Of a stretch of 64,000 bases of DNA, positions 1 to 64,000 are shown one piece after another. Source of the stretch: Phytoactinopolyspora alkaliphila (lineage in GTDB: Bacteria; Actinomycetota; Actinomycetes; Jiangellales; Jiangellaceae). Position numbers and translations under genes: made by a program. The stretch lies in contig NZ_JAAGOB010000002.1 in assembly GCF_010550695.1 (NCBI RefSeq), positions 62,001-126,000 of the forward strand. The letters run 5' to 3'. A model generated the notes under the pieces. The model was given only the letters and a program-made list of their open reading frames with translations. It did no database searches and was not told where the DNA came from. Numbering within the stretch: the first letter of the stretch is position 1; each line of letters begins with the position of its first letter.

Positions 1-1921
1 CGTCGGGCCGCGCGCCGGACACCACGACATCGTCTCCGGTACCGGCGATGCGGCTGTCGATGGTGGTCACCGCGTCACGGCCACTCTGACCGGAGATCCC
101 GGAAGCCAGGACCACGATCTCGTCGTCGAGCATGAACCACGATTTCGTCGACGTGGCGTTCTGGTAGGCCACGAAATCCTCGGGCAGGATTCCGGCCTGC
201 TTGTCGGCGTACGGAACGTCGTCGGACTGCACCATTCCCGCGACGCCGTAGGTGCCGAGCGTGGCACCGCCGGAGTAGCCGTTGGTGCCTGTCGGGAAGT
301 AGACGTAGGTGTTCTGCGACACCGACGACGACGTGAACCCCAGCGGATGGTCCGGGTTCTCGTACCAGAACCGCCCATAGAGGTCCGGCACCGTGGAACG
401 CTCCTCGACCGGGGCCGTCACACCGGACAGCCGGTACGGCGAGACCGTGGTGTAGTAGTCGACGCCGAAGGCCTTCGTCTGGTCCTGCCCGGACAGGTAG
501 AGGTAGTACGCGCCGTCGCCCTGGAACCAGGGCATCAGGTTCTCGCCGTTCATGTACTCGTACTTGCTGATCCGATCCGAGCTGCGAGCCAGCGCGAAGG
601 CATACCCGGGCCGAATGTGCACCGCCTTGTCCATGGCGTTGAACGCGACGCTGCGCTCGGCCGGATTGAGATCAGCCGCGGGAATGGCGTCGTCGGCCAG
701 GATGTCGGCGTACCGGGTGATGCTGACCGGAGAGACGAAGCTGCCCGGGTTGAGCGTCGTTCGTGACGTGGACCGGATGAACTTCACGTATCCCTTGAGG
801 TCTCGGGCATCTTCACCGTCGAGGTAGTCGGCGAGGTCGACGATCGCCTCCACGATCACGCCCACGTCGGTATACCCGGTGGTGGTCCGCGAGACCGCCC
901 GGCCCTTGACGATCTCCATCATCCAGCCTTCGAAGATCAGCGGCGCGAACCCGTTCACCACCCATCCACGCACCACGTCGACGAGTTCGCCGCCGCTGGC
1001 GTAGGACGTGCCGTCGAGAATCTTCACCGACTGCACGACGCGCGTGAGCAAGCCCTTGCCGTATGAACCGGTGTAGGCAACCGAATGATGCTGGATGAAG
1101 GAGCCGTCCTCGTAGTAACCGTCGGTGTTTCCGTGCTGGAGGTTGTACGGATCGATCGTCGCGAACACGGTCGACTGGTCATCGACTGCCTTGGCGATCC
1201 GGGCGTCGTCGCCCAGCATCGCGCCCTGGATGATCCGGTTGGCGGTGATGTCGGCCAGGTTCGCGCCCGTGTGGAAACGCGAGTCGAGATCGACGTCGCC
1301 GTCCTTGCCCTCCCGAAGATAGGCGTCCAACGACGCCACGTATGTCTCGACCAAGCCCGGCGCGTATTCGGCCACTTGCTCGGCAAGCAGCGCGAAGGTC
1401 TTGCTGACATGCGTGGGGATGGCGATCTCCCAGACGTGCCAGTTGCCGTAGTATCCCTGCTCCTGATCGCCGAAGTGGTGATCGTGCAGCCAGATCAGCC
1501 CGTCGATGACGCGCCGCTGAACCCCGATATCGCCGACCAGTTCGGAGTCGACGCCAGGTGTGGCCGTGGCCAGCGCGATCTCGTAGAGGAACTGGTAAGC
1601 CGACCGGAGGTTGGTCTCATCGCTGCCGAGCTGCTGTCCGGCGAACAACTGACCGTTGCCGGCGTTGTCCATGGCGGTGAGCCGGCTGCGGGCGGTCTGG
1701 TGAATGGTCGCGAGTTTGCCAGCAGCCTCGGGTCGCGAGTTCGACTCGGCCTGTCCGGCGAACATCTCGACCGTGTTGGCGAGCAGACGGGTGTGATCCG
1801 CAGCGGCCTCGGCCAGGCTTCTGGTGGGCGTCGTTGTGACAGCACGCGCTGGATCAGCGACGGAGAGGAGCCCGACAGCGGGAATGAACGAAAGCACTCG
1901 GCGGCGGGAGATCTGAGGCAT
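1..1921 (-). CDS. Secreted polysaccharide lyase family 8 (hyaluronate/chondroitin/xanthan lyase-like), 3'-truncated by window edge
   Basis: About 640 codons lie in the window and the gene runs off the left edge without a stop. The ATG at 1921 follows a GGAGG ribosome site. The N-terminus (MPQISRRRVLSF, then a hydrophobic stretch ending near ADPARA) looks like a Tat-type export signal. Around residues 265-290 the product reads NLQHGNTDGYYEDGSF, then IQHHSVAYTGSYGKG, matching the catalytic His/Tyr block of PL8 lyases; an Asn in TGANLADITAN precedes it. The family cleaves uronic-acid polysaccharides by beta-elimination outside the cell. The helical catalytic domain is complete here and the C-terminal beta domain is only partly present. 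The substrate cannot be told from sequence. A LacI-type palindrome lies about 50 bp upstream. Confidence 0.88.
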   Translation of the reverse strand, partial: MPQISRRRVLSFIPAVGLLSVADPARAVTTTPTRSLAEAAADHTRLLANTVEMFAGQAESNSRPEAAGKLATIHQTARSRLTAMDNAGNGQLFAGQQLGSDETNLRSAYQFLYEIALATATPGVDSELVGDIGVQRRVIDGLIWLHDHHFGDQEQGYYGNWHVWEIAIPTHVSKTFALLAEQVAEYAPGLVETYVASLDAYLREGKDGDVDLDSRFHTGANLADITANRIIQGAMLGDDARIAKAVDDQSTVFATIDPYNLQHGNTDGYYEDGSFIQHHSVAYTGSYGKGLLTRVVQSVKILDGTSYASGGELVDVVRGWVVNGFAPLIFEGWMMEIVKGRAVSRTTTGYTDVGVIVEAIVDLADYLDGEDARDLKGYVKFIRSTSRTTLNPGSFVSPVSITRYADILADDAIPAADLNPAERSVAFNAMDKAVHIRPGYAFALARSSDRISKYEYMNGENLMPWFQGDGAYYLYLSGQDQTKAFGVDYYTTVSPYRLSGVTAPVEERSTVPDLYGRFWYENPDHPLGFTSSSVSQNTYVYFPTGTNGYSGGATLGTYGVAGMVQSDDVPYADKQAGILPEDFVAYQNATSTKSWFMLDDEIVVLASGISGQSGRDAVTTIDSRIAGTGDDVVVSGARPD

Positions 1922-1970
1922 TGCGGAGCCTCCAGTCAGGTAGAGGTATAGACCACGACCTCTGATTCAA

Positions 1971-1982
1971 GCAAGCGCTTGC
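1971..1982. promoter_or_regulatory. LacI-family operator-like palindrome upstream of the polysaccharide lyase
   Basis: GCAAGCGCTTGC is a perfect 12-bp palindrome with the central CG and AAGCGCTT core typical of LacI/GalR-family operators. It lies 50 bp upstream of the lyase start, where it could overlap a promoter. The regulator is not in this window. Confidence 0.5.
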
Positions 1983-2033
1983 CGGGATGGCAAGGCCCGC
2001 ATCGTCGGTTTCTCTCCTTGAACCGGACCTGGC

Positions 2034-3677
<1,644 letters not shown>

Positions 3678-4601
3678 TTACCCGGCGGTGTGGTCCAGGA
3701 TGGCGGGAACGACGACGTCCCAGACGTCCACCGCCGGGAACTCGTGTCCCCCGCCCTCCAGCGGCAGGAACCGTGCACCCGGGATCTCCCTGGCCAGCGC
3801 CTCGCCGTGTGACAGCGGGAACAGCGGGTCAGCGGTGCCGTGCATGACGAGCGTGGGCACATCGATCTCCCGCAGGCGATGCCGGATGGGCTCGCCGTCT
3901 TCGAGGATCCAGTGGTTCGTCTGGCTCGCGGCGATGTTCGTGGTGCGATCGTAGATTCGCCCGACGAGCCGGTGCAGGCGCGTCGCGTCGAACGGGTGCG
4001 TCCCGCCGAACGCACGCAACTCTTCGACCATCGACTCGACCACCGCATCCCGGTCCGACCAGTCTGGCTCGGGCGCGGGCTCCGCGAACATCGCCCGCAC
4101 ATGGTCCGCAGGCGGCGGAAGCTCCGGATCGTCAGGCCCACCCGTTCCACCAGGGGAGGTGGACAGCAGCGTGAGCGAACTCACTCGCTGAGGATGCTCC
4201 AGCGCGATCCGCTGGGCGATACCCGCACCCATCGAGATACCCACCAGGTGCGCACTCGGCGCACCGAGCACGTCGAGCAGGCCCACGACGTCGCCGGCCA
4301 GATCCTGACCGGTATAGCCGGGCGCGCCGGCCGGATAGCTGACCGAGCGGCCGGTGTCACGCAGGTCGTACCTGACGACGTAGCGCCCTCTAGCGGCGAT
4401 GCGCTCGCAGAACTCGTCCTCCCACCAGTCCATGGAACTGGCCGCGCCGCCGATCAGAAGGAGTACCGGATCGGACCGGTCTCCGAACGTCTCGATGCAC
4501 AAATCCACGCCGTTGGCGCGGACGATCCGCTCGCCGGAACGCTCCGGCGCGGTGGTGGAGCGGCTACGTTCCTGATCCGAACTGTGGTGATCCGTGTTCA
4601 T
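3678..4601 (-). CDS. Alpha/beta hydrolase (TAP/aclacinomycin methylesterase-like)
   Basis: 307 aa from the ATG at 4601; the open frame extends further upstream only as non-coding sequence antisense to the neighbouring regulator. It has the oxyanion strand VLLLIGGAASSMDWW, the nucleophile elbow GISMGAG, the acid region HGTADPLFPL and the histidine in LEGGGHEF, so a full catalytic triad is present. This is a cytosolic alpha/beta hydrolase close to the family often annotated as aclacinomycin methylesterase or TAP-like hydrolase; the substrate is unknown. It is divergent from an HxlR-type regulator, and the shared 96-bp gap contains tandem operator-like repeats. The regulator therefore probably controls it. 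Confidence 0.85.
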   Translation of the reverse strand: MNTDHHSSDQERSRSTTAPERSGERIVRANGVDLCIETFGDRSDPVLLLIGGAASSMDWWEDEFCERIAARGRYVVRYDLRDTGRSVSYPAGAPGYTGQDLAGDVVGLLDVLGAPSAHLVGISMGAGIAQRIALEHPQRVSSLTLLSTSPGGTGGPDDPELPPPADHVRAMFAEPAPEPDWSDRDAVVESMVEELRAFGGTHPFDATRLHRLVGRIYDRTTNIAASQTNHWILEDGEPIRHRLREIDVPTLVMHGTADPLFPLSHGEALAREIPGARFLPLEGGGHEFPAVDVWDVVVPAILDHTAG

Positions 4602-4635
4602 GGCTACCTGCCTTCCGTCTGTTGCGACGACTGTA

Positions 4636-4674
4636 CTACACTTTCCTAAGTAACTGCTACACTTTTCTAAGTAA
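4636..4674. promoter_or_regulatory. Tandem operator-like repeats in hydrolase/HxlR divergent region
   Basis: Two 18-bp copies, CTACACTTTCCTAAGTAA (4636-4653) and CTACACTTTTCTAAGTAA (4657-4674), are spaced exactly 21 bp apart, two helical turns. Each carries the inverted half-sites ACTT-N4-AAGT, the arrangement bound by dimeric HxlR-type regulators. The AT-rich pair stands out from its GC-rich surroundings and lies between the two divergent starts. Confidence 0.7.
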
Positions 4675-4697
4675 GTCGAATCAACGTGAGGATGGCC

Positions 4698-5378
4698 ATG
4701 ACCACCAGCCGTACGTACGGCGAGGCGTGCCCCATCGCCCACGCCATGGACATCGTCGGTGACCGGTGGGCGCTCCTGGTGGTGCGGGAGCTGCGACTCG
4801 GCCCCCGCCGCTTCAGTGACCTGCAGGCGAGTCTGCCCAAGGCCGGCCCGAACATGCTGACTCAGCGGCTTCGGGACCTCGAGCGGTCCGGCGTCGTCGC
4901 CAAGCGGAGCCTTCCGCCCCCTGCCGGCTCGACGATCTACGAGCTCACCCCATGGGGCAGTGAGATCGAACCCGTCTTCCGGGCACTGGCCCGCTGGGGT
5001 GTCCGGGCGCCGGTGCCGCCGGACGGCACCAGGCTCAGCCCCGATTCGGTGATGCTGGGCCTGCGGACCTTCTTCACCGAGCGGCATGACCCAGCGTGGT
5101 CCGCGACGTACCACATCAGCCTCGGCCGGGAGAGCTATCGGCTCACCGTGACCGAAGGAAGACTCACCGAGCTCACCCGCGGCCGCGTCGATGCGCCGGC
5201 CGACGGAGCGCCTGCCGCCACGGTCACCTGCCAGGACCACATGACCATGCACGCGCTGATCGAGGGCAGGGAGGACCTGCCTGAATTGACCGATCGCGGT
5301 GAGCTCACCGTGGCAGGTGATCTCGCGGCGGTGCGGCGCCTCGTGGCGGCTGTGAGCAAACCGCGCCGGACCTCGTGA
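4698..5378 (+). CDS. HxlR-family winged-helix transcriptional regulator with C-terminal SCP2-like domain
   Basis: 226 aa. The ATG at 4698 has GAGG six bases upstream; a GTG at 4686 and an ATG at 4692 are in frame but badly spaced. The first 100 residues are the HxlR winged helix: CPIAHAMDIVGDRWALLVVREL, the recognition helix region FSDLQASL and LTQRLRDLERSGVV. Residues of about 115-225 resemble the SCP2/sterol-carrier-like domain found on some actinobacterial HxlR proteins and may bind a hydrophobic ligand. The N-terminal Cys13 could be redox active, as in some HxlR proteins; this is inference. It probably regulates itself and the divergent hydrolase through the tandem repeats at 4636-4674. 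Confidence 0.88.
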   Translation: MTTSRTYGEACPIAHAMDIVGDRWALLVVRELRLGPRRFSDLQASLPKAGPNMLTQRLRDLERSGVVAKRSLPPPAGSTIYELTPWGSEIEPVFRALARWGVRAPVPPDGTRLSPDSVMLGLRTFFTERHDPAWSATYHISLGRESYRLTVTEGRLTELTRGRVDAPADGAPAATVTCQDHMTMHALIEGREDLPELTDRGELTVAGDLAAVRRLVAAVSKPRRTS

Positions 5379-5381
5379 CGG

Positions 5382-6554
5382 TCACCGCGAACGTAACCGG
5401 GCCAGCCGGTCCACCGCCTCGGCCAGGACCTCGTCACGCTTGCAGTACGCGAACCGGACGAGTGTGCGCGCCGCCGCCTTGTCGTCGCAGAACACCGAGA
5501 CCGGAACGGCGGCGACGCCGGCCCTCTCGGGCAGTCGCAGGCAGAAGTCGACGCCGTCGTCGTACCCGAGTGACGCGACGTCTGTGATCACGAAGTACGT
5601 GCCGGATGTCGGGAAGACGTCGAAGCCCGCCGTGCGCAGCCCGGCGCAGAGCAGGTCACGTTTTGCCTGCATGCCGGCGGTCAGACCGGCATAGAAGTCG
5701 TCGCCGAGCCCGAGCGCCGAGGCGACCGCCCGCTGAAAGGGACCACCGCTCACGTACGTGAGGAACTGCTTGACCGCGCGGGCGGCCGCCACGAGCTCGG
5801 CTGGGCCGTGCAGCCAGCCGATCTTCCACCCGGTCACGGAGAACGTCTTGCCCGCCGAGGAGATGGTGACGGTCCGCTCTGCCATGCCGGGCAGCGTCGT
5901 CATCGGGATGTGCGGGCGGGCGTCGAAGGCAAGGTGCTCGTAGACCTCGTCGGTAACCACGACGGCATCGTGCTCGACGGCCAGCCTGGCCACGAGTTCC
6001 AGCTCCGCGCGACTGAACACCTTGCCGGTCGGGTTGTGCGGGCTGTTGAGCAGCACCACCCGGGTCCGGTCGGTGAAGGCGGCCCGCAGTTCGTCGTCGT
6101 CGAACCGGAAGTCCGGAGCACGAAGGCGCACGGTCCGCCGCCGCGCTCCCGCCAGCGCGATGGATGCCGCATAGGAGTCGTAGTAGGGCTCAAATGTCAC
6201 CACCTCGTCGCCCGGTTCGCACAACGCGAGGATCGTCGACGCGATCGCCTCGGTGGCGCCGGCGGTGATCAGAATCTCCGAGTCGGCGTCGGCCTCGATC
6301 CCGTAGAAGCGCTTCTGGTGGTGAGCGACGGCGGCCCGCAGCTCCGGCACACCCGGCCCGGGCGGGTATTGGTTCTCTCCGCTGTGGATGGCCTCCGTGG
6401 CCGCGTCCAGGATGAGCTGCGGCCCGTCGGTGTCGGGGAAGCCCTGACCGAGGTTGATAGCGCCGGTGCGCACGGCCAGCGCCGACATCTCCGCGAAGAT
6501 CGTCGAGGTGAACGGTCGCATCCGTTCGATGAGATGGGCGCGTGGCTCGCTCAT
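5382..6554 (-). CDS. PLP-dependent class I/II aminotransferase (DapC / YbdL / kynurenine aminotransferase-like)
   Basis: 390 aa from the ATG at 6554. The in-frame sequence upstream reads across an inverted repeat and is not coding. Fold-type I motifs are present: INLGQGFPDTDGP near the N-terminus, NSPHNPTGKV, the TDEVYEHL aspartate and tyrosine, SSAGKTFSVTGWKIGW with the PLP lysine, and a C-terminal arginine in LVRFAYCK. Close relatives are annotated as N-succinyldiaminopimelate aminotransferase or methionine/kynurenine transaminase, so the amino donor is uncertain. It is convergent with the HxlR gene (3-bp gap) and divergent from the F420-0-type transporter. Confidence 0.88.
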   Translation of the reverse strand: MSEPRAHLIERMRPFTSTIFAEMSALAVRTGAINLGQGFPDTDGPQLILDAATEAIHSGENQYPPGPGVPELRAAVAHHQKRFYGIEADADSEILITAGATEAIASTILALCEPGDEVVTFEPYYDSYAASIALAGARRRTVRLRAPDFRFDDDELRAAFTDRTRVVLLNSPHNPTGKVFSRAELELVARLAVEHDAVVVTDEVYEHLAFDARPHIPMTTLPGMAERTVTISSAGKTFSVTGWKIGWLHGPAELVAAARAVKQFLTYVSGGPFQRAVASALGLGDDFYAGLTAGMQAKRDLLCAGLRTAGFDVFPTSGTYFVITDVASLGYDDGVDFCLRLPERAGVAAVPVSVFCDDKAAARTLVRFAYCKRDEVLAEAVDRLARLRSR

Positions 6555-6573
6555 GTCCGCCACCCTACGCGAG

Positions 6574-6643
6574 CCCTGGCATGGGTTGAGGTCGTAAATC
6601 CGCCCGAAATATCCCACTTGTGGGACCACAACCCATGCCAGGG
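6574..6643. repeat. Dispersed repeat family B, copy 1 (inverted-repeat form)
   Basis: The left arm CCCTGGCATGGGTTGAGGTC (6574-6593) pairs with GACCACAACCCATGCCAGGG (6624-6643) with one mismatch. A small CCCACTTGTGGG hairpin lies just inside the right arm. The core ACCACAACCCATGCCAGGG recurs at about 29864-29884 and 55041-55062. Here it lies in a divergent intergenic region, so it is not simply a terminator. Confidence 0.8.
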
Positions 6644-6675
6644 TTCCGAAATCGGGTGAAGGGCTTAGACTTGGC

Positions 6676-6716
6676 GGCAGGCCCAGGAGCATCACTTGTG
6701 CTCCCATGTGTCTGCC
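6676..6716 (+). other. Structured 5' leader upstream of F420-0-type transporter (unassigned)
   Basis: GGAGCA and TGCTCC pair around a 7-nt loop (6686-6704), and GGCAG/CTGCC can enclose them. The start codon is 115 nt downstream at 6831, leaving a long leader with no recognisable gene. I looked for cobalamin-riboswitch landmarks (the B12 box in particular) and did not find them. It may be a regulatory leader or incidental folding of GC-rich sequence. Confidence 0.3.
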
Positions 6717-6830
6717 CGATGAGTGGGTAGCTGGTTCGGCGGTCGCCTTGGTCGCCTCACCGCTCGCTGTCCCCTGCCGTGCCGTTCGCCGGCCCGGCAT
6801 AGACCGGCACCCGCCATCGTTGGAGTATCC

Positions 6831-7874
6831 GTGTTTGCTCTCCCGCCGCTTCGCGCATCCAGCCGTACCGCGGCCACCGTCCTCTCGCTCCTCTCCGTCG
6901 GCGTCCTCGCCGGTTGCGCAGCCGAGGCCACCACCGGCGACCACGGCCGGCCTTCGCAGGCGGCCGAGGCGCCCGGCGGCCCCACGACCCTCGACAACTG
7001 CGGCTTCGAGGTGACCGTCGACGACCCGCCTGAACGCGTCGTCACGATCAAGTCCACGTCGACTGAACTGATGCTGGCGCTCGGCCTCGCGGATCGGCTC
7101 GTCGGCACGGCGTTCGCCGACGGCGCCGTCCCGGACGAATACGCCGCGGATCTCGCCGGCGTGCCGGTCCTCTCCGAGCAGGTGCCCGGCCAGGAAGCCC
7201 TGCTCGACGCCGAACCGGACTTCGTCTTCGCCGGCTGGGAGAGCAACTTCGCCGTCGATACCGCAGGTGAGCGGCAGGCGCTGGCCAGCTTCGGGATCGA
7301 CACCTACGTGGCGCCTTCCGCCTGCAAGGAACCCGGATACCAGCCCGATCCGATGACATTCGACGCGCTGTTCGACCACATCCACGAGCTGGCCGGGATC
7401 TTCGATGTGGAGGACCGGGCCGACGCCCTCGTCGCCGAGCAGCGAGAGCTGCTGGAGGGGGTGGACGCGCCCGGCGACGGGCTCACCGCCCTCTGGTACA
7501 GCTCAGGTGAGGACACGCCGTACGTGGGCGCTGACATCGGCGCGCCGGCGATGATGATGCGCGAGCTCGGTCTGGAGAACATCTTCACCGACGTCCACGA
7601 CACCTGGGCGAGCGTCACCTGGGAACAGGTGGTGGACAGGGACCCGGACGTGATCATCCTCGTCGACGCGGCGTGGAACACCGCGGACAACAAGATCCAG
7701 CTGCTGGAGTCCAACGCCGCCACCGCCGCTCTGCCGGCGGTGCAGGAGGGACGCTATCTGCGGATCCCCTTCCCGGCGGCGGAGGCAGGAGTCCGCAACG
7801 CCGGTGCTGTGGTGGATCTCGCTGCTCAGCTGGACGACCTCGGACTGACCGAGGCGGAGAGCGGCCGACGATGA
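6831..7874 (+). CDS. Putative F420-0 ABC transporter substrate-binding lipoprotein
   Basis: 347 aa from the GTG at 6831, with GGAG five bases upstream; the open frame continues 36 codons upstream but lacks a ribosome site and would bury the signal peptide. The lipobox VLAGC near residue 25 marks a lipoprotein. The body is a class III (BtuF/FecB-type) binding protein: PERVVTIKSTSTELMLALGL, then DFVFAGWESNF, and WEQVVDRDPDVIILVD. The wording and the three-gene cassette match the actinobacterial family proposed to bind coenzyme F420-0 (TIGR03868). That substrate is itself a genome-context proposal, so siderophore or corrinoid uptake cannot be excluded. It overlaps the permease by 4 bp (ATGA). 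Confidence 0.75.
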   Translation: MFALPPLRASSRTAATVLSLLSVGVLAGCAAEATTGDHGRPSQAAEAPGGPTTLDNCGFEVTVDDPPERVVTIKSTSTELMLALGLADRLVGTAFADGAVPDEYAADLAGVPVLSEQVPGQEALLDAEPDFVFAGWESNFAVDTAGERQALASFGIDTYVAPSACKEPGYQPDPMTFDALFDHIHELAGIFDVEDRADALVAEQRELLEGVDAPGDGLTALWYSSGEDTPYVGADIGAPAMMMRELGLENIFTDVHDTWASVTWEQVVDRDPDVIILVDAAWNTADNKIQLLESNAATAALPAVQEGRYLRIPFPAAEAGVRNAGAVVDLAAQLDDLGLTEAESGRR

Positions 7875-8962
7875 CAGCGTCCCTCACCTCCGGGAACCCG
7901 GCGACGACGGAGTCGCCGCCCGGACCGGCGCGTCGCCGGCACGTTCCGACAAGCGTGTGGACCGCTGCGATGACGGCCGTCCTCGTCGCCTCTGCCACCG
8001 TCGCGGTGACGATCGGCTCGGCGGACATCGGCGCCTTGGACGTCTGGCGCTCGATCGGCAGCCACGTCGGCCTGGAGCGCGTCGGGTTCCAGACGTCGTT
8101 GTCGGAGCTCAGAGATGGGATCGTCTGGGAGTTACGCCTGCCGCGCGTCCTGACGGCCGCCGCCGTCGGTGCGGCGCTGGCAATCTGCGGGGCCGTCATG
8201 CAGACGCTCACCCGTAACCCCCTCGCCGAGCCCTATCTGCTGGGGCTGTCGTCGGGCGCGTCCGTCGGTGCCGTGGTTGTGCTCGTCCTTGGCGTCGGGA
8301 CTCTCGGCCTGCCGGTCGCCGCGTTCGCGGGTGCGCTGCTCGCCCTCGCAGCCACCCTGGCCCTGGCCAGCCGCCGCGGCGAGCTGCCGCCTACCCGTAC
8401 CATCCTGGCCGGTCTCGCGGTCTCATACCTGTGCTCGGCCGTCACCTCGTTCGTCATCTTCTGGTCCGCGACGGGTGATTCCTACCGCTCGATCCTCAGC
8501 TGGCTGCTCGGATCGCTGGGAGGCGCGAGCTGGAACGACGTGGCGGTCGTCAGCGCCGCCGTGGCCGTCGTCGGCACCGCCCTGATGTCGCGCAGCCGGA
8601 CCCTGGACGCGTTCGCCTTCGGCGACGGGGCCGCGTCGAACCTGGGCATCAATGTCAACGCGACCCGATGGACCATGCTGGCCCTGGTCGCTCTGCTCAC
8701 CGGAGCCGCGGTGGCGGTCAGCGGCGCGATCGGGTTCGTCGGGCTGATGCTGCCCCACGCGGTCCGGCTGCTCGTCGGCGCCGGTCACCGGCGAGTCCTG
8801 CCCCTGGCCGCGCTTGCCGGGGCGAGCTTCATGATCTGGGCCGACACCGTCGCCCGCACCGTGTTCGATCCGCGAGAACTCCCGGTCGGGGTGGTCACCG
8901 CCTTCCTCGGCGCGCCCGCATTCGCTGTCCTCCTGCGACGACGGAAGGTTGGCCGAGCATGA
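7871..8962 (+). CDS. Putative F420-0 ABC transporter permease (FecCD family)
   Basis: 363 aa. The ATG at 7871 overlaps the preceding stop. It is a polytopic FecCD/BtuC-type permease with about nine or ten membrane helices. Family landmarks include the LRLPRVLTAAAVGAALAICG segment after the first helix, MQTLTRNPLAEPYLLGLSSG, and the coupling region GFVGLMLPHAVRLLVG. It forms the membrane pore for the lipoprotein encoded upstream and the ATPase downstream. The two junctions both have translational-coupling overlaps, so the cassette is one operon. Confidence 0.85.
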   Translation: MTASLTSGNPATTESPPGPARRRHVPTSVWTAAMTAVLVASATVAVTIGSADIGALDVWRSIGSHVGLERVGFQTSLSELRDGIVWELRLPRVLTAAAVGAALAICGAVMQTLTRNPLAEPYLLGLSSGASVGAVVVLVLGVGTLGLPVAAFAGALLALAATLALASRRGELPPTRTILAGLAVSYLCSAVTSFVIFWSATGDSYRSILSWLLGSLGGASWNDVAVVSAAVAVVGTALMSRSRTLDAFAFGDGAASNLGINVNATRWTMLALVALLTGAAVAVSGAIGFVGLMLPHAVRLLVGAGHRRVLPLAALAGASFMIWADTVARTVFDPRELPVGVVTAFLGAPAFAVLLRRRKVGRA

Positions 8963-9777
8963 CGATGAGCGCCCATAGCACCGTCACCATGGCCCACCCC
9001 ACTCTCCCCGGGGTGCGCCCGGACGCCGCCGGATTGCGGGTCACCGATGTGTCGTGGTCGGTCGATGGAAATCTGATCATCGACGGCGTGGACGTGGCTG
9101 TACGGCCCGGCACTCTCACCGGGCTGCTCGGACCCAACGGGTCGGGGAAGAGCACCCTGCTGCGCGCCGTGGCGGGCACCACCCGCCCGGACCGCGGCAC
9201 GGTCGCGCTCGGGGGCGAGGACCTGCGCAGCATGCGCCGCCGCGAACGCGCCCGCCGCGTGGCTGTCGTGGAACAGGAGGTGTCGACCGATGTGCCGTTG
9301 CGCGTGCTCGACGTGGTCCTGCTCGGCCGCACGCCGTACCCGGCGTCGGACTCCGACGACGACATCGCCCTCGGCGCGCTGCAGACCGTCGGCGTGCCCG
9401 GGCTGGCCGAACGCGACTGGCACACACTCTCGGGTGGGGAACGTCAGCGCGTCCACCTGGCACGCGCCCTGGCCCAGCAGCCCGAGCTTCTCCTACTCGA
9501 CGAGCCCACCAACCACCTCGACATCCACGCCCAGCTGGACCTGATGAGCAACGTGCTCGAGCTGGGCCTGACCTCGCTCGCCGCACTGCACGACCTCAAC
9601 CTTGCCGCCGCGCATTGCCACCAGGTGGTGGTACTCGATCACGGCCGGGTCGCGGCGACCGGGGCACCGGAGGACGTCCTGGTTCCGACGCTGATCCGGG
9701 ACGTATTCCGTGTGGACTGCGACGTGCACCCACATCCCCGCACCGGCCGCCCCGTGCTGACGTTCTCGCCGCTCTAA
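8959..9777 (+). CDS. Putative F420-0 ABC transporter ATP-binding protein
   Basis: 272 aa. The ATG at 8959 overlaps the permease stop by 4 bp; a second ATG at 8965 is possible. Walker A is GPNGSGKST, the signature is LSGGERQRVHLARAL, and Walker B is LLLLDEPTNHLD, with the switch histidine in LAALHDLNLAA. It energises the FecCD-type importer. Its 3' end overlaps the convergent LLM oxidoreductase gene by four bases, so the two transcripts are antisense at their ends. Confidence 0.85.
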   Translation: MTMSAHSTVTMAHPTLPGVRPDAAGLRVTDVSWSVDGNLIIDGVDVAVRPGTLTGLLGPNGSGKSTLLRAVAGTTRPDRGTVALGGEDLRSMRRRERARRVAVVEQEVSTDVPLRVLDVVLLGRTPYPASDSDDDIALGALQTVGVPGLAERDWHTLSGGERQRVHLARALAQQPELLLLDEPTNHLDIHAQLDLMSNVLELGLTSLAALHDLNLAAAHCHQVVVLDHGRVAATGAPEDVLVPTLIRDVFRVDCDVHPHPRTGRPVLTFSPL

Positions 9778-10763
9778 GGCGTGAGCCCGGGGATCACCTC
9801 ACGTCCGAAGGCCTTGAGCCAGCCCAGCTGATCGGTTCCGGCGTTGTGCAGGTACACATGCGTCGCCCCGACGTCGAGGTACCGCTGGATCTCGCGGCGG
9901 TGATCGTCGGGGTCGGCAGAGATGAGCAGCTGGCCCTCGAAGTCTTCCGCGCGTACCGTCCTGGCGATCTGCTCGATGTCATGCGGCGAGCGGATGTCCG
10001 CCTTGGAGAACCGCATGGCACCGTTGGGCCACTCGCGTACCGCCTGGGCGGCGGCCTCGAGGGGGTCCGGTGCCCAGGAGAGGTGGATCTGCACGATCTT
10101 CGCCGCCGACGACGGGTCCTTGCCGACCGAGCGTGCCCCCTCGTCAAACCGGGAGAACAATGCGGCCACCTTCTCCGGCGTCGATGCGACCGTGATGATC
10201 CCGTCGCAGACGGAGCCGGCACGACGCGCGGTGACCGGGCCTGACGTCGCGACGTAGACAGGGGGTGGGACGTCCGGCCGGGTCCAGAGCCGGGTCCGCT
10301 CCAGGGTGAAGAACTTGCCGTCGTGCCGGACGTCACGGCCGGAGAACAGCTTCTGGATGATCTCGATCGCCTCGAACATGCGGGCGATCCGCTGGGGCGC
10401 TTCCGGCCAGTATCCGCCCACCACGTGCTCGCTGATGGCCTCACCGGATCCGATCCCGAGCCAGTGCCGCCCCGGGTACATCGCTTCCAGCGTCGCGGCG
10501 GCCTGCGCGACGACGGCCGGATGCCAGCGGAAGGAGGGACACGTGGCGCCGACACCGACAAGGCCATGAGTGCGCTCGGCCATCGCCGTCATCACGTTCC
10601 AGACGAACCCGGCGTGTCCCTGGCGCGGCGTCCACGGCTGGAAATGGTCGTCGGCCATGACGCCGTCGAAGCCGGCCCGCTCCGCTTCGACCGCGAGATC
10701 CGTCACGTCGGACGGGTGGAAGCGTTCCAGCATCGCCGCGTATCCCACGCGTGCTCCGCTCAT
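9774..10763 (-). CDS. F420-dependent LLM-class oxidoreductase (G6PDH-like subgroup)
   Basis: 329 aa bacterial luciferase-like TIM barrel. The start MSGARVGYAAMLERFHPSDV, the GFDGVMADDHFQPWTPRQGHAGF block, the LVGVGATCPSFRWHPAVVAQ region and YPGRHWLGIGSGEAISEH match the F420-dependent G6PDH-like family (TIGR03557 type). It presumably reduces F420 with an unknown substrate. It lies tail to tail with the F420-0-type transporter operon, which supports an F420 theme for both. The gene is preceded by the 94-bp palindrome at 10784-10877. Confidence 0.85.
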   Translation of the reverse strand: MSGARVGYAAMLERFHPSDVTDLAVEAERAGFDGVMADDHFQPWTPRQGHAGFVWNVMTAMAERTHGLVGVGATCPSFRWHPAVVAQAAATLEAMYPGRHWLGIGSGEAISEHVVGGYWPEAPQRIARMFEAIEIIQKLFSGRDVRHDGKFFTLERTRLWTRPDVPPPVYVATSGPVTARRAGSVCDGIITVASTPEKVAALFSRFDEGARSVGKDPSSAAKIVQIHLSWAPDPLEAAAQAVREWPNGAMRFSKADIRSPHDIEQIARTVRAEDFEGQLLISADPDDHRREIQRYLDVGATHVYLHNAGTDQLGWLKAFGREVIPGLTP

Positions 10764-10783
10764 GCGCCGCTCCTCCTGCTCGC

Positions 10784-10877
10784 CCTAAATGATCATGTAA
10801 ACCATGTTTGTACGTGCTTCACCATGCCTGCAGGCATGGTAGGGCACGAGAAAACATGGTTTACATGATCATTTAGG
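10784..10877. repeat. Dispersed 94-bp palindromic repeat, family A copy 1
   Basis: Two 47-nt arms meet at CCTG|CAGG (centre 10830/10831). They pair at 41 of 47 positions; the mismatches cluster in two triplets. The outer arm reads CCTAAATGATCATGTAAACC and the inner arm includes ACCATGCCTG. The AT-rich sequence contrasts with the genome. A second 94-bp copy with the same outer arms lies at 45477-45570. Here it separates the groEL terminator from the LLM oxidoreductase start. Confidence 0.9.
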
Positions 10878-10919
10878 ATGGCGCCGTCATTGCGGAGGCA
10901 AATACGGTGGAGATGAGCC

Positions 10920-10957
10920 GGGGCTCGTCCGCTGAAATTCTGTAGCGGACGAGCCCC
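10920..10957 (-). terminator. Intrinsic terminator-like hairpin downstream of groEL
   Basis: A perfect 14-bp stem (GGGGCTCGTCCGCT with AGCGGACGAGCCCC) and a 10-nt loop lie 35 bp past the groEL stop. No U-tract follows on the groEL strand, which is common in high-GC actinomycetes; a short GATATTTT follows on the plus strand. Confidence 0.75.
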
Positions 10958-10991
10958 GATATTTTCCACGCAATGTGCAGCGAACTGATCT

Positions 10992-12638
<1,647 letters not shown>

Positions 12639-12771
12639 TCAAAAGGACGACGCCCCGGCGCGGCGGCCCGCTCGCTAATTGAGCGGGCCAAGAGCCACCG
12701 GATGGAGGCCCTCCGCCGCACCGGGGCGTCGCACTGATACGTCCTCAGTGGTTACAGAGGTCGCTCGTGCG

Positions 12772-13071
12772 TCACTTGTTGACGACGGCGAGCACGTCGC
12801 GGCTAGACAGGATCAGCAGCTCGTCGCCGCCGTACTTCACCTCGGTGCCGCCGTACTTGGAGTAGAGGACGACGTCGCCGACCTTCACGTCGACGGGGAT
12901 GCGCTTCTCGCCATCCTCGTCCCAACGGCCCTCGCCCACGGCGACGACCTCACCCTCCTGGGGCTTCTCCTTGGCGGTGTCAGGAATGACGAGTCCGGAT
13001 GCTGTGGTCTGCTCCGCTTCCAGCGGCTTGACCACGATGCGATCCTCAAGTGGCTTGATGGAGACCGACAC
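12772..13071 (-). CDS. groS: Co-chaperonin GroES
   Basis: 99 aa from the GTG at 13071, which has GGGGAGG eight bases upstream; an in-frame start seven codons earlier would overlap that ribosome site. It caps the GroEL cavity. The sequence [19 protein letters not shown], the mobile loop [17 protein letters not shown] and the end [11 protein letters not shown] are standard. It is the first gene of the groES-groEL operon. Two CIRCE-type inverted repeats flank its promoter, implying HrcA heat-shock control. Confidence 0.97.
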
Positions 13072-13163
13072 TAGTCTGACCTCCCCTTTCACGGGATGTC
13101 ACGGATGCTTCGTATGGACTGGCCGCGTGCCACCGTCGTCGCGGGTGCCGGCGGTATCGGCCG

Positions 13164-13190
13164 TTGGCACTCTCCATGTGAGTGTGCCAA
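13164..13190. promoter_or_regulatory. Second, degenerate CIRCE-like operator
   Basis: TTGGCACTC and GAGTGTGCCAA are separated by 7 bp; TTGGCAC/GTGCCAA form perfect outer arms. Compared with consensus CIRCE the spacing is altered and one base is inserted. It lies just downstream of the predicted groES -10 element, where HrcA binding would block initiation. Confidence 0.65.
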
Positions 13191-13195
13191 TGTCG

Positions 13196-13224
13196 AACAT
13201 AGCCAATCATTAGCACTCGGTCAA
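13196..13224 (-). promoter_or_regulatory. Predicted groES promoter
   Basis: Read on the minus strand, TTGACC (13219-13224) and TATGTT (13196-13201) are separated by exactly 17 bp, a good sigma-A-type promoter. The upstream CIRCE overlaps its -35 element. Confidence 0.7.
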
Positions 13225-13236
13225 GGTGAGTGCTAG
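13210..13236. promoter_or_regulatory. CIRCE operator (HrcA site)
   Basis: TTAGCACTC-N9-GAGTGCTAG differs from the CIRCE consensus (TTAGCACTC-N9-GAGTGCTAA) at the last base only. It overlaps the -35 region of the groES promoter. Confidence 0.93.
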
Positions 13237-13377
13237 GCCGGGGGCGTGAACGCGTCCCATTACGATCGCCGTCACGTCCGGTTCGGCGGCAGCGTCGCCG
13301 ACACGAGCACTACACTCGGAGCCTGCAGGCGTGCTGTCCGGCCTACATGTACCCCACGACCATGGATACAACGAGCG

Positions 13378-15126
13378 ATGACTGTGCTGTCCGGAAGATA
13401 CGAACTCGGCGAGCCGCTGGGTTCCGGCGGCATGGCCCGTGTGGTCAGCGCGTACGACCGGGTCCTCCAACGCGACGTCGCGGTCAAGCTCATCCACGAC
13501 GCGTTCGCCTTCGACCCCTCCAGCCGCGAGCGGATGCTGCGGGAGGCCCGTGCCGCCGCAGGCTTGCACCATCCCCACACGGTGGCGGTGTTCGACGTCG
13601 GCGAGGCGGATGGGCGCCCGTTCATCGTGATGGAACTGGTCAAGGGGCCCACGCTGGCGGATCGGCTGCGGACCGACGGCCGTCTTCCACGGAGCGAGAC
13701 GCTCGCCGTCGCCGACGCGGTACTGTCCGCCCTCCACGCGGCACACGAGCGTGGTCTCGTGCACCGGGACGTCAAACCGTCGAACATTCTCTTGCCCACC
13801 GCCGGCGGCGTGAAGCTGGCCGACTTCGGCATAGCCAAGGCACTGACCGAGGGTTCCAGCGGCCTGACAGGAACCGGCCAGCTCCTCGGCACCCCGCGCT
13901 ATCTGACCCCCGAGCAGGTAGCGGGCCATCCGGCTACGCCGGCCAGCGACCTCTACTCACTCGCCGTCGTCCTCTACGAGTGCCTCACCGGTGATCCGCC
14001 GTTCCGGGCCGACACACCCATCGCTGAGGCGCTCGCGCATCAACGCCAGCCGGTGCCGCGGGTCTCCGATGTGGTCACGGATGTCCCGCCAGCAGTGGCC
14101 GCCGCGGTGGAACGAGCGATGGCCAAGGATCCACAGGACCGATACCCCAGCGCGGCGGCGATGCGCGCAGCCCTGCACCAGCGCCCCAATGAGTACCCTC
14201 CACCACCGCCGCCGGAGACCATGGCAAGCATCTCGGCGCCACAAAACTCCGCCGTCACACCTGCGCAGACCACTCGGGTATTGCCTGCCGCCCAAAGCTC
14301 TGTGGACGCGCCGCCAGATCCGCCCAGCTCGGCTAGAGCCACGACCGACCGGGAACGGTCACGACACCGCCTCGCCCGCCGCCTATGGGCACTGGGCCTC
14401 GTCGCCGGTATCGCGGCGGCGATCGTGGTGGTGGCGTTGGTGGTCAGCAATGGGGATGACCCAGACGATCTCGCGGCGCCGCGAGAAGCCGACGGCATGA
14501 GCGCGGAGGACAACTCGCCCGATGACCCCGGCCAGGATGACGAATCCGAAGAGAGTTCGGATGAGAACGACGACGACCGCACCGCGCGGGACGACGACGC
14601 GGGCGACGACCCGGGCGACGAGGCCGCCGGCTGGCCTGAGCACCTTGAGGGACTGATCGCCGCGTTGGACGCCGATGGCGCCGCCGCCGGCCAGAAAGGC
14701 GAAGACCTCGCCAAAGCCCTGCGGGAGAAGATCCAGCAAGAGGGTAGGGAAGGCAAGCGCACCGAGGAAGCACGCAAGCTGATCATGGAAACGTCGTCAT
14801 GGCTCATGGACGGCGAGATCGATACCGCGGCTGGACAGGCCGCCATTGTGGCACTAACCCCTCACGTAGGCCCTCAGGACGACCGACTCACACCCGTGCG
14901 GGAGCTTTTCGTCGACGTCGCCGTGGCCCGGAGGGATTGGGGCGAGAAAGGGGATAGCCTGCTATCCGAACTCGATGAGGTCCTCAAGGCCGAGAACCCT
15001 CGCAAACGTACGCAGAAAGCGGCTGAACTCCGACGGGAGCTGGCCGAATGGATCGACGACGACGAGATCGACCGGGAACGGGGCGAGCGGGCTCGCCAGA
15101 CGCTGCGGCCTCTGAGTTCTCGCTGA
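13378..15126 (+). CDS. Receptor-type Ser/Thr protein kinase (PknB-like)
   Basis: 582 aa from the ATG at 13378, giving the usual start LSGRYELGEPLGSGGMARVV; the open frame upstream is not kinase-like. Kinase motifs: the Gly loop, Lys37 in VAVKLIH, HRDVKPSN with catalytic Asp131, DFGIAKA with Asp149, and the activation segment ending GTPRYLTPEQ. The first 275 residues form the kinase, followed by a Pro/Ala-rich linker, one membrane helix (about 337-357), then a very acidic outer stretch (about 360-420). The helical, charged C-terminal region has two similar blocks containing ELR or EAR and DGEID or DDEID. There are no PASTA domains, so it is not a classical muropeptide-binding PknB. It is divergent from groES. 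Confidence 0.93.
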   Translation: MTVLSGRYELGEPLGSGGMARVVSAYDRVLQRDVAVKLIHDAFAFDPSSRERMLREARAAAGLHHPHTVAVFDVGEADGRPFIVMELVKGPTLADRLRTDGRLPRSETLAVADAVLSALHAAHERGLVHRDVKPSNILLPTAGGVKLADFGIAKALTEGSSGLTGTGQLLGTPRYLTPEQVAGHPATPASDLYSLAVVLYECLTGDPPFRADTPIAEALAHQRQPVPRVSDVVTDVPPAVAAAVERAMAKDPQDRYPSAAAMRAALHQRPNEYPPPPPPETMASISAPQNSAVTPAQTTRVLPAAQSSVDAPPDPPSSARATTDRERSRHRLARRLWALGLVAGIAAAIVVVALVVSNGDDPDDLAAPREADGMSAEDNSPDDPGQDDESEESSDENDDDRTARDDDAGDDPGDEAAGWPEHLEGLIAALDADGAAAGQKGEDLAKALREKIQQEGREGKRTEEARKLIMETSSWLMDGEIDTAAGQAAIVALTPHVGPQDDRLTPVRELFVDVAVARRDWGEKGDSLLSELDEVLKAENPRKRTQKAAELRRELAEWIDDDEIDRERGERARQTLRPLSSR

Positions 15127-15180
15127 TCGGCAGTGCGCCCCCAGCGCGTGCGTCCCAGCACACGCATCCCAGCGCCGCAC

Positions 15181-15207
15181 GCGGCCTACGCGGCGTGGCG
15201 TAGCCGC
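15181..15207 (+). terminator. Terminator-like hairpin after the kinase gene
   Basis: GCGGCCTACGC pairs with GCGTAGCCGC (one bulged C) around a 6-nt loop. It is 55 bp past the kinase stop, with no U-tract. Confidence 0.45.
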
Positions 15208-15257
15208 GCGTCCCCCGCCCGGACGTCGCCGGGAGCCGGTTCGGCATACTCACATAG

Positions 15258-16454
15258 ATGACGACGCCGCTGCTCGAGGCCGCGCAGGCATTGGCCGAGC
15301 GCACCATAGCCTTCCGCCGTGCCCTGCACCAGCATCCCGAGATCGGCCTGCATCTGCCGGTCACGCGGCAGGCGGTCCTGGACGAGCTCGCCGACCTGGG
15401 GTTGACGCTGCGGATGTCGGACACCACGTCAGCCGTCGTCGCGGAGCTGGACGGCGCGCACCCGGGGCCCACGCTCATCCTGCGGGGCGACATGGACGCT
15501 CTTCCGCTGCGCGAGGATACCGGCCTGCCGTTCGCCTCGCGCATCGACGGAGCCATGCACGCGTGCGGACACGACACACACGTCGCGATGCTGGCAGGCG
15601 CCGCCCGCCTCCTGGCCGCGAAGAGAGACGAGCTGGCCGGCAGGGTCCTGTTCTTCTTCCAGCCCGGGGAGGAAGGTGAGCACGGTGCCCGGTTCGCCCT
15701 GGAGGAGGGCCTGCTCGACGACCCCGATGTGGTGGGCGCGTTCGCGCTGCACATCACCACCCAATTCCCCAGTGGCGAGATCCACATCCGGCCGGGTCCC
15801 ACCATGGCCGCCGCCGACACGTTCGAGCTCGTACTCACCGGCCGTGGTGGGCACGCGTCGGCGCCGCATCGGGCCCTGGACCCCGTGCCAGCCGCGTGCG
15901 AGATCGTCACGGCTCTCCAGGCGGCGATCACCCGCCGCGTCAACGTGTTCGATCCGGCGGTGCTCACCGTGGGCCGGGTCTCGGCTGGGACGACGTCGAA
16001 CGTCATCCCAGCCACCGCCGAGATCGAGGGGACCATCCGTACCTTCTCCGCACGGACCCGCGACGAGGCGCACCGGCAGCTGCGTTCCGTGGCGGAAGGC
16101 GTTGCGGCGGCCCACGGCCTCCGGGTTGAGCTGGAGATCGTGCAGGGTTACCCGGTCACCATCAACGACGCCGCGTTCAGCGCCACAGTGCGCGAGGTCG
16201 CCGCGGCATTGCTCGGCGAACAACGCTCGGCCGAGCTGGCCGAGCCGCTGATGGGCGCCGAGGACTTCTCCTACGTCCTGGAGCGGTACCCGGGCGCTAT
16301 GGCGTTCCTCGGCGCCTGCCCACCCGGAATCGACCCGCAGCACGCTCCTGCCAACCACTCCAACCTGGTCGTCTTCGACGAGGCGGCGCTCAGCTCCGGG
16401 GTCGCCATGTACGCGGGCGTGGCGCTCGACCGGCTCCGCCCCGGCTCGCCCTAG
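15258..16454 (+). CDS. M20 family metallo-amidohydrolase (N-acyl-amino-acid amidohydrolase/hippurate hydrolase-like)
   Basis: 398 aa. Dinuclear-metal motifs: RRALHQHPEIG, RGDMDALPL, HACGHDTHVAML, FQPGEEG, a later ALHITTQFPSGE, and a C-terminal ANHSN metal-histidine region. The dimerisation domain includes GRGGHASAPHRALDPV. Such enzymes remove acyl groups from N-acyl amino acids in the cytosol; the acyl and amino-acid specificity is unknown. A second M20 enzyme is encoded at 19096-20256, suggesting related but distinct substrates. It starts a tight plus-strand run with the methyltransferase 13 bp downstream. Confidence 0.9.
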   Translation: MTTPLLEAAQALAERTIAFRRALHQHPEIGLHLPVTRQAVLDELADLGLTLRMSDTTSAVVAELDGAHPGPTLILRGDMDALPLREDTGLPFASRIDGAMHACGHDTHVAMLAGAARLLAAKRDELAGRVLFFFQPGEEGEHGARFALEEGLLDDPDVVGAFALHITTQFPSGEIHIRPGPTMAAADTFELVLTGRGGHASAPHRALDPVPAACEIVTALQAAITRRVNVFDPAVLTVGRVSAGTTSNVIPATAEIEGTIRTFSARTRDEAHRQLRSVAEGVAAAHGLRVELEIVQGYPVTINDAAFSATVREVAAALLGEQRSAELAEPLMGAEDFSYVLERYPGAMAFLGACPPGIDPQHAPANHSNLVVFDEAALSSGVAMYAGVALDRLRPGSP

Positions 16455-16467
16455 TCACCCGCCTACC

Positions 16468-17712
16468 GTGGACATCCGCACATTGCGGCATCTGGCCTCG
16501 CCGGAGGGCAAGGCGCTACTGCGCGAGGCCGAGAGTGGGTTCGGCGTCGAGACCGAGTTCGCACTGGGTAGCCGGCTGCGACGCGATCACGCACCCGAAC
16601 TCGTGGCCGCCGCGCTCACCCAGGTGCGCCTCCGGCGGCGGGCGACGGCGAAGTTCCACCCGGCTGACGCCGCGCGGATGTTCCTCACCGTCGACGGCTA
16701 TGAGCAGGCCACTCGAGCCACTGTCGCCTCGCACCGGGCCCGCAGGCTCGCGGATCGCCGGCCGGGCGGACGTCTGCTGGACCTGTGCTGCGGCATCGGC
16801 GGCGATCTCATCGAGCTGGCCCGCGCCGGCCTGACGGTCACCGGGGTGGAGATGGACGAGCTCACCGCCGAGGCAGCGCGGCTGAACATCGCCGCGCTCG
16901 ACCTGACCGGGCGAGCCGGCGTGCTGACTGGTGACGCCGCCCGGCATGACCGGTCGGGCTACGACGCCGTCGTCTGCGACCCGGCCCGCCGCACGGCCCG
17001 TGGGCGGATCTTCGACCCCGATGCCTACCAACCGCCGTGGTCCTTCGTGCTGGAGCTGCTCGACGGTGACGCGTGTGTGAAGGTCGCGCCGGGGATCCCG
17101 CACGACCGCGTGCCGGCGGGCGCCGAGGCGGAGTGGGTGTCGGACAACGGCGAGGTCAAGGAGGCCGCGATCTGGTCGGGCGAGCTGGCCAGTGGCTGCC
17201 GCCGCCGGGCGACGGTGCTGCGCGGCGGCGCGGGGCCCGGTTCCGTCACTGCGGGGCCTGGCTCCGGGACCGCGGGGTCCAGCGCAGCGGCTCACATGGC
17301 AACGCTGACCGACGCGGACGACCCCGGCGATCCCCGGGTTCACGCACCGGGGCGTTTCCTGTACGAACCGGACGGCGCGGTGATCCGCGCCGGGCTCGTC
17401 ACGGCGGTCGCGGCCATGACGGACGGCTGGCTGCTCGACTCGTCGATCGCGTACGTCAGTGCAGACACCCATCTCAGCACGCCGTTCGCCCGCGCCTACG
17501 AGGTGACCGAGGTTCTGCCCTACGACGTGAAGGCGTTGCGACGCTACGTCCGGGCCCACGACATCGGCTCACTCACGATCAAGAAGCGCGGCGTCGAGGT
17601 CACTCCGGAGGAATTGCGCAGGTCGCTGCGGCCGAAGGGCTCCCGCACCGCCACGCTGGTGGTGACCAGGGCAGGGCGCCGCACCATCGTGCTCGTCGCG
17701 ACACCGCTGTGA
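16468..17712 (+). CDS. Class I SAM-dependent methyltransferase with THUMP-like C-terminal domain
   Basis: 414 aa from a GTG at 16468. SAM motif I is LLDLCCGIGGDLIELA (about residues 106-121), followed by VTGVEMDELTAEAARLN, and the motif IV-like stretch DAVVCDPARRTARGRIFDP. The C-terminal part, from roughly residue 330, ends with YDVKALRRYVRAHDIGSLTIKKRGVEVTPEELRRSL and matches the THUMP-like domain of this actinobacterial family, which may bind RNA. The substrate is unknown. A Gly/Ser/Pro/Ala-rich insert around residues 250-275 (GGAGPGSVTAGPGSGTAG) is a low-complexity linker. It probably shares a transcript with the upstream amidohydrolase. Confidence 0.85.
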   Translation: MDIRTLRHLASPEGKALLREAESGFGVETEFALGSRLRRDHAPELVAAALTQVRLRRRATAKFHPADAARMFLTVDGYEQATRATVASHRARRLADRRPGGRLLDLCCGIGGDLIELARAGLTVTGVEMDELTAEAARLNIAALDLTGRAGVLTGDAARHDRSGYDAVVCDPARRTARGRIFDPDAYQPPWSFVLELLDGDACVKVAPGIPHDRVPAGAEAEWVSDNGEVKEAAIWSGELASGCRRRATVLRGGAGPGSVTAGPGSGTAGSSAAAHMATLTDADDPGDPRVHAPGRFLYEPDGAVIRAGLVTAVAAMTDGWLLDSSIAYVSADTHLSTPFARAYEVTEVLPYDVKALRRYVRAHDIGSLTIKKRGVEVTPEELRRSLRPKGSRTATLVVTRAGRRTIVLVATPL

Positions 17713-17791
17713 TCACGGACGGATCGTCACGTTAAGTGAGGAAATGAGACGAGCTATTCCATGATCTCTAACTACGTGTCACACTCCAGAG

Positions 17792-19006
17792 ATGGAGATC
17801 CCGTTCAGGCAGTCCGACCGGGCAAGTCTCGGTGTCGAATGGGAGCTCCAGCTGATCGATTTAGACACCCGTGAACTCACCTCCGGCGCTGTCGAGATCC
17901 TCCGCGAGATCTGTCCGGAGGGCGCGGACGAACATCCCCGGGCCAAGCACGAACTCTTCCAATCCACCATCGAGGTCATCACAGGCGTCTGTGAAAGCGT
18001 CGCCGAAGCTCGGGACGACCTTGACCAGACGGTCCGGACCGTGACGCAGGCCGCAGCACGCCGCGGGCTGGCGCCCATGTGCGCCGGGACCCACCCCTTC
18101 ACCGACTGGAACACCCAGGAGATCAGCCCCAAGGAGCGCTACCGGCAGCTGGTGGATCAGCTGCAGTGGCTGGCCCGCCGGCTGCAGATCTTCGGCGTCC
18201 ACATCCATGTGGGCATCCGTTCCCCGCACAAGGCGATCCCGATCGTCAATGCCCTGACCTCGTACATCCCCCATTTCCTCGCCCTCTCCGCCTCGTCGCC
18301 GTTCTGGGTCGGACACGACACCGGGCTGGCATCCTCACGCAGCAAGGTGTTCGAGACGCTGCCCACCGCCGGCCTGCCGTATCAGCTGTCCGGCTGGAAC
18401 CAGTTCGAGGACTACATGGCCACCATGATCTCGGCGCAGACTGTCGAATCGGTCCGCGAGGTGTGGTGGGACGTCCGGCCACACCCAGACTTCGGCACCG
18501 TGGAGCTGCGGGTCTGCGACGGGCTGCCCACCCTCGACGAGGTCGGCATCATCGCCGCGCTCACCCAGAGCCTGGTTCACAAGCTCGATCACGAGCTCGA
18601 CCGCGGGTACACGCTTCCCAATCCGCCCAGCTGGGTGGTCCGGGAGAACAAGTGGCGCGCCGCGCGCTACGGGCTCGAAGCGGAGATCATCGTCGACGAG
18701 CACGGCGGCACAGTCCCGATCCGGCAGGCAATTCTCGATTTGGCCGACGATCTGACACCGACTGCGCGTAGACTCGGCTGCGCTGATGAGCTCGCGATGG
18801 TCGAGCACCTGTTGCGGATTGGCGCGAGCTATCAGCGCCAACGCGCTATCGCGGAGACCAGCGGCGGAGACCTGACCAAGGTCGTCGATGGCCTCCTGGA
18901 CGAGATGAGGACCGGCCTTCTGGTGCCACCCGGGCAACGGATATCCGGAGTGCCGCTCCCGAGGGTCGCCACAAGCGACTACCTCGAGTCCGACGCAGTA
19001 GTCTGA
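17792..19006 (+). CDS. Carboxylate-amine ligase, YbdK/GCS2 family (putative glutamate-cysteine ligase type 2)
   Basis: 404 aa. Residues LGVEWELQLID near the N-terminus are the conserved GCS2 start, followed by ELFQSTIEVITG, AGTHPFTDW, GVHIHVGI, and FGTVELRVCDGLPTLDEV near the middle. The ATP-grasp-like family joins glutamate to an amine. In bacteria YbdK has weak glutamate-cysteine ligase activity and its natural partner is unsettled. In an actinomycete, which probably uses mycothiol, glutathione synthesis is unlikely to be its main role. It lies between two amidohydrolases. Confidence 0.9.
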   Translation: MEIPFRQSDRASLGVEWELQLIDLDTRELTSGAVEILREICPEGADEHPRAKHELFQSTIEVITGVCESVAEARDDLDQTVRTVTQAAARRGLAPMCAGTHPFTDWNTQEISPKERYRQLVDQLQWLARRLQIFGVHIHVGIRSPHKAIPIVNALTSYIPHFLALSASSPFWVGHDTGLASSRSKVFETLPTAGLPYQLSGWNQFEDYMATMISAQTVESVREVWWDVRPHPDFGTVELRVCDGLPTLDEVGIIAALTQSLVHKLDHELDRGYTLPNPPSWVVRENKWRAARYGLEAEIIVDEHGGTVPIRQAILDLADDLTPTARRLGCADELAMVEHLLRIGASYQRQRAIAETSGGDLTKVVDGLLDEMRTGLLVPPGQRISGVPLPRVATSDYLESDAVV

Positions 19007-19095
19007 TCCGGTTCCACCGCAGACGACTCCTCGGTGACGCCGGATACCACTCAGGTAGCGCTGTCACCTGCCGCACACACATAAGAGGCACGAGC

Positions 19096-20256
19096 GTGAG
19101 CACTGACTGGCTTGCGAGCTGGGCGCAATCACATCACGACGACCTGGTGGCCCTGCGCCGCCGGATCCACGCGTTCCCCGAGCTCGGCATGAACGAGCAC
19201 GTCACCACCGACCTGATCGCGAAGATGCTGGCCGAGGCAGGCCTGAAACCACGCATCCTGCCCCGGGGCACCGGCCTCGCCGTCGACGTCGGCTCGGGAC
19301 CGCGCACCGTAGCGATCCGGGCCGACATGGACGCCCTGCCGCTGATGGATCTCAAAGACGTGCCCTACCGCTCGACCGTGGCCGGCGTGTGCCACGCCTG
19401 CGGCCACGACGCCCACACCACCATCGCCCTGGGTGTCGCGCTGGCGCTGTCCCAGGCTCGCGAGCTTCCCGGCCGAGTGCGCGTGATCTTCCAGCCGGCA
19501 GAGGAGAAGATGGCCGGCGCTCGCGAGGTCATCGCCGCCGGGGAGCTGTCCGGGGTCGAGCGGGTCTTCGCTCTGCACTGCGATCCCCGGCTCCAGGTCG
19601 GGCGGGTCGGAATCAAGCTCGGCCCCATCACCGCTGCCTGCGACCTGATCGAGGTCAAGGTCAGCGGCCCAGGCGGGCACACCGCCCGCCCGCACCTGAC
19701 CGTCGACGTGGTGGACACCCTCTCCCGCATCGCCGTGGACGCACCCGGCCTGCTGGCCCGCCGCACCGATGTCCGCGCCCGGCTCCTGCTCACGTGGGGC
19801 GCCATTCAGGCCGGCGACGCACCGAACGCCATCCCCAGTGAAGGAGTGCTCAAGGGCACAGTTCGTGTCCTCGACCATGCCGCATGGGCGGATGCCGAAA
19901 AACAGTTCCGGTCGATCGTCTCGGACATCGCCGCCGCGTGCGGGGCTGACGTGGAGATCAACTACGAACGAGGCGTTCCGCCCGTCATCAACGACGACGC
20001 CTGCGTGGAATTGATGCGCGGAAGTATCGCCACGGAGCTGGGGGCCGACGCCGTCGCCCGCACTAATACCAGCATGGGCGGCGAGGACTTCGCCTGGTAC
20101 GGCGAGCACGCACCGATGGCGATGGCCCGCCTCGGCGTGCACGGCGGCGGCACCATGCACGACATTCACCAGGGCAGCTTCGACATCGACGAACGCGCCC
20201 TCGGCATCGGGGTCCGTGTCCTGGCCCGCACCGCCCTGGACGCCCTCACCACCTGA
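19096..20256 (+). CDS. M20 family metallo-amidohydrolase (second paralogue)
   Basis: 386 aa from a GTG at 19096 with GAGG upstream. It has the same layout as the enzyme at 15258: RRRIHAFPELGMNEH, RADMDALPL, HACGHDAHTT, FQPAEEKMAGA and a dimerisation segment GPGGHTARPHLTVDVV. A late motif is GGEDFAWYGEHAP, where the neighbour has GAEDFSYVLE. The closest families are N-acyl-amino-acid amidohydrolase and hippurate hydrolase. The two copies differ widely, so this is an old duplication or two separate acquisitions. Confidence 0.9.
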   Translation: MSTDWLASWAQSHHDDLVALRRRIHAFPELGMNEHVTTDLIAKMLAEAGLKPRILPRGTGLAVDVGSGPRTVAIRADMDALPLMDLKDVPYRSTVAGVCHACGHDAHTTIALGVALALSQARELPGRVRVIFQPAEEKMAGAREVIAAGELSGVERVFALHCDPRLQVGRVGIKLGPITAACDLIEVKVSGPGGHTARPHLTVDVVDTLSRIAVDAPGLLARRTDVRARLLLTWGAIQAGDAPNAIPSEGVLKGTVRVLDHAAWADAEKQFRSIVSDIAAACGADVEINYERGVPPVINDDACVELMRGSIATELGADAVARTNTSMGGEDFAWYGEHAPMAMARLGVHGGGTMHDIHQGSFDIDERALGIGVRVLARTALDALTT

Positions 20257-20262
20257 CCGACT

Positions 20263-20435
20263 TGGTCACCTGATCGTCGAAATGTCAGCTGATCGCTTCC
20301 GCGCGAGAGATCAGGTGGACCAGAGGCGGTGATCAACGCCGGTTTTGTCGTCTGATCGCGTCTCACGATACGAACAGCAAAAGATCAGGTGCACAACAAC
20401 CGCGATCTGGGCCGGTTCTGTCATCTGATCGCGTC
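20263..20435. repeat. Imperfect tandem repeats and hairpin in the 248-bp convergent gap
   Basis: TGGTCACCTGATC (20263-20275) pairs with GATCAGGTGGACCA (20309-20322) with one bulge. Two imperfect copies of a roughly 55-bp unit follow, about 73 bp apart (20308-20362 and 20382-20435). Each begins AGATCAGGTG and ends TCTGATCGCGTC. Then 20456-20503 is a simple GACGACGCCAA-like low-complexity run. No gene is evident. Confidence 0.6.
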
Positions 20436-20504
20436 GGTCCCGCCCCGGCCCCACCCCAACGCCAACGACGACGCCAACGGCGACGACGCCAATGACGACG
20501 ACGA

Positions 20505-20867
20505 TCAGCGCAGCAGCGACACGCGCTCCCCTGGGCGGATCTCCTTGATCCAGTACTTGCGTGCCATCGCGTCGACCGAATCCTGAGTGACCATGTGCAG
20601 GTGGATCACATTCTCGGAGGTGCCCCGTGTCCGCCCGTACTCCTGAAGCTCCAGAACGTGGAAACGTTCCGGCGGGAAGTCCAGGACGACGTCCACCGCG
20701 AAGCGCCCTCGCGCATCAGGGTCGGCCCCCACCCCGTCCGCCACCTTCCCGGAAGCGGCGAGGCCGATCCAGATCTGGTACGCAAGGATGAGCACCACCA
20801 GCGCCGCGAGCGTGCGCCCGCCGACAGTACCCAGGATCCTGCGCACCACCCACATCACCCGCGACAC
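20505..20867 (-). CDS. Small membrane-anchored protein of unknown function
   Basis: 120 aa. A single membrane helix spans about residues 15-35 (GGRTLAALVVLILAYQIWIG). The rest is a soluble region with VDVVLDFPPERFHVLELQEYG, then ENVIHLHMVTQDSVDAMARKYWI. I do not recognise a family. Codon use fits the neighbours and the reading frame is intact. It starts 36 bp past the ABC ATPase stop on the same strand, so it is probably the last gene of that operon and may be an accessory membrane protein. Confidence 0.7.
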   Translation of the reverse strand: MSRVMWVVRRILGTVGGRTLAALVVLILAYQIWIGLAASGKVADGVGADPDARGRFAVDVVLDFPPERFHVLELQEYGRTRGTSENVIHLHMVTQDSVDAMARKYWIKEIRPGERVSLLR

Positions 20868-20903
20868 CAGCCACCCCGCACACGTCGCATCATGCCGAGA
20901 TCC

Positions 20904-21761
20904 TCAACTCTCGCCGCCGGCGTCCGCCCGGACCGGCGGCTCGGACGACGAGTCCACCCGGCCCGACAGCCGTTCGGCCTGCTCCTCGCCATGGGCCCGG
21001 CCACCTGCCAGCAGGTCCGTCAGGTGAGTGACGGTATGTCTGAAGTCGGGATTCTCCAGGACCGAACGCCAGTTCCGGGGTCGCTCCAGAGGCACCGTCA
21101 CGATCTCGGCCACCGTGCTCGGCCGGGAGCTCAGCACGACGACGCGGTCGGAGAGGAACACCGCCTCGTCGACGTCGTGCGTCACGAAGAACACCGTGGG
21201 GCGTTTGGCCTGAAAGATATCCGTGAGGTCTTCCTGCAGCTTGCGGCGAGTCTGGGCGTCGACGCTGGCGAATGGTTCGTCCATCAGCATCACCTCCGGC
21301 TCGTTGGCCAGGACGCGGGCCACCCCCAGCCGCTGCTGCATGCCGCCGGAGAGTTCATGCGGGAACTTGCGCTCGAATCCCTCCAGGCCGACCAGTTCCA
21401 GGTACTGCCTGGCGACCGGTTCCCGTTCGCGTCGCGGCACGCCACGCATCCGCAGCCCGAAGGCCACGTTCCCGAGCACCGTCTTCCACGGGAACAGTGC
21501 GAAGCTCTGAAACACGACGCCGCGCTCCGGCGACGGCGCCGTCACCGGTTTCCCTCCCACCTCGACAGATCCGCTGGTCAGCTTGTCGAACCCCGCGACG
21601 ACGTTAAGCACGGTGGTCTTTCCGCAGCCACTCGGGCCGAGGATGGAGACAAACTCACCCCGGTCGACGCTGAACGAGACATCGCCGACAGCCGTCACCG
21701 TCTCACCGGTGTACGCGTCGACGTACTCCTTGTGCAGGTTCTTGATCTCAAGGGTGCTCAT
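20904..21761 (-). CDS. ABC transporter ATP-binding protein, nitrate/sulfonate/taurine (SsuB/TauB/NrtD) type
   Basis: 285 aa. Walker A GPSGCGKTT, the Q-loop region VVFQSFALFPWKTVLGNVAFGL, signature LSGGMQQRLGVARVL, Walker B VMLMDEPFASVD and switch histidine FFVTHDVDEAVFLS are all present. The FPWKTVLGNV phrase is typical of the nitrate/sulfonate/bicarbonate importer group. It is the ATPase for the permease pair upstream, 91 bp away on the same strand. The tail beyond residue 250 is not conserved. Confidence 0.9.
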   Translation of the reverse strand: MSTLEIKNLHKEYVDAYTGETVTAVGDVSFSVDRGEFVSILGPSGCGKTTVLNVVAGFDKLTSGSVEVGGKPVTAPSPERGVVFQSFALFPWKTVLGNVAFGLRMRGVPRREREPVARQYLELVGLEGFERKFPHELSGGMQQRLGVARVLANEPEVMLMDEPFASVDAQTRRKLQEDLTDIFQAKRPTVFFVTHDVDEAVFLSDRVVVLSSRPSTVAEIVTVPLERPRNWRSVLENPDFRHTVTHLTDLLAGGRAHGEEQAERLSGRVDSSSEPPVRADAGGES

Positions 21762-21852
21762 GATCTCGTCCGCGCTCCGTTCCTCGTCGCCCGTGGTCCC
21801 GCCCGGCCCGGCACGCCGCCGCTCGGCCCGCTCGACCCACCCGGCTGGTCGC

Positions 21853-22695
21853 TCATCTGGCCACCTCCGCCGTCTGGATCATTCCCCAGCGCTCGATGGT
21901 GCTGCGCTCGAACGGCGCGAGAACCAGGGCGTCGAGCGCGAACCACAGGATGCCCAGCACGATCATTCCCACGAAGACGCCGGTGACCTCGCCCGCCCGG
22001 CGGGCGTCGAACATCATGAAGCCGATACCGCTGGTACCGACGATGATCTCCGCCGCGATGAGGGCACGCCAGCCGTATCCCAGGCCGGTGCGGATCCCGG
22101 TGGCCACAGCAGGCAGCGCACCGGGAAGGATGACGTCGGTGAACACCCGGAACCTGCCGGCGCCCAGGCTGCGCGCGGCCCGGACCATATCCCGTGGCAC
22201 CTGCTCGACACCGGCGACGATGCTGATCATCAGTGGGAACACGATGGTGTAGACGATGACGAACGTGACCGCGGTCAGGCTGAAGCCGAACCATACGATC
22301 ACGATCGGCAGCCAGGCGATGTCGGCGATCGCCTGGAAGAACATCAGCAGCGGCCAGGTCAGTCTGCGCGCCCACCTCGACATCGCCACCAGGAACCCGG
22401 CGGGGATCCCGATCAGCAGGCCGAAGACGACACCGGTCCAGAGTCTGGTCACCGAGTCCGAGAGGTAGGCGGGCAGAATGCCCTTCTTGATCAACTCTGC
22501 GAACTCAGCGACGACGACGTCCGGCCCGACGAAGAACGCCGCGGGGAAGAACTCCAGCTCCGCGACGGCCCACCACGCGAGCACCACCGGAACGAACGGG
22601 CCGAACGTCCGCACGACCCGGCTCCGGCCCAGCCGCCGCCACCAGAAGCCGCCCATCGCGGGACGCGTGCGCTGAGTAGCACCCGACACTGTCAT
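21853..22695 (-). CDS. ABC transporter permease (SsuC/TauC type), second subunit
   Basis: 280 aa, about six membrane helices, with the inner-membrane EAA-type loop around AARSLGAGRFRVFTDVILPGALPAVATGIRTGLGYGWRALIAAE. It starts immediately at the stop of the other permease (TAG then ATG). The two share that loop and a C-terminal LAP-ER-ERWGM motif, so they are paralogues that probably form a heterodimeric channel; most SsuC-type systems have one permease gene. Confidence 0.88.
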   Translation of the reverse strand: MTVSGATQRTRPAMGGFWWRRLGRSRVVRTFGPFVPVVLAWWAVAELEFFPAAFFVGPDVVVAEFAELIKKGILPAYLSDSVTRLWTGVVFGLLIGIPAGFLVAMSRWARRLTWPLLMFFQAIADIAWLPIVIVWFGFSLTAVTFVIVYTIVFPLMISIVAGVEQVPRDMVRAARSLGAGRFRVFTDVILPGALPAVATGIRTGLGYGWRALIAAEIIVGTSGIGFMMFDARRAGEVTGVFVGMIVLGILWFALDALVLAPFERSTIERWGMIQTAEVAR

Positions 22696-23511
22696 CTACG
22701 CCGTCACCGCCTTCATCCCCCACCGCTCCACGGTCCGACGTTCCAGTGGAGCCAGGACGGCACGGTCAGTGATCAGCCAGAGGACCCCAATCACGATCAT
22801 GAACGCGATGATCACATCGGTCCGGAAGAACTTCTGCGCCAGGAAGATCGAATACCCCACTCCCGCGCTCGCGGCGATGATCTCCGCAGCCACCAGCCCA
22901 CGCCAGCCGTAACCGAGCCCCACTCGCAAGCCGGTGACGATGTTCGGCAACGCGCCAGGGAGCAGGACCTCGGTGAACATTCGTGCCCGAGGCGTACCCA
23001 TGCTCCTGGCGGCACGCAACAGCTGGGTGGGGATCCGCTGCACACCGAGCATCGTGTTGTACGCCAGCGCGAAGAACATCGCGTTCCAGACGATGAAGAT
23101 GACGGCCCGCTCGCCGTACCCGAGCCACAGCGTCGCCAGCGGTATCCACGCGATCCCGGCCAGCGCCACCGAGAACCGCAGCAGCGGGGCGAAGAACGCC
23201 GCCACCCACCGGCTGGAACCGAGCAGGATCCCGAACGGAATCCCGGTCAGGATGGCGGCGATCACACCGAGCACCACCCGGCGCAGGCTCGCCCCGACGT
23301 GGGTGAAGAGTTCACCGCTGGACCACAGTTCGCCGAACGCTCCTGCGACGTCCGTGATCTGCGGGAAGATCCGCATCTCCACCTCGGTGACCTCGACGAT
23401 CACCACCCAGACGGCCGCGAGCAGGACGAACGGCAGCAGGAACCACAGTGCAGCCGAAAGCCGGCGGGACAGTTTCCCGCCCCGCCGGCCGGCTGGTGAC
23501 GTCAGCGCCAT
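22696..23511 (-). CDS. ABC transporter permease (SsuC/TauC type), first subunit
   Basis: 271 aa, about six membrane helices. The EAA-type loop reads AARSMGTPRARMFTEVLLPGALPNIVTGLRVGLGYGWRGLVAAE, and the tail is LAPLERRTVERWGM. It is 54 bp downstream of the binding protein gene and abuts the second permease. Its likely role is import of a small anionic or nitrogen/sulphur-containing solute. The substrate is not clear from the sequence. Confidence 0.88.
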   Translation of the reverse strand: MALTSPAGRRGGKLSRRLSAALWFLLPFVLLAAVWVVIVEVTEVEMRIFPQITDVAGAFGELWSSGELFTHVGASLRRVVLGVIAAILTGIPFGILLGSSRWVAAFFAPLLRFSVALAGIAWIPLATLWLGYGERAVIFIVWNAMFFALAYNTMLGVQRIPTQLLRAARSMGTPRARMFTEVLLPGALPNIVTGLRVGLGYGWRGLVAAEIIAASAGVGYSIFLAQKFFRTDVIIAFMIVIGVLWLITDRAVLAPLERRTVERWGMKAVTA

Positions 23512-23565
23512 CAGGACCCTCTCGAACGGGCTGGTCCGGAGCGCCTCGTCATCGCGTCCCGCACG

Positions 23566-24762
23566 TCAGCCCTCGGGGCACGCGCTTTGCGCCTCGCCCC
23601 GCGCGAACGTGTAGTCCGGCGTGATCTGTGCCTCCTCGGGGATCTCCGGGAGGTCGTCGAACAGTTCCGGATACTCCTCCATGACGCTGAGGATGGGTCC
23701 GGGCATGAAATGGTCGTTGACGTCGTACGTACCGTCCACGACCTCCATGTCGGCGAACACCTGCATCATGGTGTCGAGCGCGAGGTAGTTGCAGGCCGAG
23801 AAACGCGGGTCCAGCTGGATGATGTTGTATTGCATGGCCTCTTCGGCCACCTCGATCTCCGTCCCGGGGATCCAGCGCACGGTCACGTCCGCCGCTTCCT
23901 CCGGGTTCTCCCGCATCCAGTGGTCGGCGGCCGCCCTGGCGGTCAGCACCGCCTCCACCACCTCGGGATTGTTCTCGACGTACTCACGCGTCGACACGAT
24001 GTAGCCGATGTACGCGATGTGCCCACCACCTCGGCTGACCTCGAACACGCCGTCTACGTCTTCCCGGATGGTGATCGGCCATGGATCCCAGACCACCGCG
24101 GCGTCGAGGCCGTCGGTCTCCATCGCGACCCCCATATCCGGCGGGGGAGTGTTCACCAGCTCGACATCGTCCGGGCCAAGGCCCGCGTCTTCGAGCACGC
24201 CGAGCGCGTACAGGTGGTTGATGGAGCCGATCGACACACCGATGCGCTTGCCGGCCAGGGTGCTGAGGTCGTCCGGGTCGATCTCCGACTCCTCGGTGGC
24301 CACCATCGCCATCGTTTCGTCGATGCCGAGCTGGCTCGAGCTCCCGGAGTAGTTGCCGAGGTAGACCAGGTCCATGCCTTGCAGGACCGCGCCGATGCTC
24401 GGGGTGCCGACCTGGACGAAGTCCACGTCGCCGGCGTCGAGCGCATTCAGCGCGTCCACCCCGGTGGGGAAGGGTTGTGCGAGGTTCACGTCGAGGTTCA
24501 GTTCATCGTAGAAACCGATATCCAGGGCGACCGCCGCACCCATCTGGTCGACGGCGGACACGTAGCCGATGGTGACCTCGGTCAGGTCCGGCAGAGCTTC
24601 CGGCTCCTCCTCGGCATCCTCCGTGTCCTCCGCGTCCTGTTCCTCCGCCTGCGGCTCATCTGCCGGATCGGAATTGTTCCCATCATCCGATCCGCACGCG
24701 GCGAGCAGCGCAACGGCCGCACCGCCTGCCAGGACCTTCCGCAACCGCGACGTGCGAGACAC
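23566..24762 (-). CDS. ABC transporter substrate-binding lipoprotein (SsuA/NrtA/NMT1-like)
   Basis: 398 aa from a GTG at 24762 with GGGAGG seven bases upstream. The lipobox LLAAC near residue 22 is followed by a strongly acidic linker (about residues 25-57) before the mature domain. Landmarks: TIGYVSAVDQMGAAVALDIGFYDE, ALNALDAGDVDFVQVGTPS, LAGKRIGVSIGSINHLYALGVLEDAG and DAAVVWDPWPITIRE. This is the periplasmic-binding-protein family of taurine, sulfonate, nitrate and thiamine-precursor importers. The ligand is undetermined. It heads the operon that runs to 20505 and is divergent from the MHYT/conservon operon. Confidence 0.9.
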   Translation of the reverse strand: MSRTSRLRKVLAGGAAVALLAACGSDDGNNSDPADEPQAEEQDAEDTEDAEEEPEALPDLTEVTIGYVSAVDQMGAAVALDIGFYDELNLDVNLAQPFPTGVDALNALDAGDVDFVQVGTPSIGAVLQGMDLVYLGNYSGSSSQLGIDETMAMVATEESEIDPDDLSTLAGKRIGVSIGSINHLYALGVLEDAGLGPDDVELVNTPPPDMGVAMETDGLDAAVVWDPWPITIREDVDGVFEVSRGGGHIAYIGYIVSTREYVENNPEVVEAVLTARAAADHWMRENPEEAADVTVRWIPGTEIEVAEEAMQYNIIQLDPRFSACNYLALDTMMQVFADMEVVDGTYDVNDHFMPGPILSVMEEYPELFDDLPEIPEEAQITPDYTFARGEAQSACPEG

Positions 24763-24795
24763 GTGTTCCTCCCTTGTTTACTGCAGAGTCAAGAC

Positions 24796-24824
24796 AAATT
24801 ACGCAAAGTTAAGCAACCGTGCAA
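24796..24824 (-). promoter_or_regulatory. Predicted promoter of the SsuA-like operon
   Basis: On the minus strand TTGCAC (24819-24824) and TAATTT (24796-24801) are 17 bp apart, in an AT-rich patch 34-62 bp upstream of the start. Confidence 0.55.
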
Positions 24825-25126
24825 TCCCACCTAGATCGGTCCGACCCTAGGGCGGCCCACTGCCGGTGTCAACCATGCCCGACCAGCCAGCCCCCAAGAT
24901 CATCCACCTTCGTGGCCGCAGCCTTCGGAGCCTGTACCGGCGCCGTTCACCGAAGGCAGTGCGGCCGTTCCGGGTCCGCACGGATGGCGTACATTTACGT
25001 TTCCCAGCCGCCCAGCCCTTGATCGACTGCACCGGATTTGTCATAGTGTGTCCGGCTAACGGAGAGACGGCCAGCACTTCGCCGGTCACAACTCAACCAA
25101 CAAGGGCGATCATGTAGGGACTTCAC
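24825..25126. other. Non-coding divergent intergenic region with hairpin
   Basis: No gene is convincing in this interval. It holds one inverted repeat: GGCCGCAGCCTTCGG (24914-24928) pairs with CCGAAGGCAGTGCGGCC (24950-24966) with a 2-nt bulge. It may hold the operator or leader for the MHYT/conservon operon. I see no clear promoter for that operon. Confidence 0.5.
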
Positions 25127-25900
25127 GTGGAGCACCTGCAACACTTCTTCCAGTACGGTCCGATCACGGCCGTCGTCGCGTTTCTGATGGCGTGCATCGG
25201 TGCCGGACTCGGCTTGCGCTGCGTGGTCCGCGCCTTCGCGGCAAGCGGTTTCGCCAAACACAGCTGGCTGATCACCGCTGCCGTGGCCATCGGCTCCGGA
25301 ATCTGGACCATGCACCTCATCGCGATCCTCGGCTTCGGAGTGGACGGCTCTCCGGTCCGGTACGACGTCCCGCTCACTCTGCTCAGCTTGTTGATCGCCA
25401 TCGGCGTCGTCATGACTGGCGTGTTCGCCATCGGGCTCAGCAGGTCCCGCCTCCGCGGCGTCGTGCTGGGCGGCGTCGGCATCGGCGGCGGGATTGTGGC
25501 CATGCACTACGTCGGCATGTCGGCGATGCAGATCCACGGCACCCTCGGCTACGAGATGCCGGCTGTCGTCTTGTCGGTCGTCATCGCGATGGCCGCCGCG
25601 ACCCTGTCGCTCGCGGTAGCGTTCCTCGCCCGCAGCTTTCGAGGCACCGCCGCCGCCGCGCTTCTCATGGGGGCGGCGGCAAGTGCCACGGAATACACGG
25701 GCATCGTGGCGTTGCGGCTGGAGATCACGCCCGGGACGTCGGTTCTGTCCGGAGCGAGCGCCGTCGAGTTCGTCTTTCCCTTCATTGTCGTTTTCGGTTC
25801 ATTCCTGTTCCTGAGCTCGGCGTTCGTCGCGCTCTCCCCCATCCGGCAAGAGCGGGAGCCCGCCGTCGCCTTCGCCGGGCCGGGCCGAGACTCCAACTAG
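25127..25900 (+). CDS. MHYT-domain integral membrane sensor protein
   Basis: 257 aa from a GTG at 25127, with about seven membrane helices. MHYT motifs occur at helix ends: WTMHLIAI, AMHYVGMSAMQ and a degenerate third repeat ATEYTGIVAL. The MHYT domain is proposed to bind copper and sense O2, CO or NO. There is no cytoplasmic output domain, so signalling must go through a partner. The conservon sensor kinase starts 19 bp downstream on the same strand, and I infer that the two are co-expressed and may act together. Confidence 0.88.
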   Translation: MEHLQHFFQYGPITAVVAFLMACIGAGLGLRCVVRAFAASGFAKHSWLITAAVAIGSGIWTMHLIAILGFGVDGSPVRYDVPLTLLSLLIAIGVVMTGVFAIGLSRSRLRGVVLGGVGIGGGIVAMHYVGMSAMQIHGTLGYEMPAVVLSVVIAMAAATLSLAVAFLARSFRGTAAAALLMGAAASATEYTGIVALRLEITPGTSVLSGASAVEFVFPFIVVFGSFLFLSSAFVALSPIRQEREPAVAFAGPGRDSN

Positions 25901-25919
25901 CGAGCTGATCGAGGCAACC

Positions 25920-28403
25920 ATGCGTGAACGCCAGGACGAGGCGTACGACGAGACTTCTGAGAACGAGCAGGCGATCGAGGCCGCCACGGACGACGACGAG
26001 GGGGAGGACGCGAGGGACGACGGCCAGTCCACGCGCTCGGGCCCGCGGCACGCATCGAGGCGGGCCGCGGCGAGTCGCGTCAAGCAGCCGAACAGCCGGC
26101 GGCCACGATCGGTCCGCGCGAAGATCGTCACCGTGCTCATGGTGCCGGTGATGTCGTTGATGGCCCTGTGGGGATTCGCGACGGTCACCACCGCCCAGAA
26201 CGTCTCCGAGCTCCAGCAGCTCAAAGAGGTCAACGACACGCTGCTCTCGCCGATCAACCAGTTCGTCACAGCGGTCCAGGCGGAGCGGGTCGCCGCATCG
26301 GAGTACCTGGTCGACCCGGAGGCCGGAGAGGAAAGCCTCACCACCGCGGGCCAGAATACCGACGCCGCCGCGGCCGCCCTGCGCAACGGCATCTCCCGGA
26401 GCAGCACCGATGCGGCCGGACTCGACACCCGGCTTCCTGGCCGGATCGAAGCTCTGGTGGACGCCACCGACCACGTCTCCACCATTCGTGACCGTGTCGG
26501 GGAGAGCTCGGTCAGCTGGCTGGCCAGCTACAACGCCTACACGGACCTCATCGGCCGGGCCTTCAGCGTGACCGGGGTGCTGACCCAGATGGACGCACCG
26601 GGTGTGGAGTTCGACCCCCGGGTGGTGCTCGAGCTGTCCCTGGCCAGGGAGATGATCGCCCGCGAGGACGCCATCATGGCCTCCGCTTACGCCGCCGAGG
26701 TCATGACTCAAGCACAGTACGCGTCGCTCACCGAGGCGACGCGAGCCGGACAATCCATGCTCTGGACCGACATCGACGATCCACGGCCGTCGGCCGAGGC
26801 CGCCTACCGCGACGTCCTCGCCAGTCAGTCGTACCAGACACTCCGTGACATCGAGAACACCCTCGGCCAGTCGCAGGCCGGGTACACCATCGTCACGGAG
26901 ATTCCACAGAGCGAGTGGAACGAGGTCGCCAGGTCTGTTCAGGACGATCTTGCCTCGGGTGAAGAACGGGTCACCACCATCGCCGCACAGGAGGCCAACC
27001 TTTTCGGCTTCGACGTCCTCGGCACGTCGGGCCTGGCCGTCGTGCTGGGCTTGGTCGGTGTCATCCTGTCACTGCTGATCTCGGTGCTGATCGGCCGCGG
27101 ACTGGTCGTGGAGCTCGCCGGCCTGCACAACTCCGCCATGGACCTGGCCCGGCGCAAGCTCCCGGCCACGTTGCGGAAGCTGAACTCCGGACAGACCGTC
27201 GACCTGGAATCGGAAGCCCCCCGGGCAGCACACGCCGACGACGAGATCAGCCAGGTCGCGGAGGCCCTCAACGCGGTCCACCGCTCCGCGGTGCAGGCGG
27301 CGATCGAGCGCTCGGACGTCCTCAAGGGCATTTCCGGCGTGTACGTCTACCTGGCGCGCCGTAGTCAGGTGCTCCTCCATCGCCAGCTTGCCTTGCTGGA
27401 CAGCATGGAGCGGCGGATCGACGATCCCGACCAGCTCGAGGATCTCTTCCGGCTGGACCATTTGACCACGCGCATGCGGCGGCAAGCCGAGAGCCTGATC
27501 ATCCTCTCCGGTGTGGCGCCCGCACGGCGGTGGCGCAACCCGGTACCGATGATGGACGTCGTCCGCGCTGCGGTGGCCGAGGTCGAGGACTTCACCAGGG
27601 TCGAGGTCGGGAACATCCCCAACGTGCGGATCACGGGCACCGCCGTAGCCGACCTCACACACCTGATCGCCGAGCTCGTCGAGAATGCCGTCGTGTTCTC
27701 CCCGCCGCACACCAAGGCGACCGTCCGCGGCGAAGTGGTGGGAACCGGTCTGGCCCTGGAGGTCGAAGACCGTGGTCTGGGCATGAGCCGGCAGGCCATG
27801 AACGACGCCAACCGCAGGATCCGGGAAACCGACCAGGTGGACCTCCTCGAAGCCGACCAACTAGGGCTCTTCGTGGTCAACCGGCTGTCTCGCCGGCATG
27901 ACGTGGAGGTGACCCTGCAGCGGTCCGCGTACGGCGGCGTCAAGGCGATCATTCTTCTGCCGGACCAGCTTCTCGACCGGAGCACTCCGCCCGAGGTGAT
28001 CACGGCACACGAGGAGTCCGCTCCGGTCGAACGTGCTCAGCTGACGGCTGTCGCTTCGTTGTCGGCCGTCCCGAGCCCCCGGCCCGCCCCAGCGCCGCAG
28101 CAGCCCGAGCCGGCACAGGCGCCGACAGGGACCTCCACGCAGGCGCCTGCCGGCAACGGCAGGTCCACCACCGTGCTGCCGGGGCATTCCCCGGACAGTG
28201 AACTCGAAGACCTGCCACGCCGCGTCCGGCAAGCCAGCCTGCGGCCGGAGCTGCGGGCGACCCCGCCGCCTCCACCCCCGGCCGGCGCCTCACATGACAC
28301 CATGGCACGTACACCAGAAGAAGCCCGTGCCACGCTGTCGGCGATGCGCACCGGGTGGCTGCGGGGGCAGTCCGAGAAAGATGACAAGGGAGAAGACCGA
28401 TGA
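25920..28403 (+). CDS. cvnA: Conservon sensor histidine kinase-like protein CvnA (NIT/HAMP/HATPase)
   Basis: 827 aa. ATG at 25920 after GAGG. A disordered acidic N-terminus is followed by a membrane helix (about 66-88). A NIT-type extracytoplasmic region (about 90-360), related to nitrate/nitrite-sensing domains, includes INQFVTAVQAERVAASEYL. A second helix lies at about 367-392, then HAMP, an H-box-like segment LFRLDHLTTRMRRQAE near residue 510, and a HATPase domain with N-box LIAELVENAVVFSPP (about 583), EDRGLGM (about 615) and DQLGLFVV (about 645). The C-terminal 160 residues are Pro/Ala-rich and probably unstructured. It heads the four-gene conservon and overlaps cvnB by 4 bp. Confidence 0.93.
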   Translation: MRERQDEAYDETSENEQAIEAATDDDEGEDARDDGQSTRSGPRHASRRAAASRVKQPNSRRPRSVRAKIVTVLMVPVMSLMALWGFATVTTAQNVSELQQLKEVNDTLLSPINQFVTAVQAERVAASEYLVDPEAGEESLTTAGQNTDAAAAALRNGISRSSTDAAGLDTRLPGRIEALVDATDHVSTIRDRVGESSVSWLASYNAYTDLIGRAFSVTGVLTQMDAPGVEFDPRVVLELSLAREMIAREDAIMASAYAAEVMTQAQYASLTEATRAGQSMLWTDIDDPRPSAEAAYRDVLASQSYQTLRDIENTLGQSQAGYTIVTEIPQSEWNEVARSVQDDLASGEERVTTIAAQEANLFGFDVLGTSGLAVVLGLVGVILSLLISVLIGRGLVVELAGLHNSAMDLARRKLPATLRKLNSGQTVDLESEAPRAAHADDEISQVAEALNAVHRSAVQAAIERSDVLKGISGVYVYLARRSQVLLHRQLALLDSMERRIDDPDQLEDLFRLDHLTTRMRRQAESLIILSGVAPARRWRNPVPMMDVVRAAVAEVEDFTRVEVGNIPNVRITGTAVADLTHLIAELVENAVVFSPPHTKATVRGEVVGTGLALEVEDRGLGMSRQAMNDANRRIRETDQVDLLEADQLGLFVVNRLSRRHDVEVTLQRSAYGGVKAIILLPDQLLDRSTPPEVITAHEESAPVERAQLTAVASLSAVPSPRPAPAPQQPEPAQAPTGTSTQAPAGNGRSTTVLPGHSPDSELEDLPRRVRQASLRPELRATPPPPPPAGASHDTMARTPEEARATLSAMRTGWLRGQSEKDDKGEDR

Positions 28404-28828
28404 CCGAGCCGACACAACCATCGGGTGAGCTGAACTGGCTCCTCGATGAACTGGTGGGCCGCGTGTCACAGATTCGCCACGCCGTAGTGCTGTCTGGAGA
28501 CGGCCTGCCGGTCGGGGCGTCGAACCAGCTGAGCAGGGAGGATCGCGAGCGGTTCGCGGCCATCGCATCGGGTTTTCACAGCCTCGCGAAGGGGACCGGC
28601 CAGCATTTCGAGGCGGGCGGCGTCGTCCAGACCATGGTTGAACTCGAGGGGGGCTTCCTCTTCGTGGTCGCCGCCGGCGACCGCTCGTGCCTCGCCGTCT
28701 TCGCGGGGGCCGACGCCGACATCGGGCTGATCGCCTACGAGATGGCTCGCCTGGTCAAGCAGGTGCACGAGCATCTCTACGTGCCGAGCCGGCCAGGCTC
28801 GACGAACTCTTCCTCCACGCCGAGATGA
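28400..28828 (+). CDS. cvnB: Conservon roadblock/LC7 protein CvnB
   Basis: 142 aa. ATGA overlap with cvnA. Residues LNWLLDELVGRVSQIRHAVVLSGDGLPVGAS are the roadblock/LC7 start, followed by GGVVQTMVELEGGFLFVVAAGDRSCLAVF. These dimeric proteins act as GTPase regulators or scaffolds; in conservons CvnB is thought to act with CvnD at the membrane. Confidence 0.95.
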   Translation: MTEPTQPSGELNWLLDELVGRVSQIRHAVVLSGDGLPVGASNQLSREDRERFAAIASGFHSLAKGTGQHFEAGGVVQTMVELEGGFLFVVAAGDRSCLAVFAGADADIGLIAYEMARLVKQVHEHLYVPSRPGSTNSSSTPR

Positions 28829-28838
28829 CGCGGCCGCG

Positions 28839-29219
28839 ATGAGCGATTCCACACCTCAGTGGTACGACGACGAAGCCGGTCCTCTCGTTCGGCTGTTCGC
28901 CATGACCGCAGGTCGTGCGCGCAGCAAGAACTCGGACGAGACGTTCGACCTCATGGCTACCGTCGAGGCGGACGCGTCTGCGTACGACGTGCCGACGCTC
29001 TCGCCCGAACAGCGCATCATCCTGCGGATCTGCCTGCGTCATCCACAGACCGTCACCGACATCGCGTCGGAATCCAACCTGCCGCTGGGCGTGGTCCGGG
29101 TTCTGCTCGGCGACTTGATGGAAGCGGGCCACATTCGGGTCAGCCGCCCGGTCCAGCCCACCCAACTCCCAGACACCCGAATCCTCAGGGAAGTCATCGA
29201 TGGCCTCCGTGCACTCTGA
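28839..29219 (+). CDS. cvnC: Conservon DUF742 protein CvnC
   Basis: 126 aa. WYDDEAGPLVRLFAMTAGRA is the DUF742 hallmark, followed by a winged-helix-like region (EQRIILRICLRHPQTVTDIASESNLPLGVVRVLLGDLMEAGHI). The role is unknown, but it is invariably part of conservons. It lies 10 bp after cvnB and overlaps cvnD by 20 bp. Confidence 0.95.
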   Translation: MSDSTPQWYDDEAGPLVRLFAMTAGRARSKNSDETFDLMATVEADASAYDVPTLSPEQRIILRICLRHPQTVTDIASESNLPLGVVRVLLGDLMEAGHIRVSRPVQPTQLPDTRILREVIDGLRAL

Positions 29220-29853
29220 CCACGGCGCTAACGGCGCCAACCCTCTTGTGGCCCTCAAGATTCTCATCGCCGGGGGGTTCGGCGTGGGTAAGACGACGCT
29301 GGTCAGCTCCGTCAGCGAGATCCGCCCGCTGCGCACCGAGGAGTCACTCACCGGCGCCAGCCAGGTGGTCGACAAGCTCGACGGCGTGGAACAGAAGACC
29401 ACCACCACCGTCGCCATGGACTTCGGCCGGATCACTATCCGCGACGGCCTGTGCTTGTACCTTTTCGGCACTCCCGGCCAGGACCGCTTCTGGTTCATGT
29501 GGGACGAGCTCACCCGCGGCGCGCTCGGCGCCGTCGTCCTCGCCGACACGCGTCGGCTGGAGGACTGCTTTCCGGCCGTGGACTACTTCGAGCACCGCAA
29601 CATCCCGTTCGTCGTCGGGGTCAACTGCTTCGACGGCGCACGTCGCTACATGCAGGACAGTGTGCGCAAGGCCCTCGATTTGGACGAGGCGACGCCGGTA
29701 GTGATGCTGGACGCGCGGGACCGCGACTCCGGCAAGGAAGTCCTCATCACGCTGGTGGAGCATGTGAGCACCCTTCACCCGGGTTCCCAGGCGCGACTGT
29801 CGACAGCCACGCAGACCAAGGGCGGCCTGCCCAAACGCCCCCTCAAGCGGTAG
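29200..29853 (+). CDS. cvnD: Conservon small GTPase CvnD
   Basis: 217 aa, starting inside the 3' end of cvnC; an internal GTG at 29209 is an alternative. G1 is GGFGVGKTTLV, G3 corresponds to FGTPGQDRFWFMWDEL, and G4 is VGVNCFDGA. This Ras-like family (MglA/Rab-type in outline) is the GTP switch of the conservon, and CvnB and CvnC are thought to control its nucleotide state. The gene ends one base before the family B repeat. Confidence 0.95.
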   Translation: MASVHSDHGANGANPLVALKILIAGGFGVGKTTLVSSVSEIRPLRTEESLTGASQVVDKLDGVEQKTTTTVAMDFGRITIRDGLCLYLFGTPGQDRFWFMWDELTRGALGAVVLADTRRLEDCFPAVDYFEHRNIPFVVGVNCFDGARRYMQDSVRKALDLDEATPVVMLDARDRDSGKEVLITLVEHVSTLHPGSQARLSTATQTKGGLPKRPLKR

Positions 29854-29884
29854 CGACCATAACCCCTGGCATGGGTTGTGGTCG
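29854..29884. repeat. Dispersed repeat family B, copy 2 (hairpin form)
   Basis: CGACCATAACCC pairs with GGGTTGTGGTCG (one mismatch) around a 7-nt loop containing CTGGCAT. The core is the same as in the other copies. It fills almost the whole 37-bp gap between the convergent cvnD and GH3 genes, so it is well placed to end both transcripts. Confidence 0.8.
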
Positions 29885-29890
29885 GGGGCG

Positions 29891-31546
29891 CTAAGGGGAA
29901 CGTGGGCAGCCGAGCTGGTCGGCGCCTTCGACGTCGACGGGCAGGCGGCCATGGCCTGTCTCGGCGCCGCGCAACACGTCCACCAGCGCCCTGAACGCCG
30001 CCGGAGTACGACCGTAGATCGCGATCTTGGTGCTCGCCTCACTCGGCCCGAGCGGATACGGGGCGTCGAGCGCCACCGCGACGTCACCGGCCCCCGGACC
30101 GGAACCGCCGAGCAGGCGCACCGTATCGCCACCGGAGCCCACGGTCAGGCCGGCTTCCTCGGCCGCCGCCACGAAGCGGGCCCGGTCTTGTTCGGTACCG
30201 CCGGAGACGGCGACGGTGTCGCCGACGTACGGACCTCGGCATTCGCCGGCCGCGATGGTCACCGCCGCCAGCGACGCTTCGTAGGACACGTCCTCGTGAG
30301 CACCCACGACGTCGGCGGACGGCGGATCGTCAGCGGCGTCCTGGTTCAGCATGACCGCGACACCGCGGGTGGCGGCCTCCTCGAGCCGTTCGGCCGGCAA
30401 CCGCCCGTCCTCCACCGCGGCGACGATGGCCTCGTGGGCGACCCGGGCGTCGGCGGGCATCAGAACGACGTCCGCACCCGCCGCGAGTGCGCCGACGGCG
30501 GCCTCCCCAGGCCCGTACAGGGCGGTGACCGCAGCCATGTCCTGCGCGTCGGTGACCAGCAGCCCGCCGAACTCGAGCTCGCTGCGGGCGAGCTCGATGA
30601 CGTCGCCGGACAGGGAGGACGGCGTCCCGGGGTCAACGGCTTCCACGTCGATGTGCGCCACCATCAGGGCGGAGGCGCCGGCGTTCACGGCGGCGTGGAA
30701 GGGCGCGAAGTCACGCTCCAGCAGCTCCTCCAGCGGCGCGGTCTGCACGGGCAGCTCCTCATGGCTGTCCGCCGGTACCGAGCCATGCCCGGGAAAATGC
30801 TTCGGGACGGCGACGATCCCGGCTTCGGCGTACCCGCGCAGCGATCCGACGACGATCTCGGCGACCAGTTCAGGGTCGGACGAGGCTGACCGGCTGGCGA
30901 TCGTCGGATCGTCCGGCCCGATGGTCACATCGGCGTCGGGCGCGAAAACCATGGTGAAGCCGAGGGCCCGCAGCTCCTCCCCGCTGGCCCGGGCGACGTC
31001 GGCGGCGAGCTCGGGGTCGCGGGCGGCCCCGAGCGCCATGTAGGCGGGGAACTCGGTCGCCGGCTCGCGGACGCGCGCCACATTGCCGCCCTCCTGATCG
31101 ACCGCCACGATCAACGGATAGGGCCGCTCGTCGGCCTCCCGCGCAGCCGCGGTGGCGGCGGCCACTTGATCGGTCGACTCGACGTTGTCGCCCATCAGGA
31201 TGACACCACCGAGCCCGAGCTCGGCGATCAGCTCGGTGGGAGGCTCGAGCCCGGCGTAACTGGCGACGATGACCTGTCCGGCCTGCTCCTCCACGGCCAT
31301 GTCCGCGACGATCGACTCGGCCTGCTCGTATTCCGCCACGGTGGGTCCCCACGGCAACCGCTCGAGCTCTTCCGGCGTCGGGCTGGCGGTCGTCTCCGTC
31401 GGGCTGGGCGTCTCGTCCGGCGCTGGCGACGAGGCAGTCGGCGTCGGGAGGGCGGCCCCCGGCGCGGCGTCGTCCGACCCGCACGCCGCCAGCACGCCGG
31501 ACACGCAGATCGCCGCGGCCATCGCCAGCACCCGTCGTCGCCTCAT
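29891..31546 (-). CDS. Glycoside hydrolase family 3 lipoprotein (NagZ-like beta-N-acetylhexosaminidase)
   Basis: 551 aa from the ATG at 31546; the lipobox VLAAC near residue 22 supports this start, while an ATG at 31603 would bury it. A Pro/Thr/Ser-rich linker follows, then the TIM-barrel: VIVASYAGLEPPTELIAELGLGGVILM, AVDQEGGNVARVRE, AVPKHFPGHGSVPADSHEELPV with the His/Asp pair of NagZ enzymes, and GGLLVTDAQDM with the catalytic Asp. It has a second C-terminal domain. It probably removes N-acetylglucosamine from cell-wall or chitin fragments at the cell surface. It is last in the tsaB-rimI-tsaD direction. Confidence 0.9.
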   Translation of the reverse strand: MRRRRVLAMAAAICVSGVLAACGSDDAAPGAALPTPTASSPAPDETPSPTETTASPTPEELERLPWGPTVAEYEQAESIVADMAVEEQAGQVIVASYAGLEPPTELIAELGLGGVILMGDNVESTDQVAAATAAAREADERPYPLIVAVDQEGGNVARVREPATEFPAYMALGAARDPELAADVARASGEELRALGFTMVFAPDADVTIGPDDPTIASRSASSDPELVAEIVVGSLRGYAEAGIVAVPKHFPGHGSVPADSHEELPVQTAPLEELLERDFAPFHAAVNAGASALMVAHIDVEAVDPGTPSSLSGDVIELARSELEFGGLLVTDAQDMAAVTALYGPGEAAVGALAAGADVVLMPADARVAHEAIVAAVEDGRLPAERLEEAATRGVAVMLNQDAADDPPSADVVGAHEDVSYEASLAAVTIAAGECRGPYVGDTVAVSGGTEQDRARFVAAAEEAGLTVGSGGDTVRLLGGSGPGAGDVAVALDAPYPLGPSEASTKIAIYGRTPAAFRALVDVLRGAETGHGRLPVDVEGADQLGCPRSP

Positions 31547-31619
31547 CAGAGGAAGTCTGCCATGCGGGCGCGCGGCGTTCGGCACGTGTTCACCCGTTCC
31601 CATACGTTGTTTCACCGCG

Positions 31620-32666
31620 TCAGACAAGAACCTGCGTGACCGGCAGCGACGAGTCGCTGGCGAACGACGCGGGGCTCGGTGGGAGCCCACGCTCGACGAC
31701 GGCCGCACCGAGGGCCGCGATCATGGCGCCGTTGTCGGTACACAGTGACAGTCGCGGCTGCCTGAGCTCGATGCCGGCCGCGGCGCAACGCTCCTTCGTC
31801 AAGTCCCGGATCCGGGCATTGGCTGCCACCCCACCCGCGAGCACCATGGTGCTCACCCCGCGCTCCTGGCACGCCAGCACGGCCTTGCGGGTGAGCACGT
31901 CCGCCACGGCTTCCTGGAAGGCTGCCGCGACGTCGGGGACCGGGACGGGGACGCCGTCACGCTCTGCGGTCTCTACCCACCGGGCCACGGCCGTCTTGAG
32001 CCCGGAGAAGGAGAAGTCGTAACGGTGCCGGCTCATGTCGCGCTGACTGGTGAGCCCTCGCGGAAACGCGATGGCCGTCGGGTCGCCGTCGGCCGCCGCC
32101 TTCTGGATGTGCGGCCCGCCGGGATACTTCAGCCCGATCAGCCGGGCGACCTTGTCGAACGCCTCGCCCGCGGCGTCGTCCAGCGTCTGCCCCAGCAGCT
32201 GCGCGGACGACGCGATGTCGTCGACTTCGAGGATCTCGGTGTGCCCGCCGGACACCAGTAGGGCGATTACCGGCTCGGTGAGCGGGCCATTCTCCAGCTG
32301 TTCAGCCGCGACGTGGCCGACCAGGTGGTTGACACCGTACAAGGGCTTGTCCAGCGCTATGGCGAGCGCCTTGGCCGCGGACACTCCCACCATGAGCGCC
32401 CCAGCGAGGCCCGGTCCGGCGGTGACGGCGATCGCGTCGACGTCGGACAGCTGGACTCCCGCCTCAGTGAGCGCCCGGCGCAACGTGGGCACCACCGCCT
32501 CCAGGTGGGCCCGGCTGGCGACCTCCGGAACGACGCCGCCGAAGCGCACGTGCTCCTCGACGCTGCTGGCCACCGCATTGGCCAGCAGTGTGGTCCCGCG
32601 GACCAGCCCGACGCCGGTCTCGTCGCAGGACGTCTCGATACCCAGGATCAGCGGTTGCTCAGCCAC
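31620..32666 (-). CDS. tsaD: tRNA N6-adenosine threonylcarbamoyltransferase TsaD
   Basis: 348 aa from a GTG at 32666. It transfers the threonylcarbamoyl group to A37 of ANN-decoding tRNAs in complex with TsaB and TsaE. ASKHA-fold markers: [14 protein letters not shown], the metal motif [17 protein letters not shown], the insertion [17 protein letters not shown], and [13 protein letters not shown]. tsaB and rimI are just upstream on the same strand, and tsaE is 1.9 kb further. Confidence 0.97.
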
Positions 32667-32742
32667 GGGCCCACATTATCTCCGCCCAGTCCCATGAACA
32701 TCGACGAGTTACCTGTGCTGGTGCGCCGTGAACCGGCGACGA

Positions 32743-33213
32743 TCATGGAGCTGCCGGGAGGCGCATCCGCAGCACCAGGCCATCACGCCCGCCGCCGTAG
32801 TAGGCCCGGCGAGTGGCGATGCGTTCGAAGCCGTAACGGCCGTAGAACGCCAGCGCGGCGTCGTTGTCTGCGCGGACCTCCAGCAACAGCGAACCCGCTG
32901 CCCGTGCCCGGGCCTCGGTGATCAGCGCGTCCATGAGCGTCGCTCCCACCCCTCGGCGCTGGTGGGCCGGCGCGACGGCGATCGTCTGAATGTCGGCGGG
33001 CTCACCCGGCATGCCCAGTGCCCGCAGCCCCGCGTATCCGGTGAGCTCGTCCTCCTCGACCGCCACCACGTACCAGCGGGTGTCCGGGACCCCGGCGAGC
33101 TCTTCCAGAAACTGTTCCCTGGTCCACGGCGGATCGTCGGGGAACAGCTCCCGCTCGAGCGGCTCGATCGTCTCGACGTCCTCCGGGCCCATCGGCCTGA
33201 GGGCGATGGTCAT
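32743..33213 (-). CDS. rimI: Ribosomal-protein-S18-alanine N-acetyltransferase (GNAT)
   Basis: 156 aa from the ATG at 33213. It overlaps tsaB's stop by ATGA. GNAT features: the acetyl-CoA loop VAPAHQRRGVGATLM, and LEVRADNDAALAFYGRYGFERIATRRAYY, the characteristic RimI C-terminal block. It acetylates the N-terminal alanine of ribosomal protein S18, though other targets are possible in actinomycetes. The position between tsaB and tsaD is the usual one. Confidence 0.93.
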   Translation of the reverse strand: MTIALRPMGPEDVETIEPLERELFPDDPPWTREQFLEELAGVPDTRWYVVAVEEDELTGYAGLRALGMPGEPADIQTIAVAPAHQRRGVGATLMDALITEARARAAGSLLLEVRADNDAALAFYGRYGFERIATRRAYYGGGRDGLVLRMRLPAAP

Positions 33214-33896
33214 GTCAGTACGCTCTTCCGTGGAGCCGGCGGGGCGATGTCCGGCCGGCGCAGGTACAGCGGGTCTGGTTCCACGATCTCGGCGTATCCG
33301 CCCACGACGACGGCCGCGAGGTCCGCCGCGGATGGATACTCCGGCTCCACCGCGACCGGGAACGCGTCGGGATAGAGCCGAGGCCCGGCACCGGCGGCCG
33401 GTGCGGTCATGTCGTCGGCCCCCGCGATGGACAGGTGCTGCCCGAACGCTGCTGCCGCATCGGCCGCGGTAGCCACCTGCGGCGGCGTCAAGCGCCGGCC
33501 GGAGGCGTCGTATCCGGCCCAGTACACCTCGCGACGCCTGGCATCGGTGGCCACGACGAACGGCCGACCTCCGCCGCCCGAGGCGATCACGCCGTGCGCG
33601 ACGACGTCCAGGCTGCACACGCCCCGCACCGGGCGGTCGAGAGCAGCGCCCAGCACCTGCGCGGCGGCCAGCCCCACACGGAGGCCGGTGAACGGCCCCG
33701 GGCCGACGCCCACGGCTATCTCGGTGATCTCACGGCGATCCGCTCCGGCGGCGCGCAACACGCCGGTGATCGCGGGCGCGAGCAATTCGGTGTGACGGCG
33801 AGCGTCAACGGTGGTCGACTCCGCTACGACATCCCGGCCGTCATGCAGGGCGACCGTGACGGCGGGAGTGGCGGTATCCAAGGCCAAGAGCAGCAC
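33210..33896 (-). CDS. tsaB: tRNA threonylcarbamoyladenosine biosynthesis protein TsaB
   Basis: 228 aa from a GTG at 33896, giving VLLLALDTATPAVTVALHDG; a TTG three codons earlier and longer frames are less likely. ASKHA-type protein with RRHTELLAPAI, VGVGPGPFTGLRVGLAAAQ and DARRREVYW. It dimerises with TsaD as the non-catalytic partner in t6A synthesis. Its stop overlaps the rimI start. Confidence 0.94.
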   Translation of the reverse strand: MLLLALDTATPAVTVALHDGRDVVAESTTVDARRHTELLAPAITGVLRAAGADRREITEIAVGVGPGPFTGLRVGLAAAQVLGAALDRPVRGVCSLDVVAHGVIASGGGGRPFVVATDARRREVYWAGYDASGRRLTPPQVATAADAAAAFGQHLSIAGADDMTAPAAGAGPRLYPDAFPVAVEPEYPSAADLAAVVVGGYAEIVEPDPLYLRRPDIAPPAPRKSVLT

Positions 33897-34021
33897 GGTC
33901 TCCAACCATACGCCGCCCGGCGGCGAGCCGCGCCGCTTGCCCGCCGCCTCGACGGACCGGACGCCCCGCCGGGGGCTGCCGGCGGGTCCGGACGCGTCGC
34001 GAAGCATGATGGACTTGCGGC

Positions 34022-35005
34022 ATGCGACCTCCTTTCGACGACTGGTTCGGCGACGCCGCGTTCGACGCGACATACGGCTACGACGAGGCTGCCTTGCTCC
34101 GCGTCGGTGCACCGGACGAGCCGCCGGGCTTCGCCGAATTCTGGCAGGGCCTGTACCGGCGAGCGCTCACGGTGGACCCGGCGCCGGTGCTCTCGGCACC
34201 GGTCCTTTCACCCGCTCAGCAGAGCGGCTGCGGCATGAGGGTTCACGAGGTGGAGTTCAGCTCCCTCGGCGGAGTTCGTCTCGGCGGCTGGGTCGTGCTT
34301 CCCGCCGACGACGAGGTGAGTCAGGCCGTCGTCGTCGGCCACGGCTACGGCGGCCGCGCCGAACCCGACCTGACCGTGGTGCCGGAGCGGGCCGCGGCGA
34401 TCTTCCCGGTGTCTCGCGGTCTTGAGACCCACGGGGTCCTCCCCGGTATCCCGTCGAGCTCGGCCGAGCACGTGCTGCACGGCATCGACTCCGTCGACAC
34501 CTACGTGCACGGCGGATGCGCCGCAGACCTGTGGTGCGCGGCCAGCGCGCTGCTCCAGCTGCTGCCGATCCGTCCAGAGGGGCTGAACTACCTCGGCGGC
34601 AGTTTCGGCGGCGGCATCGGGGCGCTGGCGCTGCCCTGGGACCCCCGCTTCACCGCAGCCGCACTGCACGTGCCGAGCTTCGGCAACCATCCCTTGCGTC
34701 TCACTCTGCCGTGCACCGGCAGCGGCGAAGCGGTGCGACGGTACGCCCAGATGAATCCGCACGTGGCCGGCGTGCTCCGATACTTCGATGCGGCCGTTGC
34801 CGCCAGGCATCTGCGCATTCCGGCCGTCCTCGGACCGGCCTTGTGGGACCCGGCCGTACCGCCACCGGGACAGTTCGCCGTGTGCAACGCCGTCGCCGCT
34901 GAGAAGGAGCTCTTCGTCTTCAGCGCCGGACATGCCGACTATCCCGGCGACGCCGAGGAGCTCGACCGGTTTCACCAGCTGGCCCACAAGCTCTTCCAAG
35001 GCTGA
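34022..35005 (+). CDS. Carbohydrate esterase (acetylxylan esterase/cephalosporin-C deacetylase-like, AXE1)
   Basis: 327 aa, on the opposite strand to its neighbours. VVVGHGYGGR is the oxyanion strand, GLNYLGGSFGGGIGALAL carries the nucleophilic serine, and the C-terminal FSAGHADYP holds the histidine. The block HVLHGIDSVDTYVHGGCAADLWCAA corresponds to the segment preceding the nucleophile in CE7 deacetylases. There is no signal peptide, so it deacetylates imported oligosaccharides or other esters in the cytosol. It separates tsaB from tsaE, normally neighbours. Confidence 0.8.
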   Translation: MRPPFDDWFGDAAFDATYGYDEAALLRVGAPDEPPGFAEFWQGLYRRALTVDPAPVLSAPVLSPAQQSGCGMRVHEVEFSSLGGVRLGGWVVLPADDEVSQAVVVGHGYGGRAEPDLTVVPERAAAIFPVSRGLETHGVLPGIPSSSAEHVLHGIDSVDTYVHGGCAADLWCAASALLQLLPIRPEGLNYLGGSFGGGIGALALPWDPRFTAAALHVPSFGNHPLRLTLPCTGSGEAVRRYAQMNPHVAGVLRYFDAAVAARHLRIPAVLGPALWDPAVPPPGQFAVCNAVAAEKELFVFSAGHADYPGDAEELDRFHQLAHKLFQG

Positions 35006-35107
35006 CAGGGCGGCACCGGCGCGGATCCCACGACCCCATCGCTCGCCGCGCACACGCCCCGGCACAGGCGTCGGGCGCCGGATACGAGCTGACCGCACCC
35101 CCGGGCA

Positions 35108-35568
35108 TCAGCCCTCGACGACGATGCCGAGCTGGCCGAGGATCACGGCCGCCTGATCCGCGGAGATGGTGGCGCCGGCCAGCCGATGAGCGTCCTGCAA
35201 GGGAAACTCGCCGAGGTCAGCACCACGCAGGTCGGCGCCGTCGAATTCGGCCGCGCGCAGGTCGGCGCCGTCGAATTCGGCCGCGCGCAGCTCGGCACCA
35301 CGCAGCCGTGAGCCGATCCACACCGTGTCCCTCAGGTCGGCTCCGGCGAGCACGGCATCGTCGAGCCACGCCTTCGACAGGTCCGACTCGGAGAAGTCAC
35401 AGCGCCGGAACACCCGCGGATGATCCAGTGCGCGCCGAGGACCTCCCTGAGGTCACGGGCCGACAGATCGGCGTCGGTGATCTCGGCGCCTGAGGCCAGG
35501 CGCTCGTCGAGCGACGTCGGCGCAACACCGGAATGATCAGCATGGGGACTCTCGGGTCTGCTCTGCAC
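35108..35568 (-). pseudogene. Pentapeptide-repeat protein, broken by a single-base frameshift
   Basis: The downstream frame reads FRRCDFSESDLSKAWLDD, then repeats such as GADLRDTVWIGSRLRGAELRAAEFDGADLRAAEFDG, clear pentapeptide repeats. The upstream frame, from a GTG near 35568, encodes LDERLASGAEITDADLSARD and LREVLGAHWIIRG, a natural start of the same protein. The frames meet at the GGG run near 35413: one added G would give IIRGVFRRCDF and restore a single protein of about 153 aa. As it stands the gene is interrupted, either really or by a sequencing error. Within it a 24-bp unit encoding ELRAAEFDGAD-type sequence is tandemly duplicated. Confidence 0.7.
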
Positions 35569-35626
35569 ACACCCAGGCTTGCATCTCGAACCGACACAGT
35601 CCGCTCCGCGGCTCACTTCTCTGCTC

Positions 35627-35708
35627 AAGCTTGACTTCACTGCCCAGAATCGCGCGAATGCCGCCGAACGTGCCCGCAAACGCGATTCACGGCAGCGAAG
35701 TCAAGCCT
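35627..35708. repeat. Long inverted repeat upstream of pentapeptide pseudogene
   Basis: Two 28-nt arms (35627-35654 and 35681-35708) match at 24 of 28 positions, ending in perfect GAATCGCG/CGCGATTC. The outer motif GCTTGACTTC occurs inverted as GAAGTCAAGC, and a further direct copy AGCAGCGAAGTCAAGCC follows at about 35710-35726. The 188-bp gap between tsaE and the pseudogene holds nothing else recognisable. Confidence 0.75.
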
Positions 35709-35756
35709 CAGCAGCGAAGTCAAGCCGGGCACCAGAGTCAGGCCTGTGCAGAGGAG

Positions 35757-36245
35757 TCAGGCCACCAGGAGGCCGCGCAGGTCGGCGTCGTTCCAGCGGG
35801 GGCCGACACCGGCGATGCGCACCCGCCGCAGATCCGCCCGGCCTTCCGGCGCGCCGTGCACCGACCGGTCGATGTGGATCTCCAGGCGTTCTCCGGCCAA
35901 GCCTTCGGCGAAGTCCTCACCCCACTCCACCACGGTGACCGCCTCGTCCAGGGTGGCTTCGAGGTCGAGGTCCTCGAGCTCGTCCCACCCTCCGAGCCGG
36001 TAGGCGTCCACGTGCACCAGCGGCACGCCGCCGCGCAAGGACGGATGAACCCTGGCGATCACGAACGTGGGCGAGGTGACCGGGCCGCGCACGCCGAGGC
36101 CCGCGCCGAGACCCTGAGTGAACGTGGTCTTTCCGGCACCGAGCCCCCCGCCGAGCAGCAGCAGATCACCGGCGCTCACGATGCCGGCCACCCGCCCGCC
36201 GAGCTCCTGCATGGCCTCGGCATCCGGGATATCGAGCTCGATCAT
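35757..36245 (-). CDS. tsaE: tRNA threonylcarbamoyladenosine biosynthesis ATPase TsaE
   Basis: 162 aa from the ATG at 36245, overlapping the upstream hydrolase stop by 4 bp. Walker A is GGGLGAGKTTFTQGL, followed by the typical SPTFVIARVH and LVHVDAYRLGGWDELEDLDLE, and VEWGEDF. It powers turnover of the TsaBD complex. Relatives have the C-terminal region after residue 135 less conserved, as here. Confidence 0.95.
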   Translation of the reverse strand: MIELDIPDAEAMQELGGRVAGIVSAGDLLLLGGGLGAGKTTFTQGLGAGLGVRGPVTSPTFVIARVHPSLRGGVPLVHVDAYRLGGWDELEDLDLEATLDEAVTVVEWGEDFAEGLAGERLEIHIDRSVHGAPEGRADLRRVRIAGVGPRWNDADLRGLLVA

Positions 36246-37405
36246 CGCCGCCCCAGAAGACTCTTGACTCTCGTCATCGTGCGCCGGGGCGGCGGCATGC
36301 CGTCGCGTACCCGGGCCACCAGCGCCGCCAGGTGCTCGGTGACGAGTTCGTGCCGTTCGAGCAGAACCATGTGCCCGGAGTCGGCTACCTCGATGTACTC
36401 GGCGTGCGGCAGCGCCTTGGCGATGTCCCTGCTGTGCTTCACCGGGGTGAGATGATCGTGGTCGGCGGCGATGACCAGTCCGGGCAACGGGGCCAGTACC
36501 GGCAACGCATCGTGTGCGTCGATGCCCCACACCACCGGAAGGAACTCCGCGAGAACCTCCACCGGCGTCGACGCGTTCATGGCTGCGGTGAACTCGACCA
36601 GCGCGGGCGACCCGCCGTCGTCGAACGAGTAGCGCCGGGTCACCACGTAGCCGAGGTCGCTTCCCACCCGCCGCCCTCGCTCGATCAGCTCCGGGCGGCG
36701 GGCCAATGCGGCGACCAGTCCCGGGGCGCTGCGGCTGGCCAGCTTGCCCACTGGTGCCGGGAGACCCAGGGCCGATCCGTTGAGGCCCGTGGCGGTGGTG
36801 GCGATCATCGCCACGCCTCGGATCCGCTCGCCGAACAGTTCCGGACGCTCCAGCGCCAGCGCCAGGATCGTCATCCCGCCCATCGAGTGCCCGACGAGTA
36901 TCATCGGCCCGGTGGGCACCACGGCGTCGAGCACCGCGGCGAGGTCGGCCGCCAGCCGTTCCCGGACTACGGCCTGCCTCGAGGGTCTGCGGCCGGTGCC
37001 CTGATTCGGGGGCGGTGAGAGGTCGTCACCCCCGGGAGCGCCACCCGAGCGACCGTGCCGCCGCTGATCCCAGAAGACCAGCCGGGCGTGGCCGCGAAGG
37101 TCGCGGCGCTGAAAATGCCACGAATCCTGTGTCAGCGCGTAGCCATGGCTGAACACGATGGTGAGGTCGGTGGGTTGCGGCGGCTCGTCGACCTCCACAT
37201 ACAGCGGCGCGCCGTCGTCGGCTACCACGATCTGCGAGGTGCCTCGCAACGTGCCGAACGGCTCGTCGGCGTACGGGTCGTCACGCCGGAGGGACCGGCC
37301 CATCACATAGCGCTCAGCCGCGAACCCGACCGCCGCTCCCGCGGCGGCCACCCCGAGCCAGGCTCCCGCCACACCCATGTTCTTGCCTCTGGTGAGGAGT
37401 CTCAC
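36242..37405 (-). CDS. Alpha/beta hydrolase with N-terminal membrane anchor
   Basis: 387 aa; the GTG at 37405 overlaps alr by 4 bp, and a later ATG at 37378 would begin at the hydrophobic anchor (MGVAGAWLGVAAAGAAVGFA). Catalytic landmarks: FSHGYALTQDSWHFQRRDL, VFWDQRRHGRS, the nucleophile GHSMGGMTI, the acid region AADHDHLTP and DSGHMVLLE. An alpha/beta hydrolase between alr and tsaE is a conserved actinobacterial neighbour. The substrate is unknown. Confidence 0.85.
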   Translation of the reverse strand: MRLLTRGKNMGVAGAWLGVAAAGAAVGFAAERYVMGRSLRRDDPYADEPFGTLRGTSQIVVADDGAPLYVEVDEPPQPTDLTIVFSHGYALTQDSWHFQRRDLRGHARLVFWDQRRHGRSGGAPGGDDLSPPPNQGTGRRPSRQAVVRERLAADLAAVLDAVVPTGPMILVGHSMGGMTILALALERPELFGERIRGVAMIATTATGLNGSALGLPAPVGKLASRSAPGLVAALARRPELIERGRRVGSDLGYVVTRRYSFDDGGSPALVEFTAAMNASTPVEVLAEFLPVVWGIDAHDALPVLAPLPGLVIAADHDHLTPVKHSRDIAKALPHAEYIEVADSGHMVLLERHELVTEHLAALVARVRDGMPPPRRTMTRVKSLLGRR

Positions 37406-38580
37406 GCCCGGTCCTCCTCCGCGCCGGTATACACGCGGGGCAGCCGCGGCGCGAATCTGGTGACGATCTCGTAGGAGATGGTCCGGCAGGCCTGCGCCCA
37501 GTCCTGGGCGGTGGGCTCGCCGCCGACGCCATCGCCGAACAGGACGACGTCGTCGCCGGCCCGGACGTCGTCGTCACCGAGGTCGACGACGAACTGGTCC
37601 ATGCACACCCGGCCGGCCACGCGACGCACCTTACCGCCTACCAGAACGGGCGCACCGGGACCGCCGTCGCCGCCCGAGCCGTGCCGGGGCACCCCGTCGG
37701 CATAGCCCAGCGGCACCAGGCCGAGTGTGGTCTCTTTGTCCGTCACGTAGAAGTGCCCGTAGGACACGCCGCTGCCGGCGGGAACCCGCTTGGTGAGCGC
37801 CAGCCGCGCGTGCACCGACATGGCCTGACGCAACCCCACGTCCGGCGGAGCCGCCAGGTCCGGCACCGGTGAGAGCCCGTATACGGCCAGGCCGGCGCGG
37901 ACGAGATCGAAATGGGTGTGCGGGAGCATCAGGGTAGCGGCCGAGTTCGCCAGATGCCGAACCTCCGGACGCGCCCCGCGGGCCTCGGCGAGGGCGACGG
38001 CGGACTGGAAGGCCTCGATCTGCGCGGTGTTGACCGGGTGGTACGGCGCGTCGGCGATCGCGAAGTGCGACCACAGCCCCACCACCTCCAGGACACCTTC
38101 CGCCTGCGCCTTCAGGGCATGATCGACCAGCGCGGGCCAGTCGGCCTGGGTGGCGCCGGATCGGCCGAGGCCGGTGTCGACCTTGAGGTGCAGCCGGGCG
38201 ACTCGACCCGTCTCACGTGCGGCCGCCGCGATCTCGTCCACCGCCCAGGTAGCCGACGCCGAGACGTCGACGTCCGCGGCCAGGGCATCCGTCCACCGCT
38301 CGCCCGGCGCGCACAGCCAGGCCATCAGCCGTCCGCCGACTCCGGCCGCGCGCAGCGCGAGCGCCTCCGTCAGCACGGCCGTGCCCAGCCACGTGGCACC
38401 ACCGGCCTGCGCGGCCCGGGCGGCCTGGACCAGGCCGTGGCCGTAACCGTCCGCCTTGACCACGGCCATCACCTGTGCGGATCCGGCCCGTGCCCGCAAC
38501 TCGGCCACGTTGCCGCGAATGGCCGCCAAGTCGACGCGCACCTGGGCATGCGCGACGGCGGCACCTGCGTGTTCGACCAC
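37402..38580 (-). CDS. alr: Alanine racemase
   Basis: 392 aa from a GTG at 38580. It interconverts L- and D-alanine for peptidoglycan. The PLP lysine is Lys42 in VVKADGYGHG; HLKVDTGLGRSG, LANSAATL and RAGLAVYGLSP follow. The second catalytic residue is the Tyr in AGSGVSYGHFY, and the C-terminal region includes GRVCMDQFVVDLGDD. It overlaps the downstream hydrolase by 4 bp. Confidence 0.97.
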   Translation of the reverse strand: MVEHAGAAVAHAQVRVDLAAIRGNVAELRARAGSAQVMAVVKADGYGHGLVQAARAAQAGGATWLGTAVLTEALALRAAGVGGRLMAWLCAPGERWTDALAADVDVSASATWAVDEIAAAARETGRVARLHLKVDTGLGRSGATQADWPALVDHALKAQAEGVLEVVGLWSHFAIADAPYHPVNTAQIEAFQSAVALAEARGARPEVRHLANSAATLMLPHTHFDLVRAGLAVYGLSPVPDLAAPPDVGLRQAMSVHARLALTKRVPAGSGVSYGHFYVTDKETTLGLVPLGYADGVPRHGSGGDGGPGAPVLVGGKVRRVAGRVCMDQFVVDLGDDDVRAGDDVVLFGDGVGGEPTAQDWAQACRTISYEIVTRFAPRLPRVYTGAEEDRA

Positions 38581-38639
38581 GTGGCGATTCTCGCAGAACC
38601 AGCCGCGGCGAACACGTCAACCCCGGCCTGATCGGCCGA

Positions 38640-40169
38640 TCAGAGCAGGTCGTGCGCGGCCACCAGGCTGACCATCGCGCCTGGGACGGCGTCCAGCACG
38701 TCGCTGGCCGCGGGTTGTCCGGCTGTCCCGGCCGCCACCTGACCTGCGACGCCGTGGATGTGGGCGGCGACGCTGCCGGCGTCGAGCGGGTCCAGCCCGG
38801 CCGCGAGCAGTGCGCCGCCCAGGCCCGCCAGCACGTCCCCCGAACCGGCCGTGGCCAGAGCGGGCGTACCGGTGGAATTAACCCGGACCCGCCCGTCCGG
38901 TGACACAACGAGCGTCGTCGATCCCTTGAGCAGGACGGTGGCACCCCATCTCCGGGCTGCTTCCCGGGCATGATGCAGCCGGCGGGCTTCGACGTCGCCA
39001 CGGTCCACGTCGAGCATCCGGGCGAGCTCTCCGGCGTGTGGCGTGAGCAGCGCCGGACACGTCAGTTCGGCGGGCAGGTGGCGGAGACCATCGGCGTCCA
39101 CCAGCACCGGCAGGCCGGAGGCGAGCGCGGCTTCGGCCTCGTCGCCGCGATCGTCACCGAGACCCGATCCCACCGCCCACGCCTGCACCCTGTCGGTGTG
39201 CTCGACGTCCGGTGCAGTGACGGCCTCGGGCCAGCGCTCCAGCACCATCGCGGAGACCTCGCGTGGGCCGGCGTAGCGGACCATGCCGGCCCCGCCGTGC
39301 ACGGCACCGCCCACGGACAGCAGGGCAGCACCGCGATACCGAGTGGAGCCGGCGAGCATGCCGAGCACGCCACGCCGGTACTTGTCGGCGTGCCGGCCCG
39401 GGACCGGGATTCGGGCCGCAACGTCGCCGTGTTCGAGCATCTCTACCGCCGGCCGGGGCAGGTAGGGTCCCAGTCCGATATCGACCAGCTCGATGTGCCC
39501 GGCGGCTTCGGCTGCCGGGTCGATCAGCAACCCGACCTTGTGCGTGCCGAACGTGACGGTGACGTCCGCGCGCACATGCGCGCCCGGGGTCTCTCCCGTG
39601 TCCGCGTCGATACCGCTGGGCAGGTCGACCGCGATCACCAGGCCCGCGTCCGCGGAGGCCAGTGCGGCGAGGTACGCCGCGTCGTCGCGCAGTCCGCCCT
39701 TCCCGCCGATGCCGAGGATGCCGTCGAGGACGATGTCCGCCTTCCTGACGGCCTGTTCCGCTGCCGGCGTGAGGGGGCCGTCGTCGTCGGAGAGCACGCG
39801 CCCGCCGGCATCGAGGAACGCGCTGAGGCCCGACTCGTGGACCCGGTCGTGCCGCAGCACCACCGCATCCACACGGGCTCCGCGCCGCGCCAGCCGGGCG
39901 CCCGCCCACAAGGCGTCGCCGCCGTTATCGCCGCTGCCGACCAGGAGCACCACACGGGCGCCGTAAGGCCCGCCGCGAGCTGGCCGCGTGACCTGTCCTC
40001 CACCACGCCAATCCATTCCGGGTGAGGCGTTGTCCGCGCCTCGCAGGATCCGGGCGCACACCGCTGCCAGCCCCGCTGCCGCTCGCTGCATGAGCGCACC
40101 GTCGGGGAGCGTCGCCAGGAGTGCCGACTCCGCCGCACGTACGTCGGCCACGGAATGCGCGGTGATCAT
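38640..40169 (-). CDS. nnr: Bifunctional NAD(P)HX epimerase / ADP-dependent NAD(P)HX dehydratase
   Basis: 509 aa. Repairs hydrated NADH and NADPH. The N-terminal YjeF-type epimerase (about 1-225) has [21 protein letters not shown] and [14 protein letters not shown]. The C-terminal YjeF/CARKD-type dehydratase has [35 protein letters not shown] and [11 protein letters not shown] with the catalytic Asp. A Gly-rich insert (about residues 47-69) sits in the epimerase domain before the phosphate loop. It overlaps acpS by 4 bp. Confidence 0.96.
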
Positions 40170-40522
40170 TCAGCTCCCTCCAGGACCACCATCGCCGACG
40201 CCACCCCGGCATCGTGCGACAAGGACAGATGCATCGTCTTCACCCCGAGTTCGGCACAGCGCCGCTCCACGGTGCCGCGGACGGCGAACCACGGCCGGCC
40301 GTTCTCGTCGCTGACCACCTCGGCGTCGTGCCACTGCAAGCCGATGGGTGCGCCGAGCGCCTTGGCCAGCGCCTCCTTCGCCGCGAACCGCGCGGCCTGC
40401 GAGGAGATGGGCCGGTCGCGCTCGGCCGGAGTGAAGACCCGCTCGGCCAGCGCCGGCGTCCGTTCCAGCGTCTCGGCGAACCGCCCGATGTCCACGACGT
40501 CGATACCCACGCCAACGATCAC
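40166..40522 (-). CDS. acpS: Holo-[acyl-carrier-protein] synthase
   Basis: 118 aa from a GTG at 40522. It attaches 4'-phosphopantetheine from CoA to ACP. The metal-binding motifs [10 protein letters not shown] and [13 protein letters not shown], and [13 protein letters not shown] near the end, are standard. Its stop overlaps the nnr start. Confidence 0.96.
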
Positions 40523-40671
40523 CCTCTCAGCCTACGGGTCCGGTCGTCGGCCGCGGCCGCACACTGGCCTGGGTGGGCCGAGTACCTGCTCCGCCGGCCG
40601 TTTCGTTCACTTCTCGGAGGCGGTCAGCGCATCACGCTCCGTTCCTGTGCGGGGCACTAGACTCGACCATC

Positions 40672-40954
40672 GTGCTCAGTCTCCTGGCGGTCGCTCATCT
40701 AGGGCTGCTAGCCGCGTGGCTGGGTTCGACGCTGTACAGCCTTGTGATCGTGCAGCCGAGGGCGGCTCGCTTCTTCGGCTCCGACGACGAGCAGGCGCCG
40801 TTTCGTTCGCGTGTCGTGGCGGCTATGGCCGCAACGGATCTTCGCTCTGCCGGAGGAGCGCCCGGCGCATCGTTCAGCACTGCGGCGGCACGCCTTGACC
40901 ATGGTGGGCCTGGTCGGCACGGCGTTCGTCCTCGCCGTCGTCGGGCTCACCTGA
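40672..40954 (+). pseudogene. Small membrane protein gene with apparent frameshift
   Basis: From a GTG at 40672 one frame reads VLSLLAVAHLGLLAAWLGST and LYSLVIVQPRAARFFGSDDEQ, a membrane helix followed by a typical cytoplasmic segment. A second frame encodes WRLWPQRIFALPEERPAHRS and then LTMVGLVGTAFVLAVVGLT, ending in TGA at 40952. Removing one base in the GCGCCG stretch near 40797 would join them into a protein of about 93 residues with two membrane helices. The frame that stays open past the shift gives unlikely, Arg-rich residues. No family is recognised. Confidence 0.55.
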
Positions 40955-40984
40955 TCCACAAGAGCGCAGCCGTGCAAGCAGCGC

Positions 40985-42832
40985 CTACTCGACGGTGACG
41001 CTCTTCGCCAGGTTCCGCGGCTGGTCCACGTCGAACCCGCGAGCGCTGGCCATCTCGCAGGCGAACACCTGCAACGGAACTGTGGCTACCACCGGCTGCA
41101 GAAGGGTGGGGCAGTCCGGCACCCGGACGATGTGATCGGCGTAGGGCGCCACGGCTTCGTCGCCCTCCTCGGCGATTACGATGGTGCGGGCGCCGCGGGC
41201 ACGGATCTCCTGGATGTTGCTGACAATCTTGTCGTGGAGCACGGACCGCCCTCGAGGGGACGGCACGACGACAATCACCGGCACCCCGTCCTCGATCAGC
41301 GCGATGGGGCCGTGCTTCAGCTCGCCCGCCGCGAACCCCTCGGCGTGCATGTAGGCGAGCTCCTTGAGTTTGAGCGCGCCCTCGAGGGCCACGGGGTAGC
41401 CGACATGGCGGCCGAGGAAGAGCACCGACGTGGCGCCGGACAGCTCGCGAGCCAGTGCCCGGACCGGCTCCATGGTCTCCAGGACCTGGTCCACCTTGGA
41501 CGGCAGGTCGGACAGGTCCCGGACGACGGAGCGGATCTCGTCGCCCCATTTGGTCCCGCGCACCTGCCCGAGATACAGACCCACCAGATAGCACGCGATG
41601 AGCTGGGTGAGGAACGCCTTGGTGGACGCCACCGCCACCTCGGGACCGGCGTAGGTGTACAGCACCGCGTCGGACTCTCGCGGAATAGTCGAGCCGTTGG
41701 TGTTACAGATCGCCAGCACACGCGCACCTTGTTCCCGCGCGTAGCGCAACGCCATGAGCGTGTCCATGGTTTCGCCGGACTGGCTGATCGCGATGACGAG
41801 CGTCTGCCGGTCGACCACCGGGTCGCGGTAGCGGAACTCGCTGGCCAGCTCCACTTCGCAGGGCACCCGGGTCCAGTGCTCGATGGCGTACTTGGCCACC
41901 ATCCCGGCGTGATAGGCGGTGCCGCACGCGATGACGACGACCTTGTCGATCTCCCGCAGCTCCTCGTTGGACAGCCGCATCTGGTCCAGAGACAGCTGCC
42001 CACCCGCGCCGACCCGCCCCAGCAGCGTGTTCGCCACCGCCTTGGGCTGCTCGGCGATCTCCTTGAGCATGAAGTAGTCGTAGCCGTCCTTGGCCGCGGC
42101 CGAGGCGTCCCAGTCGACGTGATACCGGCGCTCCTCTGCCGGCGCGCCGTAGAAGTCGGTGAGCGTGACCTCGTCGGCGGTGAGGTCCACCACCTGCCCG
42201 TCGCCCACCTCCAGCGCTTCCCGGGTGTGGGCGATGAACGCGGAGACATCCGAGGCGAGGAAGTTCTCGCCCTCCCCCAAGCCGACCACCAGGGGGGAAT
42301 TACGACGAGCCGCCACCACCCGGTCCGGCACGTCGGCATGCACGGCCAGCAGCGTAAACGCACCCTCGAGACGCAGGCACACCGCACGCATGGCGTCGGC
42401 CAGGTCCGCCCCGCCTGCGACCTCGGCGGCAAGGAGGTGGGACACCACCTCGGTGTCCGTGTCCGAGGCGAACGTCACGTCGGACGCCTCCAGCTCGGCG
42501 CGCAGCCGGGCGAAGTTCTCGATGATGCCGTTGTGGATCACCGCGACCCGGCCGGCCTCGTCCAGGTGTGGGTGGGCGTTGCCGTCGGTGGGCGGCCCGT
42601 GCGTGGCCCAGCGGGTGTGTCCGAGACCGGTGGTGGACGCGGGCAACGGCACCTCGTCCAGCGCCTTCTCCAGGTTGGCGAGCTTACCGGCGCGCTTGGT
42701 CGACGCCAGCGCGCCGTCCGCGACGACGGCGATGCCGGCGGAGTCGTATCCCCGGTACTCGAGTCTGCGCAGCCCCTGCACGACGATGTCGATCGCCTGC
42801 TGGCCGCCTACGTATCCCACGATGCCGCACAC
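40985..42832 (-). CDS. glmS: Glutamine--fructose-6-phosphate aminotransferase (isomerizing)
   Basis: 615 aa from a GTG at 42832, the usual length. It makes glucosamine-6-phosphate for the cell wall. The nucleophile is the N-terminal Cys of [20 protein letters not shown], exposed after Met removal, which fixes the start; the frame stays open for 350 codons upstream but is antisense to coaA. The Ntn domain includes [10 protein letters not shown] and HNGIIENF. Two SIS domains follow, with [19 protein letters not shown] and a C-terminal [15 protein letters not shown]. No glmS ribozyme was identified. Confidence 0.97.
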
Positions 42833-42976
42833 GCCAGCCAGCGTAGTCCCCGCCACACCCGCGGCCCCAGTCCACCCGCTCCGGCGGCTTACGCCACCCG
42901 CCCCGGGCCGTGCCGTGAGGTCGTCGTGGGTACCCGTGCTGCGAGCGACGCCTCGCTCGCGCACAATAGGGGCGCC

Positions 42977-43930
42977 ATGACCGAACACGGAGCAGCGCCG
43001 CTGTCCCCCTTCGTCGACCTCAACCGGGCCGAGTGGGCGCACCTGCGCGACCAGACCCCCCTGCCGCTCAACGCCGACGAGCTGGAGGCGCTGCGAGGGC
43101 TCGGCGACGAGGTGGATCTCGACGAGGTCCGCGACATCTACCTGCCCCTGTCCCGGCTGCTGAACCTGCGGGTGCGGGGAACAGCGCGCCTGCATGAGGC
43201 GACGACGACGTTCCTCGGATCCTTCGCGGAGCGCACGCCTTTCGTGATCGGCATCGCGGGTTCCGTGGCGGTCGGCAAGTCCACCATCGCACGGCTCCTG
43301 CGGCTGCTCCTCGCCCGCTGGCCGGACCACCCCCGCGTCGCGCTCGTCACCACCGACGGATTCCTCCTGCCCAACGCCGAGCTGGAACGGCGCCAGCTGT
43401 TGCAGCGCAAGGGGTTCCCGGAGTCCTACGATCGCCGCGCGCTCCTGCGTTTCGTCGCCTCGGTGAAGTCCGGCGCGGAGGAGATCACCGCGCCTGTCTA
43501 CTCCCATTTGACGTACGACATCGTGGCCGGTGAGCACGTGGTGCTCAAACGGCCGGACATCGTCCTCCTGGAGGGCCTCAATGTGTTGCAGCCGGCCCGG
43601 GCGCGGGGCAACGGCGTCTCCGGGCTCGCGGTCAGCGACTTCTTCGACTTCTCCATCTACGTCGACGCCGCCGACGACGACGTCCGCCACTGGTACGTGC
43701 GCCGTTTCCTGCGCCTGCGCGAAACCGCCTTCCGGCGGCCCGAGTCCTACTTCCGGCGGTATGCGGAACTGGACCACGATGCCGCCGTCGCCCAGGCCGA
43801 GCACCTCTGGGACACGATCAACGGCCCCAACCTCACCCAGAACATCCTCCCCACCCGGGGCCGTGCGACGCTCGTCCTCACCAAGGCCCACGACCACGCG
43901 GTCCAGCGGATCCGGCTACGCAAGATCTGA
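42977..43930 (+). CDS. coaA: Type I pantothenate kinase
   Basis: 317 aa from the ATG at 42977. It phosphorylates pantothenate, the first step of CoA synthesis. The P-loop is [12 protein letters not shown] (about residues 92-103). Also present are [55 protein letters not shown] and the C-terminal [19 protein letters not shown]. It is divergent from glmS with a 144-bp gap. Confidence 0.97.
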
Positions 43931-43981
43931 CGCCGCGGATGGGCTCCCGGGGCCGTGTGCGTCTTTCGTTAGGATCAGCGG

Positions 43982-44683
43982 GTGACTGGTCGCCTGCTCG
44001 TGTTCTCCAAGACCACCGGATACCGGCACGAATCCATCGAAGCGGGTGCCGCCGCGCTGAGCCAGATCGGAGCCGAGGCCGGATACGGCGTCGAGGTGAC
44101 CGAAGACGCGTCTGCCTTCACTCCGCAGAACCTGGCCGGCGTCGCGGCCGTGGTGTTCCTGAGCACGTCCGGTGAGGTTTTCGACGACGCCCAGCGGAGG
44201 GCGCTGGAGAGCTACATTCGATCCGGCGGGGGATACGCGGGCATCCACGCCGCATCCACGACGGAATACCACTGGCCGTTCTACGGCGACGTCGTCGGCG
44301 CGCGGTTCAACGGGCACCCGCACGTGCAGCCCGCCACCGTCGTCGTCGAGGACTCCACGCATCCTGCCACCGCCCATCTCGGACCGACATGGGCGTGGAC
44401 CGACGAGTGGTACAACTTCCGTGCAGACCCCCGGGGCCGGGTCAACGTGCTCCTCTCCGTCGACGAGTCGACCTACGAGGGCGGCGAGATGGGACCGGGC
44501 CACCCCATCGCCTGGCACCATCGCGTGGACGACGGCCGCTGCTTCTACACCGCCCTGGGGCACGCCCCCGAGGCCTTCGGCGAGCCCCGCTTCCGCCAGC
44601 ATCTGCTGGGCGGCATCCGGCACGCCGCTGGAGATGATCCAAACTCGGGCGTGCCATCACCATCCGCGGCGTCGGCACCCTAG
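43982..44683 (+). CDS. ThuA domain protein (trehalose-utilisation-like glutamine-amidotransferase fold)
   Basis: 233 aa from a GTG at 43982. The ThuA signature runs VFSKTTGYRHESIEAG, FLSTSGEVFDDAQRRALESYIRSGGGYAGIHAAS, FYGDVVGARFNGHP, and PIAWHHRVDDGRCFYTALGHA. ThuA proteins are linked with sugar catabolism (keto-sugar or trehalose derivatives), but the exact reaction is unsettled. It has no secretion signal, so it is a cytosolic single-domain member. The PP2C gene starts 9 bp downstream. Confidence 0.87.
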   Translation: MTGRLLVFSKTTGYRHESIEAGAAALSQIGAEAGYGVEVTEDASAFTPQNLAGVAAVVFLSTSGEVFDDAQRRALESYIRSGGGYAGIHAASTTEYHWPFYGDVVGARFNGHPHVQPATVVVEDSTHPATAHLGPTWAWTDEWYNFRADPRGRVNVLLSVDESTYEGGEMGPGHPIAWHHRVDDGRCFYTALGHAPEAFGEPRFRQHLLGGIRHAAGDDPNSGVPSPSAASAP

Positions 44684-44692
44684 GGTGTACTC

Positions 44693-45481
44693 ATGCACTT
44701 GCGCTACACAGCGCGTTCAGACGTCGGTCTCAGCAGAGACGGCAACGAGGACGCGGCGATCGCCGGACCGAACGTCCTGGCTGTCGCCGACGGTATGGGC
44801 GGGCACGCTGCCGGTGAGGTCGCCAGCCACGCGACGGTCGACGAGCTGATCCGGGCAGACCTCGACGGGGCCCCGGACCCGGTCGGCTCGCTCGCCGCAT
44901 TGTTCTCCGCGGCCAATGCGCGTATCCGGCAGCTCGTCATCGACGCGCCGGAGCGCAACGGCATGGGCACCACAGCCACCGTCATCGTCACGTCGGGCGC
45001 GCACCTGCCGCCGGGCACGGTGGCGGTCGGCCACATCGGCGACTCCCGGGCCTACCTCCTGCGAGCCGGGGAGCTGCGCCAGCTCACCCGCGACCACACC
45101 TTCGTCCAGACCCTGGTGGACGACAAGCACATCACACCGTCCGAGGCGAGAGTGCACCCGGCGCGGTCCGTGGTGACCAAGGTCTTGCAGGGAGTCGAGC
45201 CGGTCGAGCCGGATCTCTTCCTGGTGGAGGTCGAGGTCAGGGACCGGATTCTCATCTGCAGCGACGGCCTCACCGACGTCCTCACCGACGAGGTCCTTCA
45301 GGAGACGCTCACGTCGGCGGATACGGTCGAGTCGGCTGCCGACGAGCTGATCCGGCTGGCGCTCGACGGCGGTGGACCGGACAACATCACGGTAGTCCTG
45401 GCCGACGTCGTGGGGCTGGAGCCGGCCGACGGCCAGGTCGACCCAGCACCAACCTACGTCACCGGCGCCGCCGCCTCCTGA
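44693..45481 (+). CDS. PP2C-type Ser/Thr protein phosphatase
   Basis: 262 aa. SDVGLSRDGNEDAA, ADGMGGHAAGEVAS, GHIGDSRAYLLR, CSDGLTDVL and GGGPDNITVVLADV are the metal- and phosphate-binding motifs of PPM phosphatases. No membrane segment, so it is soluble, unlike PstP. It may reverse the action of Ser/Thr kinases such as the one at 13378, but it is not in the same operon. Its TGA stop lies inside the left arm of the 94-bp repeat at 45477. Confidence 0.95.
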   Translation: MHLRYTARSDVGLSRDGNEDAAIAGPNVLAVADGMGGHAAGEVASHATVDELIRADLDGAPDPVGSLAALFSAANARIRQLVIDAPERNGMGTTATVIVTSGAHLPPGTVAVGHIGDSRAYLLRAGELRQLTRDHTFVQTLVDDKHITPSEARVHPARSVVTKVLQGVEPVEPDLFLVEVEVRDRILICSDGLTDVLTDEVLQETLTSADTVESAADELIRLALDGGGPDNITVVLADVVGLEPADGQVDPAPTYVTGAAAS

Positions 45482-45570
45482 ATGATCATGTAAACCATGT
45501 TTTCTCGTGCTTCACCATGTCTGCAGCCCTGGTGAAGCACGAGAAAACATGGTTTACATGATCATTCAGG
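45477..45570. repeat. Dispersed 94-bp palindromic repeat, family A copy 2
   Basis: It has the same length as copy 1. The outer arms, from CCTGAATGATCATGTAAACC inward through CCATGTTTTCTCGTGCTTCA, pair perfectly over 41 positions; the centre (TGTCTGCAGCCC) is asymmetric. The PP2C stop codon lies in the left arm, and the convergent GNAT gene ends 22 bp to the right, so it probably acts as a two-way terminator here. Confidence 0.92.
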
Positions 45571-45591
45571 GCTGGCGTGGGTGGGGAGCGG

Positions 45592-46584
45592 TCACACGTC
45601 GCGCTGATACCCGGCCGCCCAGCCCTCCACCCGGTAGCCCAGCGTCTCGTTGATGCTGATCATCTGCTGATTCGAGTCAGCGTTCCAGGTCCAAATGGCT
45701 TGAATACCCGGTCGGTCACGCAGCACTTGACGGAAGTTCGCCGCCTTGAGCAGGAGACCGAGGCGATGCCCCCGGTGACCGGGGTCGACCAGCGTCGTGT
45801 CCTGGAAGCCGACCTCGTCGCTGTCCTGGTGAACGGTGATCCGGGTCAGACCGGCCATGGTGCCGTCCCCGGACACCGCCACGGCGCTCCATGCGCTGCG
45901 GCCCATACGCTGCGCCCGCTCCTCGATCTTGCGGATCCTCGCTTCGTCCCAGACTTCCGGCTGGTAGTCCAGCTCGCCGAGCGGTGCATCGGTGGAGAGC
46001 CTTCCCTCAAGCCGGGCGTACTCATCCACCAGGTCATCGGGTACCCGGTCTCGCCAGGCCACGATCTGGTACCCCTCCGCGTGCGGACGGGCTTCGTCCT
46101 CCGCCTTGGCGATGGCGTCCAGATCGAACGGTGGCCGCTGTACCCGGGCGATCTCGGTGATGCGGCGGGTGAACCCATGCTTCTCGAAGAACCGCGTCCC
46201 CGACGTCTGCGACGCGTCGGCCGGACCTTCAAGGTAGGTAAGCAAGCTCGTGCGCTGGTTCTCCCGGGCCGCACCCTCGAGCGTCTCCAGAAGCGCTGTG
46301 CCGACCCCGCGCCGCCGTGCCTCGGGCCTCACCCAGATCTCCGGCTCGCCGAGGGCCGTGTTGTCTCGCAACGGAAGGCCGAGCTTGGCCGCGCCAACTG
46401 GGCGAGCGTCCTCCTCCGCCAGCCACAGCTTCGCGTCCACGTGCTCGCTGGGATCGAAGATCACCCGAAGCTCGCGCTCGCTATATCGCGGACCGGTCGG
46501 ATGGTCCGCGACGTGCGCCGAGTGGTAGGTCTCGTACCACGCCGAGAAGGCGTCCTCTGCTGACGTGATGGTCCGGATGCGCAT
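45592..46584 (-). CDS. Tandem-GNAT N-acetyltransferase
   Basis: 330 aa from the ATG at 46584 (MRIRTITSAEDAFSAWYET). Two GNAT domains: the first has an acetyl-CoA loop IWVRPEARRRGVGTALLETLE, and the second has FQDTTLVDPGHRGHRLGLLLKAAN and WNADSNQQMISINETLGYRV. The tandem layout is like mycothiol synthase MshD, but its residues do not identify it as MshD. The substrate is unknown. Confidence 0.88.
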   Translation of the reverse strand: MRIRTITSAEDAFSAWYETYHSAHVADHPTGPRYSERELRVIFDPSEHVDAKLWLAEEDARPVGAAKLGLPLRDNTALGEPEIWVRPEARRRGVGTALLETLEGAARENQRTSLLTYLEGPADASQTSGTRFFEKHGFTRRITEIARVQRPPFDLDAIAKAEDEARPHAEGYQIVAWRDRVPDDLVDEYARLEGRLSTDAPLGELDYQPEVWDEARIRKIEERAQRMGRSAWSAVAVSGDGTMAGLTRITVHQDSDEVGFQDTTLVDPGHRGHRLGLLLKAANFRQVLRDRPGIQAIWTWNADSNQQMISINETLGYRVEGWAAGYQRDV

Positions 46585-46708
46585 GCACCAAGAGTGGCGC
46601 TTACCAAGACACGACCGCAACGGATTTTCGCGGCCGGACCCTGCTCCCCTAGTGGATCAGATGCCGAAATCGCCCACAGAGAGCGCCGTTCGATCAGCTG
46701 ATCGCTGA

Positions 46709-48055
46709 TCAGAGGGCGAGCGACTCCTCCACCGCGGCGGCAAGACGACGAGCCACGGCATCGGCCTGGTCGACGGTGGCGGCCTCGACCATCACCCGGA
46801 CAAGCGGCTCTGTCCCCGATGGGCGCAACAGCACCCGGCCGGTTTCGCCCAGCTCCGTCTCGGCCGTGGCGATGGCCGCACGGACGCCGTCGTCGGTGGC
46901 AACCCTGGCTTTGTCGACCCCGGGCACGTTGACGAGCACCTGCGGCAGCCGTTCGACGATGCCGGCGAGATCGCCGAGAGGGCGCCCCGTGCCGGCGACT
47001 CGGGCGAGCAGGTGCGCCGCCGTGAGCACGCCATCGCCGGTGGTGCTGTGGTCGAGCAGGATGACGTGCCCGGACTGCTCGCCGCCCAGCGCATAGCCGC
47101 CGTCTTTCATCGCCTCGAGCACGTAGCGGTCTCCGACGGCCGTGTCGATCACGGTGATGCCGGCCGTCCGCATGGCCAGCCGGAGGCCCTCGTTGGACAT
47201 CACCGTGGCGACAACGGTGTCGTGACGGAGCAACCCGTCCTCGTGCATGCCGGCGGCCAGGATGGCCAGGATCTGGTCGCCGTCCACGATCTGCCCGGCC
47301 GCGTCGACGGCGAGGCATCGGTCCGCGTCGCCGTCGTGCGCGATGCCGGCATCAGCGCCGACCTCGACAACGGTCTCGACGAGACTGTCCATGTGCGTCG
47401 ATCCGCAGCCGTCGTTGATGTTCAAGCCGTCCGGCTCCGCACAGACCGTCACGACGTCGGCGCCAAGCCGGCGCAACACCTCAGGCGCTGCCTGATACGC
47501 CGCGCCATGAGCGCAGTCGACCACGACCTTCAGCCCGTCCAGCCGGTATGGGGCAGAGCCCACCACGTGGGCGACGTAGGTCTCCAACCCTTCCGGGTAG
47601 TCGAGCACACGCCCGACGCCGGCGCCGGTAGGGCGCTTCCACGGCTCGCGCAGCCGGGCCTCGATCGCGTCCTCCAGAGCGTCTTCGAGCTTGTGCCCGC
47701 CCTTGGAGAAGAACTTGATGCCGTTGTCCGGCATCGGGTTGTGGCTCGCCGACAGCATCACGCCGAGCTCGGCATCGAGGCGGCCGGTGAGGAACGCGAC
47801 GGCAGGAGTGGGCAGAACACCGACGCGCAGCACGTCCAACCCCGCGCTCGCCAAGCCTGCCACCACGGCGGCCTCGAGGAACTCCCCGGAAGCCCGCGGA
47901 TCGCGGCCCACCACCGCGGTGGGCCGGTCGGTGCCGAACGCTCCGGCCTCACCGAGGACGTGCGCGGCAGCCACGGACAGATCAAGCGCCAGCTCCGCCG
48001 TGAGATCGACATTCGCCAATCCCCGTACGCCATCGGTGCCGAAGAGACCCGCCAC
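46709..48055 (-). CDS. glmM: Phosphoglucosamine mutase
   Basis: 448 aa from a GTG at 48055. It converts glucosamine-6-phosphate to glucosamine-1-phosphate. [15 protein letters not shown], the active-site serine loop [18 protein letters not shown], the metal loop [13 protein letters not shown], the sugar loop [10 protein letters not shown], and the phosphate loop [13 protein letters not shown] are all present. With glmS at 40985 it accounts for two steps towards UDP-GlcNAc. It lies downstream of rplM-rpsI in the standard actinobacterial order. Confidence 0.97.
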
Positions 48056-48125
48056 GTTCTTCTCCTTGTTCCGGCTTCATCGCCCAGGTCACAAGCCGCG
48101 GCCGCGCCTGTGTACGCGGAACGAG

Positions 48126-48162
48126 TTCGACCCCGGGAGCCGTCGAGTCCCCCGGGGCCGAA
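48126..48162 (-). terminator. Hairpin after rpsI
   Basis: TTCGACCCCGGG pairs with CCCGGGGCCGAA (one mismatch) 30 bp past the rpsI stop and 70 bp ahead of glmM. A GC-rich stem of this kind is terminator-like or attenuating. Confidence 0.55.
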
Positions 48163-48191
48163 CCATCTGACAGGCGCGGTGCTGGCGCTGT

Positions 48192-48716
48192 CTAACGCTT
48201 GCTGTACTGCGAGGCCTTACGCGCTTTCTTCAGACCGGCCTTCTTGCGCTCCGTGACCCGAGCGTCGCGGGTCAGGAATCCGGCCTTCTTGAGCACGGCG
48301 CGGTTGTTGTCGACATCAGCGGCGTTGAGCGCCCGCGCGATGGCGAGGCGCAGCGCGCCGGCCTGTCCCGAGGGGCCACCGCCGTGCAGCCGTGCCTGGA
48401 TGTCGTAGCGGCCGTCCAGCTCCAGCTCGACGAAAGGCGAGCGGATCAGCTGCTGGTGAACCTTGTTCGGGAAGTACTCTTCCAGCGCGCGGCCATTGAC
48501 CTTCCACTGGCCGCCGCCGGGCGTGATACGGACCCGCGCGATGGCCTCCTTGCGACGGCCGGTGGCCATCGCCGGCTCGATCGCGGAGAATCGCGATGGG
48601 GTCGACTCGGATGTGAAGCTCTCGGGCGAGGTCTCCTCGGCGCCGGCCTCGTTCTCGACTGTGGTTTCCGTCATGTCCTCGCTCACGGTGTTGATCTGGG
48701 TGTCGGTGGCACTCAC
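48192..48716 (-). CDS. rpsI: 30S ribosomal protein S9, with N-terminal extension
   Basis: 174 aa. The GTG at 48716 overlaps the rplM stop by 4 bp; an ATG at 48674 would remove 14 residues. The conserved body starts at [17 protein letters not shown], includes [21 protein letters not shown], and ends [12 protein letters not shown], which enters the P-site. The first 45 residues are acidic and Thr/Ser/Glu-rich, as in other actinobacterial S9 proteins. Confidence 0.97.
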
Positions 48717-49156
48717 TGCGCGACCTGACCGATCTCGAAGGGAACCGGCTTCTGAGCCGCGTGCGGGTGCTCCGGTCCGGCATAGACCTTCAGCTTGCCC
48801 AGCATCTTCCGGCCGAGGCTGTTGTGCGGCAGCATGCCCTTGACAGCCTTCTCGATGACCCGGCGCGGGTTCTTCTCCAGCAGGTCCGCATAGGTGGTGG
48901 CGCGCAGGCCACCGGGACGGCCGGAGTGCCGGTAGTCAATCTTCTGATCGAGCTTGTTACCGGTCAGCGCCACTTTGTCCGCGTTGATGACGATGACGAA
49001 GTCACCGGTGTCAACGTGCGGCGCATAGACGGGCTTGTGCTTTCCGCGCAGCAGAGTGGCGGTGTGGGAGGCGAGCCGGCCGAGGACGATGTCGGTGGCG
49101 TCGATGACATGCCACTGACGCTCGACGTCACCGGGCTTGGGGCTGTACGTGCGCAC
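48713..49156 (-). CDS. rplM: 50S ribosomal protein L13
   Basis: 147 aa from a GTG at 49156, the usual length; the frame stays open upstream but lacks L13 sequence. [64 protein letters not shown] and the C-terminal [13 protein letters not shown] are diagnostic. It is first in the rplM-rpsI operon. Confidence 0.98.
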
Positions 49157-49418
49157 GGTCGTAGGCCTTCGCTTTGGTCGGTAAGGATGGTTCGGTCTTG
49201 GTGCACCGCCCACCCGACAGGGCAAAACGCCGGCACACACAACGACGCCCTAGCTTACTCGGCCCGGGGGCACGCGGTCAAAACATGAGCCGCCACCCGG
49301 GCGTCGTCGCCAGTGGGAAGCCCTACGCTGTGGTATTGCTTCCCGTCACGACGTTCCAGGTCGCCGAGTATACGGCCTCCGCACCACCTCTAGCCACAGC
49401 AGCGAGGAGTGATCCGGC

Positions 49419-50033
49419 GTGCCCGTCGAGCTTGTCTACGAGACCCATTCGATCAGCGAGGACAACGAGAAGGGCATAGCCACCGGCTGGCTGCCGGGCA
49501 AGCTCTCCGCACGTGGCCGCCACCTCGCGGCCGACCTGGGCGCGCGACGTCGAGACGATGGCATCGCCGCCGTATTCACCTCCGATCTACGCCGGGCCGT
49601 CGAGACGGCGGAGATCGCCTTCGCCGGCACATCCATCGAGATCATTCAGGATCCGCGGCTGCGCGAATGCGACTACGGCGAGCTCAACGGCTGCCCCGTG
49701 GAGGTGCTGGCGGCCGAGCGCGCCATGCGGGTCGACGTGCCGTTCCCGGGAGGGCAGAGCTACCGAGACGTGGTCGCCGCTACCGCACTGTTCCTGAACG
49801 ACCTGGCCGCGACCTGGCAAGGAAATCGGGTTCTTGTGATCGCACACTCCGCGAACAGGTGGGCCCTGCAGGTTCTGCTCGGCGGCGCGTCCCTCGGGGA
49901 CGTGGTGGACGCCCCGTTCACATGGCAAGAGGGCTGGGAGTTCGTAATCCCGACAGACCGGCCGATCGGTGAAAGCCTCCGGGCGCCGTCGGGCCTACCC
50001 CCGTTCGGCGCGCGTCACAATGGCTCGACATAG
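49419..50033 (+). CDS. Histidine phosphatase superfamily protein (phosphoglycerate mutase-like, ETHS variant)
   Basis: 204 aa from a GTG at 49419. The catalytic histidine sits in LVYETHSISEDNEKGIATGW (His10), where classical members have RHG; the arginine is replaced by Thr. Other features fit: LSARGRHLAADLG, TSDLRRAVETAEIAF, RECDYGELNG and a second histidine in VLVIAHSANRWAL. It is an intracellular enzyme of unknown substrate. Its 3' end overlaps the convergent SnoaL gene by 19 bp. Confidence 0.85.
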   Translation: MPVELVYETHSISEDNEKGIATGWLPGKLSARGRHLAADLGARRRDDGIAAVFTSDLRRAVETAEIAFAGTSIEIIQDPRLRECDYGELNGCPVEVLAAERAMRVDVPFPGGQSYRDVVAATALFLNDLAATWQGNRVLVIAHSANRWALQVLLGGASLGDVVDAPFTWQEGWEFVIPTDRPIGESLRAPSGLPPFGARHNGST

Positions 50034-50392
50034 CGCCGACGCCACTCCGGCGCCGGGTCACCGCCGACACTCGTCCAGTACTCGCGGCCGTGGACGACCT
50101 GACCGTCGCGCACGGTCCAGAACGACGCCGCCCGGAACACGCCCATGCTCACGTGCGGCACCTCCACCTCGGCCACGACGTCGTCCCCATCGGCCACGAT
50201 CCGCAGCACCCGGATGGACCAGCCCTCGGGGTACTCACTGTTCACCGCGACGAAGTTCGTCCGCCCGACGATCCGCTCACCGCTCGCCGGCCACTCGATC
50301 ACCGCATCTTCGGCCACGAGATCGCCGACGCCGGCCCAGTCCCGCTCCTCGATCCGCTCCCACAACGCTTCGACCACCTTCATCGGCTCCAT
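50015..50392 (-). CDS. SnoaL-like/NTF2-fold protein
   Basis: 125 aa from the ATG at 50392; an ATG at 50383 is almost as good. VVEALWERIEERDWAGVGDLVAEDAVIEWPASGERIVGRTNFVAVN, then AEVEVPHVSMGVFRAASFWTVRDGQVVHGREYW, is the cone-shaped NTF2-like fold of polyketide-cyclase/isomerase relatives. Function is unknown. It is 38 bp downstream of the ABC-F gene, and both are on the minus strand. Confidence 0.8.
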   Translation of the reverse strand: MEPMKVVEALWERIEERDWAGVGDLVAEDAVIEWPASGERIVGRTNFVAVNSEYPEGWSIRVLRIVADGDDVVAEVEVPHVSMGVFRAASFWTVRDGQVVHGREYWTSVGGDPAPEWRRRYVEPL

Positions 50393-50430
50393 GCCCTGAG
50401 CATGCCAGGAAGGTCTGACAACACCGCGGG

Positions 50431-52113
50431 TCAGCGCGGGCGTACGACGCGACCCTCGTCCCACACCGGCTCCGGCGACTCGTAGACCGTTCCGTCCGCG
50501 CCGAAGACGAGGAAACGGTCGAAGTCCCGGGCGAACCACCGGTCATGGGTCACCGCGAGCACGGTTCCGTCGAATGCCTCCAGCCCGTCCTGCATTGCCT
50601 CGGCCGAGACGAGGTCAAGGTTGTCGGTGGGCTCGTCGAGCAGGAGCAAGGTGGCACCGGACAGTTCGAGGAGCAGGATCTGGAACCGGGCCTGCTGCCC
50701 GCCGGACAGGGAGTCGAAGGCCTGCTCGGCCGCATAGGCCAGCTCGTAGCGGTCGAGGGTGCGGCCCGCCTCCTCCCTCGCCATGCCGGAACGGCGGCCG
50801 TCACCACGGTGCAGGATCTCCAGAAGAGAACGCCCCGCAAGCTCCGGGTGGTCGTGGGTTTGTGCGAACCAGCCAGGGCGTACCCGGGCGCCGAGTCGCA
50901 CCACACCGGAATGTGCCACCGGCGGGATCGGGACGTCGTCGACCGGTAGATGCTCGGCTTCCGGATCGGTACCGCCACCAGCGAGCAGGCGCAGGAAGTG
51001 GGACTTACCGGAACCGTTGGAGCCGAGCACGGCGACCCGCTCGCCGTACCAGACCTCCAAATCGAACGGACGCATCAGGCCGGTCAGTTCCAGTTCTTCA
51101 CACACCACCGCGCGCTTGCCGGTGCGCCCTCCGCGCAGCCGCATCGTCACGTTCTGCTCGCGCGGTATCGCCTGTGGCGGACCGGCCTCCTCGAACCGCC
51201 GCAGTCGGGTCTGGGCAGACCGGTACCGCGAGGCCATGTCGGAGTTGTAGGCGGCCTTCTGCTTGTACATCTGCACCAGCGCCTTGAGCTTGGCGTGCTC
51301 CTCGTCCCAGCGACGACGCAGCTCCTCCAGCCGGGAGAACCGGTCCCTGCGCGCCTCGTGGTACGACGCGAACCCGCCGGGGTGGACCCACACGGTGTTG
51401 CCGGCCGAGCCGAGCTCCACGGTGACGATGCGAGTGGCGGTGCGCGCAAGCAACTCCCGGTCGTGGCTGACGAACAGGACCGTCTTCGGCGTCTCGGCGA
51501 TCCGCTCTTCGAGCCAGCGTTTACCGGGCACGTCGAGGAAGTTGTCCGGCTCGTCGAGCAGCAGCACCTCGTCGGGCCCGTGCAGCAGTGCCTCGAGCAC
51601 GAGCCGCTTCTGCTCGCCGCCGGACAAAGTGGAAACCTGCCGCCACTGGCACCGTTCGAACGGCACGCCCAGAGCCGTCGTCGTGCATACGTCCCACAAC
51701 ACCTCGGCCTCGTAGCCGCCGGCGTCGGCCCACTCGCTCAACGCCTCGGCGTAGGCCATCTGGGTGGGCTCGTCGTCGCGGTCCATCATGGCCAGCTCGG
51801 CGGCGTCGACGGCCGCGGCCGCACGCCGGACTCGCGGCGGGGCGACCGACAGCAGCAAGGACCGGACGTCCTCGGCGTCACGCGCCACGAACTGCCGCAT
51901 GATGCCCAGGCCACCGGTCCGGGTGATCGCGCCTTGGTGCGGCTCGAGGTCGCCCGCCACGATCTTCAGTAGCGTCGTCTTGCCCGATCCGTTGGGTCCT
52001 ACCAGCGCAACCTTCGCGCCGTCGCCCACTCGGAAGGACACGTCGTCGAGCAGCACCCGCCCGTCGGGCAGCGTGAAGGAGACGGAGTTCAGGTCGACGT
52101 GGCCCACAATCAT
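50431..52113 (-). CDS. ABC-F family ATPase (ribosome-associated or antibiotic-protection type)
   Basis: 560 aa from the ATG at 52113. Two ATPase domains without membrane segments: domain 1 with GPNGSGKTTLLKI, LSGGEQKRLVLEALL and LLLDEPDNFLD; domain 2 with GSNGSGKSHFLRL, LSGGQQARFQILLLEL and LLLDEPTDNLD. The linker (about residues 225-320) is rich in Arg, Lys and Glu and contains KALVQMYKQKAAYNSDMASRYRSAQTRLRRFEEAG, an interdomain helical hairpin as in ribosome-binding ABC-F proteins. It may rescue stalled or drug-bound ribosomes; it could also be a housekeeping EttA-like factor. The Walker-A-adjacent KSH in domain 2 is slightly unusual. Confidence 0.9.
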   Translation of the reverse strand: MIVGHVDLNSVSFTLPDGRVLLDDVSFRVGDGAKVALVGPNGSGKTTLLKIVAGDLEPHQGAITRTGGLGIMRQFVARDAEDVRSLLLSVAPPRVRRAAAAVDAAELAMMDRDDEPTQMAYAEALSEWADAGGYEAEVLWDVCTTTALGVPFERCQWRQVSTLSGGEQKRLVLEALLHGPDEVLLLDEPDNFLDVPGKRWLEERIAETPKTVLFVSHDRELLARTATRIVTVELGSAGNTVWVHPGGFASYHEARRDRFSRLEELRRRWDEEHAKLKALVQMYKQKAAYNSDMASRYRSAQTRLRRFEEAGPPQAIPREQNVTMRLRGGRTGKRAVVCEELELTGLMRPFDLEVWYGERVAVLGSNGSGKSHFLRLLAGGGTDPEAEHLPVDDVPIPPVAHSGVVRLGARVRPGWFAQTHDHPELAGRSLLEILHRGDGRRSGMAREEAGRTLDRYELAYAAEQAFDSLSGGQQARFQILLLELSGATLLLLDEPTDNLDLVSAEAMQDGLEAFDGTVLAVTHDRWFARDFDRFLVFGADGTVYESPEPVWDEGRVVRPR

Positions 52114-52176
52114 CCAGTGTCCCGCCGTCCTAGGCGGCGTGTCGATGCATTTTCGTCCGCAGCCACGCCAGAGAAC

Positions 52177-52214
52177 CGACATTGTCGGGGCGATCACCCT
52201 GACAACGTCGGTAA
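52177..52214. promoter_or_regulatory. Operator-like inverted repeat between ABC-F and CoA-transferase genes
   Basis: ACCGACATTGTC (52177-52188) and GACAACGTCGGT (52203-52214) are inverted with one mismatch, 14 bp apart. The left half alone contains the palindrome CCGACATTGTCGG. The 220-bp divergent gap holds nothing else clear. The arrangement resembles a TetR-type operator. Confidence 0.5.
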
Positions 52215-52333
52215 CCTGACGCTGCGCACACTGCTTCAGGTCAGACGAAGCCCGAGTCGCGCAGAGCCAGCCACGTCGTGGCAGCGGTCCACCCGGTTCG
52301 TTCCGACCAGCGGAACGAGAGATCATCGACGGT

Positions 52334-53527
52334 ATGACCCCACCCCTCGACGGGCTGCTCGTCGCCGACTTCAGTCGCGTGCTGGCCGGGCCGCTCGCCA
52401 CGATGACCCTGGCCGACCTGGGCGCCACCGTGATCAAGGTGGAACGTCCGGGTTCCGGCGACGACACCCGCTCGTGGGGTCCGCCCTGGACGCCAAGCTC
52501 GAGCTCCTACTTCGAGGCCGTCAACCGGTCCAAGCAGAGCGTGGCACTGGATCTCGGTGATCCGGACGACCTGGCCCGCGCACAGGAACTGGCGCGCCGG
52601 GCGGACGTCGTCGTCGAGAACTTCCGCACCGGGACGATGGCGAAGCACGGCCTGGGGTACGACGACGTGGCCGCCACCAATCCGGGCGTCGTGTACTGCT
52701 CGATCACCGGGTTCGGCAGCGGCGCGGGTGCGGACATCCCCGGCTACGACTTCGTGGTGCAGGCCGTCGGCGGGCTGATGAGCGTGACCGGTGAACCGGA
52801 CGGGGAACCGCAGAAGGTGGGCGTCGCGCTGGTCGACGTGCTTACCGGCAAGGACGCGACTATCGGCATCCTCGCGGCGGTCGAATCCCGGCGCCGGACG
52901 GGCCACGGCAGCCACGTGGAGGTGAACCTGCTCTCCAGCCTCCTCGGATCCCTCGTCAACCAGGTCTCCGGATACCTCACCACCGGCGAGCCGCCACGGC
53001 GCATGGGAAACCGGCACCCCTCGATCGCCCCGTATGAGGTGCTGCGCTGCCAGGACGGCTTTCTTGCCTTGGCATGCGGCAACGACCGGCAGTTTCGCCG
53101 CCTCACCGAGGTCCTCGGCGTACCGTCCCTCGCCGACGACCCTCGCTTCACCACCAACGGCGCCCGGGTGGAGAACCGGCACGCGTTGACCGGGTCCCTG
53201 GAGGCGGCGCTGGCGTCGAACGTGCCGGAGGTGTGGGAGCCGAAACTGCTCGCTGCCGGCATCTCGGCCGGCCAGGTGTCCGACATCGCTTCCGCCGTGA
53301 CCCGGGCCGAAGAGCTGGGGCTCGCCCCCACGGTGGAGATGGGCGAGGACCACCCCCGTCAGGTCGCTCCCCCGGTCCGGTTCTCCAGCCGGAGGCACGA
53401 GCATGCCGACGCCCCGTCCGCAACCTCGCGGCCCACACCACCCCCGCGGCTGGACCAACATGGCGACACCGTCCGAGCGTGGCTCTCCGGCGAACCGTCG
53501 GCGCCGCTGCCCCGGCCCGGCGGCTGA
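52334..53527 (+). CDS. Family III CoA-transferase (CaiB/BaiF)
   Basis: 397 aa. GLLVADFSRVLAGPLATMTLADLGATVIKVERPG is the family III start; the catalytic Asp region reads GKDATIGILAAV. YFEAVNRSKQSVALDLGD and MGNRHPSIAPYEVLRCQDGFLALACGND are typical. It moves CoA between carboxylates. The acyl-CoA dehydrogenase 64 bp downstream is of glutaryl-CoA type, so a dicarboxylate such as glutarate is a likely substrate. Confidence 0.92.
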   Translation: MTPPLDGLLVADFSRVLAGPLATMTLADLGATVIKVERPGSGDDTRSWGPPWTPSSSSYFEAVNRSKQSVALDLGDPDDLARAQELARRADVVVENFRTGTMAKHGLGYDDVAATNPGVVYCSITGFGSGAGADIPGYDFVVQAVGGLMSVTGEPDGEPQKVGVALVDVLTGKDATIGILAAVESRRRTGHGSHVEVNLLSSLLGSLVNQVSGYLTTGEPPRRMGNRHPSIAPYEVLRCQDGFLALACGNDRQFRRLTEVLGVPSLADDPRFTTNGARVENRHALTGSLEAALASNVPEVWEPKLLAAGISAGQVSDIASAVTRAEELGLAPTVEMGEDHPRQVAPPVRFSSRRHEHADAPSATSRPTPPPRLDQHGDTVRAWLSGEPSAPLPRPGG

Positions 53528-53590
53528 TCGCCACTACCCGCCGCTACCCGTCGCCGCTTTTCCGCCGCGCGCACCCCGGAAGGACCCTCG

Positions 53591-54793
53591 ATGACGATCA
53601 AGTCCGCTCACGAGACCGCCCTGCTCACGTTCGACCCGCATGATCCCGCCGGTATCGATGACGAGCTCACCGACGACGAGCGGGCCATTCGGGGGGCGGT
53701 GCGGCAGTTGTGCAGCGACCGGATCCAGCCGCATGTAGGCGACTGGTTCGAGGACGGCGAGATTCCCGACGTGCGCGGCCTGGCACGCGAACTCGGGACG
53801 CTCGGCGTCCTGGGCATGCACCTGACGGGCTACGACTGCGCCGGCATGTCCGCCACGGAGTACGGCCTGGCCTGCCTGGAACTGGAGGCGTGCGACTCCG
53901 GCGTGCGCTCCCTTGTGTCCGTGCAGGGCTCCCTCGCGATGTACGCCATCTGGCGATTCGGCTCGGAGGAGCAGAAGCAGGCGTGGCTTCCGCCGATGGC
54001 GGCCGGGACCGCCATCGGCTGCTTCGGGTTGACCGAGCCGGACCACGGCTCCGACCCGGCGGGCATGCGAACCCGCGCGCGCCGGGACGGCACGGACTGG
54101 GTGATCGACGGGCGGAAGATGTGGATCACCAACGGCTCGATCGCCGACGTGGCCGTGGTGTGGGCGCAGACCGACGACGGCATCCGCGGCTTCGTCGTAC
54201 CGGCCGACACACCAGGGTTTTCCGCACCGGAGATCAAGCACAAGATGTCGCTGCGGGCGTCGGTCACCAGCGAGCTTGTCCTCAACGGCGTCCGTCTTCC
54301 GGCCGACGCCATGCTCCCCGAGGCACAGGGGCTGCGAGGGCCGCTGTCCTGTCTGAACGAGGCCCGCTACGGCATCGTGTGGGGCGCCATGGGCGCCGCC
54401 CGCGCCGCATTCGAGTCCGCGCTCTCCTACGCCTCCGACCGCGAGCAGTTCGGCCGGCCCATCGCCGGGTTCCAGCTGACTCAGCAGAAGCTTGCGAACA
54501 TGGCCGTCGAGCTGGTGAAGGGCCACCTCCTGGCGCTGCATCTGGGCCGGCGCAAGGACGCTGGACGGCTCCGGCACGAGCAGGTCAGCCTGGGCAAGCT
54601 GAACAACGTCCAGGAAGCTCTCGAGATCTGCCGGACTGCCCGCGGCATCCTCGGCGCCAACGGGATCTCGCTGGAGTATCCGGTGATCCGGCACATGAAC
54701 AATCTCGAATCGGTGCTCACCTACGAGGGCACCGTCGAGATGCACACGCTCGTGCTCGGCCAGGCCCTGACCGGCCACGCCGCCTTCCGCTGA
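53591..54793 (+). CDS. gcdH: Glutaryl-CoA dehydrogenase-like acyl-CoA dehydrogenase
   Basis: 400 aa. FAD-dependent. The block DSGVRSLVSVQGSLAMYAIWRFG, the LTEPDHGSDPAGM loop, and near the C-terminus ARGILGANGISLEYPVIRH with MNNLESVLTYEGTVEMHTLVLGQALTG follow glutaryl-CoA dehydrogenase closely. The catalytic base is Glu379 in TYEGT. It would oxidise and decarboxylate glutaryl-CoA to crotonyl-CoA in lysine or tryptophan degradation. Pairing with the family III CoA-transferase matches human GCDH/SUGCT logic. Confidence 0.88.
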   Translation: MTIKSAHETALLTFDPHDPAGIDDELTDDERAIRGAVRQLCSDRIQPHVGDWFEDGEIPDVRGLARELGTLGVLGMHLTGYDCAGMSATEYGLACLELEACDSGVRSLVSVQGSLAMYAIWRFGSEEQKQAWLPPMAAGTAIGCFGLTEPDHGSDPAGMRTRARRDGTDWVIDGRKMWITNGSIADVAVVWAQTDDGIRGFVVPADTPGFSAPEIKHKMSLRASVTSELVLNGVRLPADAMLPEAQGLRGPLSCLNEARYGIVWGAMGAARAAFESALSYASDREQFGRPIAGFQLTQQKLANMAVELVKGHLLALHLGRRKDAGRLRHEQVSLGKLNNVQEALEICRTARGILGANGISLEYPVIRHMNNLESVLTYEGTVEMHTLVLGQALTGHAAFR

Positions 54794-54941
54794 CGTCGTC
54801 AGCCTGAGCCGCCGGACCTCCGGCCCCGACCCCTTCCCTGCCCGTTGGTCATGGGCAGAGGAGGTATCGTCGCGAAGTGCCGCCACTCGACGTCCCGGTC
54901 GAAAATGCGCTCAGGCTTAGGGATCATGGCGCCACCAATGA

Positions 54942-54972
54942 TAGGAGCATGTTTCGACGAAACATGCTCCTA
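54942..54972. repeat. 31-bp perfect palindrome
   Basis: TAGGAGCATGTTTCG, then A, then its exact reverse complement. It lies in the 274-bp convergent gap between gcdH and the C45 gene, 25 bp from family B copy 3. No U-tract follows. Confidence 0.85.
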
Positions 54973-54996
54973 CCTTCTGCGCCGCACCAGTGCTTC

Positions 54997-55062
54997 GCAT
55001 GGGCTGTGGTCCCACACATCGGACAAATCGCCCCTCACAGCGACCACAACCCATGCCAGGGG
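54997..55062. repeat. Dispersed repeat family B, copy 3
   Basis: GCATGGGCTGTGGTC (54997-55011) is inverted relative to GACCACAACCCATGC (55042-55056) with one mismatch; the right side extends to CAGGGG. The right arm carries the same core as at 6625-6643 and, in reverse, 29864-29882. It ends six bases before the C45 gene stop. Confidence 0.82.
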
Positions 55063-55067
55063 TTGGA

Positions 55068-56168
55068 TTAGACGCGTTGCCAGGTTTCGCGGGCAACTTG
55101 GCAGGGACCGCCGCGGTGCACCATGAGCCGACCGTCGGCCACGTCGATGCTCACCGTCGCCAGCGTCTCCGACCGCAGCTCGAAGGGGTCGTCGGCCGAG
55201 GCGTGACAGCACACCGGCGCACCGTCCTCAGCATGGCTGAGCATCGCCTCCACTCGCGTCATCAGATCCGCCGACGACAATCCGGCCCCCCGGGCACGCA
55301 TCCGCTTGAGCCGGTCGTAGGTGTTCGGCCGCACCGTCCCGAGTCGTTCGCCGCCGCTCAACGAGGCGTCCAGGAAGTGGTTGGTGTGGACGTAGAAGCC
55401 GTCGTCGTCGGGCTCGGCCATTCCGACCCCGGCCGGACTCAGCTCCAGCCCAGCGACGCTGCCGCGCTCACCGTCGTGCGCCACGACGGTGAGCACCGTC
55501 GACGCAGACAACCGCGCGGAGCGGGCGATCTCGGTCGCTTGGTCCACGGTCGACGCCTCGTCGAGGATGTGCCGGGCCACTGCATGGACCGGCACGCCGA
55601 TTCGGTCGTGGTCCGAGGCGTGCCGGAGGATATTGAAGTGCACGCCGAGACCGGCGCTGTTCACGCCGATCTTTCCGAGGATCCCGAACTCTGTGAGGCC
55701 GCGAACCACATGACCGTGGCGGGGCTCGTAGATCCACGCCATCGGCGTATCCCGGAGGCTGTCGTTCCAGTCCCAGGTCTGGATCGTGCGGGGTGTCCCC
55801 CTGAGGGGGACCGAGACCGCCGTCGAGCATTCGTTCGGACCACGGGCACGGACCGCCGCCAGGATCTCGGTGCGCGCGTTCACCGCGCCGACCTGCCACA
55901 CCGGCATGCCCGCTCCGGTAGCGATCCCGGCGATCTCCTCCGCCAGCTCAGGAGCCCACGCCTGGATCTCCTCGAGAGCGCGCTCGGCCCACGAGCGGAC
56001 CTCGTCGACGCTCGCGCCCACCGCACCGAACAATCTCAGGTAGCCGGCGAGGCCCGCCTGAATCTCCTCGCTCCACGCCGCGCCATACTCCCGGCCTCGG
56101 CCACCGGCCGTCATCACGGTGGAGGTGAACGCCGGCAAGGCATCGGGGTGGCGCCGCACTGTGGACAT
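55068..56168 (-). CDS. C45-family Ntn-hydrolase (acyl-CoA:6-aminopenicillanate acyltransferase-like)
   Basis: 366 aa from the ATG at 56168. The autocatalytic nucleophile is Cys114 in ARGPNECSTAVSV, where the proenzyme would cleave before Cys. WDWNDSL, PMAWIYEPRHGHVVRGLTEFGILGKIGVNSAGLGVHFNIL and a late VHTNHFLD fit family C45. Members hydrolyse or transfer acyl groups on peptides, beta-lactam nuclei or acyl-amino acids. There is no signal peptide; the substrate is unknown. It is convergent with gcdH and divergent from the HAD gene. Confidence 0.88.
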   Translation of the reverse strand: MSTVRRHPDALPAFTSTVMTAGGRGREYGAAWSEEIQAGLAGYLRLFGAVGASVDEVRSWAERALEEIQAWAPELAEEIAGIATGAGMPVWQVGAVNARTEILAAVRARGPNECSTAVSVPLRGTPRTIQTWDWNDSLRDTPMAWIYEPRHGHVVRGLTEFGILGKIGVNSAGLGVHFNILRHASDHDRIGVPVHAVARHILDEASTVDQATEIARSARLSASTVLTVVAHDGERGSVAGLELSPAGVGMAEPDDDGFYVHTNHFLDASLSGGERLGTVRPNTYDRLKRMRARGAGLSSADLMTRVEAMLSHAEDGAPVCCHASADDPFELRSETLATVSIDVADGRLMVHRGGPCQVARETWQRV

Positions 56169-56512
56169 GCCGGTCACGCTACCGCGCTGAGAACGGCGTC
56201 CCAAGCGCCTCGGAGGCGATGGAACCGAAGCCGGCCGGCACGGCCGGCACGGTCGGCTTCGGCGGCGTCGTCGTCTCATCAGCAGGCAAGGACGGCGACT
56301 TATGATCGGGGCTGTGCCAACCGATCGGCCGGTCAACCTCATCATCGCCCCCAAGCGGACGGGCGTGTCCTGCGGGACCGGCTTCACGAGACCGGTGCGC
56401 AACGTCCGCGAGCGCCGAGCGCCTCCACCCGATCCGGCTCGAGCTGTGCGAGTCCACGCAACGACGCCCCCTGCCCCCAGGCAGCGCCAGCACATCGGAA
56501 AGGCGGAGCAGC
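56169..56512. other. 344-bp divergent intergenic region
   Basis: CCGAAGCCGGCC (56225-56236) pairs with GGTCGGCTTCGG (56251-56262) with one mismatch. A TATGAT near 56299 is -10-like, but I see no good -35. An ORF from the ATG at 56302 (75 codons, overlapping the HAD start) has coding-like third positions for about 39 codons and then degrades. I do not call it a gene. Confidence 0.4.
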
Positions 56513-57223
56513 ATGCCCTCGTACGCTGACATCGACCTCGTGGTCTTCGACATCCTGGGCACCCTCGTCAACGAGCCCGGCGGGCTGCACGACAGCATCC
56601 GCGAACTGGCTCCGGACAGCAGCGCCGGAGATGTCGGCGGCCTCGTCGAGATGTGGCAGAACTACGTCGCAGACGAACAACAGAAGATGCTCGACCGCGG
56701 CCGCCCCTACGCCAACAGCGACGCCGTCGACCGCGAAGCGGCGGAACTCATCGCGGCCAGGTGTGGCGTCACCGACGCCACCGCCGTCGACAGGCTCGCC
56801 ACGGCAGAGCGACGGCTCGACCCGTGGCCCGACACCGTCGAAGCTCTCGAACGGATCGCACGTCATCTCCCTGTCGTGGGCCTGTCGAACGCGAGCCGGG
56901 CAACCCTGACCGGCCTCAACCTCCACGCCGGACTGCGATGGCACTACGTGCTCTCTGCCGAGGACGCACAGAGCTACAAACCCGCCCCTGACGTCTACCG
57001 GCTCGCCGTGGACCTCACCGGCGGCACCCCTGAGCGCGTGCTCATGGTCGCCGCTCACGCATGGGACCTCCGCGGCGCTCAAGCCCTAGGACTGCGCACG
57101 GCCTATGTCCGGCGGCCCGTCGGCGACCCACCCCGGGCCACCGACGCCTTCGACTACCGAGCCGACAGCCTCGCCGATCTCGCGGCTGTACTCCTCGGCC
57201 GCCAGCACGCGCGAGTCCCGTGA
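56513..57223 (+). CDS. HAD superfamily hydrolase (haloacid dehalogenase-like subfamily)
   Basis: 236 aa from the ATG at 56513, with AAAGGCGGAG upstream. The nucleophile Asp is in VVFDILGTLV, followed by VGLSNASRATL (motif II) and AQSYKPAPDVYRLA with the Lys. Motif III reads VLMVAAHAWDLRGAQALGLRTAYVRRP, which together with the RPVG ending resembles type II 2-haloacid dehalogenase relatives. The substrate is unknown. Its stop is inside the hairpin at 57222. Confidence 0.88.
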   Translation: MPSYADIDLVVFDILGTLVNEPGGLHDSIRELAPDSSAGDVGGLVEMWQNYVADEQQKMLDRGRPYANSDAVDREAAELIAARCGVTDATAVDRLATAERRLDPWPDTVEALERIARHLPVVGLSNASRATLTGLNLHAGLRWHYVLSAEDAQSYKPAPDVYRLAVDLTGGTPERVLMVAAHAWDLRGAQALGLRTAYVRRPVGDPPRATDAFDYRADSLADLAAVLLGRQHARVP

Positions 57224-57270
57224 TCATCGACGGTTGGCCACCTGACCCATGTGCCCAACCGTCAATGATC
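57222..57270. terminator. Bidirectional hairpin containing both convergent stop codons
   Basis: GATCATCGACGGTTGG (57222-57237) pairs with CCAACCGTCAATGATC (57255-57270) with one mismatch and a 17-nt loop. The HAD stop (57221-57223) and the OppF-like stop (57262-57264, minus strand) lie at or inside opposite arms. Confidence 0.75.
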
Positions 57271-58557
57271 GTGGGAGAGGTTGGGGTCGTGGAGGTGACA
57301 GGCGACGTCGACGGCGTTCACACGGAGTAGTCCGGGGTCGATTCCTGGACGGAAGCGCACCACCACGGCACCGCCGTCGGACTCGATCCGCTCGACACCC
57401 TTCCACAACGGGTCGTCCGGTTCGTCGGCGCGCGCCTCCTCCAGGAGCGCCGTGAGCTCGGCAGCGCGCCCGCCCGCTCTCACCCGGACCATCTCCTCGT
57501 GCGCGTCGACCTCGGTCAGCTCACCCACCAGAGGCTCTTCCCGTGCAAGCGCGTCCTCGCCCAGCCGGATCCACCGTCGCTCGAACATCGCCCGCAGGTC
57601 ACGTGCCTCCCAGCCGCACGGTTCGAACGCGAACGGACAGCGCGGGTGGAACGAGCAGCCGTGTGGCGGCGCAGCCGCATCAGGTATCTCGCCCCGAGGC
57701 AGATCCCGGGGCACCTTTCGCTCCGGGTCGAGGTCGGGGACGGCACGCAGGAGCGCCTTCGTGTAGGGGTGCTTCGGATCGGCGAAGATCTCCTCGGTGG
57801 GCCCGATCTCGACCACCCGGCCGAGGTACATGATGGCCACCCGGTCGCAGAAGAATTTCGCTGTCGCCAGGTCATGGGTGATGTAGACGTAGGTCAGGTC
57901 GAGATCCCGCCCGAGCTCGAGCATCAGCTCGAGGATCTTCGCCCGGACGCTCATGTCGAGCATGGAGATCGGCTCATCGGCGACGAGCAGTTCCGGTCCG
58001 CAGATGATGGCCCTGGCGATGACCGCACGCTGTTTTTGCCCGCCGGAGAGCTCTGCCGGCAGCTTGTCGAGAAACTGGTCAGCCGGCGTCAGCCCCACCC
58101 GTTCGAGTGTCTCCCGGACACGTTCACGCGCTTCGGCCTTGCTCTTGACCAGCTTGTGGATCCGGAGCGGATGACCGATGGCGGTGGCCAGGTCCATCGA
58201 CGGGTTGAGCGCGGCGTGCGGGTCCTGGAACACCATCTGCAGGCGGCGACGGACCGAACGCAGCTGTCGCTGCGGCATCCGCGCCAGGTCCAGGTCGCCG
58301 TAGGTGATGTGGCCGGAGGTAGGCCGGACCAAGCCCAGCAACGCCCGGCCCAGCGTGGTCTTGCCACTGCCGGACTCTCCGACCAGGCCGAGCACCTCAC
58401 CCTTGCGCAGCGCGACGTTGACGCCGTCCACGGCCTTGACGGTCTCGCCCTCACCGCCCACCAGCCGGGCCAGCGCGCTGCCGCGAAGCTCGTAGTGAAC
58501 CTTGAGGTCGCGGATCTCCATCAGAGGCCGCTCGGCGGACTGCTCCGGCGTAGTCAT
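57262..58557 (-). CDS. Peptide/opine-type ABC transporter ATP-binding protein (OppF/DppF-like)
   Basis: 431 aa from the ATG at 58557, 4 bp past the OppD-like stop. Walker A GESGSGKTT, signature LSGGQKQRAVIARAI, Walker B ELLVADEPISMLD, and the oligopeptide C-terminal domain with cysteines in HGCSFHPRCPFAFEPCGWEARD, a 4Fe-4S-like Cys pattern seen in this group. A further extension of about 100 residues follows, with VRAGGRAAELTALLEEARADE and VVVRFRPGIDPGLLRVN. Confidence 0.92.
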   Translation of the reverse strand: MTTPEQSAERPLMEIRDLKVHYELRGSALARLVGGEGETVKAVDGVNVALRKGEVLGLVGESGSGKTTLGRALLGLVRPTSGHITYGDLDLARMPQRQLRSVRRRLQMVFQDPHAALNPSMDLATAIGHPLRIHKLVKSKAEARERVRETLERVGLTPADQFLDKLPAELSGGQKQRAVIARAIICGPELLVADEPISMLDMSVRAKILELMLELGRDLDLTYVYITHDLATAKFFCDRVAIMYLGRVVEIGPTEEIFADPKHPYTKALLRAVPDLDPERKVPRDLPRGEIPDAAAPPHGCSFHPRCPFAFEPCGWEARDLRAMFERRWIRLGEDALAREEPLVGELTEVDAHEEMVRVRAGGRAAELTALLEEARADEPDDPLWKGVERIESDGGAVVVRFRPGIDPGLLRVNAVDVACHLHDPNLSHDH

Positions 58558-58561
58558 CAGC

Positions 58562-59584
58562 TCAGGCTTCGTCGGCAACGGTGATCTCCTCCCGGACCAG
58601 CGGTTCACGGCCGCCCTCTGGTACCAGCTCGTCCGGGCCGTGCAGCCAGCACTCGACTCTCTGCGGGCCTACCTCGACCTGCTCCGGGAACTGCTCCGGG
58701 CAGACGCGCATCGCCGACGGGCAGCGCGGATGGAAACGGCACCCCGACGGTGGCTCGATCAGGTCCGGCGGCGCTCCGGGGATGTAGTGCAGACCTGTGG
58801 TGGACAACGAGATGGTGGAGCGCAGCAGCTCCCGCGTGTAGGGGTGCTGCGGGCGGGCGAAGACCTCGGTGACCGGGCCCTGCTCCACGATCCGGCCCGC
58901 GTACATCACCGCAACCCGATCACATGCCTCGGCCACGATGCCCAGGTTGTGGGTGATGAACAGCAACGATGTGTCGAAATTGCGCCGCAGGTCACCCAGG
59001 ATGCCGATGATCTGCGCCTCCACGAGCACGTCCAGAGCTGTGGTCGGCTCGTCGGCGACGACGAACGACGGACGCAGCACCAAGGCGAGGGCGATCATGA
59101 TGCGCTGCCGCATCCCTCCGGAGAATTCGTGCGGGTATGCCCGGTACCGTGTGGGCGGGATGCCCATGGCGCGCAGCACCTCGATGCTGCGGTGCCGGAT
59201 GTCTTGCTTCGACAGCCCCGGCTCGTGCGTACGCAACGTTTCCTCGAACTGGTCCGAGATTCGCAGCAACGGATTCAGCCGGGTGAGCGGCTCCTGGAAG
59301 ATCAGCCCGAGATCCGGGCCACGCAGCCGCTGGATCGCCTTCGGGCTCGCGGTCACGAGGTTGCGGCCCTCGTAATTCACCTCTCCGGCCAGCTTCGCCC
59401 CACGCGGGAGTAGCCCCAGAACACCACGTCCCAGGGTCGACTTCCCGCATCCCGACTCGCCTACCAGCCCCAGCGTCTCACCGGGGCGCAGATCGAAGGT
59501 GACGCCGTCGACGGCTCGTACCGGGCCGCGCTCACTTCCGTACCAGACCCGCAGGTCGCGCACGGAGATCACCGGTTCGGTCAT
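58562..59584 (-). CDS. Peptide/opine-type ABC transporter ATP-binding protein (OppD/DppD-like)
   Basis: 340 aa; the ATG at 59584 overlaps the OppC-like stop by 4 bp. GESGCGKSTLGRGVLGLLPRG, GLIFQEPLTRLNPLLRISDQFEE, FSGGMRQRIMIALAL, VADEPTTALDV and the Cys-rich SGCRFHPRCPSAMRVC tail identify it. It pairs with the OppF-like subunit as the ATPase heterodimer. Confidence 0.95.
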   Translation of the reverse strand: MTEPVISVRDLRVWYGSERGPVRAVDGVTFDLRPGETLGLVGESGCGKSTLGRGVLGLLPRGAKLAGEVNYEGRNLVTASPKAIQRLRGPDLGLIFQEPLTRLNPLLRISDQFEETLRTHEPGLSKQDIRHRSIEVLRAMGIPPTRYRAYPHEFSGGMRQRIMIALALVLRPSFVVADEPTTALDVLVEAQIIGILGDLRRNFDTSLLFITHNLGIVAEACDRVAVMYAGRIVEQGPVTEVFARPQHPYTRELLRSTISLSTTGLHYIPGAPPDLIEPPSGCRFHPRCPSAMRVCPEQFPEQVEVGPQRVECWLHGPDELVPEGGREPLVREEITVADEA

Positions 59585-60705
59585 GCCGCACCTCCCTTGC
59601 CGGTTTCCCCGGAGCCGGGTTCCCGGCTGTTCCGGTCCTCGCCGCCGGTGTCCACCGGCCGGTCCTGGCCGGGCCGGTCGCGCTCCGGGACCTGGGCGGC
59701 TTTTGTCCGCTGGGCGGCGGTCAGCTCGGGCATGCTGATGGGGATCAGCCGGCGCACCCGGATGGCGGGGTTCATCGTCTCGTTCAAGCCCTCACCCATC
59801 AGTGTGAGCCCCATGACGAGCAGGACGATCGCCAATCCGGGGTAGAGACCGGTCCACCAGATGCCGGCGCCGGTGTCGGAAACCGCGCGTTGCAGGTCGT
59901 AGCCCCACTCGGCCGCCTCCGTCGGCTGGATGCCGTAGCCGAGGAAGCCCAGGCCGGCCAGGGTGAGAATGGCGTCGGCGGCGTTCAGCGTGGCGATCAC
60001 CGGCACACTCTGGATCACGTTGGTCAGCAGGTAGCGGAACATGATGGTGGCCGGGCGTGCTCCCATGGCCCGGGCAGCCTCGACATAGGTCTGCTCCTTG
60101 GCGCTGACCGTTGCCGCTCGCACCACCCGGAAGTACTGGGGCACATATACGGCCGTGATCGCCAGGGCGGCCGTCGAGGCGCCACCTCCGACGTACTCGG
60201 AGAGCAGGAACGCGACGACGATGGCGAGCAGCAGCGCGGGCAGGGCGAACAGCGCGTCCATCACCATCACCAGCACGCGGTCCACCCACCGGCCGACGAA
60301 GCCGGCGATCAATCCCAGGAGCACCCCCAGGAAGAGCGAGAAGGCCAGCGCCAGCAGGACCACGGTGACGGCGGTCCGGGCACCCCACACAACGCGGCTG
60401 AACACATCGAAACCCTGGGTGGTGGTCCCGAAGATGTGCTCTGCGCCGGGCTCGGCGTGGTTCATGAACCGCTGGCCGTCGGCGCCGGCGACCTGGGAGA
60501 AGCCGAACGTGGCGATCAGCGGCGCGAAGACGGCCGTCAGCAACATCAGGACGACCAGGACGGTACCCGTCACCAGCATGAACCTGCCGACGCCGTGCGA
60601 GTTCCGGTACGGCCGCGCGATGCCGCGAAGCAATCGCACGACGCGGGTGCTGCCCTTCACCGGAGTCCGGCCGGGACCCGGCATGGGTTGGGTCACCGTG
60701 GCCAT
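59581..60705 (-). CDS. Peptide/opine-type ABC transporter permease (OppC/DppC-like)
   Basis: 374 aa. The ATG at 60705 shares one base with the OppB-like stop (TGATG). A long soluble N-terminus, about six membrane helices, the HIFGTTTQGFDVFSRVVWGARTA entry motif and the EAA loop YVEAARAMGARPATIMFRYLLTNVIQSVPVIATL define it. A hydrophilic C-terminal tail follows the last helix and is not conserved. Confidence 0.93.
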   Translation of the reverse strand: MATVTQPMPGPGRTPVKGSTRVVRLLRGIARPYRNSHGVGRFMLVTGTVLVVLMLLTAVFAPLIATFGFSQVAGADGQRFMNHAEPGAEHIFGTTTQGFDVFSRVVWGARTAVTVVLLALAFSLFLGVLLGLIAGFVGRWVDRVLVMVMDALFALPALLLAIVVAFLLSEYVGGGASTAALAITAVYVPQYFRVVRAATVSAKEQTYVEAARAMGARPATIMFRYLLTNVIQSVPVIATLNAADAILTLAGLGFLGYGIQPTEAAEWGYDLQRAVSDTGAGIWWTGLYPGLAIVLLVMGLTLMGEGLNETMNPAIRVRRLIPISMPELTAAQRTKAAQVPERDRPGQDRPVDTGGEDRNSREPGSGETGKGGAA

Positions 60706-61742
60706 CAGTACCTCACCCTCGGGTCGATGATCGCGTTGATGATGTCGATCAGCAACGATGCCGTGACGACCGCGAGTGCCACCAGCGTGATGATGCCCTG
60801 CACCGCCACGTAGTCGCGGCTGTCCAGGTAACGGACCAGCTGGCTGCCGATGCCGTTCCAGTTGAACGTCTGCTCGGTCAGGATGGCTCCGCCCAGGAGC
60901 AACGCCACCTGAAGGCCGAGAATGGTGACGAAAGGCACCAGCGCGTTGCGGAACGCGTGCCTGATCACCACGTTGCCCTCCGACACACCACGCGCCCGGG
61001 CGGCCTCGACGTAGTCGCTGCGCAACGTCTGGATCAGGTTGATCCGGACGATGCGCATGAACACGCCGGACAGGAGCAAGCCGAGCGTCAGCGCCGGCAG
61101 GATCAGGTGTTGCACGCCGTTCCAGAATGCTGCTGAGTCCCCGGCCAGTAGCGCGTCGACGAGGAAGATGTTTGTCTCCGACGGCACCCGGGCCAGTACC
61201 AGCGGGCTCGCTTGCGAGCTGGACGGCAGCCATCCGAGGTTCCGTGCGAACACCAGCTGGAAGATCAGCCCCAGGAAGAAGACCGGTGCGGCATAGGTGA
61301 GGATGCCGAATACCCGCAGGCCGGCGTCCAGGCCGGTGTCACGGACACGGCCGGCGATCAGGCCCAGCGGAACGCCGATCAGCAGGGCGATCACCAACGC
61401 CGACGACGTGAGGGTGAGCGTCGCACCGCCGTTCACCTTGAAGATCTGGGTGACCGGGCGGCTGTCGACAATGGTGGTGCCGAGGTCGAACCGGACGATC
61501 CCGCTGATGTACTCCCAGTACTGCACGAAGATGGAACGGTCGTAGCCTGCGGCGGCGCGCAGCTGGGCGAGCTGCTCGGGTGAGCGCTGCCCGCCGAGGG
61601 CCACGGTGACGGGGTCACCCGGTGCCACCCGCATGAGGACGAACACGATGGTGAGAATCACGAGAACCTGGGGCACGAACAGTACTACCCGGGTGATCAA
61701 GTACGTACGCAGCGACCCAGCTGTGCGAGTCGACACCGGCAC
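60705..61742 (-). CDS. Peptide/opine-type ABC transporter permease (OppB/DppB-like)
   Basis: 345 aa, about six membrane helices. The N-terminal YLITRVVLFVPQVLVILTIVFVLMRVAPGDPVTVALGG and the EAA loop YVEAARARGVSEGNVVIRHAFRNALVPFVTILGLQ are standard. It forms the channel with the OppC-like subunit. A perfect hairpin lies between it and the binding protein gene upstream. Confidence 0.93.
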   Translation of the reverse strand: MPVSTRTAGSLRTYLITRVVLFVPQVLVILTIVFVLMRVAPGDPVTVALGGQRSPEQLAQLRAAAGYDRSIFVQYWEYISGIVRFDLGTTIVDSRPVTQIFKVNGGATLTLTSSALVIALLIGVPLGLIAGRVRDTGLDAGLRVFGILTYAAPVFFLGLIFQLVFARNLGWLPSSSQASPLVLARVPSETNIFLVDALLAGDSAAFWNGVQHLILPALTLGLLLSGVFMRIVRINLIQTLRSDYVEAARARGVSEGNVVIRHAFRNALVPFVTILGLQVALLLGGAILTEQTFNWNGIGSQLVRYLDSRDYVAVQGIITLVALAVVTASLLIDIINAIIDPRVRY

Positions 61743-61811
61743 CAGCCTTTCTTCGGTTCATGACCTGCCAGGCGAAAAGGGCCCTGGGTGGGTATGCACA
61801 AGGCCGGCGAC

Positions 61812-61850
61812 GATGCTGGGAGCCCGCGCTCTTGGCGGGCTCCCAGCATC
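61812..61850 (-). terminator. Intercistronic hairpin in the Opp-like operon
   Basis: GATGCTGGGAGCCCGC and its exact complement (16 bp) enclose a 7-nt loop. An outer pair TGCACAA/TTGTGCA (61795-61801/61869-61875) frames it. It is 105 bp past the binding-protein stop and 70 bp ahead of the OppB-like start; it probably ends part of transcription or protects the upstream mRNA. Confidence 0.75.
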
Positions 61851-61955
61851 GGGAGCCGGAGCTGATCTTTGTGCAACGCCCATCGATGTATGTGCTTGGT
61901 GCGGAACTCACCGGACCGCACCAGAGCCCCTTGATCGTTCGCGGTGCGACAGGAC

Positions 61956-63572
61956 CTACTCTTCGACTCCGCTCACCATGTTGTAGTAGAAGATGAACGA
62001 CGGGTCGAGGGTCTCTTCGACACCGGTGACGCCGTCCCGGACTGCGGCGATCTGGTCGCGCTGCCACAGCTGGATGATCGGAGCTTCCTCCGCCACGATC
62101 CGGGTGGCGTCTTCGATCGCCGCGACCCGGGCATCCTGGTCGGTGTCAGTACGGATCACCTCGATGAGCTGGTCCATCTCATCGTTGCTGTATCCGTAGT
62201 TGAGGAAGTTCTCCGTGTGGAAGAACGGCACGATGTAGTTCGACGCGTCCGGGAAGTCCGGGAACCAGCCCAGGTCGAAGGCGTCCATGCTGCCGTCCGA
62301 GAACACCGTGGAGTACTGGCCCCAGGACAGCTGCTCGAGGGTGACGTCGAACAGGCCGCTGTCTTCCAGCTGCCGCTCGATCTCGCCGTACATGTCGCCG
62401 ATCTCGGCGCCGTAGCGGTCCGGCATCCACCACAGGTCGAAGGAGACCGGGGTCTCGACGCCGGCGTCGGCGAGGATCTGCTCCGCCGCGGCGACGTCGG
62501 GCTCACCGTACTGCTCCTGGAACGACGGGACGTGACCCGCGACGCCCTCCGGCACCGGGCCGTACAGCGGCGTCACCGTGCCGCGGTAGACGGACTCGGC
62601 GATGGCATCCCGGTCGATGATCTGGGCGATCGCCTGCCGCACGGCCGGCTCGTCGAACGGCTCCCGGCTGACCTGGAGCACCATGTAGTTGATCTCGGTG
62701 CCTTCACCGACCACCACGTTGACGCCGCGGTCGGCGCCGTTCTCCTCGAGGTCGGCGATGTCGGTCACGGACAGGCTGCGGTAGGCGATCATCACCTCGC
62801 CCTCTTCGATGGCCTGCTTCAGCGCGGACTCCTGCTGGTAGAACTGGAGCAGGACACCGCTGTTGTTGAGCGGGCGGTCGCCGGAGTAGTTCGCGTTGAT
62901 GCCCAGCTGGATCTGCTGGGTGACGTCGAACGACTCGATCGTGTACGGACCGGAGCCGAACGCCTGATCGTTGGGCTGCAGGGCGTCCGCCGGGTAGGAC
63001 ATCGGGACGATCGACGCGGCCGCCGTGGTCAGGATGTAGGGCAAGGTCGCGTCAGCAGTCGACAGGTTGAACACCACGGTGGACTCATCGGTGGCCTCGA
63101 CGCTCTCGATCGTGGCCAGCAGCTCCCAGCCGCCCGACTCGTGCTCGATGGCCTTCTGCCGCTCGATGGAGTGCACGACGTTCTCGGCGGTCAGCTCGCT
63201 GCCGTCGGAGAACAGCAGGCCGCTCTTAAGCGTGCAGCTGTAGGTGGTGTCGTCGACCCAGTCGCAGCTCTCGGCCGCGTCCGGCTGGGGGTCCGTCTCA
63301 CCGAGCGGCACCGCGAGCAGCCGCTGGTAGACGTTGTAGGCGATGTTCCAGGACGGCTTGTCGTAGGCGCCAGCCGGGTCGACGTTGGTAACGGTGTCGG
63401 TCGTGCCGAGCACGATGGGCAGCTCCGAGGTGGGCTCTTCGACATCCGCGTCGTCGCCATTGGCGGCGCCGTTGGCGTCAGCCGGTTCCTCGTCGTCTCC
63501 ACCGCATGCTGCCAACACGAGCGCGCCCGCCGCCGCGAGTGCGGCCGCGGCTCTGAACCTCCGTGTGCGCAT
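61956..63572 (-). CDS. Family 5 extracellular substrate-binding lipoprotein (peptide/opine-type ABC transporter)
   Basis: 538 aa from the ATG at 63572, which has GAGGTGG ideally placed; an upstream GTG at 63581 would overlap it. Lipobox VLAAC near residue 21, then an acidic linker. The SBP_bac_5 sequence includes YNVYQRLLAVPLG, LKSGLLFSDGSELTAENVVHSIER, GSGPYTIESFD and RQAIAQIIDRDAIAESVYRG. The motif FDLGWFPDFPDASNYIVPFFH is typical of dipeptide/oligopeptide binders. It heads the five-gene operon; separation by a hairpin would raise its expression over the permeases. Confidence 0.95.
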   Translation of the reverse strand: MRTRRFRAAAALAAAGALVLAACGGDDEEPADANGAANGDDADVEEPTSELPIVLGTTDTVTNVDPAGAYDKPSWNIAYNVYQRLLAVPLGETDPQPDAAESCDWVDDTTYSCTLKSGLLFSDGSELTAENVVHSIERQKAIEHESGGWELLATIESVEATDESTVVFNLSTADATLPYILTTAAASIVPMSYPADALQPNDQAFGSGPYTIESFDVTQQIQLGINANYSGDRPLNNSGVLLQFYQQESALKQAIEEGEVMIAYRSLSVTDIADLEENGADRGVNVVVGEGTEINYMVLQVSREPFDEPAVRQAIAQIIDRDAIAESVYRGTVTPLYGPVPEGVAGHVPSFQEQYGEPDVAAAEQILADAGVETPVSFDLWWMPDRYGAEIGDMYGEIERQLEDSGLFDVTLEQLSWGQYSTVFSDGSMDAFDLGWFPDFPDASNYIVPFFHTENFLNYGYSNDEMDQLIEVIRTDTDQDARVAAIEDATRIVAEEAPIIQLWQRDQIAAVRDGVTGVEETLDPSFIFYYNMVSGVEE

Positions 63573-63711
63573 TAGGTCCACCTCGATGTTCTAGGAGTGT
63601 GGCCGCCATCGTGACGGCTGGGGTGTTTCTCGGCAGGTTAGTCGCTTCATGACCCCGTGTGCGATGGACCGAGATCCCACTCAGGTAACGATCCGGTCAC
63701 GCCGGGTGACC

Positions 63712-63733
63712 CCTTCCGTCACGTGACGGAAGG
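63712..63733. promoter_or_regulatory. 22-bp perfect palindrome in divergent region
   Basis: CCTTCCGTCACG with its exact complement, centred on CACGTG. It lies 140 bp upstream of the binding protein and 82 bp upstream of the FAD oxidoreductase, a position fitting a shared operator. Confidence 0.6.
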
Positions 63734-63814
63734 ACCCCCGACCGGGGTTCGACGTATGTGGTGAACTGGCCCGAAGGCGCTGTCAGCAGCGCTGAAATGT
63801 GACATATTGCGCCT

Positions 63815-64000
63815 GTGCCTGCCAGCCCTTCCGCAGACGTGATCGTCATCGGCGCGGGCGTCGTCGGCGCCTCGTGCGCGTGGTACGCCGCACGCGCGGG
63901 GCTGAAGGTGACGGTCGTGGACCGCGGCGCCGTCGCCGGCGGGACCACCGGTGCCGGCGAGGGGAACATCCTCGTCTCCGACAAGCCCGCGGGCCACGAA
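63815..64000 (+). CDS. FAD-dependent oxidoreductase (DAO family), truncated at the right edge
   Basis: 62 codons from a GTG at 63815 remain open to the window end. The FAD-binding motif VIVIGAGVVGASCAWYAARAGLKVTVVDRG is clear, followed by GGTTGAGEGNILVSDKP. The last phrase is typical of DAO-type amine or hydroxyproline/opine oxidoreductase subunits. It is divergent from the peptide/opine-type operon, so its substrate may be imported by that system; this is inference. Confidence 0.82.
   Translation, partial: MPASPSADVIVIGAGVVGASCAWYAARAGLKVTVVDRGAVAGGTTGAGEGNILVSDKPAGHE

Follow-up and report, generated by a model that had tools for sequence, protein, structure and literature searches.

What kind of element are the two 94-bp palindromes found at positions 10784-10877 and 45477-45570 of a 64-kb stretch of DNA, and what placed them there? 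The stretch, called the window below, is region G000:C12:62001-126000 of the 5.5-Mb host genome (G000, 33 contigs). A preliminary description had located both palindromes correctly and likened them to REP and MITE repeats. The features that bear on the question are the following.

10784..10877, no strand: palindrome copy 1, of the 82-bp TGATCA class (94 bp including outer positions)
45477..45570, no strand: palindrome copy 2, flanked by the PP2C phosphatase and GNAT genes, which converge on it
57216..57276, no strand: degenerate TGATCA-ended palindrome of the ~50-bp class, between convergent genes
10918..10958, minus strand: hairpin of ordinary type with an AT-rich stretch behind it, probably the groEL terminator
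10992..12614, minus strand: groEL (Cpn60), upstream neighbour of copy 1
9774..10763, minus strand: luciferase-like monooxygenase gene (PF00296), downstream neighbour of copy 1
44693..45481, plus strand: PP2C protein phosphatase gene, ending inside copy 2
45592..46584, minus strand: GNAT acetyltransferase gene, convergent neighbour of copy 2

Each copy consists of two 47-nt arms without a loop. The arms of copy 1 are complementary at 41 of 47 positions (87%), which reproduces the earlier count, and those of copy 2 at 96%; the predicted folding energies are -65 and -72.6 kcal/mol, respectively (z of -13.4 and -15.3, with 0 of 200 shuffles as good). A 23-nt arm occurs four times in the window, compared with 0.00 expected. 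At copy 2, the outer CCTGA of the palindrome provides the stop codon of the PP2C gene. Copy 1, whose neighbours groEL and the monooxygenase gene both lie on the minus strand, is the main exception to the proximity to stop codons documented below: it lies more than 100 nt after groEL, behind a hairpin that, judged from its sequence, is probably the groEL terminator. In the related genome G018, the gene end orthologous to 57216..57276 carries an 82-bp palindrome. The window also contains an inverted repeat at 35615-35720 (40-nt arms, 85%) with repeated 'TCAAG..GCAGMGAAGT' motifs, which is unrelated to the palindromes.

Copy number, fixed length and covarying arms

A search of G000 with a 19-nt arm, allowing up to three mismatches, gave 69 forward and 70 reverse matches (control, 0), and no Rfam family matched the copies at the gathering threshold. 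The palindrome is thus neither limited to two copies genome-wide nor a known Rfam terminator or riboswitch, either of which would, by the preliminary description's own terms, have refuted it, and its reading as a dispersed palindromic repeat is upheld. Both arms are exact in 49 palindromes, 66 copies could be brought into register, and the total is about 66-70. The unit is an 86-bp block, AATGATCAT...ATGATCATT, with a few semi-conserved positions outside it; measured as AATGATCATGTAAACCATG...CATT it spans 86 bp in almost all copies; one copy is 2 bases longer. Of the positions immediately outside, -3 is C in 99% of copies and -1 is A or G, so that the ends read YCYR-AATGATCAT. The outer 19 nt are nearly invariant. 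The interior is variable; its changes often match between the arms (CCTTCTCG...CGAGAAGG), and recurrent asymmetries occur as well. Four copies in G000 (L073, L090, L116 and L117), and copies in G011 such as L151, carry a TGATCA end on one arm only and CATGGTGAT at the other; this asymmetric form of the element may be the older one.

The preliminary description had proposed a covariation check and a search of related genera, and both were run. In an alignment of 46 copies from nine genomes, both sides had changed at 23 of 41 stem pairs, giving 206 such cells compared with 88.5 in shuffles that leave relatedness in (0 of 500 as high); slid controls, which remove relatedness, collapsed. The interiors consist of independent species-specific blocks, AAACCATG in G000, GAAGTRGG in G018, TTGGTRGG in G020 and TTGGTACG in G021, and at sites shared between species the arms change in step (L064 with G020; L078 and L081 with G017). 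In a few G000 copies (L064, L082 and L108), one arm retains an older block and the other already has the new one. Among 31 G018 copies, the outer 11 nt are invariant, positions 31-32 are variable, and nearly all have ACCATG on one arm and AACAGG on the other. This internal asymmetry is conserved and its orientation relative to genes is random (7:6), as is expected if copies of a slightly asymmetric master were inserted either way round. Homogenisation by gene conversion could also account for part of the species-specific sequence. Across genera, the 86-nt length of the unit is the same, with arms that are compensated and species specific.

The 82-bp form extends beyond the host family. A class-wide search with a covariance model of the long form matched 17 of 22 family genomes as well as genomes of families f40 and f9 and, weakly, of f15 and f28. 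The pattern TGAYCAYGT-N(50-78)-ACRTGRTCA occurred in several copies, nearly always of exactly 82 bp, in genomes of f1, f9, f31 and f40, where controls gave zero. With interiors unrelated in sequence yet self-complementary, the form recurs in three or more families of the class besides the host's. In additional families, single matches of differing length look like chance resemblances in coding sequence. What stays constant is the TGAYCAYGT ends, the rigid 82-bp length and self-complementarity, with an interior that belongs to each species. In some 82-bp palindromes of f31 and f9, namely L360 (G077), L373 (G029) and L374 (G123), a second TGATCA/TGACCA box lies about 11 nt inside the arm (TGATCACGTNNACGTGATCA).

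Additional palindromes with TGATCA ends, about 50 and 58 bp long, turned up when 464 kb of G000, 400 kb of G019, 300 kb of G020 and 100 kb of G011 were surveyed (shuffled controls, 0). Matches to the corresponding sister class, TGATCAT-N(28-44)-ATGATCA, were present in all 22 family genomes at 1 to 214 per genome (control, 0); among the matches listed, those of copy-rich genomes are mostly 49-50 bp and those of copy-poor genomes partly resemble coding sequence. G019 also has several intergenic inverted repeats of about 500-700 bp per 400 kb, built of repeated GATCAGRTGCRC-like motifs (L237 and other loci, sample positions 74145-74653, 94153-94863 and 129177-129685). The phage, plasmid and viral collections held no match to the palindromes, and we found no description of the family in a partial coverage of the literature. 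These fixed-length palindromes, of which each genome in a group of actinobacteria has tens to hundreds, are therefore apparently undescribed.

Placement at gene ends and variation between orthologous sites

Using gene ends called with a purpose-written gene caller, we located 125 distinct 82-bp copies from several genomes, with 60 between convergent, 52 between tandem and 3 between divergent genes. Copies in G000 adjoin stop codons; 30 of them are convergent, 23 are tandem and a single degenerate copy is divergent. The distribution in G018 is similar (15, 14 and 0). Where tandem genes left enough space, 23 of 26 copies lay within 40 nt of the upstream stop codon, compared with 6.2 expected from a rough intergenic background taken from one 64-kb window (P = 7e-13), and in many copies the element itself provides the stop codon. 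Either targeting or survivorship may explain this preference for gene ends. Some copies lie inside operons, where the distance to the next start codon is 22 nt for sufC-sufS, 33 nt for xylA-xylB, 43 nt for ilvN-ilvC and about 15-25 nt for hisA-hisF (suf and ilv named by Pfam matches, xyl and his by reading of the sequence). With about 15-45 nt before the next start, it is unlikely that the palindromes act as efficient terminators there.

The flanks have a composition of their own. Within roughly 25 nt of the hairpin on either side, and reading in its direction, C makes up.47-.52 and G.22-.24, compared with about.35 and.34 at control gene ends, and the flanks in G018 are likewise C-rich and G-poor. 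In a single case, an ortholog pair of G020 and G000, the last codons themselves appear to have turned C-rich. The flanks do not lengthen the stem, as past position -3 they are no more complementary than expected from their composition. After the stem comes G-rich sequence with no T-run, the feature missing for an intrinsic terminator.

We compared orthologous sites among relatives that include no near-identical genome pair. In 40 comparisons one or both sites carried a palindrome, and in 33 of these its presence differed; some comparisons have a gene in common, so the 40 are not all independent. Between hisA and hisF, which mostly overlap or abut in the g5 genomes, the palindrome is absent from 11 g5 outgroup genomes and from G000; one type of 50-bp-class palindrome is present in G017, G018, G020 and G021, and another type in G019, each with C-rich and G-rich flanks. 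The empty site in G000 either was never filled or has lost its element. RTGA stands on both sides of the hisA-hisF palindromes and is also needed there as stop and start codon; the flanks of the G000 copies show no consistent direct repeat. The GNAT-PP2C slot of copy 2 holds the long form in G000, a 50-bp palindrome in G019, a third type in G020 and an ordinary GC hairpin in G018.

Transposases and the origin of the palindromes

The preliminary description had noted that no transposase is present, which is correct around both window copies; elsewhere in the genome, insertion sequences lie beside or inside palindromes. At seven contig ends (L068, L072, L078, L103, L105, L107 and L082), an ISL3 element adjoins the outer edge of the palindrome, always with its boundary about 3 bp outside AATGATC, which suggests that ISL3 has a strong target preference. 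At five others (L075, L092, L102, L104 and L106), IS30 ends inside the copy, near the centre and at several different positions. As ISL3 adjoins from outside and IS30 lies within copies, we read both as later insertions. They appear to use the palindromes as landing sites, which coincide with contig breaks of this assembly. Their own ends do not resemble the palindrome, and we rejected them as mobilisers.

Y1 tyrosine transposases (PF01797, RAYT) were found in 0 of 22 family genomes, in a search that was positive in 5 of 14 known genomes used as control. The palindromes are therefore not REP/REPIN members. No autonomous element with a transposase between such ends was present in about 1.26 Mb of sampled sequence or among the G000 arms; one might still be concealed in several small, repeated G000 contigs whose sequence is given as N. 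Candidate TGATC-ended autonomous transposons proved to be chance pairs in coding DNA or other large repeats of G019, and transposon-like pairs in G011 were separate palindromes at both ends of one gene.

What the data show is the copy number, the rigid length, the covariation of the arms and the location at gene 3' ends, together with orthologous sites that are empty in some genomes and filled in others and slots that hold different palindrome types. The simplest reading that accommodates the fixed length and ends, interiors that vary freely yet remain self-complementary, the random orientation and the patchy presence is that each palindrome is a copy of a non-autonomous, hairpin-forming mobile DNA element, moved by an enzyme and fixed at gene 3' ends, a reading to which we give an even chance. 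A trans-acting enzyme would recognise the two ends or the folded strand, be sensitive to arm length (41 bp here and about 25 bp in the sister class) and amplify a species-specific master, the interior being free provided that the arms remain complementary. The element would be tolerated in operons because few codons would be lost and no promoter broken; it would be read through there, and the transcript would fold directly behind the stop codon into a long hairpin that RNase III could plausibly cleave. That no autonomous partner, transposase or clean target duplication was found weighs against the mobile-element reading, as do the C-rich and G-rich flanks, for which it offers no explanation. 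We only tentatively extend this reading to a superfamily across several actinobacterial families, in which the enzyme would read TGAYCA ends and a fixed hairpin arm length whatever the interior, with hundreds of copies placed at gene 3' ends and sequence types replaced within the same slots.

Host evolution might instead have placed the palindromes as functional 3'-end elements under selection, either bidirectional terminators or hairpins that process or stabilise mRNA. Copies directly after stop codons, the convergent excess and divergent deficit, very stable hairpins with compensatory changes, and the ordinary hairpins at some orthologous ends that lack a palindrome are all consistent with this. 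We nevertheless consider it unlikely, because terminator function needs neither identical sequence in 66 copies nor rigid length, the stem is not followed by a T-run, and the copies in sufC-sufS, ilvN-ilvC, xylA-xylB and hisA-hisF leave little room for a new promoter. In the sense strand, the excess of GU over AC pairs was not significant (40:27, P = 0.14), and this asymmetry thus gave no support for RNA-level selection.

Rather improbable, in our judgement, is that the palindromes are classical MITEs, deletion derivatives of an insertion sequence with terminal inverted repeats starting in TGAYCA that are moved by the parent's DDE transposase. They are indeed short, non-coding, dispersed in many copies and patchily present, with conserved terminal inverted repeats; several sequence types with the same terminal motif could mean several parents, and a parent could be hidden in the small G000 contigs that read as N. 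However, all intact arms in the samples are part of palindromes rather than ends of a longer element, the flanks carry no consistent direct duplication, and deletion derivatives are not expected to have a rigid total length and full self-complementarity. The differences in presence at orthologous sites leave some room for 'MITE-like' in the preliminary description, but no transposase-bearing element with such ends and no clean target duplication was found. The invariant outer 11 nt, rigid spacing, convergent excess and lack of RNA-strand bias would also suit DNA-level binding or topology sites between convergent genes, for example for a nucleoid protein or gyrase. This is highly improbable: a GATC-ended hairpin occurs at just 1-5 of 8-37 sampled convergent junctions per genome, orthologous sites often differ in presence, and a protein site needs no full complementarity of a freely varying interior.

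Comparison with known dispersed palindromes

REPs are 20-40 bp palindromes tagged with GTAG/CGTC, and REP/REPIN systems have RAYT transposases (PMC3733652). Like the host palindromes, they are high-copy, extragenic and of several families per genome, and are found downstream of coding regions, chiefly where genes are convergent or co-directional (PMC3733652). By contrast, the host palindromes are single rigid units of 82 or about 50 bp (82-94 bp for the long unit with its outer positions), and both the GTAG/CGTC tag and, across the 22 family genomes, the Y1 transposase are absent; the earlier 'REP-like' label therefore does not hold in its strict sense.

ERIC sequences are imperfect palindromes of about 127 bp that are not known to have a transposase. 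The review PMC10969869 describes them as conserved elements of intergenic regions that number tens to hundreds of copies and count as MITEs, and effects on mRNA are reported for those inserted at gene 3' ends. The host palindromes differ from ERIC in bacterial host and sequence, and in that their length and ends are constant across species and the interior varies freely. The same review describes the Correia elements of Neisseria as small mobile repeats that form RNA hairpins, with RNase III cleavage of the transcripts bearing them; there is no sequence relation to the host palindromes, for which RNase III processing is only proposed. SPRITE, RUP and BOX of Streptococcus pneumoniae are small dispersed repeats, one of them terminator-like (PMC3049150; PMC10969869), and are unrelated in sequence and phylum.

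Two size classes in one bacterial family, with the long class in several others, form a comparative system that allows direct tests of mobility, gene-end placement and effects on operon mRNA. Dispersed palindromes as such are already known; what appears to be new here is a family defined by exact length, end motif and self-complementarity rather than by sequence, a definition that points to an undescribed enzyme or to a constraint that measures length.
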